This document shows, one piece after another, positions 1 through 64,000 of a stretch of 64,000 nucleotides of DNA. The notes below the pieces were generated by a model. The model saw nothing but the letters and a program-made list of their open reading frames with translations. It was not told the origin of the DNA and did no database searches. The DNA lies in contig JAUHWY010000004.1 in assembly GCA_030427255.1 (NCBI GenBank), forward strand, positions 1 through 64,000, written 5' to 3'. A program made the position numbers and the translations under genes. The first letter of the stretch is position 1. Each line of letters begins with the position of its first letter. This DNA comes from Bacteroidia bacterium. GTDB lineage: Bacteria; Bacteroidota; Bacteroidia; CAIKAF01.

Positions 1-174
1 CACGGAATCAAAATGAAAGCCTTGGTTTGTATTCAGCGAAAGTTGCTTGAATTGATGTACATACTATTTAAGAATCAAACCAAGTATGAAGCCAATTACG
101 AAGAAAAAAAGGTCCTGCAACAAAATGTCGCAGAACCTTCGAATCTAGCTTTTGCTGATTTGAAACAAAGTTAA
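1..174 (+). CDS. IS110-family transposase, C-terminal end (partial)
   Basis: An open frame enters from the left edge and stops with TAA at 172-174. It encodes 57 residues and includes the stretch MKALVCIQRKLLELMYILFK. A conserved RKLL core followed by an I/M-Y-x-L-F/W-K pattern is typical of the end of the C-terminal (IS116/IS110/IS902) domain of IS110-family serine-type recombinases. These enzymes use a DEDD domain plus this C-terminal domain and a bridge RNA made from the element's non-coding end. The catalytic part lies outside the window, so activity cannot be judged. No element boundary is visible in the 62 bp before the next gene; IS110 elements usually lack terminal inverted repeats. 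The family call is fairly secure, the subgroup is not. Confidence 0.75.
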   Translation, partial: HGIKMKALVCIQRKLLELMYILFKNQTKYEANYEEKKVLQQNVAEPSNLAFADLKQS

Positions 175-236
175 AGAAAATTGGCTATTTCCTTTTGGAA
201 ATTAACACAGAATCTCTGCGTGCCACCTTATCCGCG

Positions 237-941
237 CTAATGATGAAATAATGATGAATGGTGAGTGATGAATGGTGAGTGATGAATGGTGAGTGATGAA
301 TGGTGAGTGATGAATGGTGAGTGATGAATGGTGAGTGATGAATGGTGAGTGATGAATGGTGAGTGATGAGTGATGAATGGTGAATGGTGAATGGGGAATG
401 GTGAATGGGGAATGATGAATGGTGATTGATGAATGATGAATGGTGATTGATGAATGATGAATGGTGATTGATGAATGATGAATGGTGATTGATGAATGAT
501 GGTTTTGGAAGCTTGAATAGGCCTTGAACCCTTATTTTTCGATAGCGTCGGCTTGTTTATGGGAACCCTTCTGAATCCTCTTTGCCAAAAAGCGGCCACA
601 AAAGCCTCGGCCAGACTCATTGGAATGGCATAAACCAGTATAGGGAAGGGCAAAACGCCCAAATTGCCAATTACCACCTCAAGCAATACGAATCCGGTAA
701 ACCAGGAAATCAATGCCGTGTTGAGGAGGGTGTATTTTTTTGAGAATAGAAGTATAGCCAAAGAGAAGCCCAGCGACCAAAGGACCCAAACCAACCCGTT
801 GATGGGTTCGCTGGGGAATACCAGCCCCATTTGTGCGTAATGGTTCACCCAAAAATCCTTCAACAGGACTTCATTGCGCAGGAAAAGGGTGCCGCTTATC
901 CAAACAAAAACGGCCAATAGGGCAAGTAAGGTATTTTTCAC
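237..941 (-). CDS. Four-helix membrane protein with a repeat-encoded C-terminal tail
   Basis: This is a 234-residue protein of unknown function. Four hydrophobic segments are visible at about residues 4-21, 47-66, 71-91 and 98-118, so the first half is an inner-membrane protein. From about residue 145 to the end the protein is only variants of IHHSPF, ITHHSPF and IIHQSPF. That tail is encoded by the minisatellite at 253-500. The stop (TAG on the minus strand) lies just past the array. The natural protein may end shortly after the last helix, with the tail acquired by loss of a stop, or the tail may be tolerated read-through sequence. It lies downstream of the SBBP-repeat protein on the same strand with an 8-bp gap, so the two may be cotranscribed. 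I do not recognise the membrane domain. Confidence 0.6.
   Translation of the reverse strand: MKNTLLALLAVFVWISGTLFLRNEVLLKDFWVNHYAQMGLVFPSEPINGLVWVLWSLGFSLAILLFSKKYTLLNTALISWFTGFVLLEVVIGNLGVLPFPILVYAIPMSLAEAFVAAFWQRGFRRVPINKPTLSKNKGSRPIQASKTIIHQSPFIIHQSPFIIHQSPFIIHQSPFIIPHSPFPIHHSPFITHHSPFITHHSSLTIHHSPFITHHSSLTIHHSPFITHHSSLFHH
253..500. repeat. Heptamer-based minisatellite inside a coding region
   Basis: Eight perfect tandem copies of the 14-mer GATGAATGGTGAGT run from 253 to 364. A short mixed section follows (units GATGAGT, GGTGAAT, GGGGAAT). Then come about four 21-bp copies of GATGAATGGTGATTGATGAAT to about 500. All units are built from related 7-mers, so the array probably grew by slippage in steps of 7. 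On the minus strand all three phases of the 14-mer are free of stops, so the overlapping gene stays open whatever the copy number. Confidence 0.95.
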
Positions 942-949
942 CCCTAAAT

Positions 950-3163
950 TTATTCTTTAATCAGCAATTTGCTCACTTTAAGCTCCTCAAATTCCAAAAT
1001 GAGGAAATACAAGCCCTTGGGAAGGGCTGAAATGTCCAGTTCATGGGTCGGCTTTTCAGTCCGAAGCAATCGCCCCGTGGCATCGTAAATGCGGAGTTTC
1101 AAAAGTGGCGAAGAAAAGGCTCCCAAGTCCAGGTGAATTTTGTGGGTGCTTGGATTGGGATACACTTGAATACCCGAATTAAATTCAGCATCTTCAACAG
1201 AAGTATCAAAGGGTTGAAAAAAGGACAAATCGGAGGTTTTTACTACGGTCAAAAAGCCATCAAATCCCCCCCAAGTCCAGGCTATCATGCTACCTTCAGT
1301 AGTGCCGCCAATCCAGAGACTGGTATTGTGAATGCCTCCAAAGCCACGGTCTTCGTGGGGTGTCCCAAACTGTATGCCATTTAATAAATTTAGGTTGGCA
1401 TCTAATTTTTGAACAAAAATATCCCCGGTAAGCTTGGTTGTGTCGGCGTTGTTCCCAATAAAATCTCCATAGGTATAGCCAATGGCAAACAGCGTATCGT
1501 TTTGGATGATAAGCTTTCTTATGAGGTCCGATTTGTTGGTGCCAAACTGTTGGTAAACCGGCTGGGTCAATTGGGGCGAAAATTTTATAAGGTAAGCATC
1601 GCCTTCCCCAAGGGGGGCAGAAGCCATATTTCCGGTGGTAAAACCTGCCACATAAATATTCCCTTGACTGTCCACGGCATTGTCCAAAACCCAGTCTGCC
1701 CTAATCCCTTGCGTATTTATAATTTCGGAATGGGGCCGGCTTGGGTTGGTTGCGTTTAGGTCTTCATAAACCGAAACGAAGGCATTTGCTCCTGTAGCAG
1801 AGAAATACCAACCGCCCACCACAAGGCGTCCATCGCCCGGTGTTTGACCCGGTACAAAGGTAAGCCCACCCCAGGCTTCCGCAGAGGCAATAAAGCCACT
1901 GGCGTTTGGAGGGTTGAGTGCTCGCCAGACGTTGGAGAGATCCGATGTGCGGTGTTTTGCAACCAGGTAAACATCATCGGTTCCGCCTTGTCCCGCGGGA
2001 GAGCCCTGGCCGGAAACAAACAGGTTTCCGTTGTTGTCTAGTTCGATGTTTCCGTAACCATCGATCCCCTCATTCCCCCATTGGTCTGAGGCTACGATTT
2101 GCCCGTTGGTTAGATCAAGCTTTAGCATAATTCCATCCCATTTTCCGGCATTGGTAAACCCGGGAAGGTTGCCGAGGGTTCTTCCACAAACATATAAGAA
2201 CATACTGTCTGTAACCCCATCTTTTAAAATGGTGCCTTCTTCCATGGGCAATTCGGTAACCCATTGTTGGTTTCCAAGGAAGTCAAACTTTATGATGAAA
2301 ATTTCATTGTCCGCATTTATAAGGCCGTCGAGGTTTCCATCCGAAAGTCCAAAGAGGTATGAATTGCCTTGATTATCGACCGTCATACCACCTATGATTT
2401 CCTTTCCATGGTTCCCAAATTGGTTTACTCCATAAATAGCAGGTTGGAAGTCAATGAGTTGCGCATATTTGAAATGGTTTGGGTTGCTTAGGCTTAGCAA
2501 GCTGTCGGCATTGCACAAGGGATTGGGATTGTTGGGCGGGTTACCACTGACCGACGGCTCAATATCCCAACATGGAAAAATAAACGCAATTAGGTCGATT
2601 TGGTTGTTTGCGGTGTAAAAAAGGTACCAACCTTCGGTTTGACAACCATCTGCCAAAGTGCAGTACACCAAATCGTAGTCATTTGCGGAACCCTTAAGCT
2701 GGATGTATCCTGCTTCAAAATCCAAATGCTGAATAACCACATAGTCGTTATCTATACCGTCGGCACCCCTTAAAAAGAAAGGAATAACAAATTCATAGGT
2801 TCCAAGAATTATGCGGTCTGCGTTAGCGCTTCCATAGAGCTCATTTAAGTCGGTATTCAATACGCAACGGATGTATTTAACCTGATCACTTCCCAAATGG
2901 CCGGCATGGTCAACCGGCATAAAAACATCTCCACCGCCGTTTTCACCGTCCATATAGTCGGTATCCATAAGCGTGTATTCCAAATCGTTGAATGGTGCCC
3001 CGGATGCGAAAGTGGGCGAACCCTGTACAAAGGGAGCAAGGTCAGCAATTCCTCTGGGCATGGGTGGAAATGTAGCCGCAGAATCTTTGAGTTGTTGCAG
3101 GGTTTGCGCCGATACGCCGATGTGTAAGGCAAATAAAACAAAGCTTCCCAAACATCTATTCAT
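950..3163 (-). CDS. SBBP-type beta-propeller protein, T9SS cargo
   Basis: This 737-residue secreted protein starts with a signal peptide (residues 1-19, ending VSAQ). The middle, about 240-650, is made of repeats of the type 'GN-x-F-x-G-x-TxG' with D-x-F/I-x-x-KF-D strands (for example GNIYVAGFTTGN and DAYLIKFSP). This is the pattern of SBBP (seven-bladed beta-propeller) repeats. The last 75 residues begin VYPNPSTHKIHLDL and end in KLLIKE, a type A T9SS sorting domain that directs outer-membrane translocation and cleavage by PorU, whose gene is at the right end of the window. It is probably anchored at the cell surface or released. The ligand is unknown. The next gene upstream (3254-4426) is another T9SS cargo on the same strand. 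Confidence 0.85.
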   Translation of the reverse strand: MNRCLGSFVLFALHIGVSAQTLQQLKDSAATFPPMPRGIADLAPFVQGSPTFASGAPFNDLEYTLMDTDYMDGENGGGDVFMPVDHAGHLGSDQVKYIRCVLNTDLNELYGSANADRIILGTYEFVIPFFLRGADGIDNDYVVIQHLDFEAGYIQLKGSANDYDLVYCTLADGCQTEGWYLFYTANNQIDLIAFIFPCWDIEPSVSGNPPNNPNPLCNADSLLSLSNPNHFKYAQLIDFQPAIYGVNQFGNHGKEIIGGMTVDNQGNSYLFGLSDGNLDGLINADNEIFIIKFDFLGNQQWVTELPMEEGTILKDGVTDSMFLYVCGRTLGNLPGFTNAGKWDGIMLKLDLTNGQIVASDQWGNEGIDGYGNIELDNNGNLFVSGQGSPAGQGGTDDVYLVAKHRTSDLSNVWRALNPPNASGFIASAEAWGGLTFVPGQTPGDGRLVVGGWYFSATGANAFVSVYEDLNATNPSRPHSEIINTQGIRADWVLDNAVDSQGNIYVAGFTTGNMASAPLGEGDAYLIKFSPQLTQPVYQQFGTNKSDLIRKLIIQNDTLFAIGYTYGDFIGNNADTTKLTGDIFVQKLDANLNLLNGIQFGTPHEDRGFGGIHNTSLWIGGTTEGSMIAWTWGGFDGFLTVVKTSDLSFFQPFDTSVEDAEFNSGIQVYPNPSTHKIHLDLGAFSSPLLKLRIYDATGRLLRTEKPTHELDISALPKGLYFLILEFEELKVSKLLIKE

Positions 3164-3253
3164 TTCTCTTTTTTTAAAATTAATTGTTGGACGTTTTGAA
3201 ACCGCTCAGGTTTAATGGAAGTTGTCCTTTTTATTTTCCAACAAGTCACAGGA

Positions 3254-4426
3254 TTATGGCTTGTTAAACGTTTTGGCCCCTAAAAGGCGGTCTTTGTCGT
3301 AAATGGATAAATAATATGTTCCCGGGCTTAAGCCGGAAACATCTACCTGAGTTTTAAAGGGAATGCTCATTGCTTTTTTACCTTGGGTTGAATATATGAT
3401 CAATTGGTAGGATTCATTGGCGGCCGGAAAGTCAATATGTAAAAATTTTGCGGCCGGATTGGGATAAACTTCCAGGGGCTTTTTAAGACCTTCATCCTCA
3501 ACTCCTGTGAATGCGTTGTTGTACCGCATAAACAGCCGATACCTATTGGATGCATCTTTTTGATGGTAATACAACAACCGCATATCCGCGCTTAAAGTCG
3601 GTGCTTCGGGAGCAAACCCATTGTTGGAGTGGATTAGGGTCGGTACACCAAATGCATCGCTGAGGTTGTTTCTTACAGTTGCACAAATTTCTGTATTGAA
3701 GGTGCCTTTTTCGAGTCGGGTATAATAAAGTTCCCGCCCGTTTTTTGAAAGGTGGGGAGCATACACTAAGTAATTGGTATCGTTAACCAAGCTAAGAAGG
3801 GCATCGGAGTTGGGTAGTTTACTAAAGGTGGAATCGTTGGTCTTTTGGGCTATACCCAAAGTAGCTTCGCATGGCATTTGCCCACAGGTCGATTGGCTGA
3901 AATCAAACCAAGCATTGCAATAGTAAAGTTGATCTCCCTGATGGTTGATTGCAGCGTCCATGATTAGCCAACCAAAAGGATAATTGAAGGTATAATTGTA
4001 CATGTTTCCATACACCCTTTTAATGTTGGAAACGTCCCCGGCCCAAAAGGTGCCCATGTGCAAATTCTCCATTTGTGTGGGGTAATTTCTGGTTGAAACC
4101 CAATAGAAATTATTCAATGAGTCCATGGAAGGTACCGCATCAAGATGATTTGGGGAGGGGTCGTAAGTTCCGTTGACCAAACCTTCAAAAATGAAGGTGG
4201 TATCGTTCACCATTGAAGCATAATAGAGGTTGGTGTTTCCTCCGGAGTTTAGCGAATTAAAGAACAGAATCGTTCCGTCGGGAGAAAGGAAAGGCTCCAT
4301 GGCATCGAAGCTTAAGCCGATTACGTTAACCCTCTTTTCGGGTCCAAAGCTTGGGATGGTTTGGGAAACCACTATTCCATAATGGGCAGTAATTAAACAG
4401 GCGAAAAAGATTGATTTTGCCTTCAT
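3254..4426 (-). CDS. PD40-like secreted protein with T9SS type A tail
   Basis: A 390-residue protein with an N-terminal signal peptide (about 1-22, ending VVSQ). Around residues 40-65 it has EPFLSPDGTILFFNSLNSGG, and near 220-240 HLSKNGRELYYTRLEKG. These 'S-x-D-G-x-x-L-Y/F-F' patterns are those of PD40/WD40-like TolB-type propeller strands. The C-terminal 75 residues (VYPNPAAKFLHIDF onwards, ending KTFNKP) form a type A T9SS sorting domain. It is expected outside the cell. The function is unknown. The name rests on the repeat pattern and the tail, not on a specific family match. Confidence 0.75.
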   Translation of the reverse strand: MKAKSIFFACLITAHYGIVVSQTIPSFGPEKRVNVIGLSFDAMEPFLSPDGTILFFNSLNSGGNTNLYYASMVNDTTFIFEGLVNGTYDPSPNHLDAVPSMDSLNNFYWVSTRNYPTQMENLHMGTFWAGDVSNIKRVYGNMYNYTFNYPFGWLIMDAAINHQGDQLYYCNAWFDFSQSTCGQMPCEATLGIAQKTNDSTFSKLPNSDALLSLVNDTNYLVYAPHLSKNGRELYYTRLEKGTFNTEICATVRNNLSDAFGVPTLIHSNNGFAPEAPTLSADMRLLYYHQKDASNRYRLFMRYNNAFTGVEDEGLKKPLEVYPNPAAKFLHIDFPAANESYQLIIYSTQGKKAMSIPFKTQVDVSGLSPGTYYLSIYDKDRLLGAKTFNKP

Positions 4427-4559
4427 GTTTCGTTTTTGGATTGGAGGCAGAGCTTGCTGGCTCTAGAAAATGAAATAACTACAAAACCTATTGTGGGTAG
4501 CTCGAATCTTCCTTTAAAAGTAAGGATTTCTCCAAAGTTTCCAAAGTTTAGATTTTCTG

Positions 4560-4715
4560 CGCCCCTGACCGAACGGAAAGCCCGGAGCGTGGCGGCCATA
4601 AGGGGCTTGGCGGGCAGCGGCTTTCCCTTTCTTGGGAGAGACCCTGCACCGCTTAGCCCCTTAAGGCCGGCACGTGAGGACTTGCAGGGAGGGCAGGATT
4701 AGGCGCCCAAAAACC
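4560..4715 (+). repeat. GC-rich intergenic element, copy A
   Basis: This is a GC-rich block in the 325-bp gap before metG. It holds ACGGAAAGCCCGGAG (4573-4587) and GAGGACTTGCAGGGAGGGC (4676-4694). Both strings recur as exact reverse complements in copy B after metG, and shorter parts recur in copy C. The block ends in a GGCGCCC run followed by A's. No credible gene lies in it. Confidence 0.7.
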
Positions 4716-4740
4716 ATACCTCCCAAAACCCACCTTTCCT

Positions 4741-4748
4741 TACCTTTG
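4741..4748 (+). promoter_or_regulatory. -7 box of metG, start-proximal
   Basis: TACCTTTG matches the Bacteroidota -7 consensus TAnnTTTG exactly and lies only 3 nt before the metG ATG. Transcription from it would begin at or within a base or two of the start codon, giving a leaderless mRNA. No clear -33 TTG is seen. Confidence 0.5.
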
Positions 4749-4751
4749 CAT

Positions 4752-6842
4752 ATGCCAAAACGATTTTTAATTACGGCCGCTTTGCCCTACGCCAATGGTC
4801 CGCTCCATTTGGGGCACTTGGCCGGAGCTTATTTGCCCGCCGATAACTACGTCCGCTACCTGCGCCTGCATGGCCATGAGGTGGCCTTTGTCTGTGGCTC
4901 CGATGAGCATGGCGCCGCCATTACCCTCAGGGCGCGTAAAGAACAGGCTTCTCCACAGGATATTGTAGATAAGTACCATCAAATCAATGGACAAGCCTTT
5001 CGGGACTTTGGAATTTCGTTCGACATTTTTCACCGTACCACCGACCCGCTCCACGTCCAAACAGCCTCCGATTTCTTTTTGGAACTGCATAAGAAAGGGG
5101 TATTTCAGCTCCAAGAAAGCCAGCAATTCTACGACGAAAACGCCGGAATGTTTTTGGCCGATCGCTACATCAAAGGCACTTGTCCGGTGTGTGGACATAC
5201 CGAAGCCTATGGCGATCAATGCGAAAAGTGCGGCTCTTCTTTAAGTCCCAACGATTTAAAAGATCCGATATCGGTGCTTAGCGGGGCCACGCCCATAAAA
5301 AAAGCAACCAAGCACTGGTATTTGCCCATGGAACAATACCAAGAATGGATTCGCGCATGGATTGAAACCGGCAGCTACGAAGGCATGGAGCCGCCGGTGC
5401 AAGCCCACGACCCTGCCGCTTGGAAAAGCCACGTTAAGGGCCAATGCCTCAGCTGGCTCAACGAGGGACTGCGGCCCAGGGCCATGACCCGCGACTTGGA
5501 TTGGGGCATTCCCGTGCCGCTTCCCGACGCCGAGGGCAAGGTGCTCTACGTTTGGCTGGACGCGCCCATCGGCTACATTTCGGCCACCAAAGCCTGGGCA
5601 CAAAGCCAAGGCAAGGACTGGAAAGACTTTTGGTGCTCACCGGACAGCACCTTGGTGCATTTTATTGGCAAAGACAATATTGTGTTCCATTGCATCATTT
5701 TCCCCATGCTCTTGCGCGCCCACGGCGGTTTGGTGCTGCCCGAAAATGTGCCGGCAAATGAGTTTTTGAACTTGGAAGGCGCCAAAATTTCCACCAGCCG
5801 CAACCATGCGGTGTGGCTGCACGAATACCTGGAAGAATTCCCTCAAAAACGCGATGAGCTTAGGTATGTGCTTACCTCCATTGCCCCCGAAACCGGCGAC
5901 AGCGAGTTTACCTGGGCCGATTTTCAAACCCGAGTCAACTCAGAGTTGGTCGGTATTTTGGGCAATTTGGTGCACCGTGTGTTGGTGCTGCACCACAAAT
6001 ACTTCGAGGGCATCACCGACCGGCCGCTTTCCTGCGGACACGCGCCCACGGAAAAGGCGGTGGCAAGCATGTACGACGATTTGCAGCTCTACATGGAAGC
6101 CCACAAGCAGCGCCAAGCCTTGCAGGCGGTGATGCAGTTGGCGCGCCACGGCAACCGCTACCTCACCGAAATGGAGCCTTGGAAGCTGTGGAAGACCGAC
6201 CCGGCCGCAACCCGCGAGGTGCTGGAGGACATGCTGTACCTGCTGGCCCATCTTTCTTGCGGTTTGCAGGTGTTTTTGCCCGACACGGCAAGCAAGCTGC
6301 AAGCCATGCTGGGCTTGGAAGGCCCCATCCCTTGGGACCGCGAGCTGATTTGGGAAAAGGGACACGCCCTGCAAACCCCGGAAATTTTGTTTCAAAAAAT
6401 CGAAGACGAGGCCATGGAAGCCCAAAGGGCCAAGCTTGCTTCCAATGCAGCTGCCAACGCAGCCCAGACCAAGGATTCAGAAAGTAAACCTACAGTTGAG
6501 ATGCAAGAGGCCAAAAGCGAAATTCAGTTCCCGGATTTTGCCGCCATGGACATCCGGGTGGCCACCATTTTGGAGGCCGAAAAAGTGCCCAAAGCCGACA
6601 AACTCCTCAAGCTTTTGGTCGACACCGGCCTAGACAAACGGGTGGTGGTTTCCGGCATCGCCGAGCATTTCCAAGCTGAAGATTTGCCCGGCCAAAGGGT
6701 CTGCGTACTGGTCAATTTGGCCCCTCGCAAACTGCGCGGCATCGAAAGCCAAGGCATGATATTGATGGCCAAAACACCGGATGGCAAGCTACGCTTTGTC
6801 GCCCCGGACGGCGAGGTAGCAAACGGAAGCGTGGTGGCTTAA
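4752..6842 (+). CDS. metG: Methionine--tRNA ligase
   Basis: MetRS charges tRNA-Met with methionine in the cytoplasm. I chose the ATG at 4752 (696 residues) because the protein then begins MPKRFLITAALPYANG, the usual start. The longer reading frame would run back into the GC-rich repeat. The HIGH motif is HLGH at residues 19-22. A zinc-knuckle pair CPVC...CEKC lies near 140-160. The KMSKS loop appears as KISTS (345-349), a form common in this phylum. After the anticodon-binding domain, residues about 590-696 form an EMAP/tRNA-binding OB domain (FAAMDIRVATILEAEKVPKA). The gene stands alone, bracketed by inverted copies A and B of the GC-rich element. Confidence 0.97.
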   Translation: MPKRFLITAALPYANGPLHLGHLAGAYLPADNYVRYLRLHGHEVAFVCGSDEHGAAITLRARKEQASPQDIVDKYHQINGQAFRDFGISFDIFHRTTDPLHVQTASDFFLELHKKGVFQLQESQQFYDENAGMFLADRYIKGTCPVCGHTEAYGDQCEKCGSSLSPNDLKDPISVLSGATPIKKATKHWYLPMEQYQEWIRAWIETGSYEGMEPPVQAHDPAAWKSHVKGQCLSWLNEGLRPRAMTRDLDWGIPVPLPDAEGKVLYVWLDAPIGYISATKAWAQSQGKDWKDFWCSPDSTLVHFIGKDNIVFHCIIFPMLLRAHGGLVLPENVPANEFLNLEGAKISTSRNHAVWLHEYLEEFPQKRDELRYVLTSIAPETGDSEFTWADFQTRVNSELVGILGNLVHRVLVLHHKYFEGITDRPLSCGHAPTEKAVASMYDDLQLYMEAHKQRQALQAVMQLARHGNRYLTEMEPWKLWKTDPAATREVLEDMLYLLAHLSCGLQVFLPDTASKLQAMLGLEGPIPWDRELIWEKGHALQTPEILFQKIEDEAMEAQRAKLASNAAANAAQTKDSESKPTVEMQEAKSEIQFPDFAAMDIRVATILEAEKVPKADKLLKLLVDTGLDKRVVVSGIAEHFQAEDLPGQRVCVLVNLAPRKLRGIESQGMILMAKTPDGKLRFVAPDGEVANGSVVA

Positions 6843-6887
6843 AGGTCATTCCTAAAGCCATTTAGGTCAATGAATTGATTTTTTTGG

Positions 6888-7045
6888 GCGGCCGGGCGCG
6901 CCCTCCCTGCAAGTCCTCGTCCGGGAAGCACGCTTGGCTAGGGCCTACGGGGTCCCCTACTAAAGATAAGGGGCCTCCGTGGCCCAAGCCAAGCGGCATC
7001 CCGTCCTCCGGGCTTTCCGTGCCGGTCGCTGCCGCAAGAGATCAT
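6888..7045 (-). repeat. GC-rich intergenic element, copy B (inverted relative to A)
   Basis: This block fills most of the gap between the convergent metG and argJ. It carries the reverse complement of the 19-mer of copy A at 6900-6918 and of its 15-mer at 7006-7020. It begins with GGGCGGCC after a T-run. No gene is seen in it. Confidence 0.7.
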
Positions 7046-7081
7046 CTTTCAAAAGAAATACTTTAGGTTGAATGGGTTGGC

Positions 7082-8293
7082 CTAGGTGGTATACACAGAG
7101 TTGAATAGTACGTAGTCGGTGGTGAGGTCGCTGCCCCAAGCCGTGGCTTCTTCCGGACCTTTGCCCGCCACCAAATGCACCCGAATGTGGGATCCGCGGA
7201 GCAGTTTTTTCATGGAGTTTTTTTGGTAGGATTGCGGTACTCCGGCCTCTAAAACCTTCACCAAGGTTTCGGCATCCCCCAAGTAAAGATTTGCTTGGGT
7301 ATAATCGAAAGGAACATCGGCATTTCCTGCGGCGCAAATTAATCGGCCCCAATTGGGATCTCGGCCAAACATGGCGGTTTTTACCAAAGAAGAGGCGGCC
7401 ATGCTGCGTGCTAGTTTTCGTGCCTCGGCTTTGCTTTCAAGTCCGCTTACCCGGTATTCCACAAACTTGCTGGCTCCTTCGCCGTCGCTAACAATAAGAC
7501 GAGCCAAATGCTTCATCATTTCGCCCATCCGTTTTCTAAATTCCGGGTAGTCCGGATGGTTTTTGCTGTCGATGCAATCGTTTCCGGCCATTCCGTTGGC
7601 CAAAATGGCCACCATATCGTTGGTGGAGGTGTCCCCGTCCACGGTAATCATGTTGAAACTATCGTCGCAAAGTTCTTTTAGGGTGCTTTGCAGCAATTGG
7701 TGGTCTATGGCCGCATCGGTGACCAGAAAAGCCAGCATGGTAGCCATGTTGGGATGAATCATTCCGGAACCTTTGGCTATGCCGGCCATGTTCACTTCGC
7801 AATCGTCCAAGCTAAATTCTACAAAGCCTTCCTTGGCAAAGGTGTCGGTGGTAAGTATGGCATTGGCGCAAAAAGAGCCTGCCGAACTTTTGGAAGCCAC
7901 CTTAGGTGCGTGTTCCTCAATGCCTTTTACAATGGTTTCGGTGGGAAAAGGTTCGCCAATGATGCCTGTGGAGGCCACCAATACGTCGCTTGGATCTATC
8001 TTCCAGGCTTTGGCGGCAGCTTTTACCATGGCGCGTGCTCCTTTTAGCCCTTCTTCGCCGGTGCAGGCATTGGCGTTGCCGGCGTTTATTACAATGGCTT
8101 GGGCTTGCCCATTGGCTATTTGTTCTTTGGAAACCACAATAGGCGCTGCCACTACCTGGTTTTGGGTAAATACTGCCGCCGCTGCGGCCGGCTTTTCGGA
8201 ATAAATGAGGGCAAGGTCGCGTCGTAGCGATTTCACCCCGCTGTGGGCACCCCAGCATTGGATGCCTCGAACGTTGGTTAAATTTTTAATCAT
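7082..8293 (-). CDS. argJ: Arginine biosynthesis bifunctional protein ArgJ
   Basis: ArgJ transfers the acetyl group from N-acetylornithine to glutamate, and in many species also from acetyl-CoA, closing the cyclic route to ornithine. The 403-residue chain contains KGSGMIHPNMATMLAF. The Thr185 of the MAT motif is the autocleavage nucleophile that separates the alpha and beta chains. N-terminal ASTGIIGEPFP and C-terminal FGRDPNWGRLICAAGNAD segments are also typical. It is the last gene of the minus-strand arg operon, 2 bp after argC, so translational coupling is likely. With ArgJ present the pathway probably uses acetylated rather than succinylated intermediates. Confidence 0.95.
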   Translation of the reverse strand: MIKNLTNVRGIQCWGAHSGVKSLRRDLALIYSEKPAAAAAVFTQNQVVAAPIVVSKEQIANGQAQAIVINAGNANACTGEEGLKGARAMVKAAAKAWKIDPSDVLVASTGIIGEPFPTETIVKGIEEHAPKVASKSSAGSFCANAILTTDTFAKEGFVEFSLDDCEVNMAGIAKGSGMIHPNMATMLAFLVTDAAIDHQLLQSTLKELCDDSFNMITVDGDTSTNDMVAILANGMAGNDCIDSKNHPDYPEFRKRMGEMMKHLARLIVSDGEGASKFVEYRVSGLESKAEARKLARSMAASSLVKTAMFGRDPNWGRLICAAGNADVPFDYTQANLYLGDAETLVKVLEAGVPQSYQKNSMKKLLRGSHIRVHLVAGKGPEEATAWGSDLTTDYVLFNSVYTT

Positions 8294-8295
8294 GT

Positions 8296-9336
8296 TTATG
8301 GGTTTAAGGGTAGGGTTTGTAGGCCGGTTTCCTGAGGAAAACCAAAGCGTAGGTTCATATTTTGTATGGCTTGCCCGGCAGCTCCTTTTACCAGATTGTC
8401 AATCACCGAAACCAACAGCAGTTGATTGGTTCGAGTATCGGCCTGCACATGCAATAAGCAATGGTTGGAGCCGCGCACATCCTTTAAGCTGGGTGGGCCA
8501 TCTACCACGTGCACAAAGGGAGCTTCTGCGTAGTGTTTTTTAAGGAAGTCGGCGGCGTTTTCGCTACTCCAGGCTTCCACATTTTCCAAATATACGGTGG
8601 CCAAGATGCCTCGGTCCACCGGAAGTAGGTGGGGTGTGAATTGGATGGGCTGTAATTTTGGTGCAAAGGCTTGCAGTTGTTCTTGAATTTCAATGGTATG
8701 CCTATGTTGTCCCAGTCCGTATGCCTTAAAATTATCGTACATGCCGGGGAAGTGAGTGCTTGGACTTGGCCGTACACCGGCTCCGGTAACGCCGGATTTG
8801 GCATCAATAATGATGCGATTTACCGCATCTCCCCAAGTTTGTGCAAAAGGAAGCAGTGCCAAAAGCGAGGCCGTAGGATAACAGCCCGGGTTGGCAATCA
8901 GGGAAGCGCTGCTGATGCGCTCCGCATTCCATTCGGGAAGCCCATAGCAGGCATGGGCAATGCCTTCAGGCCAAGTATGGGGTTTTTGGTACCAATCTTG
9001 GTAAATTTCGGCAGAGCTTAGGCGAAAATCGCCGCTAAAATCTATGCAGGGCAGGCCGGAGTCCTGCAATTGTTTGGCAAATTCCATGGAAACTCCATGG
9101 GGCAAGGCCAAAAAAATTACATCGCAGGCTTCCGGGTTAAAGTCCTCAAAGCCAATAAGACTTAGGTTTAGAAAAGGCCCTAAAAAGGGATGTACTTCTC
9201 CCAGTTTTTTGCCGGCATGGCTTTCGGAGGTCACTTGAGTTATTCGGCAATTCGGATGTCCGTGCAGTATGCGTAACAGTTCGGATCCGGTATATCCTGT
9301 GGCGCCAATGACGCCAACCTTTAATTCTTTAGGCAT
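8296..9336 (-). CDS. argC: N-acetyl-gamma-glutamyl-phosphate reductase
   Basis: ArgC reduces N-acetylglutamyl phosphate to the semialdehyde with NADPH, the third step of arginine synthesis. Residues 7-17 (VGVIGATGYTG) form the Rossmann nucleotide loop. Cys152 in LIANPGCYPT is the catalytic thiol. I chose the ATG at 9336 (346 residues); an in-frame TTG two codons earlier is possible. The start overlaps the argD stop by 8 bp, and argJ follows after 2 bp. The length fits the 340-350-residue family. Confidence 0.95.
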   Translation of the reverse strand: MPKELKVGVIGATGYTGSELLRILHGHPNCRITQVTSESHAGKKLGEVHPFLGPFLNLSLIGFEDFNPEACDVIFLALPHGVSMEFAKQLQDSGLPCIDFSGDFRLSSAEIYQDWYQKPHTWPEGIAHACYGLPEWNAERISSASLIANPGCYPTASLLALLPFAQTWGDAVNRIIIDAKSGVTGAGVRPSPSTHFPGMYDNFKAYGLGQHRHTIEIQEQLQAFAPKLQPIQFTPHLLPVDRGILATVYLENVEAWSSENAADFLKKHYAEAPFVHVVDGPPSLKDVRGSNHCLLHVQADTRTNQLLLVSVIDNLVKGAAGQAIQNMNLRFGFPQETGLQTLPLNP

Positions 9337-10513
9337 GGGCAAATGCTTGGTTTTTTATGGTTTGAACAATGGTTTCTGCGGCCTCAAGCCAGTCTTTTTT
9401 TGGAATGGTAAGTGGTGGAACCAGCCGCAGCACATTACCGGCCGTTGCATTGCAAACCAAACCTTGGTTTAGCAATTCTTTCACTACCGGTAAGGCTTCT
9501 TTCTTTAGTTCAATGCCAATCATTAATCCAAGGCCCCGCACTTCGTTGATTTGCACAGCTTGGTGCCGTTCTATGGTTTGACAAAATGCCGCTCCTTTTT
9601 CTTGGACTTCCTTTAAGAAACCTGGTCGAGCAAGTACTTCTAAGACGGCAAGGGCCGCCGAACAGGCCAAAGGATTTCCACCGAAAGTAGTGCCATGGTC
9701 GCCATAATCCATGCTTTGGGCTACAGGTTCTGAACAGAGCACCGCTCCAACGGGCATGCCTCCGCCCAAGCCCTTGGCTAAGGTCATGAGGTCAGGCTGA
9801 AGTCCAAAAGCGTCTTTGGCAAACCAGTGCCCGGTGCGGCCAATACCGGTTTGTATTTCGTCTAGAATGAGCAATACCTGCTTTTCGTGACAGGCCGTCT
9901 GCAATTCCTGCAACCAGCCTTCGGGCCAAAAACGTATGCCTCCTTCGCCTTGAATGGGCTCAACCAATACGGCGGCGACTGATGCGTCCAACTGCCTGCG
10001 TAAATCATCTCCCCAAAGCGGATCTAATTTTTTAAAGCCTTCGGGTAGCGGAGCAAAGGCCTCTTGTCCCGACTTGGCCGTAGCGGCTAAGGCTCCCAGG
10101 GTTCGGCCATGAAATGCTCTGTGGGCGGTTAGTATTTGGTGGCCTCGACCTTTTTTAAAGGCGTGTTTCCGAGCAATTTTAATGGCTCCCTCAATGGATT
10201 CGGTTCCTGAATTGGTCAAAAACACCCTGGGTAGGCCCGAGATTTCGCTTAGTTTTTTGCTTAAAAGGGCTTGCGGTGGGGTGGAGAAAAAATTGGACAC
10301 ATGCATTAAGCGCTGAGCTTGGCTGCATATGGCCTCGGTGAGTTTGGGGTGGTTGTGTCCCAAGGCGTTTACGGCAATTCCTGCCAGTAAATCCAGGTAG
10401 GCCTTATCGTTTTCGTCGTAAAGCCAAGCGCCTTCGCCGCGGACAAAGGTCACAGGAAAGCGTTTGAATACAGGTAAATAATGTTGTTGGTCAATATGTT
10501 GGTAGTTGTTCAT
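9329..10513 (-). CDS. argD: Acetylornithine aminotransferase
   Basis: ArgD is a class III PLP aminotransferase that makes N-acetylornithine from the semialdehyde and glutamate. From the ATG at 10513 the protein has 394 residues. It shows NSGTESIEGAIKIAR (phosphate cup), LILDEIQTGIGRTG with Asp218, and the PLP lysine at 247 in TLAKGLGGGMPVGAV. I reject the 38-residue upstream extension because the ATG at 10513 overlaps the argB stop in a 4-bp ATGA, the classic coupled arrangement. It sits between argB and argC. Confidence 0.95.
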   Translation of the reverse strand: MNNYQHIDQQHYLPVFKRFPVTFVRGEGAWLYDENDKAYLDLLAGIAVNALGHNHPKLTEAICSQAQRLMHVSNFFSTPPQALLSKKLSEISGLPRVFLTNSGTESIEGAIKIARKHAFKKGRGHQILTAHRAFHGRTLGALAATAKSGQEAFAPLPEGFKKLDPLWGDDLRRQLDASVAAVLVEPIQGEGGIRFWPEGWLQELQTACHEKQVLLILDEIQTGIGRTGHWFAKDAFGLQPDLMTLAKGLGGGMPVGAVLCSEPVAQSMDYGDHGTTFGGNPLACSAALAVLEVLARPGFLKEVQEKGAAFCQTIERHQAVQINEVRGLGLMIGIELKKEALPVVKELLNQGLVCNATAGNVLRLVPPLTIPKKDWLEAAETIVQTIKNQAFAHA

Positions 10514-11331
10514 GAGGTATGTTGAATGCAGGTGCCGGGTGGTGGAGTTTGGTTTAGTTGATGTAATAATTCGGATTTGGTGCCGTCCATGATGTGCACT
10601 TCGGGTACGCCAAGCTTGATGGCGCATTGCACCGCCTCCAATTTTGGACGCATGCCGCCGGCCAAATCAGGCGATTGGAGCATGGAGTCTACTTCTTGAA
10701 GGCTTAGGTGGCTGCAAAAACTCTCCGGGTCAGGGAAATTACGATACACGCCCTTTACGTCGGTAAGCAATACCAAGCGATGCACCTTTAAAGCGGCAGC
10801 CAAATGGGCGGCAAACAAATCTCCATTAATGTTGCAAGCTTTTCCGTCGGGTGCGAGGCCTATGCAGGCAAAGACAGGGCAAATGCCTTGTTCCAGCAGA
10901 GGGAAAATCCAGTCGGCTTGCACCTGACTTACATCGCCTACGCGGCCTAAGGACAGGGATTTTCCGTTTTGCTTGGCAAGTTTGCGAAAGTTTGCCTTTA
11001 TGGAGTGGGCATCGAGTCCGTTTAGTCCAATGCTGCGCAGCCCTGCATGGTTTAAAGCTTGCACCAGAGGGCGATTGACCCGCTGCATTAATGCCTGCTC
11101 AATGATGGGCATGGCCTCTTCGGTAGTGACCCGGTGCCCTTCGGCAAAAGGTAAGCTGATGTTATGCTCTTTGAGTGCCTGAGCAATGAATGGACCACCT
11201 CCATGGACTATAATGGGAGGCTGGGTCCATTGAGCCAGGGTTTGGGCAACTTCCTGCATTAAAGCAGGATTAGTCATGGCATTGCCTCCATATTTGATGA
11301 GGCAAGGCGGGGATGTTTTGGAATGCTGCAT
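10510..11331 (-). CDS. argB: Acetylglutamate kinase
   Basis: ArgB phosphorylates N-acetylglutamate, usually the committed and arginine-regulated step. The likely start is the ATG at 11331 (273 residues), where the protein begins MQHSKTSPPCLIKYGGNAM. An ATG 8 codons upstream also exists. Visible motifs are IKYGGNAM, IIVHGGGPFI and NINGDLFAAHLAAAL, all standard for amino-acid kinases. It is the first gene of the operon argB-argD-argC-argJ. The argA, argF, argG and argH functions are not in this window. The upstream gap holds GC-rich element C. Confidence 0.93.
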   Translation of the reverse strand: MQHSKTSPPCLIKYGGNAMTNPALMQEVAQTLAQWTQPPIIVHGGGPFIAQALKEHNISLPFAEGHRVTTEEAMPIIEQALMQRVNRPLVQALNHAGLRSIGLNGLDAHSIKANFRKLAKQNGKSLSLGRVGDVSQVQADWIFPLLEQGICPVFACIGLAPDGKACNINGDLFAAHLAAALKVHRLVLLTDVKGVYRNFPDPESFCSHLSLQEVDSMLQSPDLAGGMRPKLEAVQCAIKLGVPEVHIMDGTKSELLHQLNQTPPPGTCIQHTS

Positions 11332-11504
11332 AAGCCGCTTTGCCGGGAGGAGCAAAGCTTATTGAGATTTTTTCAAAGGTAAGTAAATAAACTTTATTTG
11401 GTTTTTAAAATATTTTAAATTGACATAAGTCGCTAATAAATAAGGTTTAAGAGATGGTTTAATAATAATTTTAAATCCAAAGAAAAGGTTTTGTGTTTTT
11501 CGGA

Positions 11505-11680
11505 GCGGGATTTTTTGGGCCCAGGGACCGGTACGGAAAGCCCCCGGAAACCAAAAGCCATGCTTGCGGGAGCGCGGGCGTGGCGCGCAGCAAACGCCCC
11601 GGGCGACTTGCAGGCATGAGCTTTTGGTGACGGGGCTTGGAGGGAGGGCCCGGTGCTTGCAGGGCCCCAAAGAAATCATG
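11505..11680 (+). repeat. GC-rich intergenic element, copy C
   Basis: This block lies in the 430-bp divergent gap between argB and the thioesterase gene. It has TACGGAAAGCCCC (from 11532) and GACTTGCAGG (11605-11614), in the same order and orientation as copy A, followed by GGAGGGAGGGCCC and an A-rich end. The AT-rich part 11340-11500 shows no gene. Confidence 0.6.
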
Positions 11681-11761
11681 GAAACAAATTTAATCCGGCG
11701 AATGCCCTAAGAAGGCTACCTTTGCAAGGCGCGGCCATCGGTCGTTCAAAGGACATGAATT

Positions 11762-12157
11762 ATGAAGCTGATCAACAAGAAAATTGTGATGGCCAAGGAC
11801 ATAGGCATCCATGGCAATTTGTTTGGGGGGATTTTGATGGCTTGGCTCGATGAGTCGGCGGCTGCTTTTGCGACCGAATTTTGTTGTACGCCCAATATGG
11901 TTACTGTGCGTGTAGGGGAGTTGATTTTTAAGAAGCCCTTGAAGTCGGGCCAGCATGTCCGCATTTATGGGCAAGTGGCGCGTTTGGGTCGGACGTCGGT
12001 TACCCTTGACCTGGAAGCACGCAAATACAGCGTGTACAACGCCGAGGAAACCGTGGTTTGCACCACCAGTTTTACTTTTGTGCGGATAGACGATGATGGC
12101 ACGCCAACGCCCATTGGGGAGTCGGTGCGGCGCAGGTACGAAGAAGGGCAGGCTTAG
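11762..12157 (+). CDS. Hotdog-fold acyl-CoA thioesterase (YciA/BACH type)
   Basis: A 131-residue single hotdog domain. The stretch IHGNLFGGILMAWLDESAAA is the N-x-x-G-G-x-x-x-x-W-x-D signature of cytosolic acyl-CoA thioesterases such as YciA, where the Asp is catalytic. CTPNMVTVRVGELIFKKPLKSG and TSFTFVRIDD follow the family pattern. It should hydrolyse medium- or long-chain acyl-CoA in the cytoplasm. A TAnnTTTG box (TACCTTTG, 11717-11724) lies 37 nt before the start. It converges with the DUF5777 gene, overlapping it by 4 bp at the stops. Confidence 0.85.
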   Translation: MKLINKKIVMAKDIGIHGNLFGGILMAWLDESAAAFATEFCCTPNMVTVRVGELIFKKPLKSGQHVRIYGQVARLGRTSVTLDLEARKYSVYNAEETVVCTTSFTFVRIDDDGTPTPIGESVRRRYEEGQA

Positions 12158-13092
12158 TCTTTAGGCGCTTTTTTGGCTTTTTTGCCAAAGGAAAAGGTGC
12201 GGGTGATGTTAAAGCCGAAATGAATGTCGCCATTGTCCCAGCGGCCAATGGTTTCGCTCATAAAGCCCATGTCGAACATGGCTTGGGCATTGGTGAGTTG
12301 AAACTGAAATACGTGGCCGCCGGTTTCCCAATCCACACCAATGCTAAGTGCTCCTTGTGGGTCTGCATTGTTTATTTGCGGGATTTCTTGTCCCGGAACC
12401 AGCCAAAAATATTCGGCGTTTATGGCCACACGGTTAGAGATTTTGGCTCTGCCTGAAAAGCCCAATACAAAGAAGGTGTTTTGGTCGCGGGTGTCTGGCA
12501 CCAAGTTTTTATGCACCAAGCTAGGACTAAGTTGAAGTGAAAACCAAGAGTTGAATTTTCTTGCAATCAACAGTTGATGTACATAGGCCAGTCGGCTGCT
12601 GAAAAAGTTTTCCTGGTTTGGGTTGGCCCAAGGCATGGTGTTGATGGTCATGGCATTCACTGAAGTGAGGGTGACCGGAGAGCCGGGCTTGCTTTGTTTT
12701 AGGATTTTTGTTTTAAGAAATCCGTCCCAGGTTTTTCCATAGGAAGATCGGCCAAATCCCAAGTTGAACCTTTCCGAAAAGGGAAGGGTGTATTCTAGGC
12801 CAATGCGTATGGAGGCTTGGTCCCAGCCAAACATTTCGGAGAATCCGGTATTGATGCGTCCAAATCGGTGTTGAATAATAAAGAGCAACTCGCCTTTAGC
12901 GGGCATTTCTACCGAGTGGCCATTGATGACCCGCACCCCTTTAAAGGTGGCAAAGGCGTATTCCTTTTCTTGAATGGAGTCGGCTTTGGCTTCCAACTCG
13001 TCCAGCAAACTTTGGGAGTAGGCTGTGGTGGAAAAGAGAAAAAAGATACCGAAAGTCCAGGCGGCTAGTGCGGAGTTTTTGCAAACAAGCAT
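12154..13092 (-). CDS. DUF5777-type outer-membrane beta-barrel protein
   Basis: A 312-residue exported protein with a signal peptide ending near residue 26 (TAYSQ). It then alternates short hydrophobic strands with turns, including GELLFIIQHRFGRINTG and ASIRIGLEYTLPFSERF, which is the DUF5777 pattern in Bacteroidota. It is the last gene of a minus-strand run with cytochrome-like and YceI proteins (13097-15149), 4 bp after the heme-type lipoprotein. DUF5777 proteins are often found with such cytochromes; a role in envelope redox metabolism is inference. Confidence 0.75.
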   Translation of the reverse strand: MLVCKNSALAAWTFGIFFLFSTTAYSQSLLDELEAKADSIQEKEYAFATFKGVRVINGHSVEMPAKGELLFIIQHRFGRINTGFSEMFGWDQASIRIGLEYTLPFSERFNLGFGRSSYGKTWDGFLKTKILKQSKPGSPVTLTSVNAMTINTMPWANPNQENFFSSRLAYVHQLLIARKFNSWFSLQLSPSLVHKNLVPDTRDQNTFFVLGFSGRAKISNRVAINAEYFWLVPGQEIPQINNADPQGALSIGVDWETGGHVFQFQLTNAQAMFDMGFMSETIGRWDNGDIHFGFNITRTFSFGKKAKKAPKD

Positions 13093-13096
13093 GGCG

Positions 13097-13492
13097 TTAA
13101 TTGTTGGGGTAACCTTGTTCCACCCACAGGCGGATGTTTTGTAGATCGCAATCCGGAAGTATGGAGCCTCCTTTGGGCATGGGACTGTAGCCGGGGCTAT
13201 GTTCTATGGCACCAAGAAACCGGTCTTGATTGCTGTCGAGGTATTGTTTGAGGTTGGGATGACCTTCAAAGCTGAGTCCTGCACCGGCCACATTGGCTAC
13301 GGCATTGGCGTGGCACCCGTAGCAGCGGTTGTCCAAAATGGGTTGCACGGTGCTGCTGTAGGTAACGGAGGAAGTGTCGCAGCCGGTGGGAGGGTACAAT
13401 TCTTCTTCTTTGTCGTAATAACAACTTTGGGCAAAGGTTAAGAAAAACAGGGCGAGACCTGCCAGTGCTGCGATTTTGAGCGAATGAGGCAT
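13097..13492 (-). CDS. Small cytochrome c-like lipoprotein
   Basis: A 131-residue protein with a lipobox at FAQSC (about residues 20-24). It has one canonical heme motif, CYGCH, in PILDNRCYGCHANAV, and a possible axial Met in SPMPKGG near residue 107. This matches the short cytochrome c-like domain often found in Bacteroidota and Planctomycetes. It would be periplasmic and membrane-tethered. The two-motif relative is encoded two genes upstream (14039-14716), and YceI lies between them. Confidence 0.8.
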   Translation of the reverse strand: MPHSLKIAALAGLALFFLTFAQSCYYDKEEELYPPTGCDTSSVTYSSTVQPILDNRCYGCHANAVANVAGAGLSFEGHPNLKQYLDSNQDRFLGAIEHSPGYSPMPKGGSILPDCDLQNIRLWVEQGYPNN

Positions 13493-13497
13493 GAACT

Positions 13498-14028
13498 TTA
13501 GGATTTCAGTGTGGTATTTACCCTAATTTCAATTTCTTCGGCAATGTTTTCGACTTTGTCGTTTTTTATGCCGAATTCGGCCAGTTTAATGGTAAAGCGG
13601 CATTGAATGGTAAGTTCGTTTCCCTTGCGGACCAAGGTTGCGGGAAGGGCAATTTCTTTGGTTTCGCCATGTATGGTGAGTTTGCCTTTGAGCTTAATTT
13701 CATGCGTTCCGTCTTTGCGCGCTACTTCGGGATTTAGCACGGAGCCTTCGAAAGTAGATTTGGGGAATTTGTCCGAATGCATGTAGTTTTCGTTGAAATG
13801 CTCTTGCATGAGGGCTTTTTCGAACTCAAAGCTTCGGATTTGTACTACAAAAGCGATATTGCCTTTGTCTAAATCAAGGGCAGCCAGGGCTTGGTGGTTA
13901 ACGGCTTCAATGTCTTCTAGGGCAGCGTCCGAAAAAAAGCTGACTTCACCGGTTTTGGTGCTGAATTTTTGTGCGGAAAGGCCGAGGGTTAAGGCAAGCG
14001 CAAATAGGCTTAGGAGTGCATTTTTCAT
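13498..14028 (-). CDS. YceI family protein
   Basis: A 176-residue secreted protein with a signal peptide (1-19, ending GLSAQ). It has FEGSVLNPEVARKDGTHEIKLKG-type strands and a lipocalin-like beta pattern typical of YceI (PF04264). Members of this family bind isoprenoid or other long lipophilic molecules in the periplasm. Neighbouring cytochrome-like lipoproteins suggest an electron-transport or quinone-related role, which is inference. Gaps are 5 bp to the downstream gene and 10 bp to the upstream gene, consistent with one operon. Confidence 0.85.
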   Translation of the reverse strand: MKNALLSLFALALTLGLSAQKFSTKTGEVSFFSDAALEDIEAVNHQALAALDLDKGNIAFVVQIRSFEFEKALMQEHFNENYMHSDKFPKSTFEGSVLNPEVARKDGTHEIKLKGKLTIHGETKEIALPATLVRKGNELTIQCRFTIKLAEFGIKNDKVENIAEEIEIRVNTTLKS

Positions 14029-14038
14029 AAGTGCATGT

Positions 14039-14716
14039 TTAGTTTTGAGGGGCGCCGTCGGCGATCCAATTTAGAATTTGTTGTTGTTCGCAAGCCGGTA
14101 ATGGGTTTTGGTAGGGCATAACTACAAAACCGTTTCCGGTGATGCTGCCTTCCAAGCTGCCATTGTCGACCAAAGCTTTTACTTGGGTGTATTGTTCAAG
14201 AATTATGCCACTTTGTGGACTGGCGCTGTTGTGGCAACCTTCGCACTTTTGCTTAATAAGGGGTTGTATGGTTCCGGACCAGCTGAATTGGGAGCTGTCG
14301 CAATCTTGCTTGCAGGCGCTGTTTGGTGCACCTTGCAACAGCCAAGTACGGATTAATTCTTTTTCGGCACTAGTGAGGGGCAGGTTGGGTTCTGGAGGCA
14401 TGCGGTCGTTGCCGGTTTCATTAAGCACTTCCCAAAGCTCGCTGTCAAGCGGGTCGCCCTTTTTAATAATGTCGGAATTTAGGATGTTGTTGTATCCACT
14501 AAGCCTTACTCCGTCAGACGCTGTTTGGTTGTCGTGGCAACCGGGCATGGCACACTTGCTCAATAGCAAGGGTTCAATATCTCGGTTAAAGTAAACTTCT
14601 TGGTCTTTGCAGGGGGCGTTTGGGTCGGGAAGTACGTATACATCTTCTATTGTGTGTTTGCAACTTGCCATGGATAGGCCAAGGAGCAAACTATAGGTGA
14701 TTACGCGCTTATTCAT
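14039..14716 (-). CDS. Cytochrome c-like lipoprotein with one CX2CH and one CX4CH motif
   Basis: A 225-residue protein with a lipobox (SMASC, about residues 15-19). Two similar domains are visible. The first has the spaced motif CAMPGCH (CX4CH) in LLLSKCAMPGCHDN, the second has canonical CEGCH in LIKQKCEGCHNS. Each is followed by a Met-containing loop (RMPPEPNLPL, FVVMPYQNP) that could give the sixth heme ligand. The family is the planctomycete-type cytochrome c-like group. It overlaps the upstream OB-fold gene by 8 bp. Whether the CX4CH site binds heme cannot be told from sequence. Confidence 0.75.
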   Translation of the reverse strand: MNKRVITYSLLLGLSMASCKHTIEDVYVLPDPNAPCKDQEVYFNRDIEPLLLSKCAMPGCHDNQTASDGVRLSGYNNILNSDIIKKGDPLDSELWEVLNETGNDRMPPEPNLPLTSAEKELIRTWLLQGAPNSACKQDCDSSQFSWSGTIQPLIKQKCEGCHNSASPQSGIILEQYTQVKALVDNGSLEGSITGNGFVVMPYQNPLPACEQQQILNWIADGAPQN

Positions 14717-15149
14717 GAATGCACCGATTTAATGTTAATGTAGGCAACATGTCGTCAAAACCGGGAAGGCCTTCAGTATAGCCCGTGTAAATGCCGCGCA
14801 GTCTAAGTTCGGTTCCCGGAGTCGGGTCTTTCAAGGCAAAGCCTGCTTCGCCGGAGAAACCGCAAAGAATTTCGGCTTCGGGGGTAAAAAAACTCAGTTG
14901 AATGGTAGAATCGCCTGTTCGTTCAGCGGCACCTACCTTTCCGTTTAAGGCAATTACTTTGTCAAACAAGCTGTCGTGCATGGATTCGGGGGCTTCGAAA
15001 AAAGCTAGGGCAAATTGCTCCGTTGTTCCTTCAAAGGTCGGTTTTTCGTCCAATAGACTGCGGTGGGGCTTGTTCCAAACAAACACATAAATGAGCACTC
15101 CTGCAGCTAGGGCAAGAACCAGTAGAACACCTAAAACCTTTTTTACCAT
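14709..15149 (-). CDS. Membrane-anchored OB-fold (tRNA_anti-like) protein
   Basis: A 146-residue protein with one N-terminal membrane helix (about 4-25). The domain contains VIALNGKVGAAERTGDSTIQLSF and the late strand GTELRLRGIYTGYTEGLPGF. This is the five-strand pattern of the OB-fold tRNA_anti-like family found as periplasmic proteins in Bacteroidota. It is the first gene of the minus-strand run ending at 12154. The function is unknown. Confidence 0.65.
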   Translation of the reverse strand: MVKKVLGVLLVLALAAGVLIYVFVWNKPHRSLLDEKPTFEGTTEQFALAFFEAPESMHDSLFDKVIALNGKVGAAERTGDSTIQLSFFTPEAEILCGFSGEAGFALKDPTPGTELRLRGIYTGYTEGLPGFDDMLPTLTLNRCIHE

Positions 15150-15233
15150 AACAAAGAGGGGTGTGGGAATGACTTAAACCGTCTAAATATATGAAAATTT
15201 GGAGATTGGAAAGGTTATAGGAAGCTTTGAAAC

Positions 15234-15264
15234 AAAAAAAGCCGAACCTTTCGGTTCGGCTTTT
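15234..15264 (-). terminator. Rho-independent terminator
   Basis: The perfect 8-bp stem GCCGAACC/GGTTCGGC has a TTTC loop, with seven A's to its left and four T's to its right on the plus strand. On the minus strand it becomes a stem followed by a T7 tract just downstream of the 15280-15795 gene, so it should end that transcript. Confidence 0.85.
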
Positions 15265-15279
15265 ATGCGTATTCATCCA

Positions 15280-15795
15280 TTAATTGCGGGCAAAATCGCC
15301 TACAATCAGATAGGTTTGCAGGTCGGTGGTGCTGATGGCTTGTGTGGGGTCATGCACTACAAAGAAACCGGCATATGTGGTGGTGATTTCTTCGTAAGAT
15401 AAGGTGGTAGTTTGCGTGGCGGTAGCCGAAGCTCCGTTTCCTGTCAGCATTTGTACAAATACATCGGAATTGGGAGTTTCGTTGTAAGGAGTTCCGTTGG
15501 GAGTGCTTGCCGGATCTGCTGCGTCGTGTGCATGCAACATGTAGGTTTCCCCATCAAGAGTGTTGGTAAGGGTTACGCTAATTTCGCTGCCGCCCTCTTC
15601 CAGTTCGGTTACGGTCATGCTGGCGGTAAGGTTGTCGGGATGTGTACCGTTGTACTCAGTGCCTGCGCCCAATGCCCCAGTGTTGAAGCTGTAGCTGTAG
15701 GTAGCGGTTTGTAAATCCTCAGAGCAAGAGCTTAGACCCAGTACAAGACTTGCACCTAAAGTTAGGCCCACTACAGATTGCATAGATAATTTCAT
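15280..15795 (-). CDS. Lipoprotein, CHRD- or SOD-like
   Basis: A 171-residue protein with a clear lipobox (LGLSSC, Cys24). The mature part is Thr/Ser-rich beta sequence with two His clusters, YMLHAHDAAD and FFVVHDP. That resembles CHRD or copper-type superoxide dismutase-like folds, but the metal set is incomplete, so I leave the function open. It is a single gene with its own terminator and a 170-200-bp AT-rich upstream region. That region shows no further feature. Confidence 0.5.
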   Translation of the reverse strand: MKLSMQSVVGLTLGASLVLGLSSCSEDLQTATYSYSFNTGALGAGTEYNGTHPDNLTASMTVTELEEGGSEISVTLTNTLDGETYMLHAHDAADPASTPNGTPYNETPNSDVFVQMLTGNGASATATQTTTLSYEEITTTYAGFFVVHDPTQAISTTDLQTYLIVGDFARN

Positions 15796-15995
15796 AAACG
15801 TGTGATTTTGTTATGCTATATAGACTTCGGTTGTCCCAAAAGGGTTGCTCCATTAAGATATGTTAACGCGTGTTTATCTGTTAATGTATTGTAAGAGAAT
15901 GGTTTGTATTTTTTTATCTAGTCTAAAAAATGGACAATTCCTTTTGGGATGTATGGGTTTGCTAAACATTGCATGGTATTAGGTGTTCAAAAGTT

Positions 15996-16466
15996 ATGGT
16001 TGCATACGATTTAAGTCTGTTTCACCCCAGCATAGTACAGCAAATAAATCGAACCTATGGGAAGCCATTTACATGGGTGGAACGTTTTCGCCAGGGCGGT
16101 GGTGGAAGTCCGCCGATGCAATGGAATCCGGAGTCTGCTCCCCTGCATGAAAGCCACCCTATGAAGGCAGTTGTGGCTCAGCATGGAACAGGATTCAAAG
16201 ACAAGCGTCAGCTCATTATCAATGCGGAATTGCGTCCCAAGGGTTGGTTGCTTCACCTGAACATGGCGAACCGCAAGTTTTTTGCCTTAGGCGTGGAGGC
16301 GGGGCAATTTAAGCAATTGGAATGGTTGCAACAGGGGAGGCCCGGCGATCCGGTGCATTTGGCTTTGGAGTTTCAGCAGCCCGAGCATCGTTTGCAATTG
16401 GTGTGCAATTTCCATCATAGACGCCGCATGGAGGCTTTTTTTAAAAAAGTAGCGGAATTGGTGTAG
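15996..16466 (+). CDS. Conserved hypothetical protein
   Basis: A soluble protein of about 156 residues from the ATG at 15996; an earlier in-frame ATG at 15969 would add nine residues. No signal peptide or membrane helix is seen. The sequence is rich in His, Gln and aromatic residues, with PKGWLLHLNMANRKFFALGV in the middle and a basic end (NFHHRRRMEAFFKK). I do not recognise a family. It is followed 29 bp later by the first MITE copy. Confidence 0.5.
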   Translation: MVAYDLSLFHPSIVQQINRTYGKPFTWVERFRQGGGGSPPMQWNPESAPLHESHPMKAVVAQHGTGFKDKRQLIINAELRPKGWLLHLNMANRKFFALGVEAGQFKQLEWLQQGRPGDPVHLALEFQQPEHRLQLVCNFHHRRRMEAFFKKVAELV

Positions 16467-16495
16467 GCCGCCTAGTCTGTTGCCCCCACCATTCT

Positions 16496-16716
16496 GAGAC
16501 TATTGACGCGTTACTATTCTGGCGGCGATCCTGCCCTGACGCTACGGTCAGGATTATAAACCCTGACAGGAACGTCAGGGTCTGCGTTGCGGCCAAATCT
16601 CAAGTTTTTTATCCTGACCGAAGCATCAGGTGCCTTTCGATTTGTCCGCGCTTTAATTCGCCCCTGACGCCTTGGTCATGGTTATAAACTTGAAAACACA
16701 ACGCGTCAATACTCTC
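16496..16716. mobile_element. MITE copy M1 (221 bp, TSD ATTCT)
   Basis: The ends are GAGACTATTGACGCGTT (16496-16512) and its near-exact inverse (16700-16716, one mismatch). The flanks are ATTCT at 16491-16495 and ATTCT at 16717-16721, a perfect 5-bp target duplication. Inside are hairpins of the CCTGAC...GTCAGG type. Both ends carry the same TATTGACGCG variant relative to the other copies, suggesting this copy moved as a unit. There is no transposase. Confidence 0.88.
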
Positions 16717-16726
16717 ATTCTGTTTG

Positions 16727-16802
16727 CCTAGCCCAACATGGTTGGGGCTCCGGGGGGGTGCTGGCGCGCCACCTCCTCGCTCCACAGCCATGTAGGGCTA
16801 GG
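16727..16802. repeat. Inverted repeat in GC-rich block
   Basis: CCTAGCCCAACATGG (16727-16741) is repeated in inverse orientation at 16788-16802 with one mismatch, enclosing a very GC-rich loop with seven G's. The block up to about 16850 otherwise holds no gene. It could be a large cruciform or RNA hairpin. Membership of the A/B/C repeat family is not clear. Confidence 0.6.
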
Positions 16803-16923
16803 CTGCCCAGTGCTGGTTGGCTCCATCAGGGGCTGGGTGTTCCAAAACTAGTTCTTGGATTCTAAACCTATATGCGTGTAATTAAGGCAATTCCCATACA
16901 TTTGATGCCATATTTGTTTGGCC

Positions 16924-17775
16924 ATGCTCCGATGGATTCCTTTGATTTTATTGGGTTTAGGGTCGGCTTTTGCCTCCGCTGCAGGTTTGTTTTGGCCGGG
17001 AGAATTAATCCGGACTTCCTTTACCTCGGTTCACGGAATTGAGGTGGAGCTTTATGGTCGAGGCTTGTATGCATTCATGCCTGCAGAGGTTGCTATTCAG
17101 GGTGTTGCGCAAGATGTGGTTACCCTATTTGTTGCGGTGCCTTTGTTGTTTTGGTTTTATTTCAAGAAAAGAACAAGTCAAAGAGCCAATGCAAAATATG
17201 CTTTTGCATCCGTTGTGCTTTATTTAGTATTGACTTGGCTGTTCTATTTGAATATGGCCATGTTTAATGCACTTTTTTTGGTATATGCCTTAAACTTGGG
17301 CTTGTCCTTATACCTGTTTTTTAAAGCTGTTGGAGCCTTTGATTGGAAAGGAGGCGATTTTTCAACTGTGCAAGGTAGTTCTGTACTTCGCTGGGGGGCC
17401 TGGTGGTTAATGGGAAGTAGTGGCCTGGTATCCTTCGCTTGGTTGTCAATGGTTGTCCCGCCTTTATGGTCAGGAGAGGTTTATCCACCCGAATTGTACC
17501 ATTTTACCACATTGGTTGTACAAGGGTTTGATTTGGCCATTTTTTTGCCTTTGGCTTTTTTAAGTGGCCTATGGTCTTTGTTGAACCAACCTGTAGGAAA
17601 AGTGTTGCTGGTCTTGTATTTGGGCTTTTTACCTTTGCTTATGCTTGCCCTTTGTTCCAAAGTGTTGTTCATGGCTTATTTTGGAGCTGAAGTATTTCCA
17701 ATGATCGTGCTCATGCCGACTATTGGAATTGGAGCTTTGATTATAAGGTGGCAACTTTCCGGCTATTTGAAGTAG
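16924..17775 (+). CDS. Polytopic membrane protein of unknown function
   Basis: A 283-residue protein from the ATG at 16924. About seven hydrophobic segments are visible (near residues 4-24, 58-75, 88-106, 112-132, 157-180, 197-225 and 232-275). There is a basic loop KKRTSQRANAK after the second segment. I do not recognise a family. The upstream sequence CATATTTG is one base off the -7 consensus and lies 8 nt before the start. It is followed 87 bp later by the M16 peptidase operon on the same strand. Confidence 0.7.
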   Translation: MLRWIPLILLGLGSAFASAAGLFWPGELIRTSFTSVHGIEVELYGRGLYAFMPAEVAIQGVAQDVVTLFVAVPLLFWFYFKKRTSQRANAKYAFASVVLYLVLTWLFYLNMAMFNALFLVYALNLGLSLYLFFKAVGAFDWKGGDFSTVQGSSVLRWGAWWLMGSSGLVSFAWLSMVVPPLWSGEVYPPELYHFTTLVVQGFDLAIFLPLAFLSGLWSLLNQPVGKVLLVLYLGFLPLLMLALCSKVLFMAYFGAEVFPMIVLMPTIGIGALIIRWQLSGYLK

Positions 17776-17862
17776 AGGAGGGTCAAAAATTCACACTTTT
17801 CAAGAATTTTGTTCGAGGCAGGTTTGTAGGCTTTATGTACTTTTAGGCTGAAAATTAATGCT

Positions 17863-19185
17863 ATGACACACCGCAATTTCAGGATTTTGCCCCTGCTACT
17901 GGTCGGTCTGTTGGTGCCCGGTCTCAAAGCTCAAATTGAGTTTACCGAGTATACTATGGACAACGGCCTCCATGTAATTTTACACGAAGATCACTCCACA
18001 CCTATTGTGGCTATTTCTGTGCTGTACCATGTAGGTAGCAAGAACGAAGACACCTCCAGAACCGGATTTGCGCACTTTTTTGAGCATTTGCTCTTTGAAG
18101 GAAGCAAGCACATTGCCCGTGGAGAATTTGATAAATACATCCAACAGGCCGGTGGCTACAACAATGCCAATACCAGTCAAGACCGTACGTTTTACTACGA
18201 GGTACTGAGCTCAAACCAGCTTGAATTGGGTTTGTGGTTAGAAAGTGAGCGTATGCTTCATGCCAAAATCGAAGAAATTGGCTTGGAAACGCAACGCGAA
18301 GTGGTAAAAGAAGAAAAGCGTTTAAGGGTAGATAACCAACCTTACGGTTCCTTGCTCGAAGATGTGTTTAGCCGAGCCTATACGCAACACCCCTACCGAT
18401 GGGTTCCCATTGGTTCTATGGAGCATTTGAATGCAGCCACGCTCGAAGAGTTTATGGAGTTTTATAAAACCTTTTACGTGCCCAACAATGCTACCCTTTC
18501 CATTGCCGGGGATATCGACATAGAAACCACCAAAAAACTGGTAGATAAATACTTCTCAGGCATTCCTAAGGGAACCGGTGGAATTCCCCGCCCCAATGTG
18601 GTTGAGCCTAAACAAACCAAAGAAATCCGCGATACGGTCTATGATGAAATTCAGTTGCCCGCCGTGGTGCAAGCCTACCATATTCCTGCACAAGGTACCG
18701 AAGACCATTATGCTTTGCAGGTATTGTCAAGCATTTTGAGCGGTGGCGAAAGTGCGCGCTTTCAGCGCATTGTTAAAAACGAGCAGGAGAAAGCTTTGCA
18801 AGTTTTCGGTTTTCCTTTTCCTCTGGAAGATCCCGGATTGTTTGTGACGCTAGGGATTTGCAATATGGGTGTGGATCCGGCAGATTTAGAAAAGGCCATG
18901 GACGAACAGGTAGAACGACTTAAAAACGAGCCTGTAACCGAAAAAGAGCTGCAAAAAGTAATCAATCAATTGGAAACCCAGTTCGTAGAGCAAAACCGTC
19001 AAATGAGCGGTATTGCCGAAAATTTGGCTAATTACCATGTGTACTATGGCGATGCCAACCTTATCAATACCGAACTGGAGCGCTACCGCAAAGTAACCGC
19101 TGCCGATGTTCAGCGTGTGGCCAAACAATATTTTACAACTCAGAACCGGGTGAACTTGTATTATTTACCTGTTCCTACCAACTAA
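17863..19185 (+). CDS. M16 zinc peptidase, catalytic subunit
   Basis: A 440-residue protein with a signal peptide ending at about residue 24 (GLKAQ). The inverted zinc motif HFFEH lies at 71-75 in RTGFAHFFEHLLFEGS, with a distal Glu in ETQREVVKEEKRL near 145-155. The two-lobed M16 fold continues to the end. It is expected to degrade peptides in the periplasm. The next gene, 13 bp downstream, encodes a paralogue without the zinc motif. Such pairs form heterodimers like mitochondrial processing peptidase and bacterial two-component M16 enzymes. Confidence 0.92.
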   Translation: MTHRNFRILPLLLVGLLVPGLKAQIEFTEYTMDNGLHVILHEDHSTPIVAISVLYHVGSKNEDTSRTGFAHFFEHLLFEGSKHIARGEFDKYIQQAGGYNNANTSQDRTFYYEVLSSNQLELGLWLESERMLHAKIEEIGLETQREVVKEEKRLRVDNQPYGSLLEDVFSRAYTQHPYRWVPIGSMEHLNAATLEEFMEFYKTFYVPNNATLSIAGDIDIETTKKLVDKYFSGIPKGTGGIPRPNVVEPKQTKEIRDTVYDEIQLPAVVQAYHIPAQGTEDHYALQVLSSILSGGESARFQRIVKNEQEKALQVFGFPFPLEDPGLFVTLGICNMGVDPADLEKAMDEQVERLKNEPVTEKELQKVINQLETQFVEQNRQMSGIAENLANYHVYYGDANLINTELERYRKVTAADVQRVAKQYFTTQNRVNLYYLPVPTN

Positions 19186-19198
19186 AGCATTCACTACC

Positions 19199-21256
19199 AT
19201 GAAAATCAGGAATTTTATTCTCGCTATTTCGGTGCTGTGCATAGGACTACAGAGCCTTAGTGCGCAGTTGGACCGAAGCAAAGCTCCCCAGCCGGGACCT
19301 GCACCAAGTATTCAATTGGGCAGTTACGAATCCTTTAAGCTTAAAAACGGTATGCAGGTGTATGTGGTAGAAAACCACAAGCTACCTACGCTTGCCGTAT
19401 CTATTCGTTTGGATGTAGATCCCGCTTTGGAAGGCGAAAAAACCGGATTAACCGAGCTGCTGGGCGAACTCATTATGTCCGGTACCAAGAACCGAACCAA
19501 GAATCAACTGGATGAGGAAATTGACTTTATTGGAGCAGGCTTGAATGTGGGCGCCGGTGGTGCCTATGCTTACTCCTTAAGCAAACACCGCGACAAGTTG
19601 TTTGAGCTTTTGTCGGATGTGGTATTGAATCCGGCCTTTCCTGCCGAAGAGTTGGAACGCATTCGCCGTCAATACATCTCAGGCTTGCAGGCTTCTTTGG
19701 ATGAGCCTTCTTCCATCGCCTCCAATATGGCCGCTGTGGCCAATTTTGGTAGGAATCACCCCTACGGTGAAATCCCAACGGAGAAAACCTATGGAGCTGT
19801 AGACGTTGCCGGTATTCAAGCCTATTATAAAGAGGCCTTTACCCCTAGAGCTGCTTATATGGCCATTGTGGGGGATATTACCAAAAGCGAAGCCGAAGCC
19901 TTGGTAAACAAATACTTTGGTACCTGGTCCGGAGATAAGGCGCCCAAACGCAAATTGAACGACGTGGAGCCTCCCGCTACTTCTCAGGTCTATATGCACG
20001 ATCGTTCTTCCTCTGTGCAAAGTACCATTCGCTTGACCTATCCTATTGATTTTACGCCGGGGTCTGATGACCGCATTGCGGTTTCTGTACTCAGCAATAT
20101 TTTGGGAGGCGGTAGCACCGGACGTTTGTATAAAAACCTTCGTGAAACCCACGGTTTTACCTACGGTGCCTATTGCTCTTTTTCTCCTGACCGGGTAAAA
20201 GGTGAAGTGACCATTTCGGCCGATGTGCGGACCGAAGTTACCGACTCTGCCGTACTGGAAATGGTAAAGGAAATGAACCGCATTGTTTCCCAGCCCATAA
20301 CCGAAGAAGAATTGGCCGGCACCAAAGCCGAAATGACCGGTTCATTTGCTCGTTCTTTGGAAGACCCGGAAACCATTGCCCGTTTTGCCATCAATTCGGC
20401 CATTTATGGTTTGCCTAGCGATTATTACCAAACCTATTTGAAAAAGCTGAATGCGCTTACCATTAGCGATATTAAGGCAGTGGCGCAGAAATATGTGAAA
20501 CCATACAGCTTTAACCTGGTGGTTGTTGGCAAACGCAGCGATATTGAAAAAGGCCTGCTTAAGTACGATGCCGATGGTAAAATCACCTTCTTGGATCCTT
20601 TAGGGGCTCCTGCTGCTGAATTGGCCGCAGCTCCGGAAGGCGTTACGGCCGAATCGGTTATAGCCAATTACCTAAAAGCTATTGGAGGTGCAGAGGCAGC
20701 CAAAGGAGTGAAGAACTACCATATGGTTGCCGAGGCCAACGTACAAGGCTTTTTGATAGAAGTAAGCAGTGCTTACGAAGCTCCAAATAAGGCCTATTTG
20801 AAGGTAAAGCAAGCCGGTCAAGTGGCTCAGCACGTAGTGGTAAATGGAGATAAGGGCAAAAGCACCAGCCCTCAGGGCACCGGCGACATGGAAGCCAAGG
20901 ATATAGCTGAATTCTTAGAAGAAGTGGTCTTGGTACCCCAAGCCTTTTATTCCGATTGGGGATATTCGGTAGAGCTGTTGGGCATGAAGCTCTTAGATGA
21001 GGAGCAAGTATATGTGTTGAAAGTAACGGATAAGGAAGGAAACTCAAGTACTGACTTTTACAGCGTTAAATCCGGTTTTATGGTGGCCTCAAACGACCAA
21101 GAAGGCAAAACCAAATACTCCGATTACGGTCAGGCAGGTAGCCTTTTAATACCTTATACTTTAACCCAAAGCATTCAAGGGATGAACCTTAGCTTTACCG
21201 TCACTAAAGTTGAGGTGAACGCTGAGGTAGATCAAGTATTGTTTTCGGTAGAATAA
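19199..21256 (+). CDS. M16-like non-catalytic subunit with C-terminal LolA-like domain
   Basis: A 685-residue protein with a signal peptide ending near residue 22 (LSAQ). At the position of HxxEH it has GLTELLGELIMSGT, so both zinc His residues are missing and the subunit should be inactive. The Arg/Tyr-type loop GGGSTGRLYKNLRETHGFTYGAY is kept, as in beta subunits that help bind substrate. Residues about 480-685 (VIANYLKAIGGAEAAKGVKNYHM onward) resemble the LolA/LolB-like lipoprotein-binding fold seen at the end of some Bacteroidota M16 proteins. It is cotranscribed with the upstream active subunit and ends at a strong terminator. Confidence 0.88.
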   Translation: MKIRNFILAISVLCIGLQSLSAQLDRSKAPQPGPAPSIQLGSYESFKLKNGMQVYVVENHKLPTLAVSIRLDVDPALEGEKTGLTELLGELIMSGTKNRTKNQLDEEIDFIGAGLNVGAGGAYAYSLSKHRDKLFELLSDVVLNPAFPAEELERIRRQYISGLQASLDEPSSIASNMAAVANFGRNHPYGEIPTEKTYGAVDVAGIQAYYKEAFTPRAAYMAIVGDITKSEAEALVNKYFGTWSGDKAPKRKLNDVEPPATSQVYMHDRSSSVQSTIRLTYPIDFTPGSDDRIAVSVLSNILGGGSTGRLYKNLRETHGFTYGAYCSFSPDRVKGEVTISADVRTEVTDSAVLEMVKEMNRIVSQPITEEELAGTKAEMTGSFARSLEDPETIARFAINSAIYGLPSDYYQTYLKKLNALTISDIKAVAQKYVKPYSFNLVVVGKRSDIEKGLLKYDADGKITFLDPLGAPAAELAAAPEGVTAESVIANYLKAIGGAEAAKGVKNYHMVAEANVQGFLIEVSSAYEAPNKAYLKVKQAGQVAQHVVVNGDKGKSTSPQGTGDMEAKDIAEFLEEVVLVPQAFYSDWGYSVELLGMKLLDEEQVYVLKVTDKEGNSSTDFYSVKSGFMVASNDQEGKTKYSDYGQAGSLLIPYTLTQSIQGMNLSFTVTKVEVNAEVDQVLFSVE

Positions 21257-21279
21257 TTATTGGTTGTTTTAAAGGTAAA

Positions 21280-21309
21280 GGGCGGCTTTAAGAAGCCGCC
21301 CTTTTTTTT
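21280..21309 (+). terminator. Rho-independent terminator of the M16 operon
   Basis: The perfect 9-bp stem GGGCGGCTT/AAGCCGCCC has a TAAG loop and is followed by eight T's (21302-21309), 23 bp after the stop of the second M16 gene. Confidence 0.93.
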
Positions 21310-21383
21310 GCGCCCTATTTGGGGAATGACTTGCGATCGTTGAGGCATCAAGGGTCTTGGTTCGTGTTTTTACAAGTTCAGAT

Positions 21384-21418
21384 TTTGCAAGCTCCAAACG
21401 CCCCGAATTGTATATTTG
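21384..21418 (+). promoter_or_regulatory. Bacteroidota-type promoter of the RemB-like gene
   Basis: TTTG at 21384-21387 and TATATTTG at 21411-21418 fit the -33 and -7 elements with a start-to-start distance of 27. The -7 box ends only 4 nt before the ATG at 21423, predicting a leaderless or nearly leaderless mRNA. Confidence 0.55.
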
Positions 21419-21422
21419 CTCC

Positions 21423-23045
21423 ATGCGTTGCTTAAAAAACCTAGTTTGGTATGGGCTCCTTCCTTTGCTCATCCTTGCAAATTCCGGCCTTCGGGCACAG
21501 CATTACCACCAACCCTTTAGCCAGCAGGAGCAACTCAGGCTGGAGCGCGAAATGACCAAGCCGGGACTGGGTTATTTTACTTCGGTGAAGCCTTATCGGG
21601 TTTCGGCGCTAAAGCCTTTGTTCTCGCCGGACTCGATTTTATCGGTGCGCGCTCCCAAAGGCCGATTTGCACGTACTTGGGTTGGACGTAAACTGTTTTC
21701 GGAGCATTTGGTGCAGGTGTATACGCCAAATTTTAGTTTGGAAGTAGATCCGGCCTTTGATTTTTCGGTAGGTAGGGTTTTTGGCGATCGAAATACTTGG
21801 TTCAATACGCGTGGAGTGCAGTTAAGGGGTAGCTTGGGCAAGCACATTTCTTTTGGTTCGGAGTTTTACGAGAACCAAGCAGCCTTGCCGGATTATGTGG
21901 CCGGCTTTGCCGACTCGGCTAAAATTGTGCCGGGTATGGGCAGAACCAAGTCCTTTAAGGAGTCGGCATACGACTTTGCTTTTGCCAACGGATATGTGCG
22001 GTACCAGCCCAAATCTTTTATTGGATTTGAGTTGGGCCATGGGCGTCATTTTATTGGAGACGGTTATCGCTCCCTGCTCTTAAGCGATGCCGGTTTCAAT
22101 TATCCCTACCTTAAAATAGAAACCGAAATATGGAAGTTTAAGTACGTAAACATATTTGCTGAATTTCAAGATATTACCCCAAGCATGGCCGGAGACAACT
22201 TGAATTTCAAAAAGTACGGCACCTTTCATTACCTCACATTTACGCCTACAGATGGCCTGGAAATTGGCTTGTTCGAAGCCGTAATGTGGAGTGGTACCGA
22301 TTCCACAGGAACCAACAGAGGCTTTGACTTTAATTACATCAATCCCATTATTTTTTACCGACCGGTGGAGTTTGGATTGGGTTCACCCGATAATGCCCTC
22401 TTAGGGTTAAACCTAAGGTGGAGTTTCTTGCGCCATCATCAAATCTACGGTCAAGTTATGCTCGACGAATTCAACCTTGGGTATGTGCTAGGCAACCCTG
22501 AAAAGGGCTGGCGGGCCAATAAACAGGCCGCACAAATCGGTTACAAATACTTTGATGTCTTTGGGGTGAAAGGGCTTCATGGGCAGGCAGAATTTAACTA
22601 TGTGCGGCCCTACACTTACAGCCATTATCGGGTAAACAGCAACTACGGGCACTTCAACCAACCCTTGGCGCATCCTTTGGGAGCGAATTTTTGGGAGTTG
22701 ATGGGACGTTTGGAGTATACCAATGGCCGATGGCATGCCAGTGGTCGTTTGTCTTATGCCCGCACAGGCTTGGATACGGCCGGAGTTAATTTTGGACGCA
22801 ACGTGTTTACCCAAGACGTAGATCACTTTCAGGAATTCAACAATTCGGTGGGGCAAGGGCTAACTACCGATTTGTTTTTTGGAGAGCTGGTGGTGAGTTA
22901 TTTGGTGAATCCGGCCTATAATTTTAGGGTAGAATTAGGGGTAATGCACCGCACGCAAACCAACGAACAGTGGACGGTACATCGACCTTGGGTATGGTTT
23001 GGATTACGGACACGCCTCCCCAATAGGTATTTTGATTGGTTGTAG
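21423..23045 (+). CDS. RemB-like outer-membrane protein
   Basis: A 540-residue protein from the ATG at 21423. Longer starts would overlap the promoter. A signal peptide ends near residue 25 (GLRAQ). The mature protein has regularly spaced amphipathic strands ending in aromatic residues and a C-terminal strand RLPNRYFDWL, as in outer-membrane barrels of the Wzi/RemB group. Long segments such as GFELGHGRHFIGDGYRSLLL and NPIIFYRPVEFGLGSPDNALLG resemble the flavobacterial gliding protein RemB. RemB is a surface protein needed for gliding on some media; a motility role here is inference, as no gld genes lie nearby. Confidence 0.65.
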   Translation: MRCLKNLVWYGLLPLLILANSGLRAQHYHQPFSQQEQLRLEREMTKPGLGYFTSVKPYRVSALKPLFSPDSILSVRAPKGRFARTWVGRKLFSEHLVQVYTPNFSLEVDPAFDFSVGRVFGDRNTWFNTRGVQLRGSLGKHISFGSEFYENQAALPDYVAGFADSAKIVPGMGRTKSFKESAYDFAFANGYVRYQPKSFIGFELGHGRHFIGDGYRSLLLSDAGFNYPYLKIETEIWKFKYVNIFAEFQDITPSMAGDNLNFKKYGTFHYLTFTPTDGLEIGLFEAVMWSGTDSTGTNRGFDFNYINPIIFYRPVEFGLGSPDNALLGLNLRWSFLRHHQIYGQVMLDEFNLGYVLGNPEKGWRANKQAAQIGYKYFDVFGVKGLHGQAEFNYVRPYTYSHYRVNSNYGHFNQPLAHPLGANFWELMGRLEYTNGRWHASGRLSYARTGLDTAGVNFGRNVFTQDVDHFQEFNNSVGQGLTTDLFFGELVVSYLVNPAYNFRVELGVMHRTQTNEQWTVHRPWVWFGLRTRLPNRYFDWL

Positions 23046-23083
23046 GTCTTAAGCTGGGCATTGCATTGGTACCAAGATTTCCA

Positions 23084-23265
23084 CAGGGAGCCCCCGGCCG
23101 GCACGGAGGCCCGCTGTGGGCTGCGGCTTGGTGATGCTTAGACGAGGAGGCTTGCCTGATTTCTCAGGAAGACCCCGCAGGCTTAGCAGCAACAGCCAAA
23201 GCCCACAGAGGCCGCAGGGAGGACGGACAGGATAGTAAAACCTTATTGGAAGAGGGCGCCAAAGC
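23084..23265 (+). repeat. GC-rich intergenic element, copy D
   Basis: This fills the 230-bp gap between the convergent RemB-like gene and the small barrel gene. Positions 23084-23115 are identical over 32 bp to copy E (35920-35951). Further shared blocks follow in the same order (AAGACCCCGCAGGCTTAGCA, AGAGGCCGCAGGGAGGAC, GGAAGAGGGCGCCA). No gene is seen in it. Confidence 0.85.
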
Positions 23266-23276
23266 CTTAAGCAAGG

Positions 23277-23933
23277 TCAAAATATCATACCAACTTTTAC
23301 AAAGCCGTTGAACATAATATGCCGTGCATACCTTGCGGTGGTGGGGTTTTTGTCTTCGCTGGTAACTTTGTCGGTGCCGTTGGCCTCCATGCCGGGGGTA
23401 AATAATGCGCCGCCGGAAACGCCATATTCGATGGTGAATACATGTCCTAAAACATGGCTTTGTCCGGCCCTAAACTCAAGCGTGGCACCGCGCATTTCGG
23501 CATTGTCGAGGGTGTTGCCGGTAATAACTGCCTGGCTATGAAAACCAACGAATGGGCCGACGGGGGCGATGGGGCCACCTACAAAAAAATCGAAACCGCC
23601 GCCAAAACCTAAGGCGACCGTAGGGCTGCCAAATAAGTTGGGCTGCATGGAATAGTTTCCATAGGCACTTTCCGAGTAGGCCACTTGGACTTCAAGTCGG
23701 GTGATCCGACCAAGCATTAGGTTATAGGCCCCATGAAGGCTGGTGCTGAATCCATTGAACCCGGCATTTACTCTTCCATTTACGGATACCATGTTGTTGA
23801 GGGCAGGTATGATATGTATGCCGGCCTTAATTTGATGGTATTTGCCCATATACCCCGGGTTTTGTGCTTTTAAAGCAAGCGGGAATAGAGCGCATGCCAG
23901 CAAAGTAGCTATGGCTGAAAAACGGATGGTCAT
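23277..23933 (-). CDS. Small outer-membrane beta-barrel protein
   Basis: A 218-residue protein with a signal peptide ending near residue 23 (LKAQ). The mature chain is rich in Gly and aromatic residues with alternating strands (VALGFGGGFDFFVGGPIAPVG) and ends in a Phe (KVGMIF), as expected for a barrel. It lies 2 bp downstream of the M48 peptidase gene on the same strand, so the two are very likely cotranscribed and may act together in the envelope. The function is unknown. Confidence 0.65.
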   Translation of the reverse strand: MTIRFSAIATLLACALFPLALKAQNPGYMGKYHQIKAGIHIIPALNNMVSVNGRVNAGFNGFSTSLHGAYNLMLGRITRLEVQVAYSESAYGNYSMQPNLFGSPTVALGFGGGFDFFVGGPIAPVGPFVGFHSQAVITGNTLDNAEMRGATLEFRAGQSHVLGHVFTIEYGVSGGALFTPGMEANGTDKVTSEDKNPTTARYARHIMFNGFVKVGMIF

Positions 23934-23935
23934 AA

Positions 23936-26134
23936 TCAGTTTTTAAGTTGGTAAATCAGATCGTACATAGCCGGTTCAAGCACATCCGGACGATCTCTTT
24001 TTTCTACGTATTTGCCGTCTTGGTACCAAAGTTCACCGGTTTGCATATCTACTAAGCTAATTAGGGCAAGGGTATGGGTAGCGCCGGCATAGGATTTAAT
24101 GAGGGTAGGCACCCCAAATACCGGAAAGAAAAAAGCATAAAATCCATTGAAGGGGTCGTCTTCAGGTTTATGTTTTATGCCCATGGCGCCGGAAAAAAGC
24201 AGATATCGGCTGTTGTATTTGCGTTGAATGGAGCTGTGCAACAGGTAATCGGCTTGTGCACCGGGCGCATGTAAATCTCTTAGGCTACTGTAAAATAAGG
24301 CCTCCAACACTTCTCTTTCCTGAAGCAATTCAGGACTTAGCTCTTGTTGATTTTCTTGCAAGCTTTCGATTTCTAGGCCCGCTCTTTGGGCCGCTTTTTG
24401 CATAGGGGGAATTAAGGTAATGGCCTTTTTTTCCGCCCGAACGTAGTTGTTTTTGTTTTTTCGGAACAGGTTAAGGCTTCTGTACTCTGTAGGAAGCGCC
24501 AACATTCTATAATCGGAAGGAAGAGAACGGCTACTTTTTCGTTTGCTTGGTTTCATATAGCCGGGTTCTCCGGGGTTTGGACCAATACTGCTCAGCTGCG
24601 ATTCTTCTTGACCGGTTTTGCGCCATTCTTTGGTGTTTGCCAAGCTGTCCCACAGTTCTTTGAACCGTTTTTGGGACTTGGCCTGGGCCCAATCGTAGCG
24701 CATAAATCCTTTGTTTGTTTTGCTTTTTCGAATGCTTTTTTTCTTCCAATCAGGAATGGAATCCGAGTCCAGCAGTGCTTGCAAGCTGTCTATTTTGGTG
24801 GCTTCGGCCTCAAAATCATAAGGCTCATCCTTTAAATCACTCCAGCTCAAACCTCTGCCGTCAATACACTTGGTAATTAATAAGGCTAGGTTTTGGTCAA
24901 TTTGCGGGCCTAAAGCTTGGGCATGTTTGGCTTGTAAATGATGTTTTATGGCCCAAAACAAAAGCTCATCCTTGCTCATTCCTTCCAAAACATGCATGAG
25001 GTATGCTTGGCTTTCGACCAAGCGAAGTTTGCCGGGCTTAATTTCGCCTTCGTAGCCCTCATTAAGAGTTAGGGTTAAGGCAAATATGGCCCGTAGCTTA
25101 TACCATTCCAACTGTTGGGAGTCAAAGCCGTCTTTCTCCAGTCCTAAGGCCTCGTCGTAGGCCAACAAATAGTTGTTTTGATTGATCAGCAATCGAATGT
25201 ATTCCAGCTTAGCGCGGTTTTGGTAAAAGACAAATTGGGCGGAATCGAGCAAAACATAATCTGACCCTGCATTTAAATCCTTTCCTATGAGTGATTTAGA
25301 AAGGTTTTTGCGGCGGTTGCCCACGTTGTAGTGGGTAGACTGCTCGTCGTCCTCATTTTCTATAGCTACCAAATCCCTTTGCCGTAGCGAATCCGGGCTA
25401 TACCAATCCGGAAGCACCAAATGCGCACAGGCCATGTCTGACAAATCGTGGCTATGGTCATGCGTTGGAAAGGCTGAGTTAATAAGCACATCCATACTGC
25501 TCAAAGGCGCAAGAGCGCTCCAGGGGGATTGCATAAACAAGTCAAAGCCAAGATTATCGGCTTCCAATTCTTGCTCCCGATTAAATTTTAGAAACTGTTG
25601 GCTTTTGCCTGAGGCAGAACGGTAGTTTATTTTCTTTAAATCTTCTTCCTTCCTTACGGCAAGCAAGGAGTGTTCTTGCTTTACATGCACGTATTCGTGG
25701 GCCAAAATAAAGGCCAAATCGGCTTCGCTGGTCACATGCGCCAGCAAGGCCGTACTCACCAATACATAGCCCTGTCGAGTGGCAAAGGCATTTACCTCGG
25801 TGGATTGATACGCAAATACCTGAATGTTAGGCACAGGCGGTGGCGCTTTTTCCAAAAGGCGATCCATGATGCGCTGCAAATAATTGCTCCACGGACTGTT
25901 AAACAACACCTTACCGCTCCGCATCAATTCTTGAATTTCGTAGGCACTGGCCTCAATGAATTTTTTTTCGTTGCGGCTTTGGTCGCGGCTTTGGTCGGCA
26001 CTTACTTGTTCCTGAATTTCTTGGAAGAGGAAAGAGGGCAGCGGCGCTCGACTCACAAAAAAACTGTCTGTCGCTTGGGCCATAGAAACGGAGGCTGTAA
26101 GCCACAGACTTAAGCACAATATGGATGGTTTCAT
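23936..26134 (-). CDS. Exported M48-family metallopeptidase
   Basis: A 732-residue protein with a signal peptide (about 1-19, ending SMAQ). The zinc motif HEYVH is at 146-150, in LAFILAHEYVHVKQEHS. The third ligand is probably Glu189 in REQELEADNLGFDLF. This is the BepA/LoiP-like arrangement of periplasmic M48 peptidases, which in Proteobacteria assist outer-membrane protein assembly and clearance. The long C-terminal half (about 300-732) is mostly helical and then ends in a mixed domain that I do not recognise. It is cotranscribed with the small barrel gene 2 bp downstream. Confidence 0.88.
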   Translation of the reverse strand: MKPSILCLSLWLTASVSMAQATDSFFVSRAPLPSFLFQEIQEQVSADQSRDQSRNEKKFIEASAYEIQELMRSGKVLFNSPWSNYLQRIMDRLLEKAPPPVPNIQVFAYQSTEVNAFATRQGYVLVSTALLAHVTSEADLAFILAHEYVHVKQEHSLLAVRKEEDLKKINYRSASGKSQQFLKFNREQELEADNLGFDLFMQSPWSALAPLSSMDVLINSAFPTHDHSHDLSDMACAHLVLPDWYSPDSLRQRDLVAIENEDDEQSTHYNVGNRRKNLSKSLIGKDLNAGSDYVLLDSAQFVFYQNRAKLEYIRLLINQNNYLLAYDEALGLEKDGFDSQQLEWYKLRAIFALTLTLNEGYEGEIKPGKLRLVESQAYLMHVLEGMSKDELLFWAIKHHLQAKHAQALGPQIDQNLALLITKCIDGRGLSWSDLKDEPYDFEAEATKIDSLQALLDSDSIPDWKKKSIRKSKTNKGFMRYDWAQAKSQKRFKELWDSLANTKEWRKTGQEESQLSSIGPNPGEPGYMKPSKRKSSRSLPSDYRMLALPTEYRSLNLFRKNKNNYVRAEKKAITLIPPMQKAAQRAGLEIESLQENQQELSPELLQEREVLEALFYSSLRDLHAPGAQADYLLHSSIQRKYNSRYLLFSGAMGIKHKPEDDPFNGFYAFFFPVFGVPTLIKSYAGATHTLALISLVDMQTGELWYQDGKYVEKRDRPDVLEPAMYDLIYQLKN

Positions 26135-26138
26135 TGGG

Positions 26139-26146
26139 CAAATATA
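26139..26146 (-). promoter_or_regulatory. -7 box of the M48 gene, start-proximal
   Basis: Read on the minus strand this is TATATTTG, a perfect TAnnTTTG match, 4 nt before the ATG. It predicts a leaderless mRNA. No -33 element is obvious. Confidence 0.5.
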
Positions 26147-26164
26147 TCGATTTTAAGTTTTGGG

Positions 26165-26335
26165 GGCATGCTTCGTGGGTGGTTTTTTGCTCCGTGTGGG
26201 CCCTCCGTGCTGCCCTGCTTTTTGGCAAGCAGGCTCAGTAAGCTCGGCGGCGTTCCGCAAAGCTCCACACGCCTCCCTTGCTTCGCCTAGCTTGCCAAAC
26301 CGCGCAGGGGCATTCCCTCGGTCCCCGGCCCAAAC
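26165..26335. repeat. GC-rich intergenic element, copy F
   Basis: A GC-rich block between the divergent M48 and TonB-receptor genes, with several short inverted repeats (for example GGCAAGCAGGC near 26223 against GCTTGCC near 26290). It resembles the A-E family in composition and position but shares no long exact string with them. No gene is seen. Confidence 0.45.
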
Positions 26336-26407
26336 TTTTCGGTATTTTAGTACCCTATCCTTAGAATCCGACTTGCTCTAGTTTCGGTGTTTTGTTTTTC
26401 CAACGAG

Positions 26408-26415
26408 TATCTTTA
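26408..26415 (+). promoter_or_regulatory. -7-like box of the TonB-receptor gene
   Basis: TATCTTTA differs from TAnnTTTG only at the last base and lies 3 nt before the ATG at 26419. It is the same start-proximal arrangement as at metG, the RemB-like gene, the M48 gene and the RRM gene. Confidence 0.35.
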
Positions 26416-26418
26416 GGC

Positions 26419-28830
26419 ATGCCATTCCGCCTCTTTTTCATCATTTGCTTTTTTTTCACCGCAACCCTTCGCGGCCAAGAAAACCCGCTGCCCAAACGAC
26501 TGGTTTGTCCCGGAGTGGATTGGGTTTCCTTGTACAATATTCGTGGGGACAGCCTTCGATTCTTTGTGGCAACCATAGGACCTAAAGGACTGCCTTTTGA
26601 CACCTTAAACCCGAACCTTTCTTATGAATTTTGGTCTTCAGGATACCAAAAGGTGGTGCTTAGCTATGCTCAATTGGTGGCCTTAGAGGGCAAAGTAGTC
26701 CTTTTGCCTAAGGATATCGAGCTTCCCGACTATACTTTTGTGGTACCTACGTTTCATCTTGTTCCCAATACTCAGGAGGTATTGGCCATTGGCCGGGCCT
26801 CTCAAGAGCGGCGTCAGCCGCAAACCATGGCCCATTGGCTGGAAAGTGCCGGCGGTATTTTTGTGCAGCGCAGCCAGCAAGGAGGAGGAAGCCCGGTGCT
26901 TCGCGGGTTTGAGGCAAGCCGTATTTTATTGGTTGTGGATGGTATTCGGGTCAATAACGCCATTTTTCGTTCCGGTCATTTGCAAAACGTCATTCGGCTT
27001 GACCCGCACATGCATCCTGTTGCTGAGGTGTTGTTTGGTCCAGGCAATGTGTTGTATGGAAGCGACGCTTTAGGCGGGGTCATTCACTTTAAGTCAACAA
27101 GCTTGCTCCAAGAAGATTCGGCCTATGTTAAGGGGCTAACTGCTGCGCGTTACTCCTCGGCCAATACGGAGCGCCACATGCATGCCACTTTGCGGTATGG
27201 GAATAAAGGTTGGGCAGGCTTAACGGCCTTTAGTTTTACTGAGTTTGGAGATTTGCGTCAAGGAGCAGTTGCCGGCAGCGTGGAGCCCGGTAGGTGGGAC
27301 CATCGATTTACGGTACGTCGGGTAGATGGCGAAGACCTTGTTTTTAAATCCAGCAAGCCCAATCTCCAACAGCAAAGCGGCTATGGGCAAATCAATCTGA
27401 TGCAAAAGTTGGGGCGGTTTGGAGATAAAATAAATCATGAGTTGCAGTTCCAGTTCAGCCGAAGCACCGAAGTGCCGCGTTACGATCGCCTAACCGATAG
27501 TACCGAAAGCGGAGCCCCCATTTATGCTACTTGGAACTACGGCCCCGAGCTCTTTGCTCAAGCGGCCTGGCAAAGCCTAGGAGTTATTGGTAGAGTGAGT
27601 TTTAGTCAAACTGTGGCCTGGCAATTTGCTGAGGAAAGCCGCATTGCCCGGCGCTTAAACCAAAACTTGGAACGCACCCAAAGGGAGCGGGTACATACGG
27701 CAAGTTACCGCTTGGTGCTTAAGCCGGATGAACCACGTAAAAGACTGATGCGGCTTATTTCCAATGCAGGTTTTGAGTTGCAATTCAATCAAGTGGATTC
27801 CAAAGCTTGGCTTAGAGATGTAGACCTGCAAACTCGTTCGGAAGGGCCAAGTCGGTATCCACAAAACGGGAGTCAAATGGTACTGGCCGGACTGTGGATC
27901 GAACTTGCCGAGGGTGTATTTGGTAAGCAGTGGGCTTGGCGCATTGGGCTGCGAGGAAATTTCAGCTATTTGCATGCCGATTTTGGAACAAACAACTTTT
28001 TCAACTTCCCCTTTTCGGTGGCAAGGCAAGACCAATGGGCGCTTACCGGTTCGGGAGCCCTACGTTGGTCTAAAGGGCCGCATTTGCTGCGCTTCCATTT
28101 GGGCACCGGCTTTAGAAGTCCCAATGTAGACGATTTGGCCAAGGTGTTCGATACTCAGCCCGGTTTGTTGGTAGTGCCTAACCCTAACTTAGGACCGGAG
28201 CGGGTCTTTTCTTTGGAGTCAAGCTATGTGTGGGAACACAAAAGGCACCGTTTGGCCATTACGGGTTATGCCACTTGGGTTAACCAGCTCATTGCTTTGG
28301 AACCGGGCACCTTGAATGGAATGGATTCGGTTGAGTTCGATGGAATAAACAGTCAGGTATTGCAGCAAGGGAATCAAGATTACGGGTATCTTTTGGGAGG
28401 ACATGCCTTATACGAAATGGCATTAAGCAGGCATTTGGGTATGGCATGCAGATTCAATTATACTTTTGGTCGCATGCGGAGTGCCTCTTTGCAATCCTGG
28501 GTGCCTATGGGACACATAGCTCCTTTGGTGGGCCAACTTGCGGTGAATTACCGACGCCCGGTTTGGGAAGCCGAAATGTGGATTGTGGCGCATGGCCAAA
28601 AGTTGGCCAAAGAGTACAGTCCATTTGGAGAAGATAATTTAAGGTACGCAACACCTAGAGGCATGCCCGCATGGTGGACCTTAAATATGCGTTGGGCTTG
28701 GAATATGAATTCCCATGTTCGTTTGCAACTGGCCTTAGAAAACGTGTTGGATGTGAGGTACCGGGTATTTGCCAGTGGCATTAGTGCTCCCGGTCGAAAC
28801 TTTGTTGTGTCTGTGAACGGTACGTTTTAG
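26419..28830 (+). CDS. TonB-dependent outer-membrane receptor (heme-receptor-like)
   Basis: About 803 residues from the ATG at 26419, which gives a clean signal peptide ending near residue 20 (LRGQ). After a roughly 100-residue N-terminal domain, the plug reads GGGSPVLRGFEASRILLVVD followed by G-I-R-V-N-N-A. This is the pattern of TonB receptors of the hemin/hemoglobin type. The barrel runs to the end, with ENVLDVRYRVFASGISAPGR and a terminal Phe. It would import a bulky ligand using TonB-ExbBD energy. Heme as ligand is inference; no His-rich FRAP/NPNL site was confirmed beyond the string NPNLGPER near residue 590. It is a single gene. Confidence 0.85.
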   Translation: MPFRLFFIICFFFTATLRGQENPLPKRLVCPGVDWVSLYNIRGDSLRFFVATIGPKGLPFDTLNPNLSYEFWSSGYQKVVLSYAQLVALEGKVVLLPKDIELPDYTFVVPTFHLVPNTQEVLAIGRASQERRQPQTMAHWLESAGGIFVQRSQQGGGSPVLRGFEASRILLVVDGIRVNNAIFRSGHLQNVIRLDPHMHPVAEVLFGPGNVLYGSDALGGVIHFKSTSLLQEDSAYVKGLTAARYSSANTERHMHATLRYGNKGWAGLTAFSFTEFGDLRQGAVAGSVEPGRWDHRFTVRRVDGEDLVFKSSKPNLQQQSGYGQINLMQKLGRFGDKINHELQFQFSRSTEVPRYDRLTDSTESGAPIYATWNYGPELFAQAAWQSLGVIGRVSFSQTVAWQFAEESRIARRLNQNLERTQRERVHTASYRLVLKPDEPRKRLMRLISNAGFELQFNQVDSKAWLRDVDLQTRSEGPSRYPQNGSQMVLAGLWIELAEGVFGKQWAWRIGLRGNFSYLHADFGTNNFFNFPFSVARQDQWALTGSGALRWSKGPHLLRFHLGTGFRSPNVDDLAKVFDTQPGLLVVPNPNLGPERVFSLESSYVWEHKRHRLAITGYATWVNQLIALEPGTLNGMDSVEFDGINSQVLQQGNQDYGYLLGGHALYEMALSRHLGMACRFNYTFGRMRSASLQSWVPMGHIAPLVGQLAVNYRRPVWEAEMWIVAHGQKLAKEYSPFGEDNLRYATPRGMPAWWTLNMRWAWNMNSHVRLQLALENVLDVRYRVFASGISAPGRNFVVSVNGTF

Positions 28831-28874
28831 GCGATTGCTAAGCAGGTTTTGAAGGGTCTCACCGGCTAGTCTAA

Positions 28875-30266
<1,392 letters not shown>

Positions 30267-30267
30267 T

Positions 30268-30487
30268 GAGACAGTTGATGCGAGGCTATTCTTGCGGCAA
30301 ACCTGCCCTGACCGCAGCGTCAGGGTTTGCGTTACAGCCAAATTTCAAGCTTTTTGCCCTGACCTCAGCGTCACGGGGTCCTCATTTACCAATAGTAAAC
30401 TCCGGCTTGTCCTGACCGAAGCGTAAGGTGCCTTTCAATTTGTCTGCGCCTTAATTTGCCTTGAAAACACCACGCATCAACAGTCTC
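30268..30487. mobile_element. MITE copy M2 (220 bp, TSD GTAGT)
   Basis: The ends are GAGACAGTTGATGCG and its inverse at 30470-30487 (about two mismatches over 17). The flanks are GTAGT at 30263-30267 and GTAGT at 30488-30492. It sits in the tiny gap between the convergent gdhA and the 30495 gene, whose stops would be only a few bases apart without it. It contains CCTGAC-type hairpins and the string CTCATTTAC...GTAAACTCCGGC shared with M3 and M4. Confidence 0.88.
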
Positions 30488-30494
30488 GTAGTTT

Positions 30495-32132
30495 TTAAAA
30501 TTTGATTTCCAAGCGGCCGACACCGTACTTTTTCTTTTTCTTGTATCCGAAATAGAAGATGTCGTCATCGGCTTGGTACATGTTCCATGGGTTCACGCGT
30601 ACCTTTTTTTGCTGATTGTTGATCATCACAAACTTATTGAGTTCTCCATCGGGTGTGAGAAGGATTGCGGATACTTTTCCCCGATTGATAGCGCTCATGT
30701 TTTTGGATTTTTTCATTGGGTAATCTACCTCTCTGGATGCTCCGGAGTGTTCTTCGATAATAAGCAAAGGTCCTTGGGAGCATTCTACGTAATTGTAGTT
30801 TCCATCTGGATAATGCCCCAAGCCATATTTGGAAATGGTACGCGTCCAGGAGGGTTCACCGTTGGGGTCCAGAAAAATAACAATAAGACGACCGTTGTGA
30901 TTAATGGTTGTGCAATTTCCTTTGCTGTCGCATTTGGTGGTTTCCCAATGTTCTTCTCCGATAACATAGGCGCTTCCGTCGGGGTTTTCGATGATTCGGG
31001 TGACCGGGATTTGAGGGTTTAAAACCCCTCTACGTCCTTTTCTTGCGCCTTGGACCTTGCGTTCATTTTTTTTGGCTCTGTTGGAGCGGGGGGCGGAATC
31101 CTCTTCGTTGTTTTCTTCTTCGGCTTCACTTAAAGAAATGCTGGTGAAGCTTCGGGTGGTTTGGTTGGTTATTTCGAAAGTTTCTGGGTCTAACGTGGCA
31201 AACCAAAGGCCGTCAAAGGTCTTTTTAGATTCTCCATAAATTCCTGCTAAGGCAAGCTGGTTTTGGTATTCAATGAGTTTGATAGCTCCGATGTATTTTT
31301 GGCCAAGGTCGAAGCTCACTTTTTCGGGTTTCCTGTAGCCCTGTTTGAAGCGAAAAATTTGGTAAGGCCAGGTGGATTTTCTACTTTTCTTTTCGCCCTT
31401 TTTTCGATTAAATACGCGTGCCACCAGTACATAATCTCCATTGGGAGAGATGTAGCGGTCTTCGATGGAAATATCTTTTGCGAGTTTGGAGGCTTTGTAC
31501 TGATTTTGTTGTACGATTTTAAGGTCTTTATCGAATACGGCATATTCTCTAAATCCCTTTTCTCCAATGAATCGATTGGTTTCGAATTCGATGAGTAAAT
31601 GGTCGTTTTCGATTTTAATTTCCAAGCTTGGGATGTATCTGAAATAGCTCCAATTGTAAATTCCGTGCAAGTCAATGGACGTGAGCAACATTGGAGGATC
31701 AACGTTTAAGGTGCTGTCGATAAAGACGGCTGCAACCCCATAATCCTTGGTTGGGCCATGGCCTTGAAACAGAGCCAGTAACCCATTCTGCCATTCATAA
31801 TACAGAGGCGTTGGGTACACCGGATAGAATGGATGAACCCGCATTTTGAATCCATCTATTTTCATGCTTCGGCCCCTTGAAATAACTAACTCATCTCCTG
31901 TAGGTTTAAAGTTTTTGATTTTATGAGGAATGGCCAGAAGCTGCTTCCTTTTTCTATGAAAAGTAATGCCGTAAGCGAGGTCTTGGTTGGCATAGTCTAT
32001 GCCTCCTATGGCGGGATCTTTTTTCTTATCTTTTTTTGCGGGATACATACGGATTTTGACCCGTTGACTGTAGGTCTGCGAAACTCCAATTGAAAATATA
32101 ATAAAGAATGATATTAAGTATCTTTTAAACAT
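30495..32132 (-). CDS. Secreted protein of unknown function
   Basis: A 545-residue protein from the ATG at 32132, chosen because it gives a signal peptide ending near residue 22 (QTYSQ). The mature part looks like beta-propeller material: short strands with hydrophobic-charged alternation, for example ISPNGDYVLVARVFNRKKG and IENPDGSAYVIGEEHW. It has a highly charged loop near residue 330-350 (EEENNEEDS followed by a Lys/Arg stretch). No T9SS tail is present, so it is probably periplasmic or a barrel partner. I do not recognise a family. Confidence 0.65.
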   Translation of the reverse strand: MFKRYLISFFIIFSIGVSQTYSQRVKIRMYPAKKDKKKDPAIGGIDYANQDLAYGITFHRKRKQLLAIPHKIKNFKPTGDELVISRGRSMKIDGFKMRVHPFYPVYPTPLYYEWQNGLLALFQGHGPTKDYGVAAVFIDSTLNVDPPMLLTSIDLHGIYNWSYFRYIPSLEIKIENDHLLIEFETNRFIGEKGFREYAVFDKDLKIVQQNQYKASKLAKDISIEDRYISPNGDYVLVARVFNRKKGEKKSRKSTWPYQIFRFKQGYRKPEKVSFDLGQKYIGAIKLIEYQNQLALAGIYGESKKTFDGLWFATLDPETFEITNQTTRSFTSISLSEAEEENNEEDSAPRSNRAKKNERKVQGARKGRRGVLNPQIPVTRIIENPDGSAYVIGEEHWETTKCDSKGNCTTINHNGRLIVIFLDPNGEPSWTRTISKYGLGHYPDGNYNYVECSQGPLLIIEEHSGASREVDYPMKKSKNMSAINRGKVSAILLTPDGELNKFVMINNQQKKVRVNPWNMYQADDDIFYFGYKKKKKYGVGRLEIKF

Positions 32133-32406
32133 TCTGTTAAGTGTTATAGTGCATAGTATGGAATGTAAAAATAAAAAAAATACTGAAGTCAATTTTGAGT
32201 TTTCTTTGACCAACCTTTGGTTTAATATATGGTTATTTTTAAATAGGTTTAGGCGGTTTTTTTAGTGTATTCGGTTTGCTTAACGCATTTTTGATGATTT
32301 TTTTTGAGGAGCAATGGATGCATCAAAATGGATATTACTCAGCCCAAAAGGTTTGGAAAGTGGGCTTGTTGGTTAAGAATTTGTTTTTTTATGTAAAGAA
32401 TTTCTA

Positions 32407-35400
32407 ATGAAACAAGTAGACCCATTGCTTAAGGTAAGCCCAAACGCTGTGGAGGAAAATTATAAAGCACCGGTTGAGCAATTGGTTCATAGCACCGCTG
32501 TCTTGGGAGGCTTTTTTGCTGTCTGGCTCATTTGGGGAAATGGAGAGGAGCAGTCGGTTTTTTATGTTGGCCAGGATTGTCCATGGAGTGAGCAACAGGT
32601 GAAACATAAGTTAATGCAAGGAGTGCTTGGTGTTGAGCCTGCTCCCTTATGGCTTAGTACCCTACGAGTTGCCTCAGGAATGACTAATGATGCACCGGGA
32701 AATGCAGGGCCTTTTCAGGTTGTTAGCCAAGCTATTGCTTTGGATTCGAATAAATACCATGGATTTTTGTTGGTCTTAGAGAACCCGGATGCAGTGCCGC
32801 AGAAGCCTAAAACGCAGGTTTTGCTTGAGATGGTTGGGCAGCAAATCTCTCAGCACTTTCATTGGGAGCAGGTGAATAGCCAAAGCCAGAAAGTACAAAA
32901 GGATTTGAGACGGAGTTTGGCCATGTTGGAGGAAAGTATTGAAAGCAACCAAATAGGCTTATGGGAGTTAGATATTTCCTCCGGACAAACCATTTGGTCG
33001 GATCTTGTGTATGCTATTCATGAAGTGCCCCAGGGATTTGACCATAACAAACTCAATGGGATTGAATTTTACCATCCCGATTACCGAGATACCATTAGCG
33101 AAGCCTTAGAACGTTGCATTCAGCATCATGAGCGGTTCGATGTTTCTTGTTTGTTGATAACCGCCAAGGGAAATCACCGATGGGTTAGAGCTACCGGCCG
33201 CCGTTTGGGCGATAGGATATTGGGTAGCTTTCAAGACATCAGTGCTTTTAAACAGAACGAGCTTAAGTTCAAGGGGATATTTAATTCTACCTTTTCTTTT
33301 ATTGGATTTTTGGACAGGCAAGGAGTGCTTTTGGAAGCCAACGATACCGCCATACAAATGGCAGGATTGGAACCTTCTGACGTAATAGGCAAGCCTTTTT
33401 GGGATTGCTATTGGTGGCAGATTTCCAAGCAAAGCCAGGAAGATTTGAAGCATAATTTTTACAGGGCTTTGCAAGGGGAGGAGGTAGTGTATGAAGCGTT
33501 GGTTTGGATTGCCAATAAGCAAGCTATAACCATTCTGTTTAGTTTAAAACCGATAAAGGACGAACAAGGCAGGGTAGCCTATGTTGTTCCTGAGGGCAGG
33601 CCTATACAAGATATTGTGGATGCTCGAAGAAGTTATAAATCGGTTTTGGAAGGAACCAATGTAGGTACTTGGGAGTGGAATGTTCAAACCGGAGAAACGG
33701 TATTTAATGAGCGATGGGCAGAGATTATAGGATATAGCTTAGAGGAGCTGGGTCCTATGACTATTGACCTTTGGATGGAGCATGCCCACCCCGAAGATTT
33801 AAAAAAGTCCGAAACACGGCTTGAGGCCTGTTTCCTTGGCAAGACTGAATTTTATGAAGCAGAAGTGCGCATGCGTCATAAGAAGGGCCATTGGGTTTGG
33901 GTTTTGGACAGGGGTAAGGTATTTGAGTGGACCGAGGATGGAAAACCGCTAAAGATGTATGGCACTCACCAAGATATAACCGGAAGAAAGGCAAAGGAAT
34001 TGGAGGTGAGGTATCAAAGGGATTTGCTCAATACTTTATTTGATTTTGCACCCATTGGAATTGTCTTAAACGATAGGAAATCCGGAGCATTTTTGGATGC
34101 GAATTCAAAGCACTTGGAATCCCTTGGCTTGGAAAAGCAGGAGTTTTTGGCTTTGCACCCCAGCCAATTGATTCCAAGAAACTATTATGAAAAACAAATG
34201 AGAATCAAACAATCCTTGGATAGCAAACAAGGATTTGGCCCAGAAGCCTTAAGGTATTACAAAAAGGATGGAACTACTTTTCCGGGAGTGGTTCACGGGG
34301 TATTGGTGAAGGATAACCATGGTAAAGAATTGGTGTGGTCTTTTATTCAGGATGTTAGTGAAGTGAACGAAGCCAAGCGCAAGCTGGAAGAGACCTATGA
34401 TAAGTTGCAGGCTGTTTTACAAGCCAGTACTCAAGTTTGTATTATAGCCACCAATACGGAGGGGGTAATTGATTTATTTAATCCGGGAGCCGAGCGTCTT
34501 TTAGGCTACCGTGCTGAGGATTTATTAAGCAAACATGGCCCTGAGCTTTTGATTGACTCCCGAGACATTAGGGCAGAGGAGCAGGCCTTGGAAGCCATAG
34601 GCTCACCTTGGAAAGGCTTTAAAGCCCTTGCCTTTGGGGCTTTGGTTGGTAAACCACAGGTTAGAGAGTGGCAGTTAAGGCATCAGTCAGGAGCTCAAAT
34701 TCCGGTGCTTATGTCCGTTACGCCTATTCATGGCGGCACCGGTGAACACGGACTCTTAGCTGTGGCTGTAGATATTACAGAGCTTAAAAAGGTGGAAACT
34801 GAGCTCAAAAACATGCTCGAAATAAGTCAAAAGCAAAACGAACGCCTAAAAAACTTTGCGCATATAGTTTCTCATAATTTAAGGTCTCACAGTTCCGGAA
34901 TCTCCGGGGTGTTGAGTTTTTTAGAAGAAGATGTTCCGGAATTAAAGCAAAACGAACTTTTTTTGCTTATTTCCAACGCAACAAAAAGCTTGAGCCAAAC
35001 CGTAGAAGACTTAGGTGAAGTTGTGAAGTTTACTTTGGACAGTCAGCACCTTAGTCATGTTATGCTCCGCGCTGTGGTTGAAAAAAATCTAGATAGTTTA
35101 GCTCCTCAGCTTCGGGAATCGGCTATGGAAGTTGACCTTAGATTGCCGCCGGGATTGGCTGTAAAAGCGGTTCCTGCTTACATCGATAGTGCGGTGTTTA
35201 ATTTGATTTCCAATGCCATAAAGTATGCATCTCAAGATCGGAAGTCCTATCTTTATATTTACGCTCATCAGCGCAATAGTCAATGGGTCATTAGCTTTAA
35301 AGACAATGGCTTAGGGATTGATTTGGATCAGCATAAAGAAAAATTGTTTGGCATGTACAAAACCTTTCATAACCATCCCGACAGCAGAGGCTTGGGTTTG

Positions 35401-35499
35401 TTTTTAACAAAAAGCCAAATGCAAAGCATGGGAGGAAGTATTGAGGTGGAGAGTAAGCTCGGCAGAGGTAGTATTTTTAAGCTTATTTTCCCAAAATGA
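32407..35499 (+). CDS. Multi-PAS hybrid-free sensor histidine kinase
   Basis: A 1030-residue soluble protein with no clear membrane segment. The order is: N-terminal GAF-like region (about 20-165), then five PAS/PAC units (about 185-285, 290-405, 412-530, 545-655, 668-795; each PAC end visible, for example YGTHQDITGRKAKE). A HisKA-type dimerisation domain has its phospho-acceptor His823 in FAHIVSHNLRSH. The HATPase domain has NLISNAIKY, DNGLGI and GLGLFL. It senses cytoplasmic signals, possibly redox or small ligands. Its ATGA overlap with the receiver gene makes the pair a two-component module. The 270 bp upstream are AT-rich without other features. Confidence 0.93.
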   Translation: MKQVDPLLKVSPNAVEENYKAPVEQLVHSTAVLGGFFAVWLIWGNGEEQSVFYVGQDCPWSEQQVKHKLMQGVLGVEPAPLWLSTLRVASGMTNDAPGNAGPFQVVSQAIALDSNKYHGFLLVLENPDAVPQKPKTQVLLEMVGQQISQHFHWEQVNSQSQKVQKDLRRSLAMLEESIESNQIGLWELDISSGQTIWSDLVYAIHEVPQGFDHNKLNGIEFYHPDYRDTISEALERCIQHHERFDVSCLLITAKGNHRWVRATGRRLGDRILGSFQDISAFKQNELKFKGIFNSTFSFIGFLDRQGVLLEANDTAIQMAGLEPSDVIGKPFWDCYWWQISKQSQEDLKHNFYRALQGEEVVYEALVWIANKQAITILFSLKPIKDEQGRVAYVVPEGRPIQDIVDARRSYKSVLEGTNVGTWEWNVQTGETVFNERWAEIIGYSLEELGPMTIDLWMEHAHPEDLKKSETRLEACFLGKTEFYEAEVRMRHKKGHWVWVLDRGKVFEWTEDGKPLKMYGTHQDITGRKAKELEVRYQRDLLNTLFDFAPIGIVLNDRKSGAFLDANSKHLESLGLEKQEFLALHPSQLIPRNYYEKQMRIKQSLDSKQGFGPEALRYYKKDGTTFPGVVHGVLVKDNHGKELVWSFIQDVSEVNEAKRKLEETYDKLQAVLQASTQVCIIATNTEGVIDLFNPGAERLLGYRAEDLLSKHGPELLIDSRDIRAEEQALEAIGSPWKGFKALAFGALVGKPQVREWQLRHQSGAQIPVLMSVTPIHGGTGEHGLLAVAVDITELKKVETELKNMLEISQKQNERLKNFAHIVSHNLRSHSSGISGVLSFLEEDVPELKQNELFLLISNATKSLSQTVEDLGEVVKFTLDSQHLSHVMLRAVVEKNLDSLAPQLRESAMEVDLRLPPGLAVKAVPAYIDSAVFNLISNAIKYASQDRKSYLYIYAHQRNSQWVISFKDNGLGIDLDQHKEKLFGMYKTFHNHPDSRGLGLFLTKSQMQSMGGSIEVESKLGRGSIFKLIFPK

Positions 35500-35900
35500 G
35501 TATGGACTTCAGGGTTTGCTTAGTGGAGGATGAACCCATCCATGCCTTAATTGCTCACCGTTACCTTTTGGGTTTTTCTCAGGTGGTACATATAGACGCT
35601 TATGTAGATGGGAAAGAGGCTTTTGATGGTTTGCTAGCCTCAGTGGAACAGGGAAAGCCATTGCCCAACTTGATTCTATTGGACATAAATATGCCTATTT
35701 GGGATGGTTGGCAATTTTTGGATGCCTTAAAGCCTTACCCACAACTCCGGGAAATACGGGTGTATTTGGTCAGCAGTTCTCAGAGCGATTATGATTTGAA
35801 TAAAGCCAAAGACTATGATTTGGCGTCTCGATATATTTATAAGCCTTTGGATGCGGAGAAAATTGCCAAAGTTTTGGCTGAGATGTCCGCAGCGATTTAG
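35496..35900 (+). CDS. Single-domain response regulator
   Basis: A 134-residue CheY-like receiver without output domain. Acidic pocket E11-D12, phospho-acceptor Asp63 in NLILLDINMP, a Ser in VYLVSSS and Lys in RYIYKPLD are all present. The start codon overlaps the kinase stop in an ATGA, so it is translated with the kinase and should receive its phosphate. Output probably goes to another protein rather than DNA. Confidence 0.93.
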   Translation: MSMDFRVCLVEDEPIHALIAHRYLLGFSQVVHIDAYVDGKEAFDGLLASVEQGKPLPNLILLDINMPIWDGWQFLDALKPYPQLREIRVYLVSSSQSDYDLNKAKDYDLASRYIYKPLDAEKIAKVLAEMSAAI

Positions 35901-35919
35901 ATTGGAAGTTGGGACTTCC

Positions 35920-36090
35920 CAGGGAGCCCCCGGCCGGCACGGAGGCCCGCTTTGCGCTGAGGCACAGCCTGCTTAGCCAAGGAGGCTTTTTTAAAAGACC
36001 CCGCAGGCTTAGCAGGCCAAGCCAAAGCGCAAAGAGGCCGCAGGGAGGACGGTAAAGTTTAAGGTTTAAGGACCTGGAAGAGGGCGCCAC
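35920..36090 (+). repeat. GC-rich intergenic element, copy E
   Basis: This block follows the response regulator. Its first 32 bp (35920-35951) are identical to copy D, and later blocks match in order with different spacers. It ends in GAAGAGGGCGCCACC right before MITE copy M3, so two repeat types are stacked here. Confidence 0.85.
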
Positions 36091-36108
36091 CCAAAAAATG
36101 AGACCGTT

Positions 36109-36242
36109 GATGTGTTGCTATTCTGGCGGCGACTTTGCGTTACGGCCCAACCTCAAGGTCCTCATTTACAGTTAGTAAACTCCGGCCTTTCGATTTGTCC
36201 GTGCCTTAATTCGCCTTGAAAACACAACGCATCAACGGTCTC
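36109..36242. mobile_element. MITE copy M3 (134 bp, no internal hairpins)
   Basis: The ends are GAGACCGTTGATGTGTTG and its inverse at 36225-36242 (one mismatch). The flanks are AAAAT and ATAAA, so no clear target duplication remains. It is the shortest copy. Compared with M4 it lacks every CCTGAC...GTCAGG unit but keeps the intervening segments, including CTATTCTGGCGGCGA, TCATTTAC...GTAAACTCCGGC and CTTGAAAACACAACGCATC. It lies between convergent genes. Confidence 0.85.
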
Positions 36243-36261
36243 ATAAAGCCGCGAGCACCGC

Positions 36262-36945
36262 TCAGCTTATGATGCGGCCATCGTCCATTTCAATGATTCG
36301 GTCGGTTTTGGCGGCAAATTCCATGTCGTGGGTAACTACCAATAGGGCCTGTCCCCGCTCCGAGGCGAGGTCTCTGAAAATGTCGAAGACCAAATCGCTG
36401 TTTTTTCGGTCGAGGTTGCCGGTGGGTTCGTCGCCCATAACTATGAGCGGGTCGTTGATGAGTGCGCGGGCAATGGCCACGCGTTGTTTTTGTCCACCGG
36501 AGAGCATGGATGCTTTTTTGCGCGCTTGGTCGGCTATACCAAGCATTTGTAGGCGTTCTATGGCATGGTGCTCAAGTTCTTCTCTACTTTTTCGGGCGAG
36601 TTTGAGGCCCGGGAGCATTACGTTTTCCAGCACGCTAAATTCGGGCAGGAGGTAATGGAACTGGAACACAAATCCTATGTAGGCGTTGCGGAGGGCGGCT
36701 AGTGCTGCATGGTTTTTGCTTCCGGTGGTTTCACCTCCAAGCCGAAGGGTGCCTTGGTAGTCGGTGTCCATGGTGCTGAGGATGTAGAGCAGGGTGGACT
36801 TTCCGCAGCCGGACTTTCCGATAATGCTCACGAATTCTCCTTTTTTTACCTCTAATGAGACGCCTTTGAGCACTTCTACGGTTACCGGGTCGTGAAAAGT
36901 TTTACGAATGTCTTGTGCCTCCAACACCAATTGGGATGTACTCAT
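36262..36945 (-). CDS. ABC transporter ATP-binding protein (LolD/MacB type)
   Basis: A 227-residue ATPase with Walker A GKSGCGKST, signature LSGGQKQRVAIARAL, Walker B LIVMGDEPTGNLD and the H-loop VVTHDMEF. The LolD/FtsE-like subfamily drives MacB/LolCE-type permeases in moving lipoproteins, peptides or drugs out of the inner membrane. It is the last gene of a three-gene operon, overlapping the permease gene by 4 bp. Confidence 0.93.
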   Translation of the reverse strand: MSTSQLVLEAQDIRKTFHDPVTVEVLKGVSLEVKKGEFVSIIGKSGCGKSTLLYILSTMDTDYQGTLRLGGETTGSKNHAALAALRNAYIGFVFQFHYLLPEFSVLENVMLPGLKLARKSREELEHHAIERLQMLGIADQARKKASMLSGGQKQRVAIARALINDPLIVMGDEPTGNLDRKNSDLVFDIFRDLASERGQALLVVTHDMEFAAKTDRIIEMDDGRIIS

Positions 36946-38201
36946 TTTCCGCGAATTATATCAACCGGATCTACTTTGCTTGCTTTTTTAGCGGGGAACC
37001 AGCCGGCTACCCAAGTGGTTGCCAAGGCAAAGCTAACGCCTGTAAAGTAATACACGGGGTCGAAGTTCACCGGATAGGTTTTGATGGTAGGAAGGGCTTC
37101 GGTTTCAAAGGGGAGGACATCGATGAGGCTGCTGAGGGCGTATCCAAACCCAAGGCCCAAAATGCCTCCGGAAAATCCAATGATCATAGATAGTAAAAGG
37201 AAAATCCACTGCACGTCGCGTCCGGAAAAGCCTGTGGCTTTAAGGATGGCAATGCTGTCCATTTTTTCGTAGATCATCATGTTTAGAATATTGTAAATGC
37301 CGAATCCGGCTACGATTAACAGGGTAATGCTAACGGCATAAGAAATAAGGTTTCTAATGGAGCTTCCGGTGTCGAATTGAGCGTTGGCGGTTTGGATATC
37401 TACGGCTTGAGCTTTGTACACAGAGGCGAATTCTTTGGAAAGCTCCGGTGCGCGGTTTAAGTCGTGGAGCTTTATTTGGATGTCGGTGAAGTATCCGGCT
37501 CCCTGGCCGGCCAGTTTTTGGGCGGTTGCTAGGCTAACGTAGCTTTGGCTGTTGTCTACTTCGGCAAGGCCGGATTGGTAAAGTCCCACGATTTTGAGGG
37601 TTGCTTTTTCGCCGGTGGCGGAGCTTACTTGCACCATATCACCCAAATCGGCCAGCATTTTTTCTGCAATACCATAGCCCAAAATAATGCCATTTTCGAC
37701 CCTTTTAAGGCTTTCCAATTCGCCTTTTACAATGTAATCTGAAACGTGAAAGAGGCGTTCTTCTTCTGCGGGGTCAATTCCTTGTACCAATCCGGTGATG
37801 TCGGTAGTGCCTACATGATAAAATACTTGACTTTGGGTTTTTGGGGCTACACCAAGCACGCGTGGGTCTTGTTTTAGTGCTTCCAAAGCCGCTCCGCCAT
37901 TGTATAATCCTCGTCCTCTATCCACCGGCTTAATGGAACGTTGCATGAGCAGATGATTGGAATAGTCGGGGTGTTGTTCAATGGGTTGCTTGTCTGAAGC
38001 CTCCAACTCGTTGTATAGGCGAATGTGTGGCGTACGGTTTAAGATGAGGCCATCGAGCAAACCGTTTAGTCCGGTCATAAAACCCATTAGGGTAATGAAC
38101 ATGGTTATTCCAAAGGTTACGCCAATCCCTGCAATGATGGATTGCCTTAGCCTAGCAGTGAGCAAGTTCCAAGCAATATATAGCAGCAGCTTGTATTTCA
38201 T
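36942..38201 (-). CDS. ABC transporter permease (FtsX/LolC-E type)
   Basis: A 419-residue protein with one N-terminal membrane helix (about 20-42), a periplasmic MacB_PCD-like domain (about 50-270) and three C-terminal helices (about 285-400, FtsX domain with LLIVAGFGIYNILNMMIYEK). The end KASKVDPVDIIRGK is the usual LolE/MacB tail. It overlaps neighbours by 4 bp on both sides. The substrate is unknown. Confidence 0.9.
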   Translation of the reverse strand: MKYKLLLYIAWNLLTARLRQSIIAGIGVTFGITMFITLMGFMTGLNGLLDGLILNRTPHIRLYNELEASDKQPIEQHPDYSNHLLMQRSIKPVDRGRGLYNGGAALEALKQDPRVLGVAPKTQSQVFYHVGTTDITGLVQGIDPAEEERLFHVSDYIVKGELESLKRVENGIILGYGIAEKMLADLGDMVQVSSATGEKATLKIVGLYQSGLAEVDNSQSYVSLATAQKLAGQGAGYFTDIQIKLHDLNRAPELSKEFASVYKAQAVDIQTANAQFDTGSSIRNLISYAVSITLLIVAGFGIYNILNMMIYEKMDSIAILKATGFSGRDVQWIFLLLSMIIGFSGGILGLGFGYALSSLIDVLPFETEALPTIKTYPVNFDPVYYFTGVSFALATTWVAGWFPAKKASKVDPVDIIRGK

Positions 38202-39292
38202 TGTCCGGGAACTTTGACGGCCTGCCCTTTGCTTAAGCCCTTGGTTATTTGGATGAATTGATAATTTTTGAGACCGGTTTCTACCTTTATGGTATCGCCG
38301 TTTTCAAGAATAACCCGATCCTTGTCGAGCAGGGCAGCCCGTGGCAATACCAGCGCTTTTTCCAGGCTTTGTACAATAAGACTGGCTTCTACGGAAAGTT
38401 GGGCATACATAGGTTCGGGTGCTTGGTCAAAGCTTACTTCCACCCTAAAGGTGCGGCTGCGTGCATTAAGTATTGGATGAATGTGTTGGACCCTCCCTTT
38501 AAATACTTGATCGGGAAAAGCATCCATGCGCAGAATAGCTTCTTGTCCTATGCTTACACGAGCAATGTCGTATTCATCTACATCGAGTTCTACATAAAAA
38601 CTATCGGCGCTACCCAAATCGGCAATGGGGCTTTGTGGACCTAAATAGCTTCCGGTTTTGGGGTATACTTGCCAAACCATACCATCGATGGTGCTGCGCA
38701 GAATGAATTGTCCTTTGGTTTCTTGTTGTTGTTCCCAGCGGCTTCGGGCCAATTCAGCTTCGAGGTTAAGTTGGTCTTTGAGGCTTTTATACCTTGCTTT
38801 GGCCGAAAGCCATGCGGCTTTTGCGTTCTCCATGGAGGTTTGCCTTTGGAGCAGTTGGAGCTCGGAGCCGGCCCCTTGCTCCCAAAGTTTGCGTTGTCTT
38901 TGGTACAGGTCGGAATCGTTGACATAGGCTTGCCGAGCAAAGTTGAGTGCGGCTTCGGCCTCTAGGAGGGCCGAGGAGCCATGAGCTGCTTTATCTCTGG
39001 CAAACAGCCACTGTTGCCGGGCTTGTTCTTGGGCCAATTGCGCATTTTCTGCTTTAAGAGTGGCTATGGTATCTCCAACTTTTATGCGATCTCCCGGACC
39101 AACATGCAAACGCTGTAGGATGCCTGGCACCTCGGGCATTAAGGTGTATTGGTGGGCTGCCATTACTTTTCCGGAGGCATATACGCTTTCGGTAAGTGCT
39201 TTTTCTGCTACTTCAACCAGTCCGTCTTCGGAACTACAAGACAGAATCCAGCTCAATCCCAAAAGGAGGAAAATAGGATGTATTTGCTTCAT
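38198..39292 (-). CDS. Periplasmic adaptor (HlyD/MacA-like) lipoprotein
   Basis: A 364-residue membrane-fusion protein. A lipobox at LSWILSC (Cys about 19) tethers it to a membrane. The barrel-sandwich/lipoyl halves (VPGILQRLHVGPGDRIKVGDT and FILRSTIDGMVWQVYPKTGSYL) flank a long helical hairpin (about 85-190). A beta-barrel domain (VRVSIGQEAILRMDAFPDQVF-like) follows. It begins the operon MFP-permease-ATPase, making a MacAB-like tripartite exporter minus a local outer-membrane factor. The promoter box lies 8 nt before the start. Confidence 0.9.
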   Translation of the reverse strand: MKQIHPIFLLLGLSWILSCSSEDGLVEVAEKALTESVYASGKVMAAHQYTLMPEVPGILQRLHVGPGDRIKVGDTIATLKAENAQLAQEQARQQWLFARDKAAHGSSALLEAEAALNFARQAYVNDSDLYQRQRKLWEQGAGSELQLLQRQTSMENAKAAWLSAKARYKSLKDQLNLEAELARSRWEQQQETKGQFILRSTIDGMVWQVYPKTGSYLGPQSPIADLGSADSFYVELDVDEYDIARVSIGQEAILRMDAFPDQVFKGRVQHIHPILNARSRTFRVEVSFDQAPEPMYAQLSVEASLIVQSLEKALVLPRAALLDKDRVILENGDTIKVETGLKNYQFIQITKGLSKGQAVKVPGQ

Positions 39293-39300
39293 GATGGGAG

Positions 39301-39308
39301 CAAAGGTA
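39301..39308 (-). promoter_or_regulatory. -7 box of the ABC export operon
   Basis: On the minus strand this is TACCTTTG, a perfect TAnnTTTG match, ending 8 nt before the ATG. It predicts a very short or absent 5' leader. Confidence 0.5.
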
Positions 39309-39535
39309 AGACCGTAAATGGCTAAAAAGGATGATTTTACTCAGTGTTTTCAGGGGTTTCCTCAAAGTATCCTTTGGCAAGGGTTAGGAAACTGTTAAAA
39401 AAATTATAGTTTCCTCAGGCTAAAGATTAAGGGGGGAGATATGAGACAGCGCCTTGCAGGGCGCTGATTGGAGTCCTTTAGGCCAAGGCTTGCCGTCTTG
39501 TTTGTACCTGCCTTAAAAAATGGCTACATTACCCT

Positions 39536-41461
39536 ATGAAATTTTGGTTCTTTGGGCTTGCATTAAGCCTTTCTATCTGTTCATTTGGTCAGCATCCATG
39601 CGCCATAAACAAGCAAGAACATGCTTCTGCCTTAGGCGGTGCTTTTTTTTCCATTCCGGGCACAGAGTTGTATGATGTGCATTACGTGCATTTGGATGTA
39701 GCGCTCGAAACTACAGGGAACTTTATTCGAGGAAGTGCCGAAACGCATGCTGAGGTAAGCGGTTTTGTGTTGCCCAGCTATAAAGCGGAGCTAATTCCTG
39801 ACCTGATCATTGACAGTATTTGGCTAAACGGACAGAATGCAGCCTTCAGCCGAAACGGAAATGTGGTGGAGGTGCCTCTTAGTCCACCCTTGGTTCAGGG
39901 TTTTGAATTTAAAGTTAAGGTGTTCTACCATGGGTCGCCCCCGAATTCCGGTTTTTTTAATGGCTTAAGCAACGATCAAAGTCCAAGTTGGGGAGCCGAT
40001 GTTACCTGGAGTCTATCCCAGCCTTTTGGGGCTAGAGACTGGTGGCCTGTGAAGCAAAGTTTGCAGGATAAAATTGACTCTTGTCGGGTTTGGATTACTA
40101 CCTCCACCGAGAACATGGCGGGCTCCAATGGCTTGTTGCAACAAGTGACCCCAATGCCGGGAGGTAAGCATCGGTTTGAATGGTTGCATAAACACCCCAT
40201 TGATTACTATTTGATTTCGGTGGCTGTGGCCGATTACCAAGAATACAACCTAACCGCGAACCCTTCCAATTCCGGTCCGGTGTTTATTCAAAACTATGTG
40301 TACGATAATCCGCAATTGATTCCCTTTTTTCAAGCCGACATGGATGAAACCGTGGACATGCTTGAATTTTTTAGTGAAATTTTTGGGCCATACCCTTTTG
40401 CCGACGAGAAATACGGCCACTGTATGGCTCCCTTTAGCGGAGGAATGGAACACCAAACCATGACCACTCAAGGTTTTTTTACCAGAGACCTAACCGCCCA
40501 TGAGTTAGGCCACCAATGGTTTGGCGACCATGTAACTTGTGCCTATTGGAAAGACATTTGGATTAACGAAGGCTTTGCTTCCTATTCAGAATATTTGTTT
40601 CGAGAACATGTAGGGGTTTCGGCAGACCCTAGGGATTGGATGGACAATGCCCACGACAACATCATGTCTTCTCCAGGCGGAAGTGTGTACGTAGACGATG
40701 CAAGCAGTGAATCACGCATTTTTTCAGGAAGGTTAAGTTACGACAAGGGTGCTGCCATTTTGCATAGCCTTCGTTTTGTGATTAACAACGACTCCCTTTT
40801 CTTCTTATCGCTAAGGAACCATGTGCAGGCTTATGGCCAAAGTACCGCCACCGGTGATGACTTTAGGCAGGTGGTTGAGCAAACTACAGGGCTTAATTTT
40901 CAGACCTTTTTTCAGCAGTGGTATTACGGAGAAGGCTTTCCAACCTTTTCCGGAAAGTACCAGGTAGACCAAGGGCAACTTTTTTTGGAGATTAGCCAGC
41001 AAACCAGTGCTCCCCAAAGCATAGCATGGTTTGAGACCCCATTGGAGCTGGAGGTTGAGCGACCCCAAGGCGACACCCTAATTCGAGTGCTCTTAGACCA
41101 ACCGGTAAAGTCCTTGTCTGTTCCTTTTTCCGGGACGGTAGATGCCATTCGTTTTGACCCCAATCAATGGCTCATCAACCAGTCGGGAAGTATGGTGGAG
41201 GACGTAAGCTTAGGTCAAAATGTTTTGGCAAGTGAAGTTTCCTTGGGTATTTACCCCAATCCCTGCCGCAGTGGTTGTCGATTTTTTGCTGCGGACAAGA
41301 TCGGTCATGGGTACCAATTGATGGACATCCGCGGTAAATTGCTTCGCAAAGGCTATTTAAACCCGGGAGATGTGTTTCCTATAGAGCAATTGAGCTATGG
41401 AACTTACCTGGTGGTATGGGAGAATGGCCAAAGGCAGTTGTTGGTGTGTCAACCGGAATAA
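39536..41461 (+). CDS. Secreted M1-family aminopeptidase with T9SS type A tail
   Basis: A 641-residue protein with a signal peptide (ending SFGQ near 19). The N-terminal M1 beta domain is followed by the substrate loop GGMEHQTM and zinc site HELGH (322-326) with Glu345 in WINEGFASYSE. This is the exact HEXXH-X18-E spacing. From about residue 565 (GIYPNPCRSGC onward) it carries a type A T9SS sorting domain ending LLVCQPE. It should remove N-terminal residues from peptides outside the cell. It is a single gene that converges with the oxidase cluster. Confidence 0.93.
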   Translation: MKFWFFGLALSLSICSFGQHPCAINKQEHASALGGAFFSIPGTELYDVHYVHLDVALETTGNFIRGSAETHAEVSGFVLPSYKAELIPDLIIDSIWLNGQNAAFSRNGNVVEVPLSPPLVQGFEFKVKVFYHGSPPNSGFFNGLSNDQSPSWGADVTWSLSQPFGARDWWPVKQSLQDKIDSCRVWITTSTENMAGSNGLLQQVTPMPGGKHRFEWLHKHPIDYYLISVAVADYQEYNLTANPSNSGPVFIQNYVYDNPQLIPFFQADMDETVDMLEFFSEIFGPYPFADEKYGHCMAPFSGGMEHQTMTTQGFFTRDLTAHELGHQWFGDHVTCAYWKDIWINEGFASYSEYLFREHVGVSADPRDWMDNAHDNIMSSPGGSVYVDDASSESRIFSGRLSYDKGAAILHSLRFVINNDSLFFLSLRNHVQAYGQSTATGDDFRQVVEQTTGLNFQTFFQQWYYGEGFPTFSGKYQVDQGQLFLEISQQTSAPQSIAWFETPLELEVERPQGDTLIRVLLDQPVKSLSVPFSGTVDAIRFDPNQWLINQSGSMVEDVSLGQNVLASEVSLGIYPNPCRSGCRFFAADKIGHGYQLMDIRGKLLRKGYLNPGDVFPIEQLSYGTYLVVWENGQRQLLVCQPE

Positions 41462-41482
41462 AGAGAACGTATGCGGCGAACA

Positions 41483-41719
41483 TCAGCCTAGGGGTTCCAC
41501 AGATTTCCTTTTCTTATGCCTACGGTATAGTAAGTATCCCACAAGTGCAGCGGCCATTACCAAATAGGGAGCAGCCATTAAGTACAGTATGCCTTCATTG
41601 ATTCCTACTGCCTTGTCTTCTTTGCCGGCAACCTCACTGCACATAACGCATTGAGCAAAATTATTGCCGGAAAGAAACAGCAAAAAACCAAGAATTAAGC
41701 TACTTTTTATTTTACTCAT
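41483..41719 (-). CDS. Small membrane protein of the oxidase cluster
   Basis: About 78 residues from the ATG at 41719, chosen because it overlaps the upstream stop in an ATGA. It has a signal-like helix (about 5-21), CVMCSEVAG with two Cys just after it, a second helix (about 43-64) and a basic end. The function is unknown. The position at the end of the cytochrome-oxidase run suggests an assembly or accessory role. Confidence 0.65.
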   Translation of the reverse strand: MSKIKSSLILGFLLFLSGNNFAQCVMCSEVAGKEDKAVGINEGILYLMAAPYLVMAAALVGYLLYRRHKKRKSVEPLG

Positions 41720-42243
41720 TGCAATCCGTAATAGGGAGCCATCATTAGGTACACCAATACGCCTGTGGTAGTGACGTAAAGCCAAAGGGGCAAGGCGATG
41801 CGCGCAATTTTTCGGTGGCGATCAAAGCGCTGATTCAATGCCCTTACTAAAGTTACCAAAACTAAAGGTACAATAACTGCAGCCAAAACAATATGACTTA
41901 TAAGCATGGGATAGTAAAACCAGCCTAGGGAACCTAAGTATTTAGCGCTTTCGTGTGTGGCATGGTACAGCACATAGCTTAGCAAGAACACTATGGAAAT
42001 GCTCACCGCAGACAACATGAGTTTGCGGTGAAGCTCAAGCTTTTTCTTTTTTATGGCAATCAAGCCTGCCACCAAAATCAAAGTGGTTGTTCCATTCAAA
42101 AAGGCATTTAGCTTGGGCAAAAAATCAAGGTTTGCAGCTACTTCTGCATTTTTGGGAATAAAGTAAAGCAAGGCTACTACAAGCGGAATGGCCAAGGAGG
42201 CTACCCAGATAAGGCCTTGATAGGAGGATTTTGATTTATTCAT
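41716..42243 (-). CDS. DUF420 membrane protein
   Basis: A 175-residue protein with five hydrophobic segments. Conserved His residues lie in HRKLMLSAVSIS, YHATHESAKYLG and SHIVLAAVIVPLVL. This is the DUF420 pattern (YozB/CtaM-like), known for its link to cytochrome aa3/caa3 assembly in Firmicutes and Bacteroidota. It overlaps the SCO gene by 4 bp and the next small gene by 4 bp. Confidence 0.85.
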   Translation of the reverse strand: MNKSKSSYQGLIWVASLAIPLVVALLYFIPKNAEVAANLDFLPKLNAFLNGTTTLILVAGLIAIKKKKLELHRKLMLSAVSISIVFLLSYVLYHATHESAKYLGSLGWFYYPMLISHIVLAAVIVPLVLVTLVRALNQRFDRHRKIARIALPLWLYVTTTGVLVYLMMAPYYGLQ

Positions 42244-42893
42244 GGGTGCAAGAGTAGTTTAGCGGTTTGAGCAATGCTGTCGGCCAATTCGGACCTGGTT
42301 CCGTCAAACACCGCGCGAATGTGTCGGTTTTGATCTACCAAAATTAAAAAGCCGGAATGGGTATATCCACCAGGTTCCTCAGGAGCTTTTTTGGCGTAGG
42401 CCATGTAGGCATCTGCCATTAAAAAAATGCTGTCTACTTCTCCGGTTAAAAACTGCCAACGACCGGGGGCCGCATGGTGCTTTGCGGCATAAGATTTCAA
42501 TACCGAAGGCCTATCGTGCAAAGGGTCAATGCTGTGCGATACCAATCGGAAATCCGATTCCTCCATCATGCGTTCTTGTACCAGCTCCATGGTGAAACTC
42601 ATTTTTGGGCAGATGGTAGGACAAGTAGTAAAGAAGAAGTCCGCCAGGTATACTTTACCCTCAACACTGTCTTGATTGAATGGAAGGCTGTCTTGATTCA
42701 GGAATGCAAAATCGGGAATGCGGTATGGCAAGCTATCGTAGCCCTTTCCGTCGGGGCGTTCTTGAAGTATGGGAGGGCCCAAAAAGGGCAGAGCTGCTTT
42801 CGGCTCTTCTTGGCCGGGATTTTTTGTATTGTTTCCTTTTCCACAGCCAATTCCCATAATAACCAACAGTAAGCAAGCGGCTATACTCCTCAT
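42240..42893 (-). CDS. SCO family copper chaperone lipoprotein
   Basis: A 217-residue protein with a lipobox (MGIGC, Cys17). The thioredoxin-like domain has the copper motif CPTIC (Cys91 and Cys95) in DFFFTTCPTICPKM and the ligand His in YTHSGFLILVD. SCO proteins deliver copper to the CuA site of oxidase subunit II. It overlaps by 4 bp with both neighbours in the oxidase cluster. Confidence 0.93.
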   Translation of the reverse strand: MRSIAACLLLVIMGIGCGKGNNTKNPGQEEPKAALPFLGPPILQERPDGKGYDSLPYRIPDFAFLNQDSLPFNQDSVEGKVYLADFFFTTCPTICPKMSFTMELVQERMMEESDFRLVSHSIDPLHDRPSVLKSYAAKHHAAPGRWQFLTGEVDSIFLMADAYMAYAKKAPEEPGGYTHSGFLILVDQNRHIRAVFDGTRSELADSIAQTAKLLLHP

Positions 42894-43627
42894 TCTTCTT
42901 CGGGATTGCGTGTCAGTTTGTCGTCGAATTTATAATACTTATGGCTGGCAAAATTGTAGGCATATTCTCTGTTCAAATGCCCGATATCTTCCTTTAAATG
43001 CTTAATATCCTTTACTAAAAGCGGGTTATAGAAGCCCCTCAAACGGCGCTCTTTGTCTACCAGAACCAAACTTTGAGGATCGGGACGCTGGGGTGGCATA
43101 TTGCTGTCCGGAAGCAAGGCATTTATCCATTGCTCTTTCTGTTGAGCATCTCTAACAAAGCGATATTGCCAACGGCTTGCCAAGCTGTCAAATGAGGCAC
43201 TAAAGCTGGAGGGCTGCGGCAAAGGTTCCGGGGGAGGGGCTTCAAATAAGCTTATGAACTGAACCTGGCCGTCGGTGGATAAGATTTCTCGAGCGGCATA
43301 CACAATTTGGTCAGGGATTGGCTTTTCCGCTGCATACATTGCCTGCGGCAAGAGATGAATTACTCGAATTTTTCCGTCTAAAAAATGCAGCGAGTCCGTG
43401 GCACCGGTTTCCTTCAAGTAGGCTTGTGGTGCTACCTCATATAAAATGGTGTCGGTTCTTGGGCGTTTGCCGGGTATTTTTATTTCCCCGTAACCGTGCG
43501 GACCGTAAAAGGGTAGGCGGTTGATATGGGCCGTGGTATTAAACAAGAAAAAATAAAAAAGAAGTGCCGGTAAGAACAAGAGTCCTACCAGCACCAAAGG
43601 TTGTTTAAGGGAGTTGCGTTTGCCCAT
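42890..43627 (-). CDS. SCO-like membrane protein lacking cysteine
   Basis: A 245-residue protein with one N-terminal helix (about 12-32). The C-terminal end LVLVDKERRLRGFYNPLLVKDIKHLKEDI parallels the end of the neighbouring SCO protein (LILVDQNRHIRAVFDG). However, the chain has no Cys at all, so it cannot bind copper in the SCO way. Such proteins are commonly found between coxIV and SCO in flavobacterial clusters. It overlaps SCO by 4 bp. A structural or assembly role is inferred. Confidence 0.6.
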   Translation of the reverse strand: MGKRNSLKQPLVLVGLLFLPALLFYFFLFNTTAHINRLPFYGPHGYGEIKIPGKRPRTDTILYEVAPQAYLKETGATDSLHFLDGKIRVIHLLPQAMYAAEKPIPDQIVYAAREILSTDGQVQFISLFEAPPPEPLPQPSSFSASFDSLASRWQYRFVRDAQQKEQWINALLPDSNMPPQRPDPQSLVLVDKERRLRGFYNPLLVKDIKHLKEDIGHLNREYAYNFASHKYYKFDDKLTRNPEEE

Positions 43628-43659
43628 ACTTTCATAACCGCGAGGCGGCCCAAAAGGTT

Positions 43660-44058
43660 TTAGTGGGCTGCCGCAGGCATATCCGAAATCAAGTAGTCGG
43701 GGAATATCAAGCGCACATCTTCTTGATACAAGCCCTCAATCATCATGAGTACAATAAAGTAAACCATGAGGATGACCAATATGCCTAAAGTCAAACGAAA
43801 ACTCTTTTTTTCGTCGCCCAAGTGCATGTAGGAGAAAATAATGTAATAAGCTTTTACAATGGTGAGTCCTATGTAAAAGTATTTGAGTACTTGCTTAGAG
43901 GTAAAGGCCAATTCGTAATTGGCATAGGCTACACCTACCTCAACGGCGGTTACCGCCAATAATATCCAGAATACTTTCCAAATCCACCATGTCTTGGCAG
44001 GTGGTATGGGATCCTCGGCGCGGTGCAGGTGGGGCTGAAAATTATCGTACAACTCCAT
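43660..44058 (-). CDS. Cytochrome c oxidase subunit IV family protein
   Basis: A 132-residue protein with three hydrophobic helices (about 27-46, 58-78, 88-112). The central SYMHLGDEKKSFRLTLGILV is the prokaryotic COX4 pattern. This small subunit stabilises the heme-copper oxidase in the inner membrane. It lies 27 bp downstream of a subunit III gene on the same strand. Confidence 0.88.
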   Translation of the reverse strand: MELYDNFQPHLHRAEDPIPPAKTWWIWKVFWILLAVTAVEVGVAYANYELAFTSKQVLKYFYIGLTIVKAYYIIFSYMHLGDEKKSFRLTLGILVILMVYFIVLMMIEGLYQEDVRLIFPDYLISDMPAAAH

Positions 44059-44085
44059 GGCGTTCTCTTTATAGCAGGTTTTCGA

Positions 44086-44787
44086 TTAAATCAGGTAGAA
44101 GAAGGTAAATACAAATACCCATACTAGGTCTACAAAGTGCCAATATAGACCCACTTTTTCAACCATTTCATAGTGACCTCTCCGGTGAAACACTCCTTTG
44201 ATGGTCATAAACAGTACAATAATATTAAGTACTACCCCCGAAAATACGTGGGAACCATGGAAACCCGTAATGAGGAAAAATAGGTTTGCAAATTGCTTTG
44301 GCCCATACTCATTCTCGGTCATGTTGGCGCCATGAATAACGCCCATTCCATTCTCTAGTATTTTACCTTCGGCAGTTCCATGAATAAAATGATACCACTC
44401 ATAAGCCTGTGAGCCCAAAAAGATGAATCCACCAATAATGGTCCATATCATCCATTTGATAACTCCTTTTTTGTCAAATCTGTGGCCGGCTTCCACGGCC
44501 AAAACCATGGTTACGGAGCTCATAATCAAAATAAAGGTCATGAGCGACACAAAAGCGAGCGGAATATGGCCTTCTACCATGGGGAAGTGGTTGTATACCT
44601 CATCCGGGTTGGGCCAAAACTCTCTATTCATGTTTCGGGTGGCACCGTAGTAAATCAGCAGACTGGAAAAAGTCAATGCATCAGAAACCAGGAAAAACCA
44701 CATCATCATTTTTCCCCAGCTAATATTGAAGGGCGCATCCCCTCCACTCCAGGGTTTCTGAGCTGCTACGGTTTGTGCGTGGGCCAT
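44086..44787 (-). CDS. Cytochrome c oxidase subunit III
   Basis: A 233-residue protein with about five helices. LITGFHGSHVFSGVVLNIIV and YWHFVDLVWVFVFTFFYLI are diagnostic of COX3, including the conserved HxxH region and final W-x-F/V-L-F motif. It forms part of the proton-pumping terminal oxidase. A second, shorter subunit III gene lies 24 bp upstream. Paired coxIII genes are normal in Bacteroidota, where one resembles the caa3 type. Confidence 0.93.
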   Translation of the reverse strand: MAHAQTVAAQKPWSGGDAPFNISWGKMMMWFFLVSDALTFSSLLIYYGATRNMNREFWPNPDEVYNHFPMVEGHIPLAFVSLMTFILIMSSVTMVLAVEAGHRFDKKGVIKWMIWTIIGGFIFLGSQAYEWYHFIHGTAEGKILENGMGVIHGANMTENEYGPKQFANLFFLITGFHGSHVFSGVVLNIIVLFMTIKGVFHRRGHYEMVEKVGLYWHFVDLVWVFVFTFFYLI

Positions 44788-44811
44788 AGTAGTGGTTTAA
44801 CGTTATTTATG

Positions 44812-45432
44812 TTAAAACAATTGATCTGCGTAGGTCAAAAACAGGAACAAATATAACCACAACAAATCTAAAAAATGCCAATAAATAGCGGTTCGCCTTA
44901 AGCCATGATGGTTTTTAGGCCCGTATTTGCCTCTAAACGACTGCACTGCGGCTATCAATAAAGCAAGTAAACCGCTGATTACGTGCACAAAATGCGCACC
45001 TGTAATGATGTAAAAAAAGGAACCCGACACGTTGCCTGTGGCATTGTCAATCAAAAATATCCGCATGTCTACCAAGTCTCCGTAGCCTGCCCATTGCAGT
45101 TGACCAAACCAAAGACCTAAAACCAAGCTCAACAACAATAGCAGCCCCGAAACTTTCCCCGCCCATGGCTGCTCTTTTCGAATAATCCATTGGGCCAAGC
45201 CTACCGTTAAACTGCTGGCCAACAAGACCACAGTACTGGTCGCAAATACTTGCGGCAAATCAAATTCAAACCAATTGGCTCCGTCTTTGCGCACCACATA
45301 CACACTGGTGAATGCCGCAAAAAACAAGGTTACCGAACCCAAAAACAACCACAACATGATGTTCTTAGCCCGAATCCTCGCTTCACGCTCCTCTTCAGGA
45401 GTTAGTTGCCTGTATACTGCTTCTTTTTCCAT
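44812..45432 (-). CDS. Second heme-copper oxidase subunit III
   Basis: A 206-residue five-helix protein. YIITGAHFVHVISGLLALLI and IYWHFLDLLWLYLFLFLTY mark it as a COX3 family member. It lies between ctaB and the other coxIII. Subunits I and II are not in the window. The N-terminal charged segment QLTPEEEREARIRAKN precedes the first helix. Confidence 0.92.
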   Translation of the reverse strand: MEKEAVYRQLTPEEEREARIRAKNIMLWLFLGSVTLFFAAFTSVYVVRKDGANWFEFDLPQVFATSTVVLLASSLTVGLAQWIIRKEQPWAGKVSGLLLLLSLVLGLWFGQLQWAGYGDLVDMRIFLIDNATGNVSGSFFYIITGAHFVHVISGLLALLIAAVQSFRGKYGPKNHHGLRRTAIYWHFLDLLWLYLFLFLTYADQLF

Positions 45433-45438
45433 AGCTTT

Positions 45439-46308
45439 TTATAAACCAAACAATAATGTGAGCTGAATGATGGGCAAATAGAAAAAACTGGCAAACATCA
45501 ATAGGCGGGCATCTTCATTTTTGCAGCTCCAATACAGCTTTATGGCAGGAAGGGCAAAACCCACCGCAGCCAACACCAAAATTCCGGTAGCAATGCCGCC
45601 CAACATCCCGGTCCAGTAAGGTATCAGGCTTATGGGAATCAAACTCATGTTGTACAACAATATCTGAAAGGCATTGGCTCGGTTGCGCCCCGTAGGAAAT
45701 GGCAGTAAATAAAATCCGGCCCGGCGGTAGTCCTCATCAAGCCGCCAAGCAATGGCCCAAAAATGCGGAAACTGCCACATAAACTGCAAGAAAAACAACA
45801 AAACCGCTTCCTGACCGATGCTTCCGGTAGCAGCTGTCCAACCAAGCAAGGGCGGCACCGCCCCGGGAAATGCCCCCACAAAAACAGCTAAGGGGGTTTT
45901 GCGCTTTAATGGAGTGTACACAAAGGTATATGCCACCAAAGCCGATAGACTCAGCACAGTTGTCAAAAGATTCGTGCCCAACCACAAGCATAAGGTGCCC
46001 CCCAAAGTCAATAGCCCGGCCAACAACCAAGCCTCGTTCACCTTCATGCGCTCCTGAGGCAAGGGCCTGTCCATGGTTCGAACCATCAATTTGTCCAAAT
46101 CTCTCTCCAGTATCTGATTCATGCCATTGCTGGCTGCGGTAATGCAGGTGCCACCTACCGCCAACAAGGAAAAAGACAACCAGTCCACCTGATCAGCTCC
46201 AATCAAATAGCCTATCAAGGCCGAAAAAATGACTAAGGACGATAAACGGACCTTGGTAAATAAGGCATAGTCTTTCCAACGACTATATTTTTTTACTTCT
46301 TCGTTCAT
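45439..46308 (-). CDS. ctaB: Protoheme IX farnesyltransferase
   Basis: CtaB attaches farnesyl to heme b, giving heme O for the oxidase. About 289 residues from the ATG at 46308; an earlier ATG at 46323 is possible. It is a UbiA-type prenyltransferase with eight to nine helices and the Asp motif NQILERDLDKLMVRTMDRPL. The second cytoplasmic loop reads WRLDEDYRRAGFYLLPF. It begins the oxidase run and lies 30 bp downstream of the MetH-domain gene. Confidence 0.95.
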   Translation of the reverse strand: MNEEVKKYSRWKDYALFTKVRLSSLVIFSALIGYLIGADQVDWLSFSLLAVGGTCITAASNGMNQILERDLDKLMVRTMDRPLPQERMKVNEAWLLAGLLTLGGTLCLWLGTNLLTTVLSLSALVAYTFVYTPLKRKTPLAVFVGAFPGAVPPLLGWTAATGSIGQEAVLLFFLQFMWQFPHFWAIAWRLDEDYRRAGFYLLPFPTGRNRANAFQILLYNMSLIPISLIPYWTGMLGGIATGILVLAAVGFALPAIKLYWSCKNEDARLLMFASFFYLPIIQLTLLFGL

Positions 46309-46352
46309 GGCTATGGCATCCATAGGTGCATAGGTTTGGTATCCCTTAGGAT

Positions 46353-47381
46353 TTATTGTTCAATATCCAGTTGCGGTACTTCTCTCACCTGCGCTCGCTT
46401 GGCCATATCGGCAATGGCGCGAATATGATCCGGCGTAGAACCGCAACAACCTCCTACCAAATTCACCAACTTTCGTTCCATAAACGGATGCATTAAACCG
46501 GCCATGGTTTCCGGCTCTTGGTCATACTGACCAAAGGCATTTGGCAAGCCGGCATTGGGGTAGGCTGTAACAAACATCGGTGCCTTTTCCGAAAGCTCTT
46601 CTATGTAAGGAAGCATATCGGATGCTCCCAATGCGCAATTCAAACCTATGGAAAGTAAGCCCGCATGGCTCACCGAATTCAAGAAGGCCTCAACCGTTTG
46701 TCCACTAAGCGTCCGACCCGAAGCGTCCGTAATGGTGCCACTCACCATAATGGGAATGTCTTCTCCGGTTTCGTCCCTCAACACCTGAATGGCATACAAG
46801 GCGGCCTTCGCGTTTAGCGTATCAAAAATGGTTTCTACCAACAATACATCTACTCCGCCCAACCACAATTGCCGTGCTTGCTGCAAATAGGCGTCGGCCA
46901 GTTGATCAAAACTTATGGCCCTAAATCCCGGGTCGTTTACGTCCGGCGATAAGCTCGCTGTTTTGGGCGTGGGGCCCAAAGCACCGGCTACCCAACACAC
47001 GCGCCCGGGCTCCTCCCTCATCATTTCCTCAGCTGCTTCACGCGCCACTTTAGCCGAAGCCAAATTCATTTCATCGACCAAAGCCTCCATTTTATAGTCG
47101 CTCTGAGCAATTACTGTGGCCCCAAAGGTGTTGGTTTCCACCATATCCGACCCGGCCCGGAAATACTCCAAATGAATTTCGCGAATGATATCCGGACGTG
47201 TAATGCTAAGCAATTCGTTGTTCCCCTTTACCGGATGCTCCCAATCGGCAAAGCGCGCGCCCCTATAGTCCTCCTCTTCCAGCCCGTGCTTCTGAATCAT
47301 GGTGCCCATAGCCCCGTCCAATACAATCACCCGCCTGCCCATGGCAAGCCTCAGGGCTTCAATACGTTCTTTACGCTCCAT
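46353..47381 (-). CDS. metH: Homocysteine S-methyltransferase domain of split MetH
   Basis: A 342-residue protein holding only the homocysteine-binding barrel of cobalamin-dependent methionine synthase. Visible are VLDGAMGTMIQ, IGLNCALGASDM and VNLVGGCCGSTPDHI, whose two Cys plus an earlier Cys bind zinc. The folate, B12 and activation domains are missing, as in the two-piece MetH of many Bacteroidota, so the partner should be encoded elsewhere. It overlaps the upstream RRM gene by 11 bp. Confidence 0.92.
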   Translation of the reverse strand: MERKERIEALRLAMGRRVIVLDGAMGTMIQKHGLEEEDYRGARFADWEHPVKGNNELLSITRPDIIREIHLEYFRAGSDMVETNTFGATVIAQSDYKMEALVDEMNLASAKVAREAAEEMMREEPGRVCWVAGALGPTPKTASLSPDVNDPGFRAISFDQLADAYLQQARQLWLGGVDVLLVETIFDTLNAKAALYAIQVLRDETGEDIPIMVSGTITDASGRTLSGQTVEAFLNSVSHAGLLSIGLNCALGASDMLPYIEELSEKAPMFVTAYPNAGLPNAFGQYDQEPETMAGLMHPFMERKLVNLVGGCCGSTPDHIRAIADMAKRAQVREVPQLDIEQ

Positions 47382-47625
47382 TGTTCTTTTTTGCTACAAA
47401 TGGCTCTACACGTAACGTTCGACCACCCCATTGGGTTTGATTTAAAGACTCCATGGCCTGCATCTCTTGCTCCGCCGTAGCCAAAGCAACAAATGCAAAT
47501 CCGCGGCTGCGCCCGCTAATCCGGTCAAACACCAACTCCAGCTTAATTACCTCACCAAAAGGCATCAACAGCTCTTGTAAGGCTTCAGAGTCGGCGGCAT
47601 ACGGTAAGTTGCCTACAAACAACAT
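47371..47625 (-). CDS. Small RRM-type RNA-binding protein
   Basis: An 84-residue single RRM. RNP2 is LFVGNL (2-7) and RNP1 is RGFAFVAL (about 40-47), with a basic end. Such one-domain proteins are abundant in Bacteroidota and probably act as general RNA chaperones, filling a cold-shock or Hfq-like niche. Its start has a TACCTTTG box 4 nt upstream. It overlaps the MetH-domain gene, which makes cotranscription certain. Confidence 0.92.
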   Translation of the reverse strand: MLFVGNLPYAADSEALQELLMPFGEVIKLELVFDRISGRSRGFAFVALATAEQEMQAMESLNQTQWGGRTLRVEPFVAKKNNGA

Positions 47626-47629
47626 CGCG

Positions 47630-47637
47630 CAAAGGTA
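47630..47637 (-). promoter_or_regulatory. -7 box of the RRM-metH operon, start-proximal
   Basis: On the minus strand this is TACCTTTG, a perfect TAnnTTTG match, 4 nt before the ATG. A leaderless mRNA is predicted, notable for an RNA-binding protein. Confidence 0.5.
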
Positions 47638-47664
47638 GCCAATTTAGTAGGGATTTTTTGGTTT

Positions 47665-47825
47665 TTTGGGCGCGTTTCGGGCTGTCCCCTTTAGTCCTCG
47701 GCCCAAGCCCAAGGGGCAGGGGAGCTGCAGGGGCTTTCCCGAAGGGTCGGGACCGCCGCTGCGCTCCTCCTGCCCCTAGGGCTTGCTCCTCCGGGCTATC
47801 GGCTCCATCCCGCGCGCATTGCCCA
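47665..47825 (-). repeat. GC-rich intergenic element, copy G
   Basis: It lies in the divergent gap between the RRM and sulfatase genes. The 20-mer at 47738-47757 is the exact inverse of 50369-50388 in copy H (GGCGGTCCCGACCCTTCGGG, itself hairpin-forming). A GGGCGCG run after a T-stretch marks its outer edge. No credible gene is seen. Confidence 0.7.
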
Positions 47826-47954
47826 TAGCACATTTCTTCTCCACAACAAAGGAGCTTACTTTGCAGCCATACCTGCCGAAAATTAGTGCCCAAGCTCCGC
47901 ATTTCTTCGACTTTTTCTATCCATCTCTGTACCTTCACCCTAGATTTTTTGGCT

Positions 47955-49595
47955 ATGAAAATCCTTCGCAAGAAAAAATGGCTTTTGATTGGTGTCGCTA
48001 TCGCCCTGCCTCTGCTTACTTGGGCATTGTGGCCTTTGAGCGGCGACTCTAAATGGGACATTGAAGCCAATACCGAATTAGAAAACGGCAAACACAGCTA
48101 TTTGGCCGGACTGCCTTCCAACGCTCCCAAGAAACCCAACATTATTCTTATCCTAGCCGACGATTTAGGGAAATACGATATTTCACTCTATGGCGGAAAT
48201 CGGGTGCACACACCCAACATCGACTCCATTGCCCACCGTGGGGTCCGCTTCGACCAAGCCTACGTTACGGCGCCCATTTGTGCGCCATCTCGCGCCGCCC
48301 TGCTCACCGGACGCCACAATACCCGCTTTGGCATGGAGTTTCAGCCGCACCGCAGATACCCAAAAAACCGCTTGGAATACTTTGTGTTTCGCCACTTTAT
48401 TGATACCGACAACTGGCAGGTAGCCCCACAATTTTCTTTTCCCGACAGCGACCAAATGAAAGACCAGGGCTTACCTGCTTCCGAAATTACCCTCGCCGAA
48501 GTGTTGACCCAACTTGGCTATAAGACCGCTTTATACGGCAAATGGCACCTGGGTTACGAACCCGGATTCCATCCCAACCAAAGGGGTTTTCAAGACTTTT
48601 ACGGATTTACCGAAGCCTACAGCCTTTTTGCCGACAGCACCGATCCCGGCATCGTAAATGCCATGACCGACGAATTTTCGGACCGCCATATTTGGGAAAA
48701 TGCCCGCAAGGGCGCTTGCGCCATAATGCACAACACCACCGAAGTAGAAGAAAAGGAATACCTCACCCATGTGTTTGCCAGCAAAGCCAAATCCTTTATT
48801 CGGCAAAATAAGGAACAGCCTTTCTTTCTCTACCTTCCCTTTAATGCGCCCCATACTCCTTTTCAAGCGCCCAAAGCATATTACGATATGTTCCCTGATG
48901 AACCCAACCACACACACCGGGTGTATAAGGCCATGATTAAATGCCTAGACGATGCCGTTGGCGAAATCATGCAAGAGTTGCGCAAGCAGGGATTGGAAGA
49001 AGAGACCATGGTTTGGTTTTCCAGCGACAATGGAGCCGCACTCTACACCCTTTCAGGCGATAATGCCCCCCTCAAAGGCGGAAAACTTTCGCAATGGGAA
49101 GGAGGGATTCAAGTGCCTTTTATGATGCAGTGGAAAGGAAAAGTTGCTCCGGGTAGCCATTTGGAACAGCCCGTAAGTTTAACCGATGTTATGGTTACCA
49201 GTTTGGCAGCTTTGGATTTACCCTTGCCCCAAGACCGGGTGTTCGATGGCGTGAATTTATTGCCTTATGTTTTGGCACCCGACAGCGCTGCCGTATCGGC
49301 TCGGCCCTCCGAACCTCCCCACGCCGCACTGTTTTGGAAAAGTGCTTTCAACCGGGCCATGCGGTCCGGTAATTTTAAATGGATGTTCGACGCTTCTACC
49401 GGCACGGTTCAACTGTACGATCTGGAAGCAGACATGGGCGAAACCAAAAATTTGGCCGGAGACCTTCCCGAAGTGCAGGAACGGCTCAAAAGCATGTATC
49501 AAAATTGGCAAAATCAAATCCCCGAAGCCATGTGGCCGGGCATAATGAACCACCGTTTTGAGTACCAAGGGCAAGTTTTTTATTTTAGGATTTAG
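47955..49595 (+). CDS. Exported arylsulfatase-type sulfatase
   Basis: A 546-residue protein from the ATG at 47955, beginning with a basic N-region and hydrophobic helix (about 8-26). It may stay membrane-anchored. Sulfatase family signs are NIILILADDLGKYDIS (metal site), CAPSRAALLTG with Cys109 in the C-x-P-S-R motif that becomes formylglycine, and GKWHLGYEPGFHP. It should hydrolyse sulfate esters, for example of algal polysaccharides, in the periplasm. The next gene, overlapping its last 38 bp, encodes a formylglycine-generating enzyme, so maturation is probably dedicated. Confidence 0.93.
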   Translation: MKILRKKKWLLIGVAIALPLLTWALWPLSGDSKWDIEANTELENGKHSYLAGLPSNAPKKPNIILILADDLGKYDISLYGGNRVHTPNIDSIAHRGVRFDQAYVTAPICAPSRAALLTGRHNTRFGMEFQPHRRYPKNRLEYFVFRHFIDTDNWQVAPQFSFPDSDQMKDQGLPASEITLAEVLTQLGYKTALYGKWHLGYEPGFHPNQRGFQDFYGFTEAYSLFADSTDPGIVNAMTDEFSDRHIWENARKGACAIMHNTTEVEEKEYLTHVFASKAKSFIRQNKEQPFFLYLPFNAPHTPFQAPKAYYDMFPDEPNHTHRVYKAMIKCLDDAVGEIMQELRKQGLEEETMVWFSSDNGAALYTLSGDNAPLKGGKLSQWEGGIQVPFMMQWKGKVAPGSHLEQPVSLTDVMVTSLAALDLPLPQDRVFDGVNLLPYVLAPDSAAVSARPSEPPHAALFWKSAFNRAMRSGNFKWMFDASTGTVQLYDLEADMGETKNLAGDLPEVQERLKSMYQNWQNQIPEAMWPGIMNHRFEYQGQVFYFRI

Positions 49596-50325
49596 CCTTT
49601 GCTTGCTTTGGCTTTCTTGCCAAAGTCCTGCCCAAAAGGAGCCTGTGAAAATTAGCTTGGCTAATGGTCAAACCCTTTGGGTAAGTCCCACCGAAGTCAC
49701 CAACCAAGACTTTGCTGCCTTTGTTCAGGCCACAGGATACCGCACCGAAGCCGAATTGGGTTGGCCAAATAAGGACACCGCTTTGCCTCCCGGAAGCATT
49801 GCATGGAACAAATCATCCGGAACTTTTGAGTTTTTGGAGGGCAGCTCCTGGCGTTATCCGGAAGGAAGAAACGGACCCTCATGGGAAAAACAGCCTTTGC
49901 ATCCGGTGCGTCACGTGAGTCTTAAAGATGCACAGGCTTTTGCCCAATGGAAGGGCGGCAGACTCCCCACCGAAAGCGAATGGGAGCAGGCGGCCGGTCG
50001 ACTTGATAAAGCATCGGCGAATACTTGGCAAGGTTTGTTCCCGCACCAAGACAAAGGCCTGGATGGTTTTAGGCAAAGCACCGCTCCCGTAGCACAGTTT
50101 TTGCCCAATAAAAACGGCTTATTTGATATGGCCGGGAATGTTTGGGAATGGACTTGGGACGGAGCAGATAGCTCAACTCCGGTATTGAAGGGAGGAAGTT
50201 ATTTGTGCGCGCCCAATTGGTGCCAAGGGTATCAGGCCGCGCAGCGCATGCCTTCGGAGCCCCATCAGTCTTTTGGTCACGTAGGTTTCCGATTGGTTTG
50301 GGATCTCGCACCAGGGATGGAGTGA
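49558..50325 (+). CDS. Formylglycine-generating enzyme, predicted lipoprotein
   Basis: A 255-residue SUMF1/FGE-sulfatase domain protein. The start is the TTG at 49558, inside the sulfatase gene, because it gives a lipoprotein signal with lipobox LLWLSC (Cys21) and no ATG is suitable. Both active-site Cys are kept: Cys217 and Cys222 in GGSYLCAPNWCQGYQAAQR match the 5-residue spacing of Cys336 and Cys341 of the human enzyme. GRLPTESEWEQAA and GNVWEWTWD are the usual C-type-lectin-like core. It should convert the sulfatase Cys109 to formylglycine using oxygen and copper. The exported location is unusual for bacteria. Confidence 0.88.
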   Translation: MSTKGKFFILGFSLCLLWLSCQSPAQKEPVKISLANGQTLWVSPTEVTNQDFAAFVQATGYRTEAELGWPNKDTALPPGSIAWNKSSGTFEFLEGSSWRYPEGRNGPSWEKQPLHPVRHVSLKDAQAFAQWKGGRLPTESEWEQAAGRLDKASANTWQGLFPHQDKGLDGFRQSTAPVAQFLPNKNGLFDMAGNVWEWTWDGADSSTPVLKGGSYLCAPNWCQGYQAAQRMPSEPHQSFGHVGFRLVWDLAPGME

Positions 50326-50470
50326 ACGCCCGCCCGAAGCCAAGGACTTGCTTTGGCGGATTTGTGGCGGCGGTCCCGACCCTTCGGGTAAGCCCCCGCA
50401 AAGCCTGCCAAAGCAGTCCTTGGAGAGGGAGGCGGCAAGGACAGCCCGGCCGGTGCCCAAAAAAACCTCA
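50320..50470 (+). repeat. GC-rich intergenic element, copy H
   Basis: It follows the FGE stop directly. It contains the 20-mer shared in inverted form with copy G (50369-50388), GGACTTGC as in copy A, and ends in GGTGCCC plus an A-run. No gene is seen in it. Confidence 0.7.
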
Positions 50471-50537
50471 TTTTTATTCTTTCACCAAATAGCTAAAAAA
50501 CCTTAATTCTTTATTAAATTCATGCAAAGTTCTGTTT

Positions 50538-52844
50538 ATGAAGCATACAGCTATTTGTTCTTTTCTGTTGAGTGCCGCTTGTGTGTATGGGCAGCATTTT
50601 GAGCAACATTTTCCCGGAGTTGCGCCTGAAGCTGCGCAGCGCTGGCCCATGGAGGCGATTGAAAGCGTGGAATTGACTGATGCTCAGCACCGTTTGTATA
50701 CGCTTCAAGACGGTAGGGTCGTGAGCCAAAGTTCAAAAACCCCCATTAACTATAAGGACAGTTCCGGAAATTGGCAGATGATAGATGCCGTTCCGGTGCA
50801 GCATGCCAAGGGGTGGACCGCTTCGAATCAGCCTTTTCCTGTGCATGTAGGCAACGATGGTGCCTTGGTTTTTGAAAGTCCTGCCGGCCCGGTCCAATAT
50901 GGCCCGGCCTCGCCCGCCGGCAGTGGCGGATTTAGTGCTCAGGGACCGAGCACCTTGCGTCAGCCGCTGAGCCATGGAGCGTATCGCGATTTGGAGTTTC
51001 GGGTGAATGCCATAAAATCTTCGGTGTTTTTAACCGGCGCACCCACGGGCGATTGGAATTGGGAGCGGTCCGTAAAGCTTCCTCCCGGTGCCTCAATGCG
51101 GCCGGCTGAGTTTCCCGAAGGAGCCTTGGAAGTGGTATCGGCCAAACGGGAAGTGTTGAGCAAAATCCTACCTTTGGTTGTTTCTGATGCCCAAGGCGAT
51201 TGGACACGTTTGCCTTATATGGTAGAAATGAGTGGGGCAGGAGAGGTGCGTTTAAGTGCCACCGTTCCTCAAGCTTGGTTGCAGGCACCGGAACGCAGCT
51301 ATCCTGTAGAAATTGACCCCTTAATTACCGGACCTACTTCCTTGTGGACCGGAAGTTTTATGCCCTCCTGCCTTATTCCTAATTATAATGTGGACAGCAT
51401 TCCGGTGGTGATTCCGGCAGAAATAACCATAACCTCATTTTTGGTAACCGGCTCTTACTATGCCAGTCCTTTTTCAGGGGCTGTGATGTCGGATGCCGAA
51501 ATGTATTACAGTACCTCTTGTGGCCAAACCCCCGGACTCACCGTAGGTCCACCCACGGGTAATTTGGCTGGAACAGGCTACAACGAGGACACCGAATACC
51601 GAAATCCGCTTACCTGTTGCTTTGCGCCTTCTTGCAGTCAACAAAGCTTTTGGCTTCGCATGCATTTGGGCCGAAACTTTGGCCCTCCGGGCTGCAATTT
51701 TACCTATGTATACCACGACCCCTCTTCTCAATGGCCCTTCAGCGCTTTTGTGGAAGGCCGAACCGTGGAATCGGCGGCCATTCAATGGCAGGTGCAGCCC
51801 CAAAGCCTGTGTGGCACCGAGTGCGATGTATCTATTCGAAGTTTTGTCCGTTATGGAGTCCCTCCCTATCAAATAGACCACCCTTGGGCTCAAGCTCCCA
51901 CACCGGTTGGAAATCCCGCAACCAATTGCAACATACCTCTGGTGGACGAAACCATTGATGTGGTTCGACCCAATTGTCCCCAAACCTGTTTTGAAGACCC
52001 CGCTTTATCCGTTCCCCTTCCCATAATTACCGACCAGTGCGGCAATAACGTTACCGGTTTGCCCCCTAAAACCATAAGCATTCGAGAAACGCCGGATGCA
52101 ACAGCCACCCCTTCTTTCTTGGCCTTATGCAGTGGAGAGCAAGCCAAAATTCAGCTCAACTCCTGCACGCCGGGAACTACCGTGAATTGGCAAGGACAGA
52201 ATGGGGAAACCGGCTCCGGAACCATAGATACCACTATTACCTATGAGGGCAACGATACCCTTATTGCCGAGTTTACGGCAAGTGCTTCGGCCAATAACTG
52301 TCAGGGGCCATCAACCAACATTGAAATTCAGGTGTTTCCTAATCCGGTGGCCGATGCCGACATTCCGGAAACCGTAATCATTCAAACCGATGCGGTATTT
52401 ACCGATTCCTCGGATTACAAGGGCGGAAATGCCTCCGTGGTGGAGTGGATATTGCCCGATGGGACCGTGCTGACCGGTAATCCGGCAACGACCCAATTTA
52501 CCGAACCCGGCAAATATGAGATTTGCATGGTGATTGAAAGCAGCTACGGTTGCCGCGATACGGTTTGCGACACCTTGGAAGTGATTCCGCCCGTTGTGCC
52601 TTTGCCGAACGTAGTTACACCCAATGGCGACGGCGTAAACGATGCCTTGGAGTTTCAGTACCTGGAGTTTTTTAGTCCCGCCCAATTGACCGTATTTAAT
52701 CGTTGGGGTAACGTGGTCTTTCAGGACGACAACTACCAAAACGACTGGGTTCCGGAAGGCTTAAGCGAGGGTACCTATTTTTATGAGTTGATCCTCTTTG
52801 ACGGAACGGCCGAAACCAGCAGTTTAAATATTTTTATACCTTAG
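50538..52844 (+). CDS. Large secreted protein with T9SS type B (gliding-associated) C-terminus
   Basis: A 768-residue protein with a signal peptide ending near residue 20 (VYGQ). The N-terminal half is beta-rich without a family I recognise. About 550-690 are PKD/Ig-like repeats (for example VFTDSSDYKGGNASVVEWILPDG and YGCRDTVCDTLEV). The last 80 residues, from PNVVTPNGDGVNDALEF to SLNIFIP, form the type B T9SS sorting domain (CHU_C). It should be exported and attached at the cell surface. The ligand is unknown. Confidence 0.85.
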   Translation: MKHTAICSFLLSAACVYGQHFEQHFPGVAPEAAQRWPMEAIESVELTDAQHRLYTLQDGRVVSQSSKTPINYKDSSGNWQMIDAVPVQHAKGWTASNQPFPVHVGNDGALVFESPAGPVQYGPASPAGSGGFSAQGPSTLRQPLSHGAYRDLEFRVNAIKSSVFLTGAPTGDWNWERSVKLPPGASMRPAEFPEGALEVVSAKREVLSKILPLVVSDAQGDWTRLPYMVEMSGAGEVRLSATVPQAWLQAPERSYPVEIDPLITGPTSLWTGSFMPSCLIPNYNVDSIPVVIPAEITITSFLVTGSYYASPFSGAVMSDAEMYYSTSCGQTPGLTVGPPTGNLAGTGYNEDTEYRNPLTCCFAPSCSQQSFWLRMHLGRNFGPPGCNFTYVYHDPSSQWPFSAFVEGRTVESAAIQWQVQPQSLCGTECDVSIRSFVRYGVPPYQIDHPWAQAPTPVGNPATNCNIPLVDETIDVVRPNCPQTCFEDPALSVPLPIITDQCGNNVTGLPPKTISIRETPDATATPSFLALCSGEQAKIQLNSCTPGTTVNWQGQNGETGSGTIDTTITYEGNDTLIAEFTASASANNCQGPSTNIEIQVFPNPVADADIPETVIIQTDAVFTDSSDYKGGNASVVEWILPDGTVLTGNPATTQFTEPGKYEICMVIESSYGCRDTVCDTLEVIPPVVPLPNVVTPNGDGVNDALEFQYLEFFSPAQLTVFNRWGNVVFQDDNYQNDWVPEGLSEGTYFYELILFDGTAETSSLNIFIP

Positions 52845-52849
52845 GTAGA

Positions 52850-53152
52850 GCGGGGTGTGCGCACAGATTATGGAGGCTTGGCCGGCTAAGTCTGTGGTGC
52901 CCTGCCCCTTAGTGTTTTTGCGCTTTTTTGGGACAGTATCGAATGGCATGGCCTCCACACTCTTGCAAATATCTTTTGATATTTGGGCGCCTTTTCCGTC
53001 TCCGGCCATTAGCTGCCTTGTGGGGTTGCTACGCCGCCAGGCCCACCTAAGGAGCTTCCTGTGGTCGCTCTTAGTTGGGCGGCGGCTGTGCACCCCACTT
53101 TGGCAGGCTAATTGGCCTCCGCCGGGGCGCGTTAAGCTCTGTGTGGCGATTT
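52850..53152. repeat. GC-rich intergenic block K
   Basis: A 300-bp GC-rich block after the T9SS type B gene. It has inverted end parts (GGGGTGTGCGCACA at 52852 and TGTGCACCCC at 53087) and an inner perfect hairpin CAAATATC-TTTT-GATATTTG (52966-52985). Its relation to the A-H family is uncertain. The two short open frames in it look fortuitous. Confidence 0.4.
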
Positions 53153-53393
53153 TTTTTTAAGAGAGAAATCTCTACATGCGTTAGGTTAATTATCTGATTA
53201 TCAATGATGATTGAAAATGGAAATCTCTACATCTTTGGTTGAGGAAGTGACCCTGCTTCAAGGCACCCTTTCTCGTTCCCTACTATGCCACCTGTGGGTT
53301 TCGGTAGACAGGAAAGCGCTTCGAAATCGCCTGCTTCGGTTAGCTGCAAACCCTTACCTGCAATTTCCCCAATATCCTAACGTTCCGCATTCA

Positions 53394-53430
53394 GGAAACG
53401 TTTACCAGGAGGTTTCCTATATTTGGAAAC
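53394..53430 (+). promoter_or_regulatory. Likely operator/promoter of the toxin-antitoxin pair
   Basis: GGAAAC/GTTTCC half-sites occur at 53394, 53412 and 53425. The last two form a palindrome GTTTCC-N7-GGAAAC whose spacer holds most of TATATTTG (53418-53425), a perfect -7 box. This is the layout expected for an autoregulated promoter bound by the HTH antitoxin. Confidence 0.45.
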
Positions 53431-53480
53431 ATTCCTAGTATCTTTTCGTTATTTTCTAAGAAGAGGTATCCACCGGTAAA

Positions 53481-53918
53481 ATGCATCAAATTGAAATTTT
53501 GCCCCTTGAAGATTCTGACTTCAAACTACTTTCAAAGACCCGATATTTCTTCAACTGGAATGATGAAGCCAATCAAGAAGCTTATAAATTGGTGTTGAGG
53601 GGCCAAAATGACATACAAGGACTTGTTTCAATAGAGAGAATTCCTTCGGAATGGAGAATTCACATAAGACTTCTTACTGTTTAAAGAGAGAACAAAGGAA
53701 AAGATAAAAAATTTGATAGAATTACAGGCAACTTATTAGCCTATGTTGCCAAAATTGCCGTTGCTGATTATGCAGAGTTCGCATGTGTTTCGCTTAGGCC
53801 TAAAAGTGCAATTGCCCAACATTATATGGACAAGTACCATATGAATGTCACGGGCAAGACCCTCAGTTTGGAAGTTCCGGAAATTCTAAACCTCATAAAT
53901 GAATATGACCATGAATAA
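53481..53918 (+). pseudogene. GNAT-like toxin, interrupted by an in-frame stop
   Basis: The frame from 53481 runs 67 codons to a TAA at 53682-53684 and continues in the same frame to 53918. The two parts join into one recognisable protein: IHIRLLTV-stop-RENKGKDKKFDRITGNLL, then AYVAKIAVADYAEFACVSL and RPKSAIAQHYMDKYHM. That is the pattern of small GNAT-like proteins paired with HigA-like antitoxins in Bacteroidota, where acetyl-CoA-binding and NGxxxKxYxGxxGNL-type segments follow the break. One nonsense substitution explains the state. It overlaps the antitoxin start by 20 bp. The toxin identity is inferred from pattern and pairing. Confidence 0.7.
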
Positions 53919-54444
53919 TAAACAAAATATCAACGAAGTAGATGCTGAGTTTGGGATAGACTCCAGATATAAAACCAACGATGAAAGAAAGCAAGATGCT
54001 ATTGATCTAATGCAGGCACGATTGGATAGATTGAAGAACTTATCTAATGAGCAAACCCTTCGTGCAAAACTGCTGCAATTGAAGTTGCAAATGGAAAATT
54101 ACCTCCATCAACCGATTAATGACCATAAAAATCATTTTTCTTATTTCCTAGAGAAGTATATTGACATAATTTATTCGAAGAGAATAGATTTTGCTAGGGA
54201 CATGAACGTTTCCGCTAATTTCCTGAGTAAGATTATCAATAATCACCGGGAACCGAGAGAAGAGTTTATCTTAAAACTTATGATACATTCTGAAAAGGTT
54301 TTCGAGAATGTTGGAGAATTTTCTAAAAAAATCTGGTATTTGGTTTATTTTCAAGAAAAATTATACGATGCAATGTCAAGGCAAGATACATGGAGGCCTG
54401 AAATTGAGAAACAGATTAGGATACCTAAGTTGATGGATACATAA
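53899..54444 (+). CDS. HTH-type antitoxin (HigA/XRE-like)
   Basis: A 181-residue protein. After a helical N-terminal half (residues 30-70, Lys/Gln/Leu-rich, coiled-coil-like), the second half contains FARDMNVSANFLSKIINNHREPREEFILKLM, a clear XRE/HigA-like helix-turn-helix. The arrangement toxin-then-antitoxin with a 20-bp overlap fits HigBA-like order. It should neutralise the partner and repress the shared promoter, where palindromes lie at 53394-53430. The frame is intact although the toxin is broken. Base composition is clearly more AT-rich than the neighbours, a sign of acquired DNA. Confidence 0.8.
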   Translation: MNMTMNNKQNINEVDAEFGIDSRYKTNDERKQDAIDLMQARLDRLKNLSNEQTLRAKLLQLKLQMENYLHQPINDHKNHFSYFLEKYIDIIYSKRIDFARDMNVSANFLSKIINNHREPREEFILKLMIHSEKVFENVGEFSKKIWYLVYFQEKLYDAMSRQDTWRPEIEKQIRIPKLMDT

Positions 54445-54450
54445 GAACTG

Positions 54451-54544
54451 CAGCTAACAGCTACCCAAAGCGGACGATTCCGTGGTTAAGTCCAGCTTTA
54501 CCGCGGTGCTGCTTCATGGTGTGCTTGGTTGACAGTAGATTGCT
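54451..54544. repeat. 94-bp direct repeat, copy DR1
   Basis: It lies just after the antitoxin stop. It shares an exact 29-bp block (54459-54487, AGCTACCCAAAGCGGACGAT onward) and a further end block TGTGCTTGGTTGACAGT with DR2 at 55760-55854. It has internal inverted segments (GCGG...CCGC, CAGCT). No open frame explains it. Its placement after a gene cassette resembles a recombination site, but canonical integron cores are absent. Confidence 0.8.
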
Positions 54545-54573
54545 GTACCATCGGCTACTATTCTTATCCTAAA

Positions 54574-54900
54574 GAGACCGTTGACGCGTTACTATTCTGG
54601 CGGCGATCCTGCCCTGACGCTTCGGTCAGGGACTTCTTCCCTGACGCTTCGGTCAGGGACTTCTTCCCTGACGCTTCGGTCAGGATTGTAAACCCTGACA
54701 GGAACGTCAGGGTCTGCGTTGCGTCCAAATCTCAAGTTTTTTATCCTGACCGAAGCGTCAGGGGGCCTCATTTACAGATAGTAAACTCCGGCCTGCCCTG
54801 ACCGCAGCGTCAGGAGCCTTTCGATTTGTACGCGCCTTAATTCGCCCCTGACGTCTTGGTCAGGGTTATAAACTTGAAAACACAACGCATCAACGGTCTC
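54574..54900. mobile_element. MITE copy M4 (327 bp, TSD CTAAA)
   Basis: The ends are GAGACCGTTGACGCGTT and its inverse (54884-54900, one mismatch). CTAAA lies directly on both sides (54569-54573 and 54901-54905). It is the longest copy because it holds three tandem 27-bp units with the hairpin CCTGACGCTTCGGTCAGG (at 54613, 54640 and 54667) plus about four more hairpins of the same type. It lies between DR1 and the Abi module. Confidence 0.92.
54613..54684. repeat. Tandem hairpin units in MITE M4
   Basis: Three identical 18-bp hairpins CCTGACGCTTCGGTCAGG (stem CCTGAC/GTCAGG, 6-nt loop) occur at exact 27-bp steps, separated by GACTTCTTC-type spacers. Confidence 0.95.
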
Positions 54901-54938
54901 CTAAACTATTGCTGCAAGTGAAAAAGAGGGAAGTGGAG

Positions 54939-55028
54939 TTTAAAAATGCCCCCTTTAAAAATGCGAAACCCGGAAGCTTGAATTTCTTCAGGGGCTTCCG
55001 GGAACTATATCTTTATGCTATAAAGATA
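54939..55028 (+). ncRNA. Candidate AbiF-associated structured RNA
   Basis: Directly upstream of the Abi gene lie an 11-bp direct repeat TTTAAAAATGC (54939-54949 and 54954-54964) and a perfect 9-bp stem CCCGGAAGC/GCTTCCGGG (54969-55002). A second perfect 9-bp stem TATCTTTAT-GCT-ATAAAGATA (55008-55028) follows. Known abiF RNAs are structured RNAs found next to abiF genes and act as antitoxins. The position and the two hairpins fit, but I could not match a covariance model. The second hairpin may also serve as a terminator or attenuator. Confidence 0.5.
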
Positions 55029-55072
55029 CGAACAAAGGCTTAATAAACAAAATTTTTTGTGACTTTTGAAGA

Positions 55073-55746
55073 ATGAAGTATAGTGACTTTGAATATATAA
55101 TGTCACAACCAAGAATGAGCAGATATTTAAATGCTTGCGTGAAGGACACAAGAAAGGCAATGACTCTTTATAGGTTAAATTTAAAACTATCACAAGAGTT
55201 GTTTACAGTTGTCAGCTGTTTTGAAGTAGCATTAAGAAATGCCATAGATAGACACTATACATTTTTAAATGGACCAGATTGGCTTAGGGACTCGGCAAGA
55301 CCAGGTGGAATGTTTAGCAATAGAAAATGTGGAAAAACGCCTTACATAATATCGGAAGGAGAAAGGAAACTGGATGTTTACACCCACCCAAAATTAGTGG
55401 CAGAAATGGACTTTGGAGATATATGTTTGCAAGACATCAATATCATTCAGGTGGCCAATCACTATTAGCAGTTTTTCCATCTAAACCCATCAGCACCCAA
55501 ACCCATCAATTCAACAGTAACTTCATTTTCTCAGAACTTGAAAAATTAAATAATTTAAGAAATAGACTCGCTCATCACGAACCGGTTTGTTTTCAAATTG
55601 GGGCACATATTAAGGATACGAACTATGCAAGACATAGGTACCATTTAATTTTACAGCTTTTTGCTTGGATGAATATAGACGAAGCAAGTTTGCTTTATGG
55701 ACTAGACCATATAAATGAAATCTGTGACAGAATTGATAACCTATAA
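55073..55746 (+). pseudogene. Abi_2/AbiF-type abortive-infection protein, frameshifted
   Basis: The first frame (55073 to about 55416) gives FEYIMSQPRMSRYLNACVKD and FTVVSCFEVALRNAIDRHY. The first HEPN-like R-x5-H is R55...H61. The sequence then continues in the +2 frame as WRYMFARHQYHSGG to a C-terminal LRNRLAHHEPVCFQIG (second HEPN-like R-x4-H, 55558-55575) and stops at 55746. Abi_2 members read 'FGFWRYMF' at the join. Only GACTTTGG-AGATATATG is present here, consistent with loss of 7 bp between two TTTGG repeats (55412-55416). An intact AbiF is an RNase-like toxin that blocks phage growth. The candidate antitoxin RNA lies 45 bp upstream. AT-rich composition suggests acquisition. Confidence 0.75.
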
Positions 55747-55759
55747 AAAACACCAGCTG

Positions 55760-55854
55760 CCAATAGCAGCTACCCAAAGCGGACGATTCCGTGGTTGAAT
55801 CCAGCTTTACCTTCGGTACTGCTTCGATGTGTGCTTGGTTGACAGTGAATTGCT
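55760..55854. repeat. 94-bp direct repeat, copy DR2
   Basis: Same orientation as DR1, starting 14 bp after the Abi stop. The exact 29-bp block is 55768-55796, and the end block GTGTGCTTGGTTGACAGT precedes AATTGCT. The outer parts CTGCCAA and TTGACAG are near-inverse of each other. From here to 56329 no gene is seen. The region holds a possible MITE end remnant near 55931-55954 and GC-rich block I. Confidence 0.8.
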
Positions 55855-56064
55855 TTAAAATCGCCACTAGCTCAAGCGCCAAAAGGGTAATAAGTAGGCA
55901 AATAAAATCTAAGCTCAGGATTGTCACCGGAAAAGCATCGCATCAACAGGCTCATCCGGGCCCTCCAATCCCCCCAAAAGCCAGACCACTAATGTGCTTC
56001 CGGCTGCCTTACTGAATAAGACGACTTTCTTTTGGCCTGTAGGATACAAAAACTTCATAGAATG

Positions 56065-56215
56065 GCCTCCCGCCCCCAAGGGAGGGCCCGCCACTAGGTG
56101 CCCCTTAGGCGCTCTTGGGCGAGGATTCCAACCTTAGGCGGAACCCGCAGCCTTAGAGCGCCTTGGGGGCAGCAGGGGCTGACCGAGGTTAAGGGGCGGA
56201 AACGGAGCTTATTTT
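56065..56215. repeat. GC-rich intergenic block I
   Basis: A GC-rich block with short inverted repeats such as CTCCCGCCCCCAAGGGAG and GGCGCTCTTGGGCG...AGCGCCTTGGGG. It resembles the other intergenic blocks in composition and position, without a long exact match. No gene is seen. Confidence 0.45.
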
Positions 56216-56329
56216 ACCTATGGAAAAAGGCCCAAATCTAAAAGTTTATATTTTTTAGACCCTAGGGCGAAAGGCTATACTAAAGATAGCGCTGGTGGCG
56301 TTAGTTTATTATACCTTAAACTGAATCCT

Positions 56330-57898
56330 ATGCGTTCTCTCTTTGTTCCCGCCACTTTCTGCTTTTTTTCTTTGTACCTCCAAGGTCAACTGGTGCTTCC
56401 TACCATCCGGGTTTCCCCCCAAGCATTCCTCCCAACGGGCTATCAAAGCCTACCTTCAGAAGAGCGGTTTTTGCCCGATACGGACAACCGAAGCCTTACG
56501 TTCAATGATGGCAGTACCCTGTATTTTCCTCCGGCCTCGCTTTTGAACGAAGACTCGACCATATACCGCGGCCCCGTTAGGATTCAATACCGAAAAATGG
56601 AACGACCCATAGACATATGGGTAAGCGGTGTTCCTATGAGTTACTCCTTTGAAGGAAAACCCGGCGTTTTAGAAACGGGGGGGATGGTAGAACTTAGAGT
56701 TTTTTCTGTTGGTGGCCAACCTTTATTACCTAATCCTAGTGCTCGCCCTCAATTGACCTTAAAAACCTCTGCTTTACCCGATGCGGAGGACATGCGTTTG
56801 TACCGCTTGAACGAGGCAAGGGGTACTTGGCAAGAAGATGCCCCACAGGTGGCCACCGTTCGTGACTCTTTTCAATTGCTGCCCAGAAGTATACCTGTGT
56901 ATAAAAACGAGCCGGCCCCATTCCTTGGCTTGCAATTGAGAAAACGAATGGCACGCCATAAGCGAAATTGGCCGGAAGATATGCCACCGGGACAGGCTTT
57001 CGTAGGCTTTATAAATCTTGCTAGGGAAGGAAGGTTTGTTAATCACAGCTATATGAATGACTTAATCGTCTTGAATTACAGCCGGAAAGAGATAAGAAAG
57101 GCCTTGAAAGAGTACAGGGTTTTAATAGACGATAAACGGAGCTACGCAATATATAGGATCTGGATAGAGCCTGTTTCTGAACTTTCTTTTTTAGCAAGAT
57201 TAGAATTTGAAGATGGAACCCGGCTGGAGCTGGAATTGATGCCCTTGTACTTTGCTTCACGAAAAGTTGAGGCTGTTCATAAGCACATAGAAAGGCAAAA
57301 AAACCGAAGTCAACGTAAAGGGGTAGGAGTGCCGGAAGGCAATTATTTCTACGCCTATGCCTCGGGTTCCATGGACAAAAAGCGCCACTTTTATGAAGAT
57401 TCGGTTTTTTTCTCGAACGCCAGCCGTGGGTATACTAACATTTTGTACGATTCAACCATTATTGACACCCTATGGGTCATTCGAAATGGTCAAAACATGG
57501 TATTTCGCCAGATGCCGCTGTTTGGTTTTGGGGTGTTGAATTGCGATCGTCCTATGGCTTTTCCCCAACAATGGAAGCCACAAGTTGCCATGTACGATGA
57601 ACGTGGGGAGTTTGCACCTTCTTCGGGAATTTATATGGCCGCAAAAGGGGTGAATACCTTATTTGTTTATAATTCGCGGAATGCTATCCGCCAGTTGGGG
57701 CTGTACAAAAAGAAGCAGCAGGTGCTGTTTTTAAAAATGCCCACCAACGAATTGGCAGCTTGCTATATTGATCCTTCTGTATTTGATGCCAATGCGTTCC
57801 CAAAGCAGCTAAACCTTAGGTTCCAAACTATTGAAGAAGCCGAGCTTGGCCGATGGCTAAGCTTCGATTCCAAAATTACCGCCATGGTTAAACCCTAG
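56330..57898 (+). CDS. Secreted protein of unknown function
   Basis: A 522-residue protein with a signal peptide (about 1-19, ending LQGQ). The part at about 60-140 (GSTLYFPPASLLNEDSTIYRG followed by a V-R-I-Q-Y strand and PGVLETGGMVELRVFS) has a ZU5-like rhythm of beta strands. The remainder is mixed with a basic central section (RKLRKRMARHKRN-like). There is no T9SS tail, so it may be a periplasmic or outer-membrane lipid-free protein. I do not recognise a family. The gene to its right is a small Spy-like protein. Confidence 0.6.
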   Translation: MRSLFVPATFCFFSLYLQGQLVLPTIRVSPQAFLPTGYQSLPSEERFLPDTDNRSLTFNDGSTLYFPPASLLNEDSTIYRGPVRIQYRKMERPIDIWVSGVPMSYSFEGKPGVLETGGMVELRVFSVGGQPLLPNPSARPQLTLKTSALPDAEDMRLYRLNEARGTWQEDAPQVATVRDSFQLLPRSIPVYKNEPAPFLGLQLRKRMARHKRNWPEDMPPGQAFVGFINLAREGRFVNHSYMNDLIVLNYSRKEIRKALKEYRVLIDDKRSYAIYRIWIEPVSELSFLARLEFEDGTRLELELMPLYFASRKVEAVHKHIERQKNRSQRKGVGVPEGNYFYAYASGSMDKKRHFYEDSVFFSNASRGYTNILYDSTIIDTLWVIRNGQNMVFRQMPLFGFGVLNCDRPMAFPQQWKPQVAMYDERGEFAPSSGIYMAAKGVNTLFVYNSRNAIRQLGLYKKKQQVLFLKMPTNELAACYIDPSVFDANAFPKQLNLRFQTIEEAELGRWLSFDSKITAMVKP

Positions 57899-57929
57899 CA
57901 GTTTCTTAGCGTCTAACCATAAAAAGCGT

Positions 57930-58325
57930 ATGAAATCAACAATCAAAACATGGCTTATTGCCGGGATGGTAATGCTTGTGGGAGTAGCTCAAGCCCAACA
58001 CAGAGGCAAACTAAGCCCTGAAGAAAAGGCCGCAAAAGCTACAGCCCGTATGGAAACGGAACTGGGCTTGTCTGCTGATCAAAAGCAAGCCGTTCATGCC
58101 GCTCATTTGGAATTGGCCACTTCCATGCACGCTGCCAAAGAGGCACAAGACAAAGAAGCCGCAAAAACAGCTAGGAAAACCTACCACGAAACCCTAAAGG
58201 GCATATTAAGCCCCGACCAAATGGCCCGGTATAAAGAAATTAGAAAGGCCAAAGCACAAAAGAGAAAGGCAGCACGCAAGGCACGAGAAAAGGAAGCTTC
58301 GGAAGAAGAGCTTGAGCTCGATTAA
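57930..58325 (+). CDS. Small Spy/DUF4890-like periplasmic protein
   Basis: A 131-residue protein with a signal peptide (about 1-22, ending AQAQ) and a highly charged, helical mature part rich in Lys, Ala and Glu (KLSPEEKAAKATARMETELGL and LSPDQMARYKEIRKAKAQ). Repeated 'LSxxQ/E' turns resemble the LTxxQ motifs of Spy/CpxP chaperones and of Bacteroidota DUF4890 proteins. A protein-stabilising role in the envelope is plausible. It converges with the Gly-rich gene, overlapping by 4 bp. Confidence 0.6.
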   Translation: MKSTIKTWLIAGMVMLVGVAQAQHRGKLSPEEKAAKATARMETELGLSADQKQAVHAAHLELATSMHAAKEAQDKEAAKTARKTYHETLKGILSPDQMARYKEIRKAKAQKRKAARKAREKEASEEELELD

Positions 58326-59812
58326 TAGCTAATGATTACTTGGCCGTGGCCGGTATGGAAACCGCTGCTGTTGCTCGGATTGGTTCCATTGTTGATGGAG
58401 CCGCCGCCGCCACCGCCGCCATTCCAAGCCGCGCCACCTCCACTGTAGCCGCCGCCGCCGCCACCGGCATGACCATTGGTGTGCGATCCGCCACCACCAC
58501 CACCGCAGCCCCAGCCACCCGGGTTATGGTAGCCGGTCGTTTGAGAAGGCACTCCGGCATTGAAGCCCAAACCGCCACCGGCTGAGTTGTTGGAATTATT
58601 CCCTCCATTTGCCCCATTGCTGCCACCATAGGCACCGCTACTTCCCGCGCCATATCCATTGCTCCCGTTTTGGCTCGACGTGCCGGCATAACCTCCATTG
58701 GTGTGTCCTGCACCACCTCCGCCTCCGGCAATGACTAAAATATTATTTCCCTGAAGCACGCCGGTTCCGCCTCCTCCTCCGCCGCCGGTCCAGCCGCTGG
58801 CATTGGCCCCCGGGCTACCTTGACCACCAACTAGAATGGTTAGCACTTGGCCGGGAGTAACTTGAAAATCGCCAACCATGCGTGCACCCAAACCTCCTTG
58901 GTTTGAGGGGTTGTTGCCTCCTTGAGCGCCACGTGCGTCTATAGTGATGGTGGTAGCACAGGTGGGTACTGTCCAGCTTTGAGGACTTCCGGTAAAATTA
59001 AAGGAAACGCTACTGTTACCTGGGGGGGGGCAGTTGGTTACTACAAAACTCATTAAGGTGGTATCGGTACAGCCGGCATTGTCGGTTACTACCAAACTGA
59101 TGGGGTAGGTGCTCGCCTGAGTCCAGGTTACCGAAGGGTTTTGGCTCACCGAAGAGGCCGGGGTGCCTGAGGTAAATAACCATTGGTAGTTTAAACCGCT
59201 TTGGGAGGCACTGAATTGAACAGCACTATTCGTGGTTCCTTGGCTAGGTGTTGCTGTAAAGCTTGAATTGGGCAAATTTACTTGAATACTGGTGCTGGTG
59301 TTGGAAGAACTTCCACAAAAATTCTGGGCACTTACATGCACTTGGGCCGTTGTATTTCCTACTTGAATATATGCGGTGTCGTTTCCTTGACCGCTGGTTA
59401 AGCTAATGCTTGGGTCTGTTGTCCATTGGTAGGAGGCCGCCCCTTGAACCGGAGCAGCGACCACCATAATGGAGTCACTTCCTGCACATACAGGGCCTGA
59501 ATAGCTTATTTGGGCAGGCTGGGCCGGCGCTGTAGTGCAGTTGCAAAGGGCCGATTGCCAACCTGTGGCGTTGAAGTAAACATCCACACATTCGGTGGTT
59601 GTATTGAAAATCATTAAGCCTTGGGCCGGATTTTGAATGGCATTCCGTTGACTTTGCGTCATTCTGGGAGGTAAAAAGCCCTGCTGACTCGACTGCAAGT
59701 CCAATACTGCCGAAGGGTCGGGTGGGGTATTGGAGCCAATGGTTACTCCTTGCGCCAAAAGGCTCTGACATGCAATAAATAGGGTGGCCAAAAGCCCAAA
59801 AAACTGCTTCAT
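58322..59812 (-). CDS. Gly-rich secreted protein with PKD domain
   Basis: A 496-residue protein with a signal peptide ending near residue 20 (LLAQ). About 20-85 follow the S-AVLDLQSSQQGFLPPRMTQSQR pattern often found at the start of Bacteroidota surface proteins. Ig/PKD-like segments lie at about 95-265 (SFTATPSQGTTNSAVQFSA). From about 300 on, poly-Gly stretches as in GGQGSPGANASGW and GWTGGGGGGG recall the Gly-rich domain of ALK-like proteins. It ends in GQVIISY without a T9SS tail. It is expected at the cell surface or in the medium; the function is unknown. Confidence 0.7.
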   Translation of the reverse strand: MKQFFGLLATLFIACQSLLAQGVTIGSNTPPDPSAVLDLQSSQQGFLPPRMTQSQRNAIQNPAQGLMIFNTTTECVDVYFNATGWQSALCNCTTAPAQPAQISYSGPVCAGSDSIMVVAAPVQGAASYQWTTDPSISLTSGQGNDTAYIQVGNTTAQVHVSAQNFCGSSSNTSTSIQVNLPNSSFTATPSQGTTNSAVQFSASQSGLNYQWLFTSGTPASSVSQNPSVTWTQASTYPISLVVTDNAGCTDTTLMSFVVTNCPPPGNSSVSFNFTGSPQSWTVPTCATTITIDARGAQGGNNPSNQGGLGARMVGDFQVTPGQVLTILVGGQGSPGANASGWTGGGGGGGTGVLQGNNILVIAGGGGGAGHTNGGYAGTSSQNGSNGYGAGSSGAYGGSNGANGGNNSNNSAGGGLGFNAGVPSQTTGYHNPGGWGCGGGGGGSHTNGHAGGGGGGYSGGGAAWNGGGGGGGSINNGTNPSNSSGFHTGHGQVIISY

Positions 59813-60030
59813 TATTGACTTATTTCATTGAAATATAAGCCTTTATTTTTATTGACGCGAATAAAGGCATGTAAGACTTCCAACTCTTTTTGTAGGAGGC
59901 CTCCCCAGCCAAGGCATTTCGACTAGCTGCCTATTATGGATTAAGCCTTAGCTCATAGAGCTTAATGGACTTTTTATAGCACTTACCTAAAGGTAGGTTC
60001 TCGGATTCGGTAAATTTCCGATATTCCTCC

Positions 60031-60891
60031 ATGCACATTCTAATTACAGGGGCTAATGGTTTGGTGGGTTCTTCCATTCAGAGGCAATTGTCCTCACACC
60101 CGCTGTTTCACAGCCACCATTTTTTCCTCGCTTCCCGAAAAAAGAATCCAAAAGAGCTCAATCACCGTTGGTTCGATTTCGAGCAAACAGAAAGCTTCAC
60201 TACCGCACTTGCAGGTATAGATACCTTGTTTTTATTACGTCCTCCCCATATAACCAATATCCAAGGGGTCTTTCGTCCTCTTTTGGAAAGATTTAGGCTT
60301 CTTGGAGGCCAACAGGTCGTTTTTTTATCGGTGCAGGGGGCTCAATCCTCCTCTTGGATTCCCCATGGAAAAGTTGAGCGCCTCATTCAAGAGCTTGGAT
60401 TAGCCTATACCTTTCTCCGTCCTTCTTATTTTATGCAAAACCTTAGCACAACCTTGCTGCCTTCAATCATTAAACACAGGAAAATCATTTTGCCTGCCGG
60501 AAGTAGCTCTTTTGTTTGGGTAGATGTTGAGGATGTTGGGGCAATAGCAGTTGAAGTGCTTTGCCGTTCGCAAGAATTCAAGAACCGCACCTTGGATATC
60601 ACCGGAGAAGAACTTTATACCTTTTACGAAGTATCCGAGCTCTTTTCCTCTCAATTAGGTATTGCACTTCCCTACCAAACCAAGCCTGCTTTTCTTTGGT
60701 GGTTTTGGGCCATAAGAAATGGACTAGGAGCTATGGAGGCTTTGGTGCGCGCATTGCTGCATGCATTACCCAAATACAGCAATACTCCGCCCATTAGCCC
60801 AAATATAGAGCTGATATTGAACCGCCCTCCCCAAAAGCTGGCTGATTTCTTGGTGAGAGAGTCGGAGGTGTTCGCCTCTTTAAAAGAATAA
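60031..60891 (+). CDS. NmrA-like NAD(P)-binding oxidoreductase
   Basis: A 286-residue atypical short-chain dehydrogenase. ILITGANGLVGSSI (3-16) is the Rossmann loop. There is no YxxxK active pair; instead FLRPSYFMQNL at about 130-140 and FVWVDVEDVGAIAVEVL follow the NmrA/HSCARG group. Such proteins sense NADP(H) or reduce small carbonyls. It is a single gene between the Gly-rich protein and porV. The 218 bp upstream hold no clear feature apart from a weak TAAATTTC box. Confidence 0.8.
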   Translation: MHILITGANGLVGSSIQRQLSSHPLFHSHHFFLASRKKNPKELNHRWFDFEQTESFTTALAGIDTLFLLRPPHITNIQGVFRPLLERFRLLGGQQVVFLSVQGAQSSSWIPHGKVERLIQELGLAYTFLRPSYFMQNLSTTLLPSIIKHRKIILPAGSSSFVWVDVEDVGAIAVEVLCRSQEFKNRTLDITGEELYTFYEVSELFSSQLGIALPYQTKPAFLWWFWAIRNGLGAMEALVRALLHALPKYSNTPPISPNIELILNRPPQKLADFLVRESEVFASLKE

Positions 60892-60898
60892 ATAAGAC

Positions 60899-62101
60899 TT
60901 ATTCCTCTGTCTTTTTGGCTGCTTTGCCAAAGTCAAAGGTCAAGGTAAAGCGCAGAGTATTGGCCAAAGGATTGGTTTGCCCTAAAGCGAATAGGTAAGA
61001 AAAGTCTAAACCGAACACATTGTAGCGCACGCCGGCACCTAGAGTTATGTATCTCCGGTTTCCTTTCAAGGGGTTTTCATAGAAAAAACCGGAACGAACC
61101 GCTAAGGTTTTGTTGTACCAATACTCTCCTGCAACGCTCCAAACAAACTCATCCCATTCTTCTGAAAAACCACCTGGCGCATCCCAGAAACTGGAAATCA
61201 TACCGGTCAACACCGGACGATCCGGGTCTTGACCCTCCAAAATTTCGCCGGTTTGTGGATCACGAACCGGAGGGGTTGGCACCATCAGTTTCGACATTTC
61301 CAAAGACAGCATAAAGCTGTTGTACTCATCAATTTGAATGGTATTCGACCCACCTACTCTAAGGTTTACGGGAAGCCAGTCCGCAGCCGTTTGCGCTGAA
61401 TTGTAGCGGATTTTGGATCCAATGTTTTGCATGGTTACTCCAAAGCGCCATATCACGTCTCTCTTGAGAATTTTTTGCTCCTCGTCTTGAAAATAGAATC
61501 CAAAATCTCCACAACCGGCAATACCGGGACCGGTGGCTACTCCACCAACTTGCTGCCCTAAGGTCAAATTAGAGTACACAAAACGAAAAGCGGCACCTAA
61601 GGCCCATTTTTTGCTCAATAGCAAAGAACCGCCTGCATCTACCGAAAACTCGTTGGGCGTGTAATTGCCTTGAAAATTCCCCTCATTGTCTGTAAAGGTG
61701 ATGTCTCCTAAACTGAAATACTTCAAAGAAGCACCTAGGGTGAACCGGTCATTCATTTTGCGGTAAAAGCTCACATAAGCCAGGTTGATATCCGGTACCA
61801 AATTTCTTAGCCAAGGGGTGTACGACACCGATAGACTCATATTGTCTTCTACAAAACCCAGTTTGGCCACATTCCAGTGCATGGCGTTGGCGTCCGGAGC
61901 CGTAGCTACCCCTTGATCACCCATGCCGCCTGCTCTGGCGTCCGGTCCAATAGCCAAAAAGGGGACGGAGGTGGTTACGGTGCGGGGAACGGTGCCATAC
62001 ACAAAACCTGAAACATCTTCCTCTGTGTTTTGAGCTTGTACCAAAGCAGGCATGCTTAGCGCAAAGCCAACAGCACAAACCTTACATGAAATCTTTAACA
62101 T
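60899..62101 (-). CDS. porV: T9SS outer-membrane channel protein PorV
   Basis: PorV is a 14-strand outer-membrane barrel that shuttles T9SS cargo to the attachment complex with PorU. This is 400 residues with a signal peptide ending near 23 (VQAQ). VPFLAIGPDARAGGMGDQGVATAPDANAMHWN is the classic PorV/LptO N-terminus (residues about 45-77), and GAGVRYNVFGLDFSYLFALGQTNPLANTL near the end is the usual final strands. A TATATTTG box lies 23 nt before the start (62125-62132, minus strand). It lies 65 bp downstream of porU on the same strand. Confidence 0.95.
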   Translation of the reverse strand: MLKISCKVCAVGFALSMPALVQAQNTEEDVSGFVYGTVPRTVTTSVPFLAIGPDARAGGMGDQGVATAPDANAMHWNVAKLGFVEDNMSLSVSYTPWLRNLVPDINLAYVSFYRKMNDRFTLGASLKYFSLGDITFTDNEGNFQGNYTPNEFSVDAGGSLLLSKKWALGAAFRFVYSNLTLGQQVGGVATGPGIAGCGDFGFYFQDEEQKILKRDVIWRFGVTMQNIGSKIRYNSAQTAADWLPVNLRVGGSNTIQIDEYNSFMLSLEMSKLMVPTPPVRDPQTGEILEGQDPDRPVLTGMISSFWDAPGGFSEEWDEFVWSVAGEYWYNKTLAVRSGFFYENPLKGNRRYITLGAGVRYNVFGLDFSYLFALGQTNPLANTLRFTLTFDFGKAAKKTEE

Positions 62102-62124
62102 AATGCTATTCTAAACCGGATTGG

Positions 62125-62132
62125 CAAATATA
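62125..62132 (-). promoter_or_regulatory. -7 box before porV
   Basis: On the minus strand this is TATATTTG, a perfect TAnnTTTG match, ending 23 nt before the porV ATG. It would give porV its own promoter between porU and porV. Confidence 0.45.
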
Positions 62133-62166
62133 CAACAGCCACCCCTTTAACAGAAACCTAAGCGGA

Positions 62167-64000
62167 TTATTGTGTTCTTCCTGAGAAAATGATTTTTCCA
62201 TGACCAAAAACTTCTTCTCCGGTTTCATCCCGCAGCATTACCCGCACAGCATACAAACCGGCCGATACAGGTTCTCCTGAAGTGGAGGTTCCATCCCAGA
62301 TCAATTGAATGCCTTGGAAGCCCGTGGGACTGCCCTCCCATGAGAAACTACGTACTTGCCTTCCGGACAAGTCTGAAATCACAACTTCTGCCTCTAAGTC
62401 TCTGCCTTCCAAGTTATGTTGGAAGGTAATTTGGGTGTTTTCATGAAATGGATTTGGCCAGGCTTCTACCCGAATCAATCGCGGATCCTCGCCCACAACG
62501 GTAAAACTTAACTCCTTTCGGCTAACGTTATTGCAACCATCCCAAACCTGCAACTCCACCGTGTAAAATCCTGGGGCTAAGTCTTCCAATGGGAAACGCA
62601 AGCTACCGCCGGTATAGCTGTTCAAGTTGGATTCGTAATAGTTGTTTAGGTTGTAGCTACGTGTTTCATCGCCTAAAATTGTTAGCCGTATCTCATGACC
62701 AATACCGCCACCGGCTGTGTTTATGCCGCTAGGATCGTTTAACCGGGCAAAAATTTCAGGATTGCCGTGCGTAATTCCCATATCCTGAAACAAGCTATCG
62801 TTTATAAACAACTCAATTTCCGGACCGTCCATATCGCCCAAACAATTGCCGCTCGATCCTCCAATCAAAAAGTCTCTAAAGTAGCCGTGGGCATCAACCA
62901 CGCCATTCTCTGCATAATAGCTTACTTTCCCACTGTCTACCAAATAATTAATATCCAATGGAACCTTAAAGGCTACGCTCCATAAACCTTCGTTTACCGT
63001 AACTTTTCCTCTAAATACCACCGAATTTTGCAATTCAAACTCGAAGTTTTGTCCCCCTGCATCGTTCCGTAAAGTATTCAACTGCTGTGGTTTGTCAAAT
63101 ACAGTTATGTAAAGGGATCCGTTGAAACTCGAAATCAATTGGCTGTCGCGTGTGGCCACTCTTCCGCTTAAACGAACCACATCAGAGGCCTTCAAGGTAT
63201 CGTTAAAGCCACCCTGTGCCAAGGCATTTCCATTTACAGAGTCGGTAAGCACCAAATACCTGGGGTAGGCCAAACGCATGGCCGGATCTCCAAACAATAA
63301 AATGTTGTTTTCCCCACCGTCGCAAACAGGGTTGCACTTGCGCGATTCATATAAGATGTCTCCCAATCGGGTATCGCTGGCATCAAAGTCGCCAAAGGTT
63401 ACTCTGGTAAGCTTTCTAAGGTAATTTGGAACAATGGGAATGGCTCTTACCGTGCTTATTAGGGCAATTCCTCCTTTGTCTTCGCGCAAAAACACCCGCT
63501 CTCCGGCCGACAAAAAGGTAGGGTCGTCAAAACGTGTAAACGTACAAGTAGCCGTAGAAAACAGCGGTAAGGCATGCTTGTTTTCCCAGCCTTCAATATC
63601 GTCTATTTGCATCACCCGTTCTGCCGTTAAGCCGGCTTCTCCACCATGACCAATGTAGTTTAAAAACAAAGTGCCTCGATTGATGCGCCGGTTCAAATAA
63701 GATTTTGCTTCCGGATAACGCTGCCCCGCATCGTTGTTCTGAACAAATGCGTCAATGTATACCTTATCCACGTTCCAAACCGGATAGTTGTCGCGAAGAA
63801 AACGATACATCTCTTCGTTATCGTTCACAAAACTTGCTTCCCAACCTTCCTCCATGTCGTCGGCAAATAGGGTAATGCTGTTTCTCCAGTCCCCCAAACA
63901 GGCCGGATCGTCCATATAACGTTGGATTTTTCGATTGTAAGACTCTCCCTCTTGCGGGGTGGTTACCAATATACGTCCAACACCCAGCCAAATAGGAGCC
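62167..64000 (-). CDS. porU: T9SS sortase PorU, C-terminal part (runs off the window)
   Basis: PorU is the C25 (gingipain-type) sortase that cuts T9SS tails from cargo and attaches it to A-LPS. The frame is open through position 64000, so the N-terminus is missing. The part seen has ITLFADDMEEGWEASF, the catalytic His in LFLNYIGHGGE and catalytic Cys in LPLFSTATCTFTRFDDP, with the remainder being Ig-like strands. The C-terminal AWPNPFHENTQITFQHNL is its own CTD-like domain. About 610 residues are present, against roughly 1100-1300 for the full family. It should process the cargo proteins found at 950, 3254, 39536 and 50538. Confidence 0.95.
   Translation of the reverse strand, partial: APIWLGVGRILVTTPQEGESYNRKIQRYMDDPACLGDWRNSITLFADDMEEGWEASFVNDNEEMYRFLRDNYPVWNVDKVYIDAFVQNNDAGQRYPEAKSYLNRRINRGTLFLNYIGHGGEAGLTAERVMQIDDIEGWENKHALPLFSTATCTFTRFDDPTFLSAGERVFLREDKGGIALISTVRAIPIVPNYLRKLTRVTFGDFDASDTRLGDILYESRKCNPVCDGGENNILLFGDPAMRLAYPRYLVLTDSVNGNALAQGGFNDTLKASDVVRLSGRVATRDSQLISSFNGSLYITVFDKPQQLNTLRNDAGGQNFEFELQNSVVFRGKVTVNEGLWSVAFKVPLDINYLVDSGKVSYYAENGVVDAHGYFRDFLIGGSSGNCLGDMDGPEIELFINDSLFQDMGITHGNPEIFARLNDPSGINTAGGGIGHEIRLTILGDETRSYNLNNYYESNLNSYTGGSLRFPLEDLAPGFYTVELQVWDGCNNVSRKELSFTVVGEDPRLIRVEAWPNPFHENTQITFQHNLEGRDLEAEVVISDLSGRQVRSFSWEGSPTGFQGIQLIWDGTSTSGEPVSAGLYAVRVMLRDETGEEVFGHGKIIFSGRTQ

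Follow-up and report, generated by a model that had tools for sequence, protein, structure and literature searches.

The window, by which we mean the whole stretch of 64,000 nt analysed here, holds an Abi_2 gene of the AbiF-fold HEPN type on the plus strand (55073-55746) and, directly upstream of it, a predicted small RNA of about 50-57 nt on the minus strand (54957-55014), divergent from the gene. An earlier note on this DNA had described the gene as a single frame. We found instead that the gene is split near 55410 into two frames, 55073-55468 and 55327-55746. The former encodes the N-terminal half and the open part of the latter the C-terminal half with the motif RNRLAH, while the break itself is a small out-of-frame deletion, which shows up as a several-base gap when the gene is aligned with the closest intact homologue. 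The two halves show 77% (N-terminal) and 67% (C-terminal) identity to that homologue (L008/L044), which comes from another family and is 75% identical to the window protein. The Abi_2 domain that had been proposed for the gene was recovered as a signal on the N-terminal half, but its Pfam score (PF07751, 22.6 bits) falls just under the cut-off of 25.6 because the frame is cut; L008, the closest relative, scores 31.8 bits, above the cut-off.

The frame split, together with the alignment gap near 55410, indicates that the window copy is very probably a pseudogene and that its toxin would be dead in this genome, so that the working toxin-RNA pair implied by the earlier note does not hold here. 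The break could also be an assembly error in what is really a complete working module, a reading to which the draft state of the genome (57 contigs), the intact window RNA and the lack of a visible second broken site in the gene lend some weight. However, the break spans several bases in the homologue alignment, unlike a homopolymer slip, and other genomes too have broken toxins next to intact RNAs (L011, L125, L127, L133). We consider an assembly error quite unlikely.

The module is flanked by two repeats of about 105 bp (54448-54560 and 55757-55863) that are 86% identical and lie directly after each gene. Related copies occur at G000:C44:49097-49158 in the window's own genome and at L147-L158, other genomes included. 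In the relatives, the copies are attC-like imperfect palindromes (TAACAGCACCTACCC...GGGTAGCTGCAAAACGTTA), suggestive of integron gene cassettes, while those of the window are degenerate, and a search of 10 genomes for the integron integrase TIGR02249 gave no match above the cut-off. About seven REP-like palindromes, CCCTGACGCTTCGGTCAGGG and its variants in both orientations, were observed at 54612-54867, in front of the RNA. Further to the left, at 53481-54444, a 67-aa frame and its broken continuation precede an ORF of 181 aa that matches HTH_3 weakly. This segment, of which no relatives were found on plasmids, may be another decayed pair resembling a toxin-antitoxin system.

The letters upstream of the gene bear out the 11-bp direct repeat TTTAAAAATGC (54939-54949 and 54954-54964) and the two perfect 9-bp stems that had been reported there, the first pairing 54969-54977 with 54994-55002 (CCCGGAAGC/GCTTCCGGG) and the second pairing 55008-55016 with 55020-55028 (TATCTTTAT/ATAAAGATA). 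As RNA elements they fared differently, since comparison with homologues showed that only the first stem is conserved. The second stem (55008-55028) shares letters with the -7 box of the RNA promoter and differs in the closest homologue L044, and the repeat (54939-54964), which adjoins the U-rich tail, is not conserved either; both were rejected as functional parts. The conserved element is a hairpin on the minus strand (54969-55002) made up of the 9-bp stem, a CCC bulge on the 5′ side, a 4-bp inner stem UGAA/UUCA, a 4-nt loop and one unpaired base on the 3′ side. It is followed by the terminator-like U-rich tail TTTCGCATTTTT (54957-54968), and the ends of the predicted RNA were placed from the promoter box and this U-run.

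Folded as one piece, the 168-nt upstream region is unremarkable (z -1.5), and the evidence for the RNA is therefore comparative. A protein-alignment genome scan yielded 80 loci, nearly all from Bacteroidota along with two Acidobacteria MAGs, and a pattern search placed the hairpin upstream of the start codon in 85 of the 90 loci examined. From 61 pattern-found loci we built a covariance model, R1, which finds the hairpin at 78 of the 79 genome-scan loci that have a short (about 226 aa) Abi_2 gene and sufficient flanking sequence, a count to be read with the knowledge that the training set included many of these loci. Three loci outside the training set that the pattern had missed were nevertheless detected by R1 (L046, L099, L113). 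L102 has no upstream sequence and L098 has, as judged by eye, a degenerate form of the hairpin. Plain terminator hairpins account for five weak R1 hits from Flavobacterium-like genomes (L140-L143 and L146; E 2e-4 to 9e-3), which were not counted.

Conservation of pairing among homologues, which had been named as a check, is present and strong. Across the 61 sequences, 97.1% of the cells are paired and nine of the 13 pairs show double changes, with 83 double-change cells; none of 500 shuffles reached these values, and sliding the partner strand destroyed the pairing. In the window itself, R1 matches 55014-54955 with 68.3 bits (E 4.4e-13), which upholds the earlier suggestion of a Bacteroidota locus whose structured RNA, directly upstream of an AbiF-fold gene, is still well formed. 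This is the sole R1 copy in its genome. All 45 of 45 nt compared are identical between the window RNA and that of L044, the module as a whole being 70% identical at the DNA level. In three loci (L057, L059, L088) a single toxin has two hairpins in tandem before it, reminiscent of C. difficile RCd22 with its two abiF motifs.

The RNA had been read in the direction of the gene, and on this point the comparative data disagree with the earlier note. When the paired columns are read on the minus strand they contain 50 G-U pairs and one A-C, whereas the plus-strand reading turns the same cells into 50 A-C mismatches. A run of at least four T follows the hairpin in 78 of 80 homologues on the minus strand against 2 of 80 on the plus strand. 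The Bacteroidota promoter box TAnnTTTG precedes the hairpin in 73 of 80 (2.7% would be found by chance), most commonly 20 nt from the stem, and in 65 of these 73 a TTG stands a further 17-21 nt (mostly 19-20 nt) upstream. On these three tests we rejected a plus-strand RNA, and we regard it as almost certain, from the sequence comparison, that the RNA is real and lies on the strand opposite to the toxin.

At the same position as the Bacteroidota boxes, promoters of a sigma-70-like type were observed in other lineages. The Acidobacteria loci have TTGCAT-17-TATATT, which agrees with the consensus at 8 of 12 letters, and Neisseria has TTGACG-17-TATAGT, which agrees at 10 of the 12. The window RNA has its boxes on the minus strand in the order TTG-19-TATCTTTA, with the -33 TTG at 55048-55050 and the -7 box at 55021-55028. 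The last base of this -7 box departs from the consensus, a departure (TAnnTTTA) also seen in L080 and L087, and 26 nt separate the box from the stem, where 20 is usual. Because of the departing base and the longer spacing, the window RNA may be weakly expressed or silent.

The intact relatives of the gene encode proteins of about 226 aa, and the 10 that made up the first alignment all match Abi_2 (PF07751) at E≤0.1. Two HEPN motifs had been claimed for the window protein. One of them, RNRLAH (RxxxxH; 55558-55575, in the second frame), is real: R165, N166, R167, A169 and H170 are invariant in 42 homologues. The other, RNAIDRH (55235-55255), has the spacing Rx5H and a histidine that varies among the homologues, only its RN being conserved, and we do not retain it as a second motif. 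With a single conserved HEPN motif in the protein, and an RNA that consists almost wholly of stem and terminator and lacks any spacer-like part, membership in Cas13 or type VI CRISPR was also rejected. A phage origin was discarded as well, since an IMG/VR search returned no relatives and phage records gave distant ones only.

A sequence search of the PDB reached the PbAbiF-ncRNA complex (8vz6) at E 0.14 only. We compared the AlphaFold model of the intact relative L044 (pLDDT 94) with the PDB and obtained one clear match, to this same complex (8vz6_A; Z 12.6, rmsd 3.0 over 199 residues), while the next entry scored Z 4.8. On the evidence of the L044 model, the protein group has the AbiF fold.

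We ran the covariance-model check with the Rfam abiF RNA (RF03085) that the earlier note had proposed. RF03085 gave no match in the window at its gathering score of 37 bits, and none in 54440-55800 at E up to 5. Among the homologous loci at E 0.5, the only match was L002, a different locus, which in turn is not matched by R1. The RNA is thus not the one catalogued in Rfam as abiF. In 395 genomes of the phylum, RF03085 has five hits above the cut-off, and each of these RNAs immediately precedes, on the same strand, a gene with an RNxxxH motif that encodes about 300 aa or more; in the same sample, R1 gives 18 strong hits (E < 1e-6).

The window's genome has one of these Rfam-type RNAs, at L002 (G000:C44:56726; 41 bits), co-directional with an AbiF gene. 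It carries two full-length AbiF genes, L002 and L001 (G000:C3:6292), the latter with a similar co-directional hairpin that has no Rfam match. An intact Abi_2 gene of this genome also belongs to another short Bacteroidota group (L014, L015, L016, L021, L023), where by eye we observed a different minus-strand RNA. It contains AAAGCCUCU...AACGUA and has its terminator as a separate element; by eye, its segment AAGCCUCU is similar to RF03085, again with no Rfam match. The RNA described here is absent from Rfam 15, although RNAs divergent from their toxins may already have been described by Zilberzwige-Tal et al. in their Cell paper on AbiF and Cas13.

What such an RNA might do is suggested by its better-known counterpart. 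The AbiF of C. difficile is toxic, and the ncRNA in the 5′ leader of its mRNA neutralises it by direct binding, both in cis and in trans (PMC12373285). By analogy, the RNA of the present group is probably an antitoxin to the short AbiF-fold Abi_2 toxin, and the window locus would be a decayed toxin-antitoxin or abortive-infection module. The short Abi_2 protein would be a HEPN RNase that, in the intact relatives, cleaves RNA and arrests growth, presumably as a defence against phage. The antitoxin would be the hairpin RNA of about 50 nt, transcribed from its own promoter to its own terminator and away from the toxin gene. Through its stem and the CCC/A internal loop it would bind the toxin dimer and neutralise it by blocking the RNase site, thus acting in trans on the protein, as proposed by analogy with AbiF-RCd22 and PbAbiF-AbiFr.

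Natural rearrangements bear on this proposal. Two loci, L046 and L099, have a transposase gene (read from the sequence as IS110-like and IS1595-like) between an intact RNA and an intact toxin, and in L113 the RNA is placed behind the toxin gene. Broken toxins accompany intact RNAs in the window and in L011, L013, L125, L127, L133 and L144, while L126 and L129 have kept the RNA but lack the toxin between flanks that match those of L128. Judging from these sequences, the separations and toxin losses make action in trans on the protein more likely than a cis or antisense function, and decay of the toxin with retention of the antitoxin is what would be expected of addiction modules. No toxin was present within the fetched flanks of 9 of the 18 strong R1 hits. 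The strong copies without a nearby Abi_2 gene (L124, L126, L129, L130, L131, L132, L136, L137, L145) come mostly from one genus, and because they are common there the RNA may have another role.

The alternative that survives best is antisense control in the manner of type I systems, in which the divergent RNA would pair with the 5′ leader of a longer toxin mRNA and block its expression. The RNA is indeed on the opposite strand, about 100 bp or less from the toxin start, and a longer leader would be its perfect complement. However, such pairing needs no internal covariation, while the 50:1 ratio of G-U to A-C points to a fold of the minus strand itself, with a CCC/UGA..UCA core that is fixed across lineages. 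Neither the transposases of L046 and L099 nor the position of the RNA in L113 suits an antisense role, and AbiF-fold proteins are known binders of hairpin RNAs (8vz6). We therefore consider antisense control unlikely. A cis element, that is, a bidirectional terminator or attenuator giving no separate RNA, appears very unlikely, even though a stem with a U-run has the form of a terminator and, in C. difficile, the co-directional abiF is controlled through premature termination (PMC12373285). The U-run is found only on the strand that leads away from the toxin (78/80 against 2/80), a promoter lies on that strand 20 nt ahead and is replaced at the same place by other promoter types in Acidobacteria and Neisseria, the conserved bulge and loop letters are not needed by a terminator, and stand-alone copies exist. 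Least probable is an RNA that serves as a guide or regulator for other targets (a crRNA-like ancestor or a host sRNA, with Abi_2 as effector and the orphans working with other proteins): orphan copies with no toxin nearby and the proposal that AbiF is the ancestor of Cas13 (PMC12737573) would agree with it, but the RNA has no variable guide-like segment, being taken up almost entirely by stem and terminator, and the flanks of the L126 and L129 orphans are conserved, as if the toxin had recently been deleted.

Returning to the antitoxin reading, the same arrangement reaches beyond the Bacteroidota. A minus-strand hairpin with CCC or CUC and UG..CA was seen upstream in five of the six Pseudomonadota loci with Abi_2 genes of about 220 aa that were first fetched (L176-L180, Neisseria included), and three further loci (L182-L184) have the same hairpin arrangement; this sample consists of plasmid loci. 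R1 itself gave two hits there (L176, E 1.7e-4; L182, E 0.02), the rest of the shape being recognized partly by eye. In L176, from Neisseria gonorrhoeae (NZ_CP119142.1), the short Abi_2 gene is unannotated and the divergent hairpin has a near-consensus sigma-70 promoter ahead of it. The hairpin was not seen in the actinobacterial and approximately 340-aa loci L188, L189, L192 and L193. We lean, with some reserve, towards a widespread and uncatalogued family of single-hairpin antitoxins, each about 50 nt long and built around a CCC / UG..CA core, encoded opposite short (about 220 aa) AbiF-fold HEPN toxins in Bacteroidota, Acidobacteria MAGs, Neisseria and plasmids of Alpha- and Gammaproteobacteria. 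It would be a sister to the abiF RNA system, in which AbiF together with its RNA is the proposed starting point of Cas13, and its orphan copies would be anti-addiction genes left behind when the toxin was lost.

A second RNA class for the AbiF fold, free-standing, divergent and with other bulges, would mean that RNA recognition was either reinvented or has drifted far, and the class offers a natural comparison set for studying the dependence of a HEPN toxin on a separate RNA. Because the 395 genomes gave 18 strong R1 hits against 5 of RF03085, many of the RNA partners of such defence genes probably escape annotation pipelines; R1 is directly applicable.

Among known systems, PD-T4-5 is reported to be a plasmid-borne distant relative of AbiF/D that acts in TA-like abortive-infection defence (Vassallo et al., PMC9519451). 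This E. coli plasmid defence system (PDLC04038) is the best PADLOC match of all 10 intact relatives, with a best E of 1.6e-14, but its PADLOC model, at 309 positions, is longer than the short Abi_2 group. An analogy can also be drawn with ToxIN and the type III toxin-antitoxin systems, where a structured RNA is the direct protein antitoxin of an RNase. Their toxin fold is unrelated to the HEPN/AbiF fold found here, and the single hairpin, free of tandem repeats in most loci and divergent from the toxin instead of forming one operon with it, is a further difference. The closest likeness is to abiF RNA and AbiF (RF03085; AbiF-RCd22 of C. difficile; PbAbiF-AbiFr, 8vz6), with which the group shares an AbiF-fold HEPN protein with one conserved RNxxxH, as reflected in the Z of 12.6, and an adjacent small hairpin RNA. 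In contrast to that system, the new RNA is on the opposite strand with a promoter of its own, its 5′ bulge is CCC and its 3′ bulge a single nucleotide, as opposed to 1 nt and 6 nt, respectively, in RF03085, and its protein partner measures about 226 aa instead of about 300 aa.
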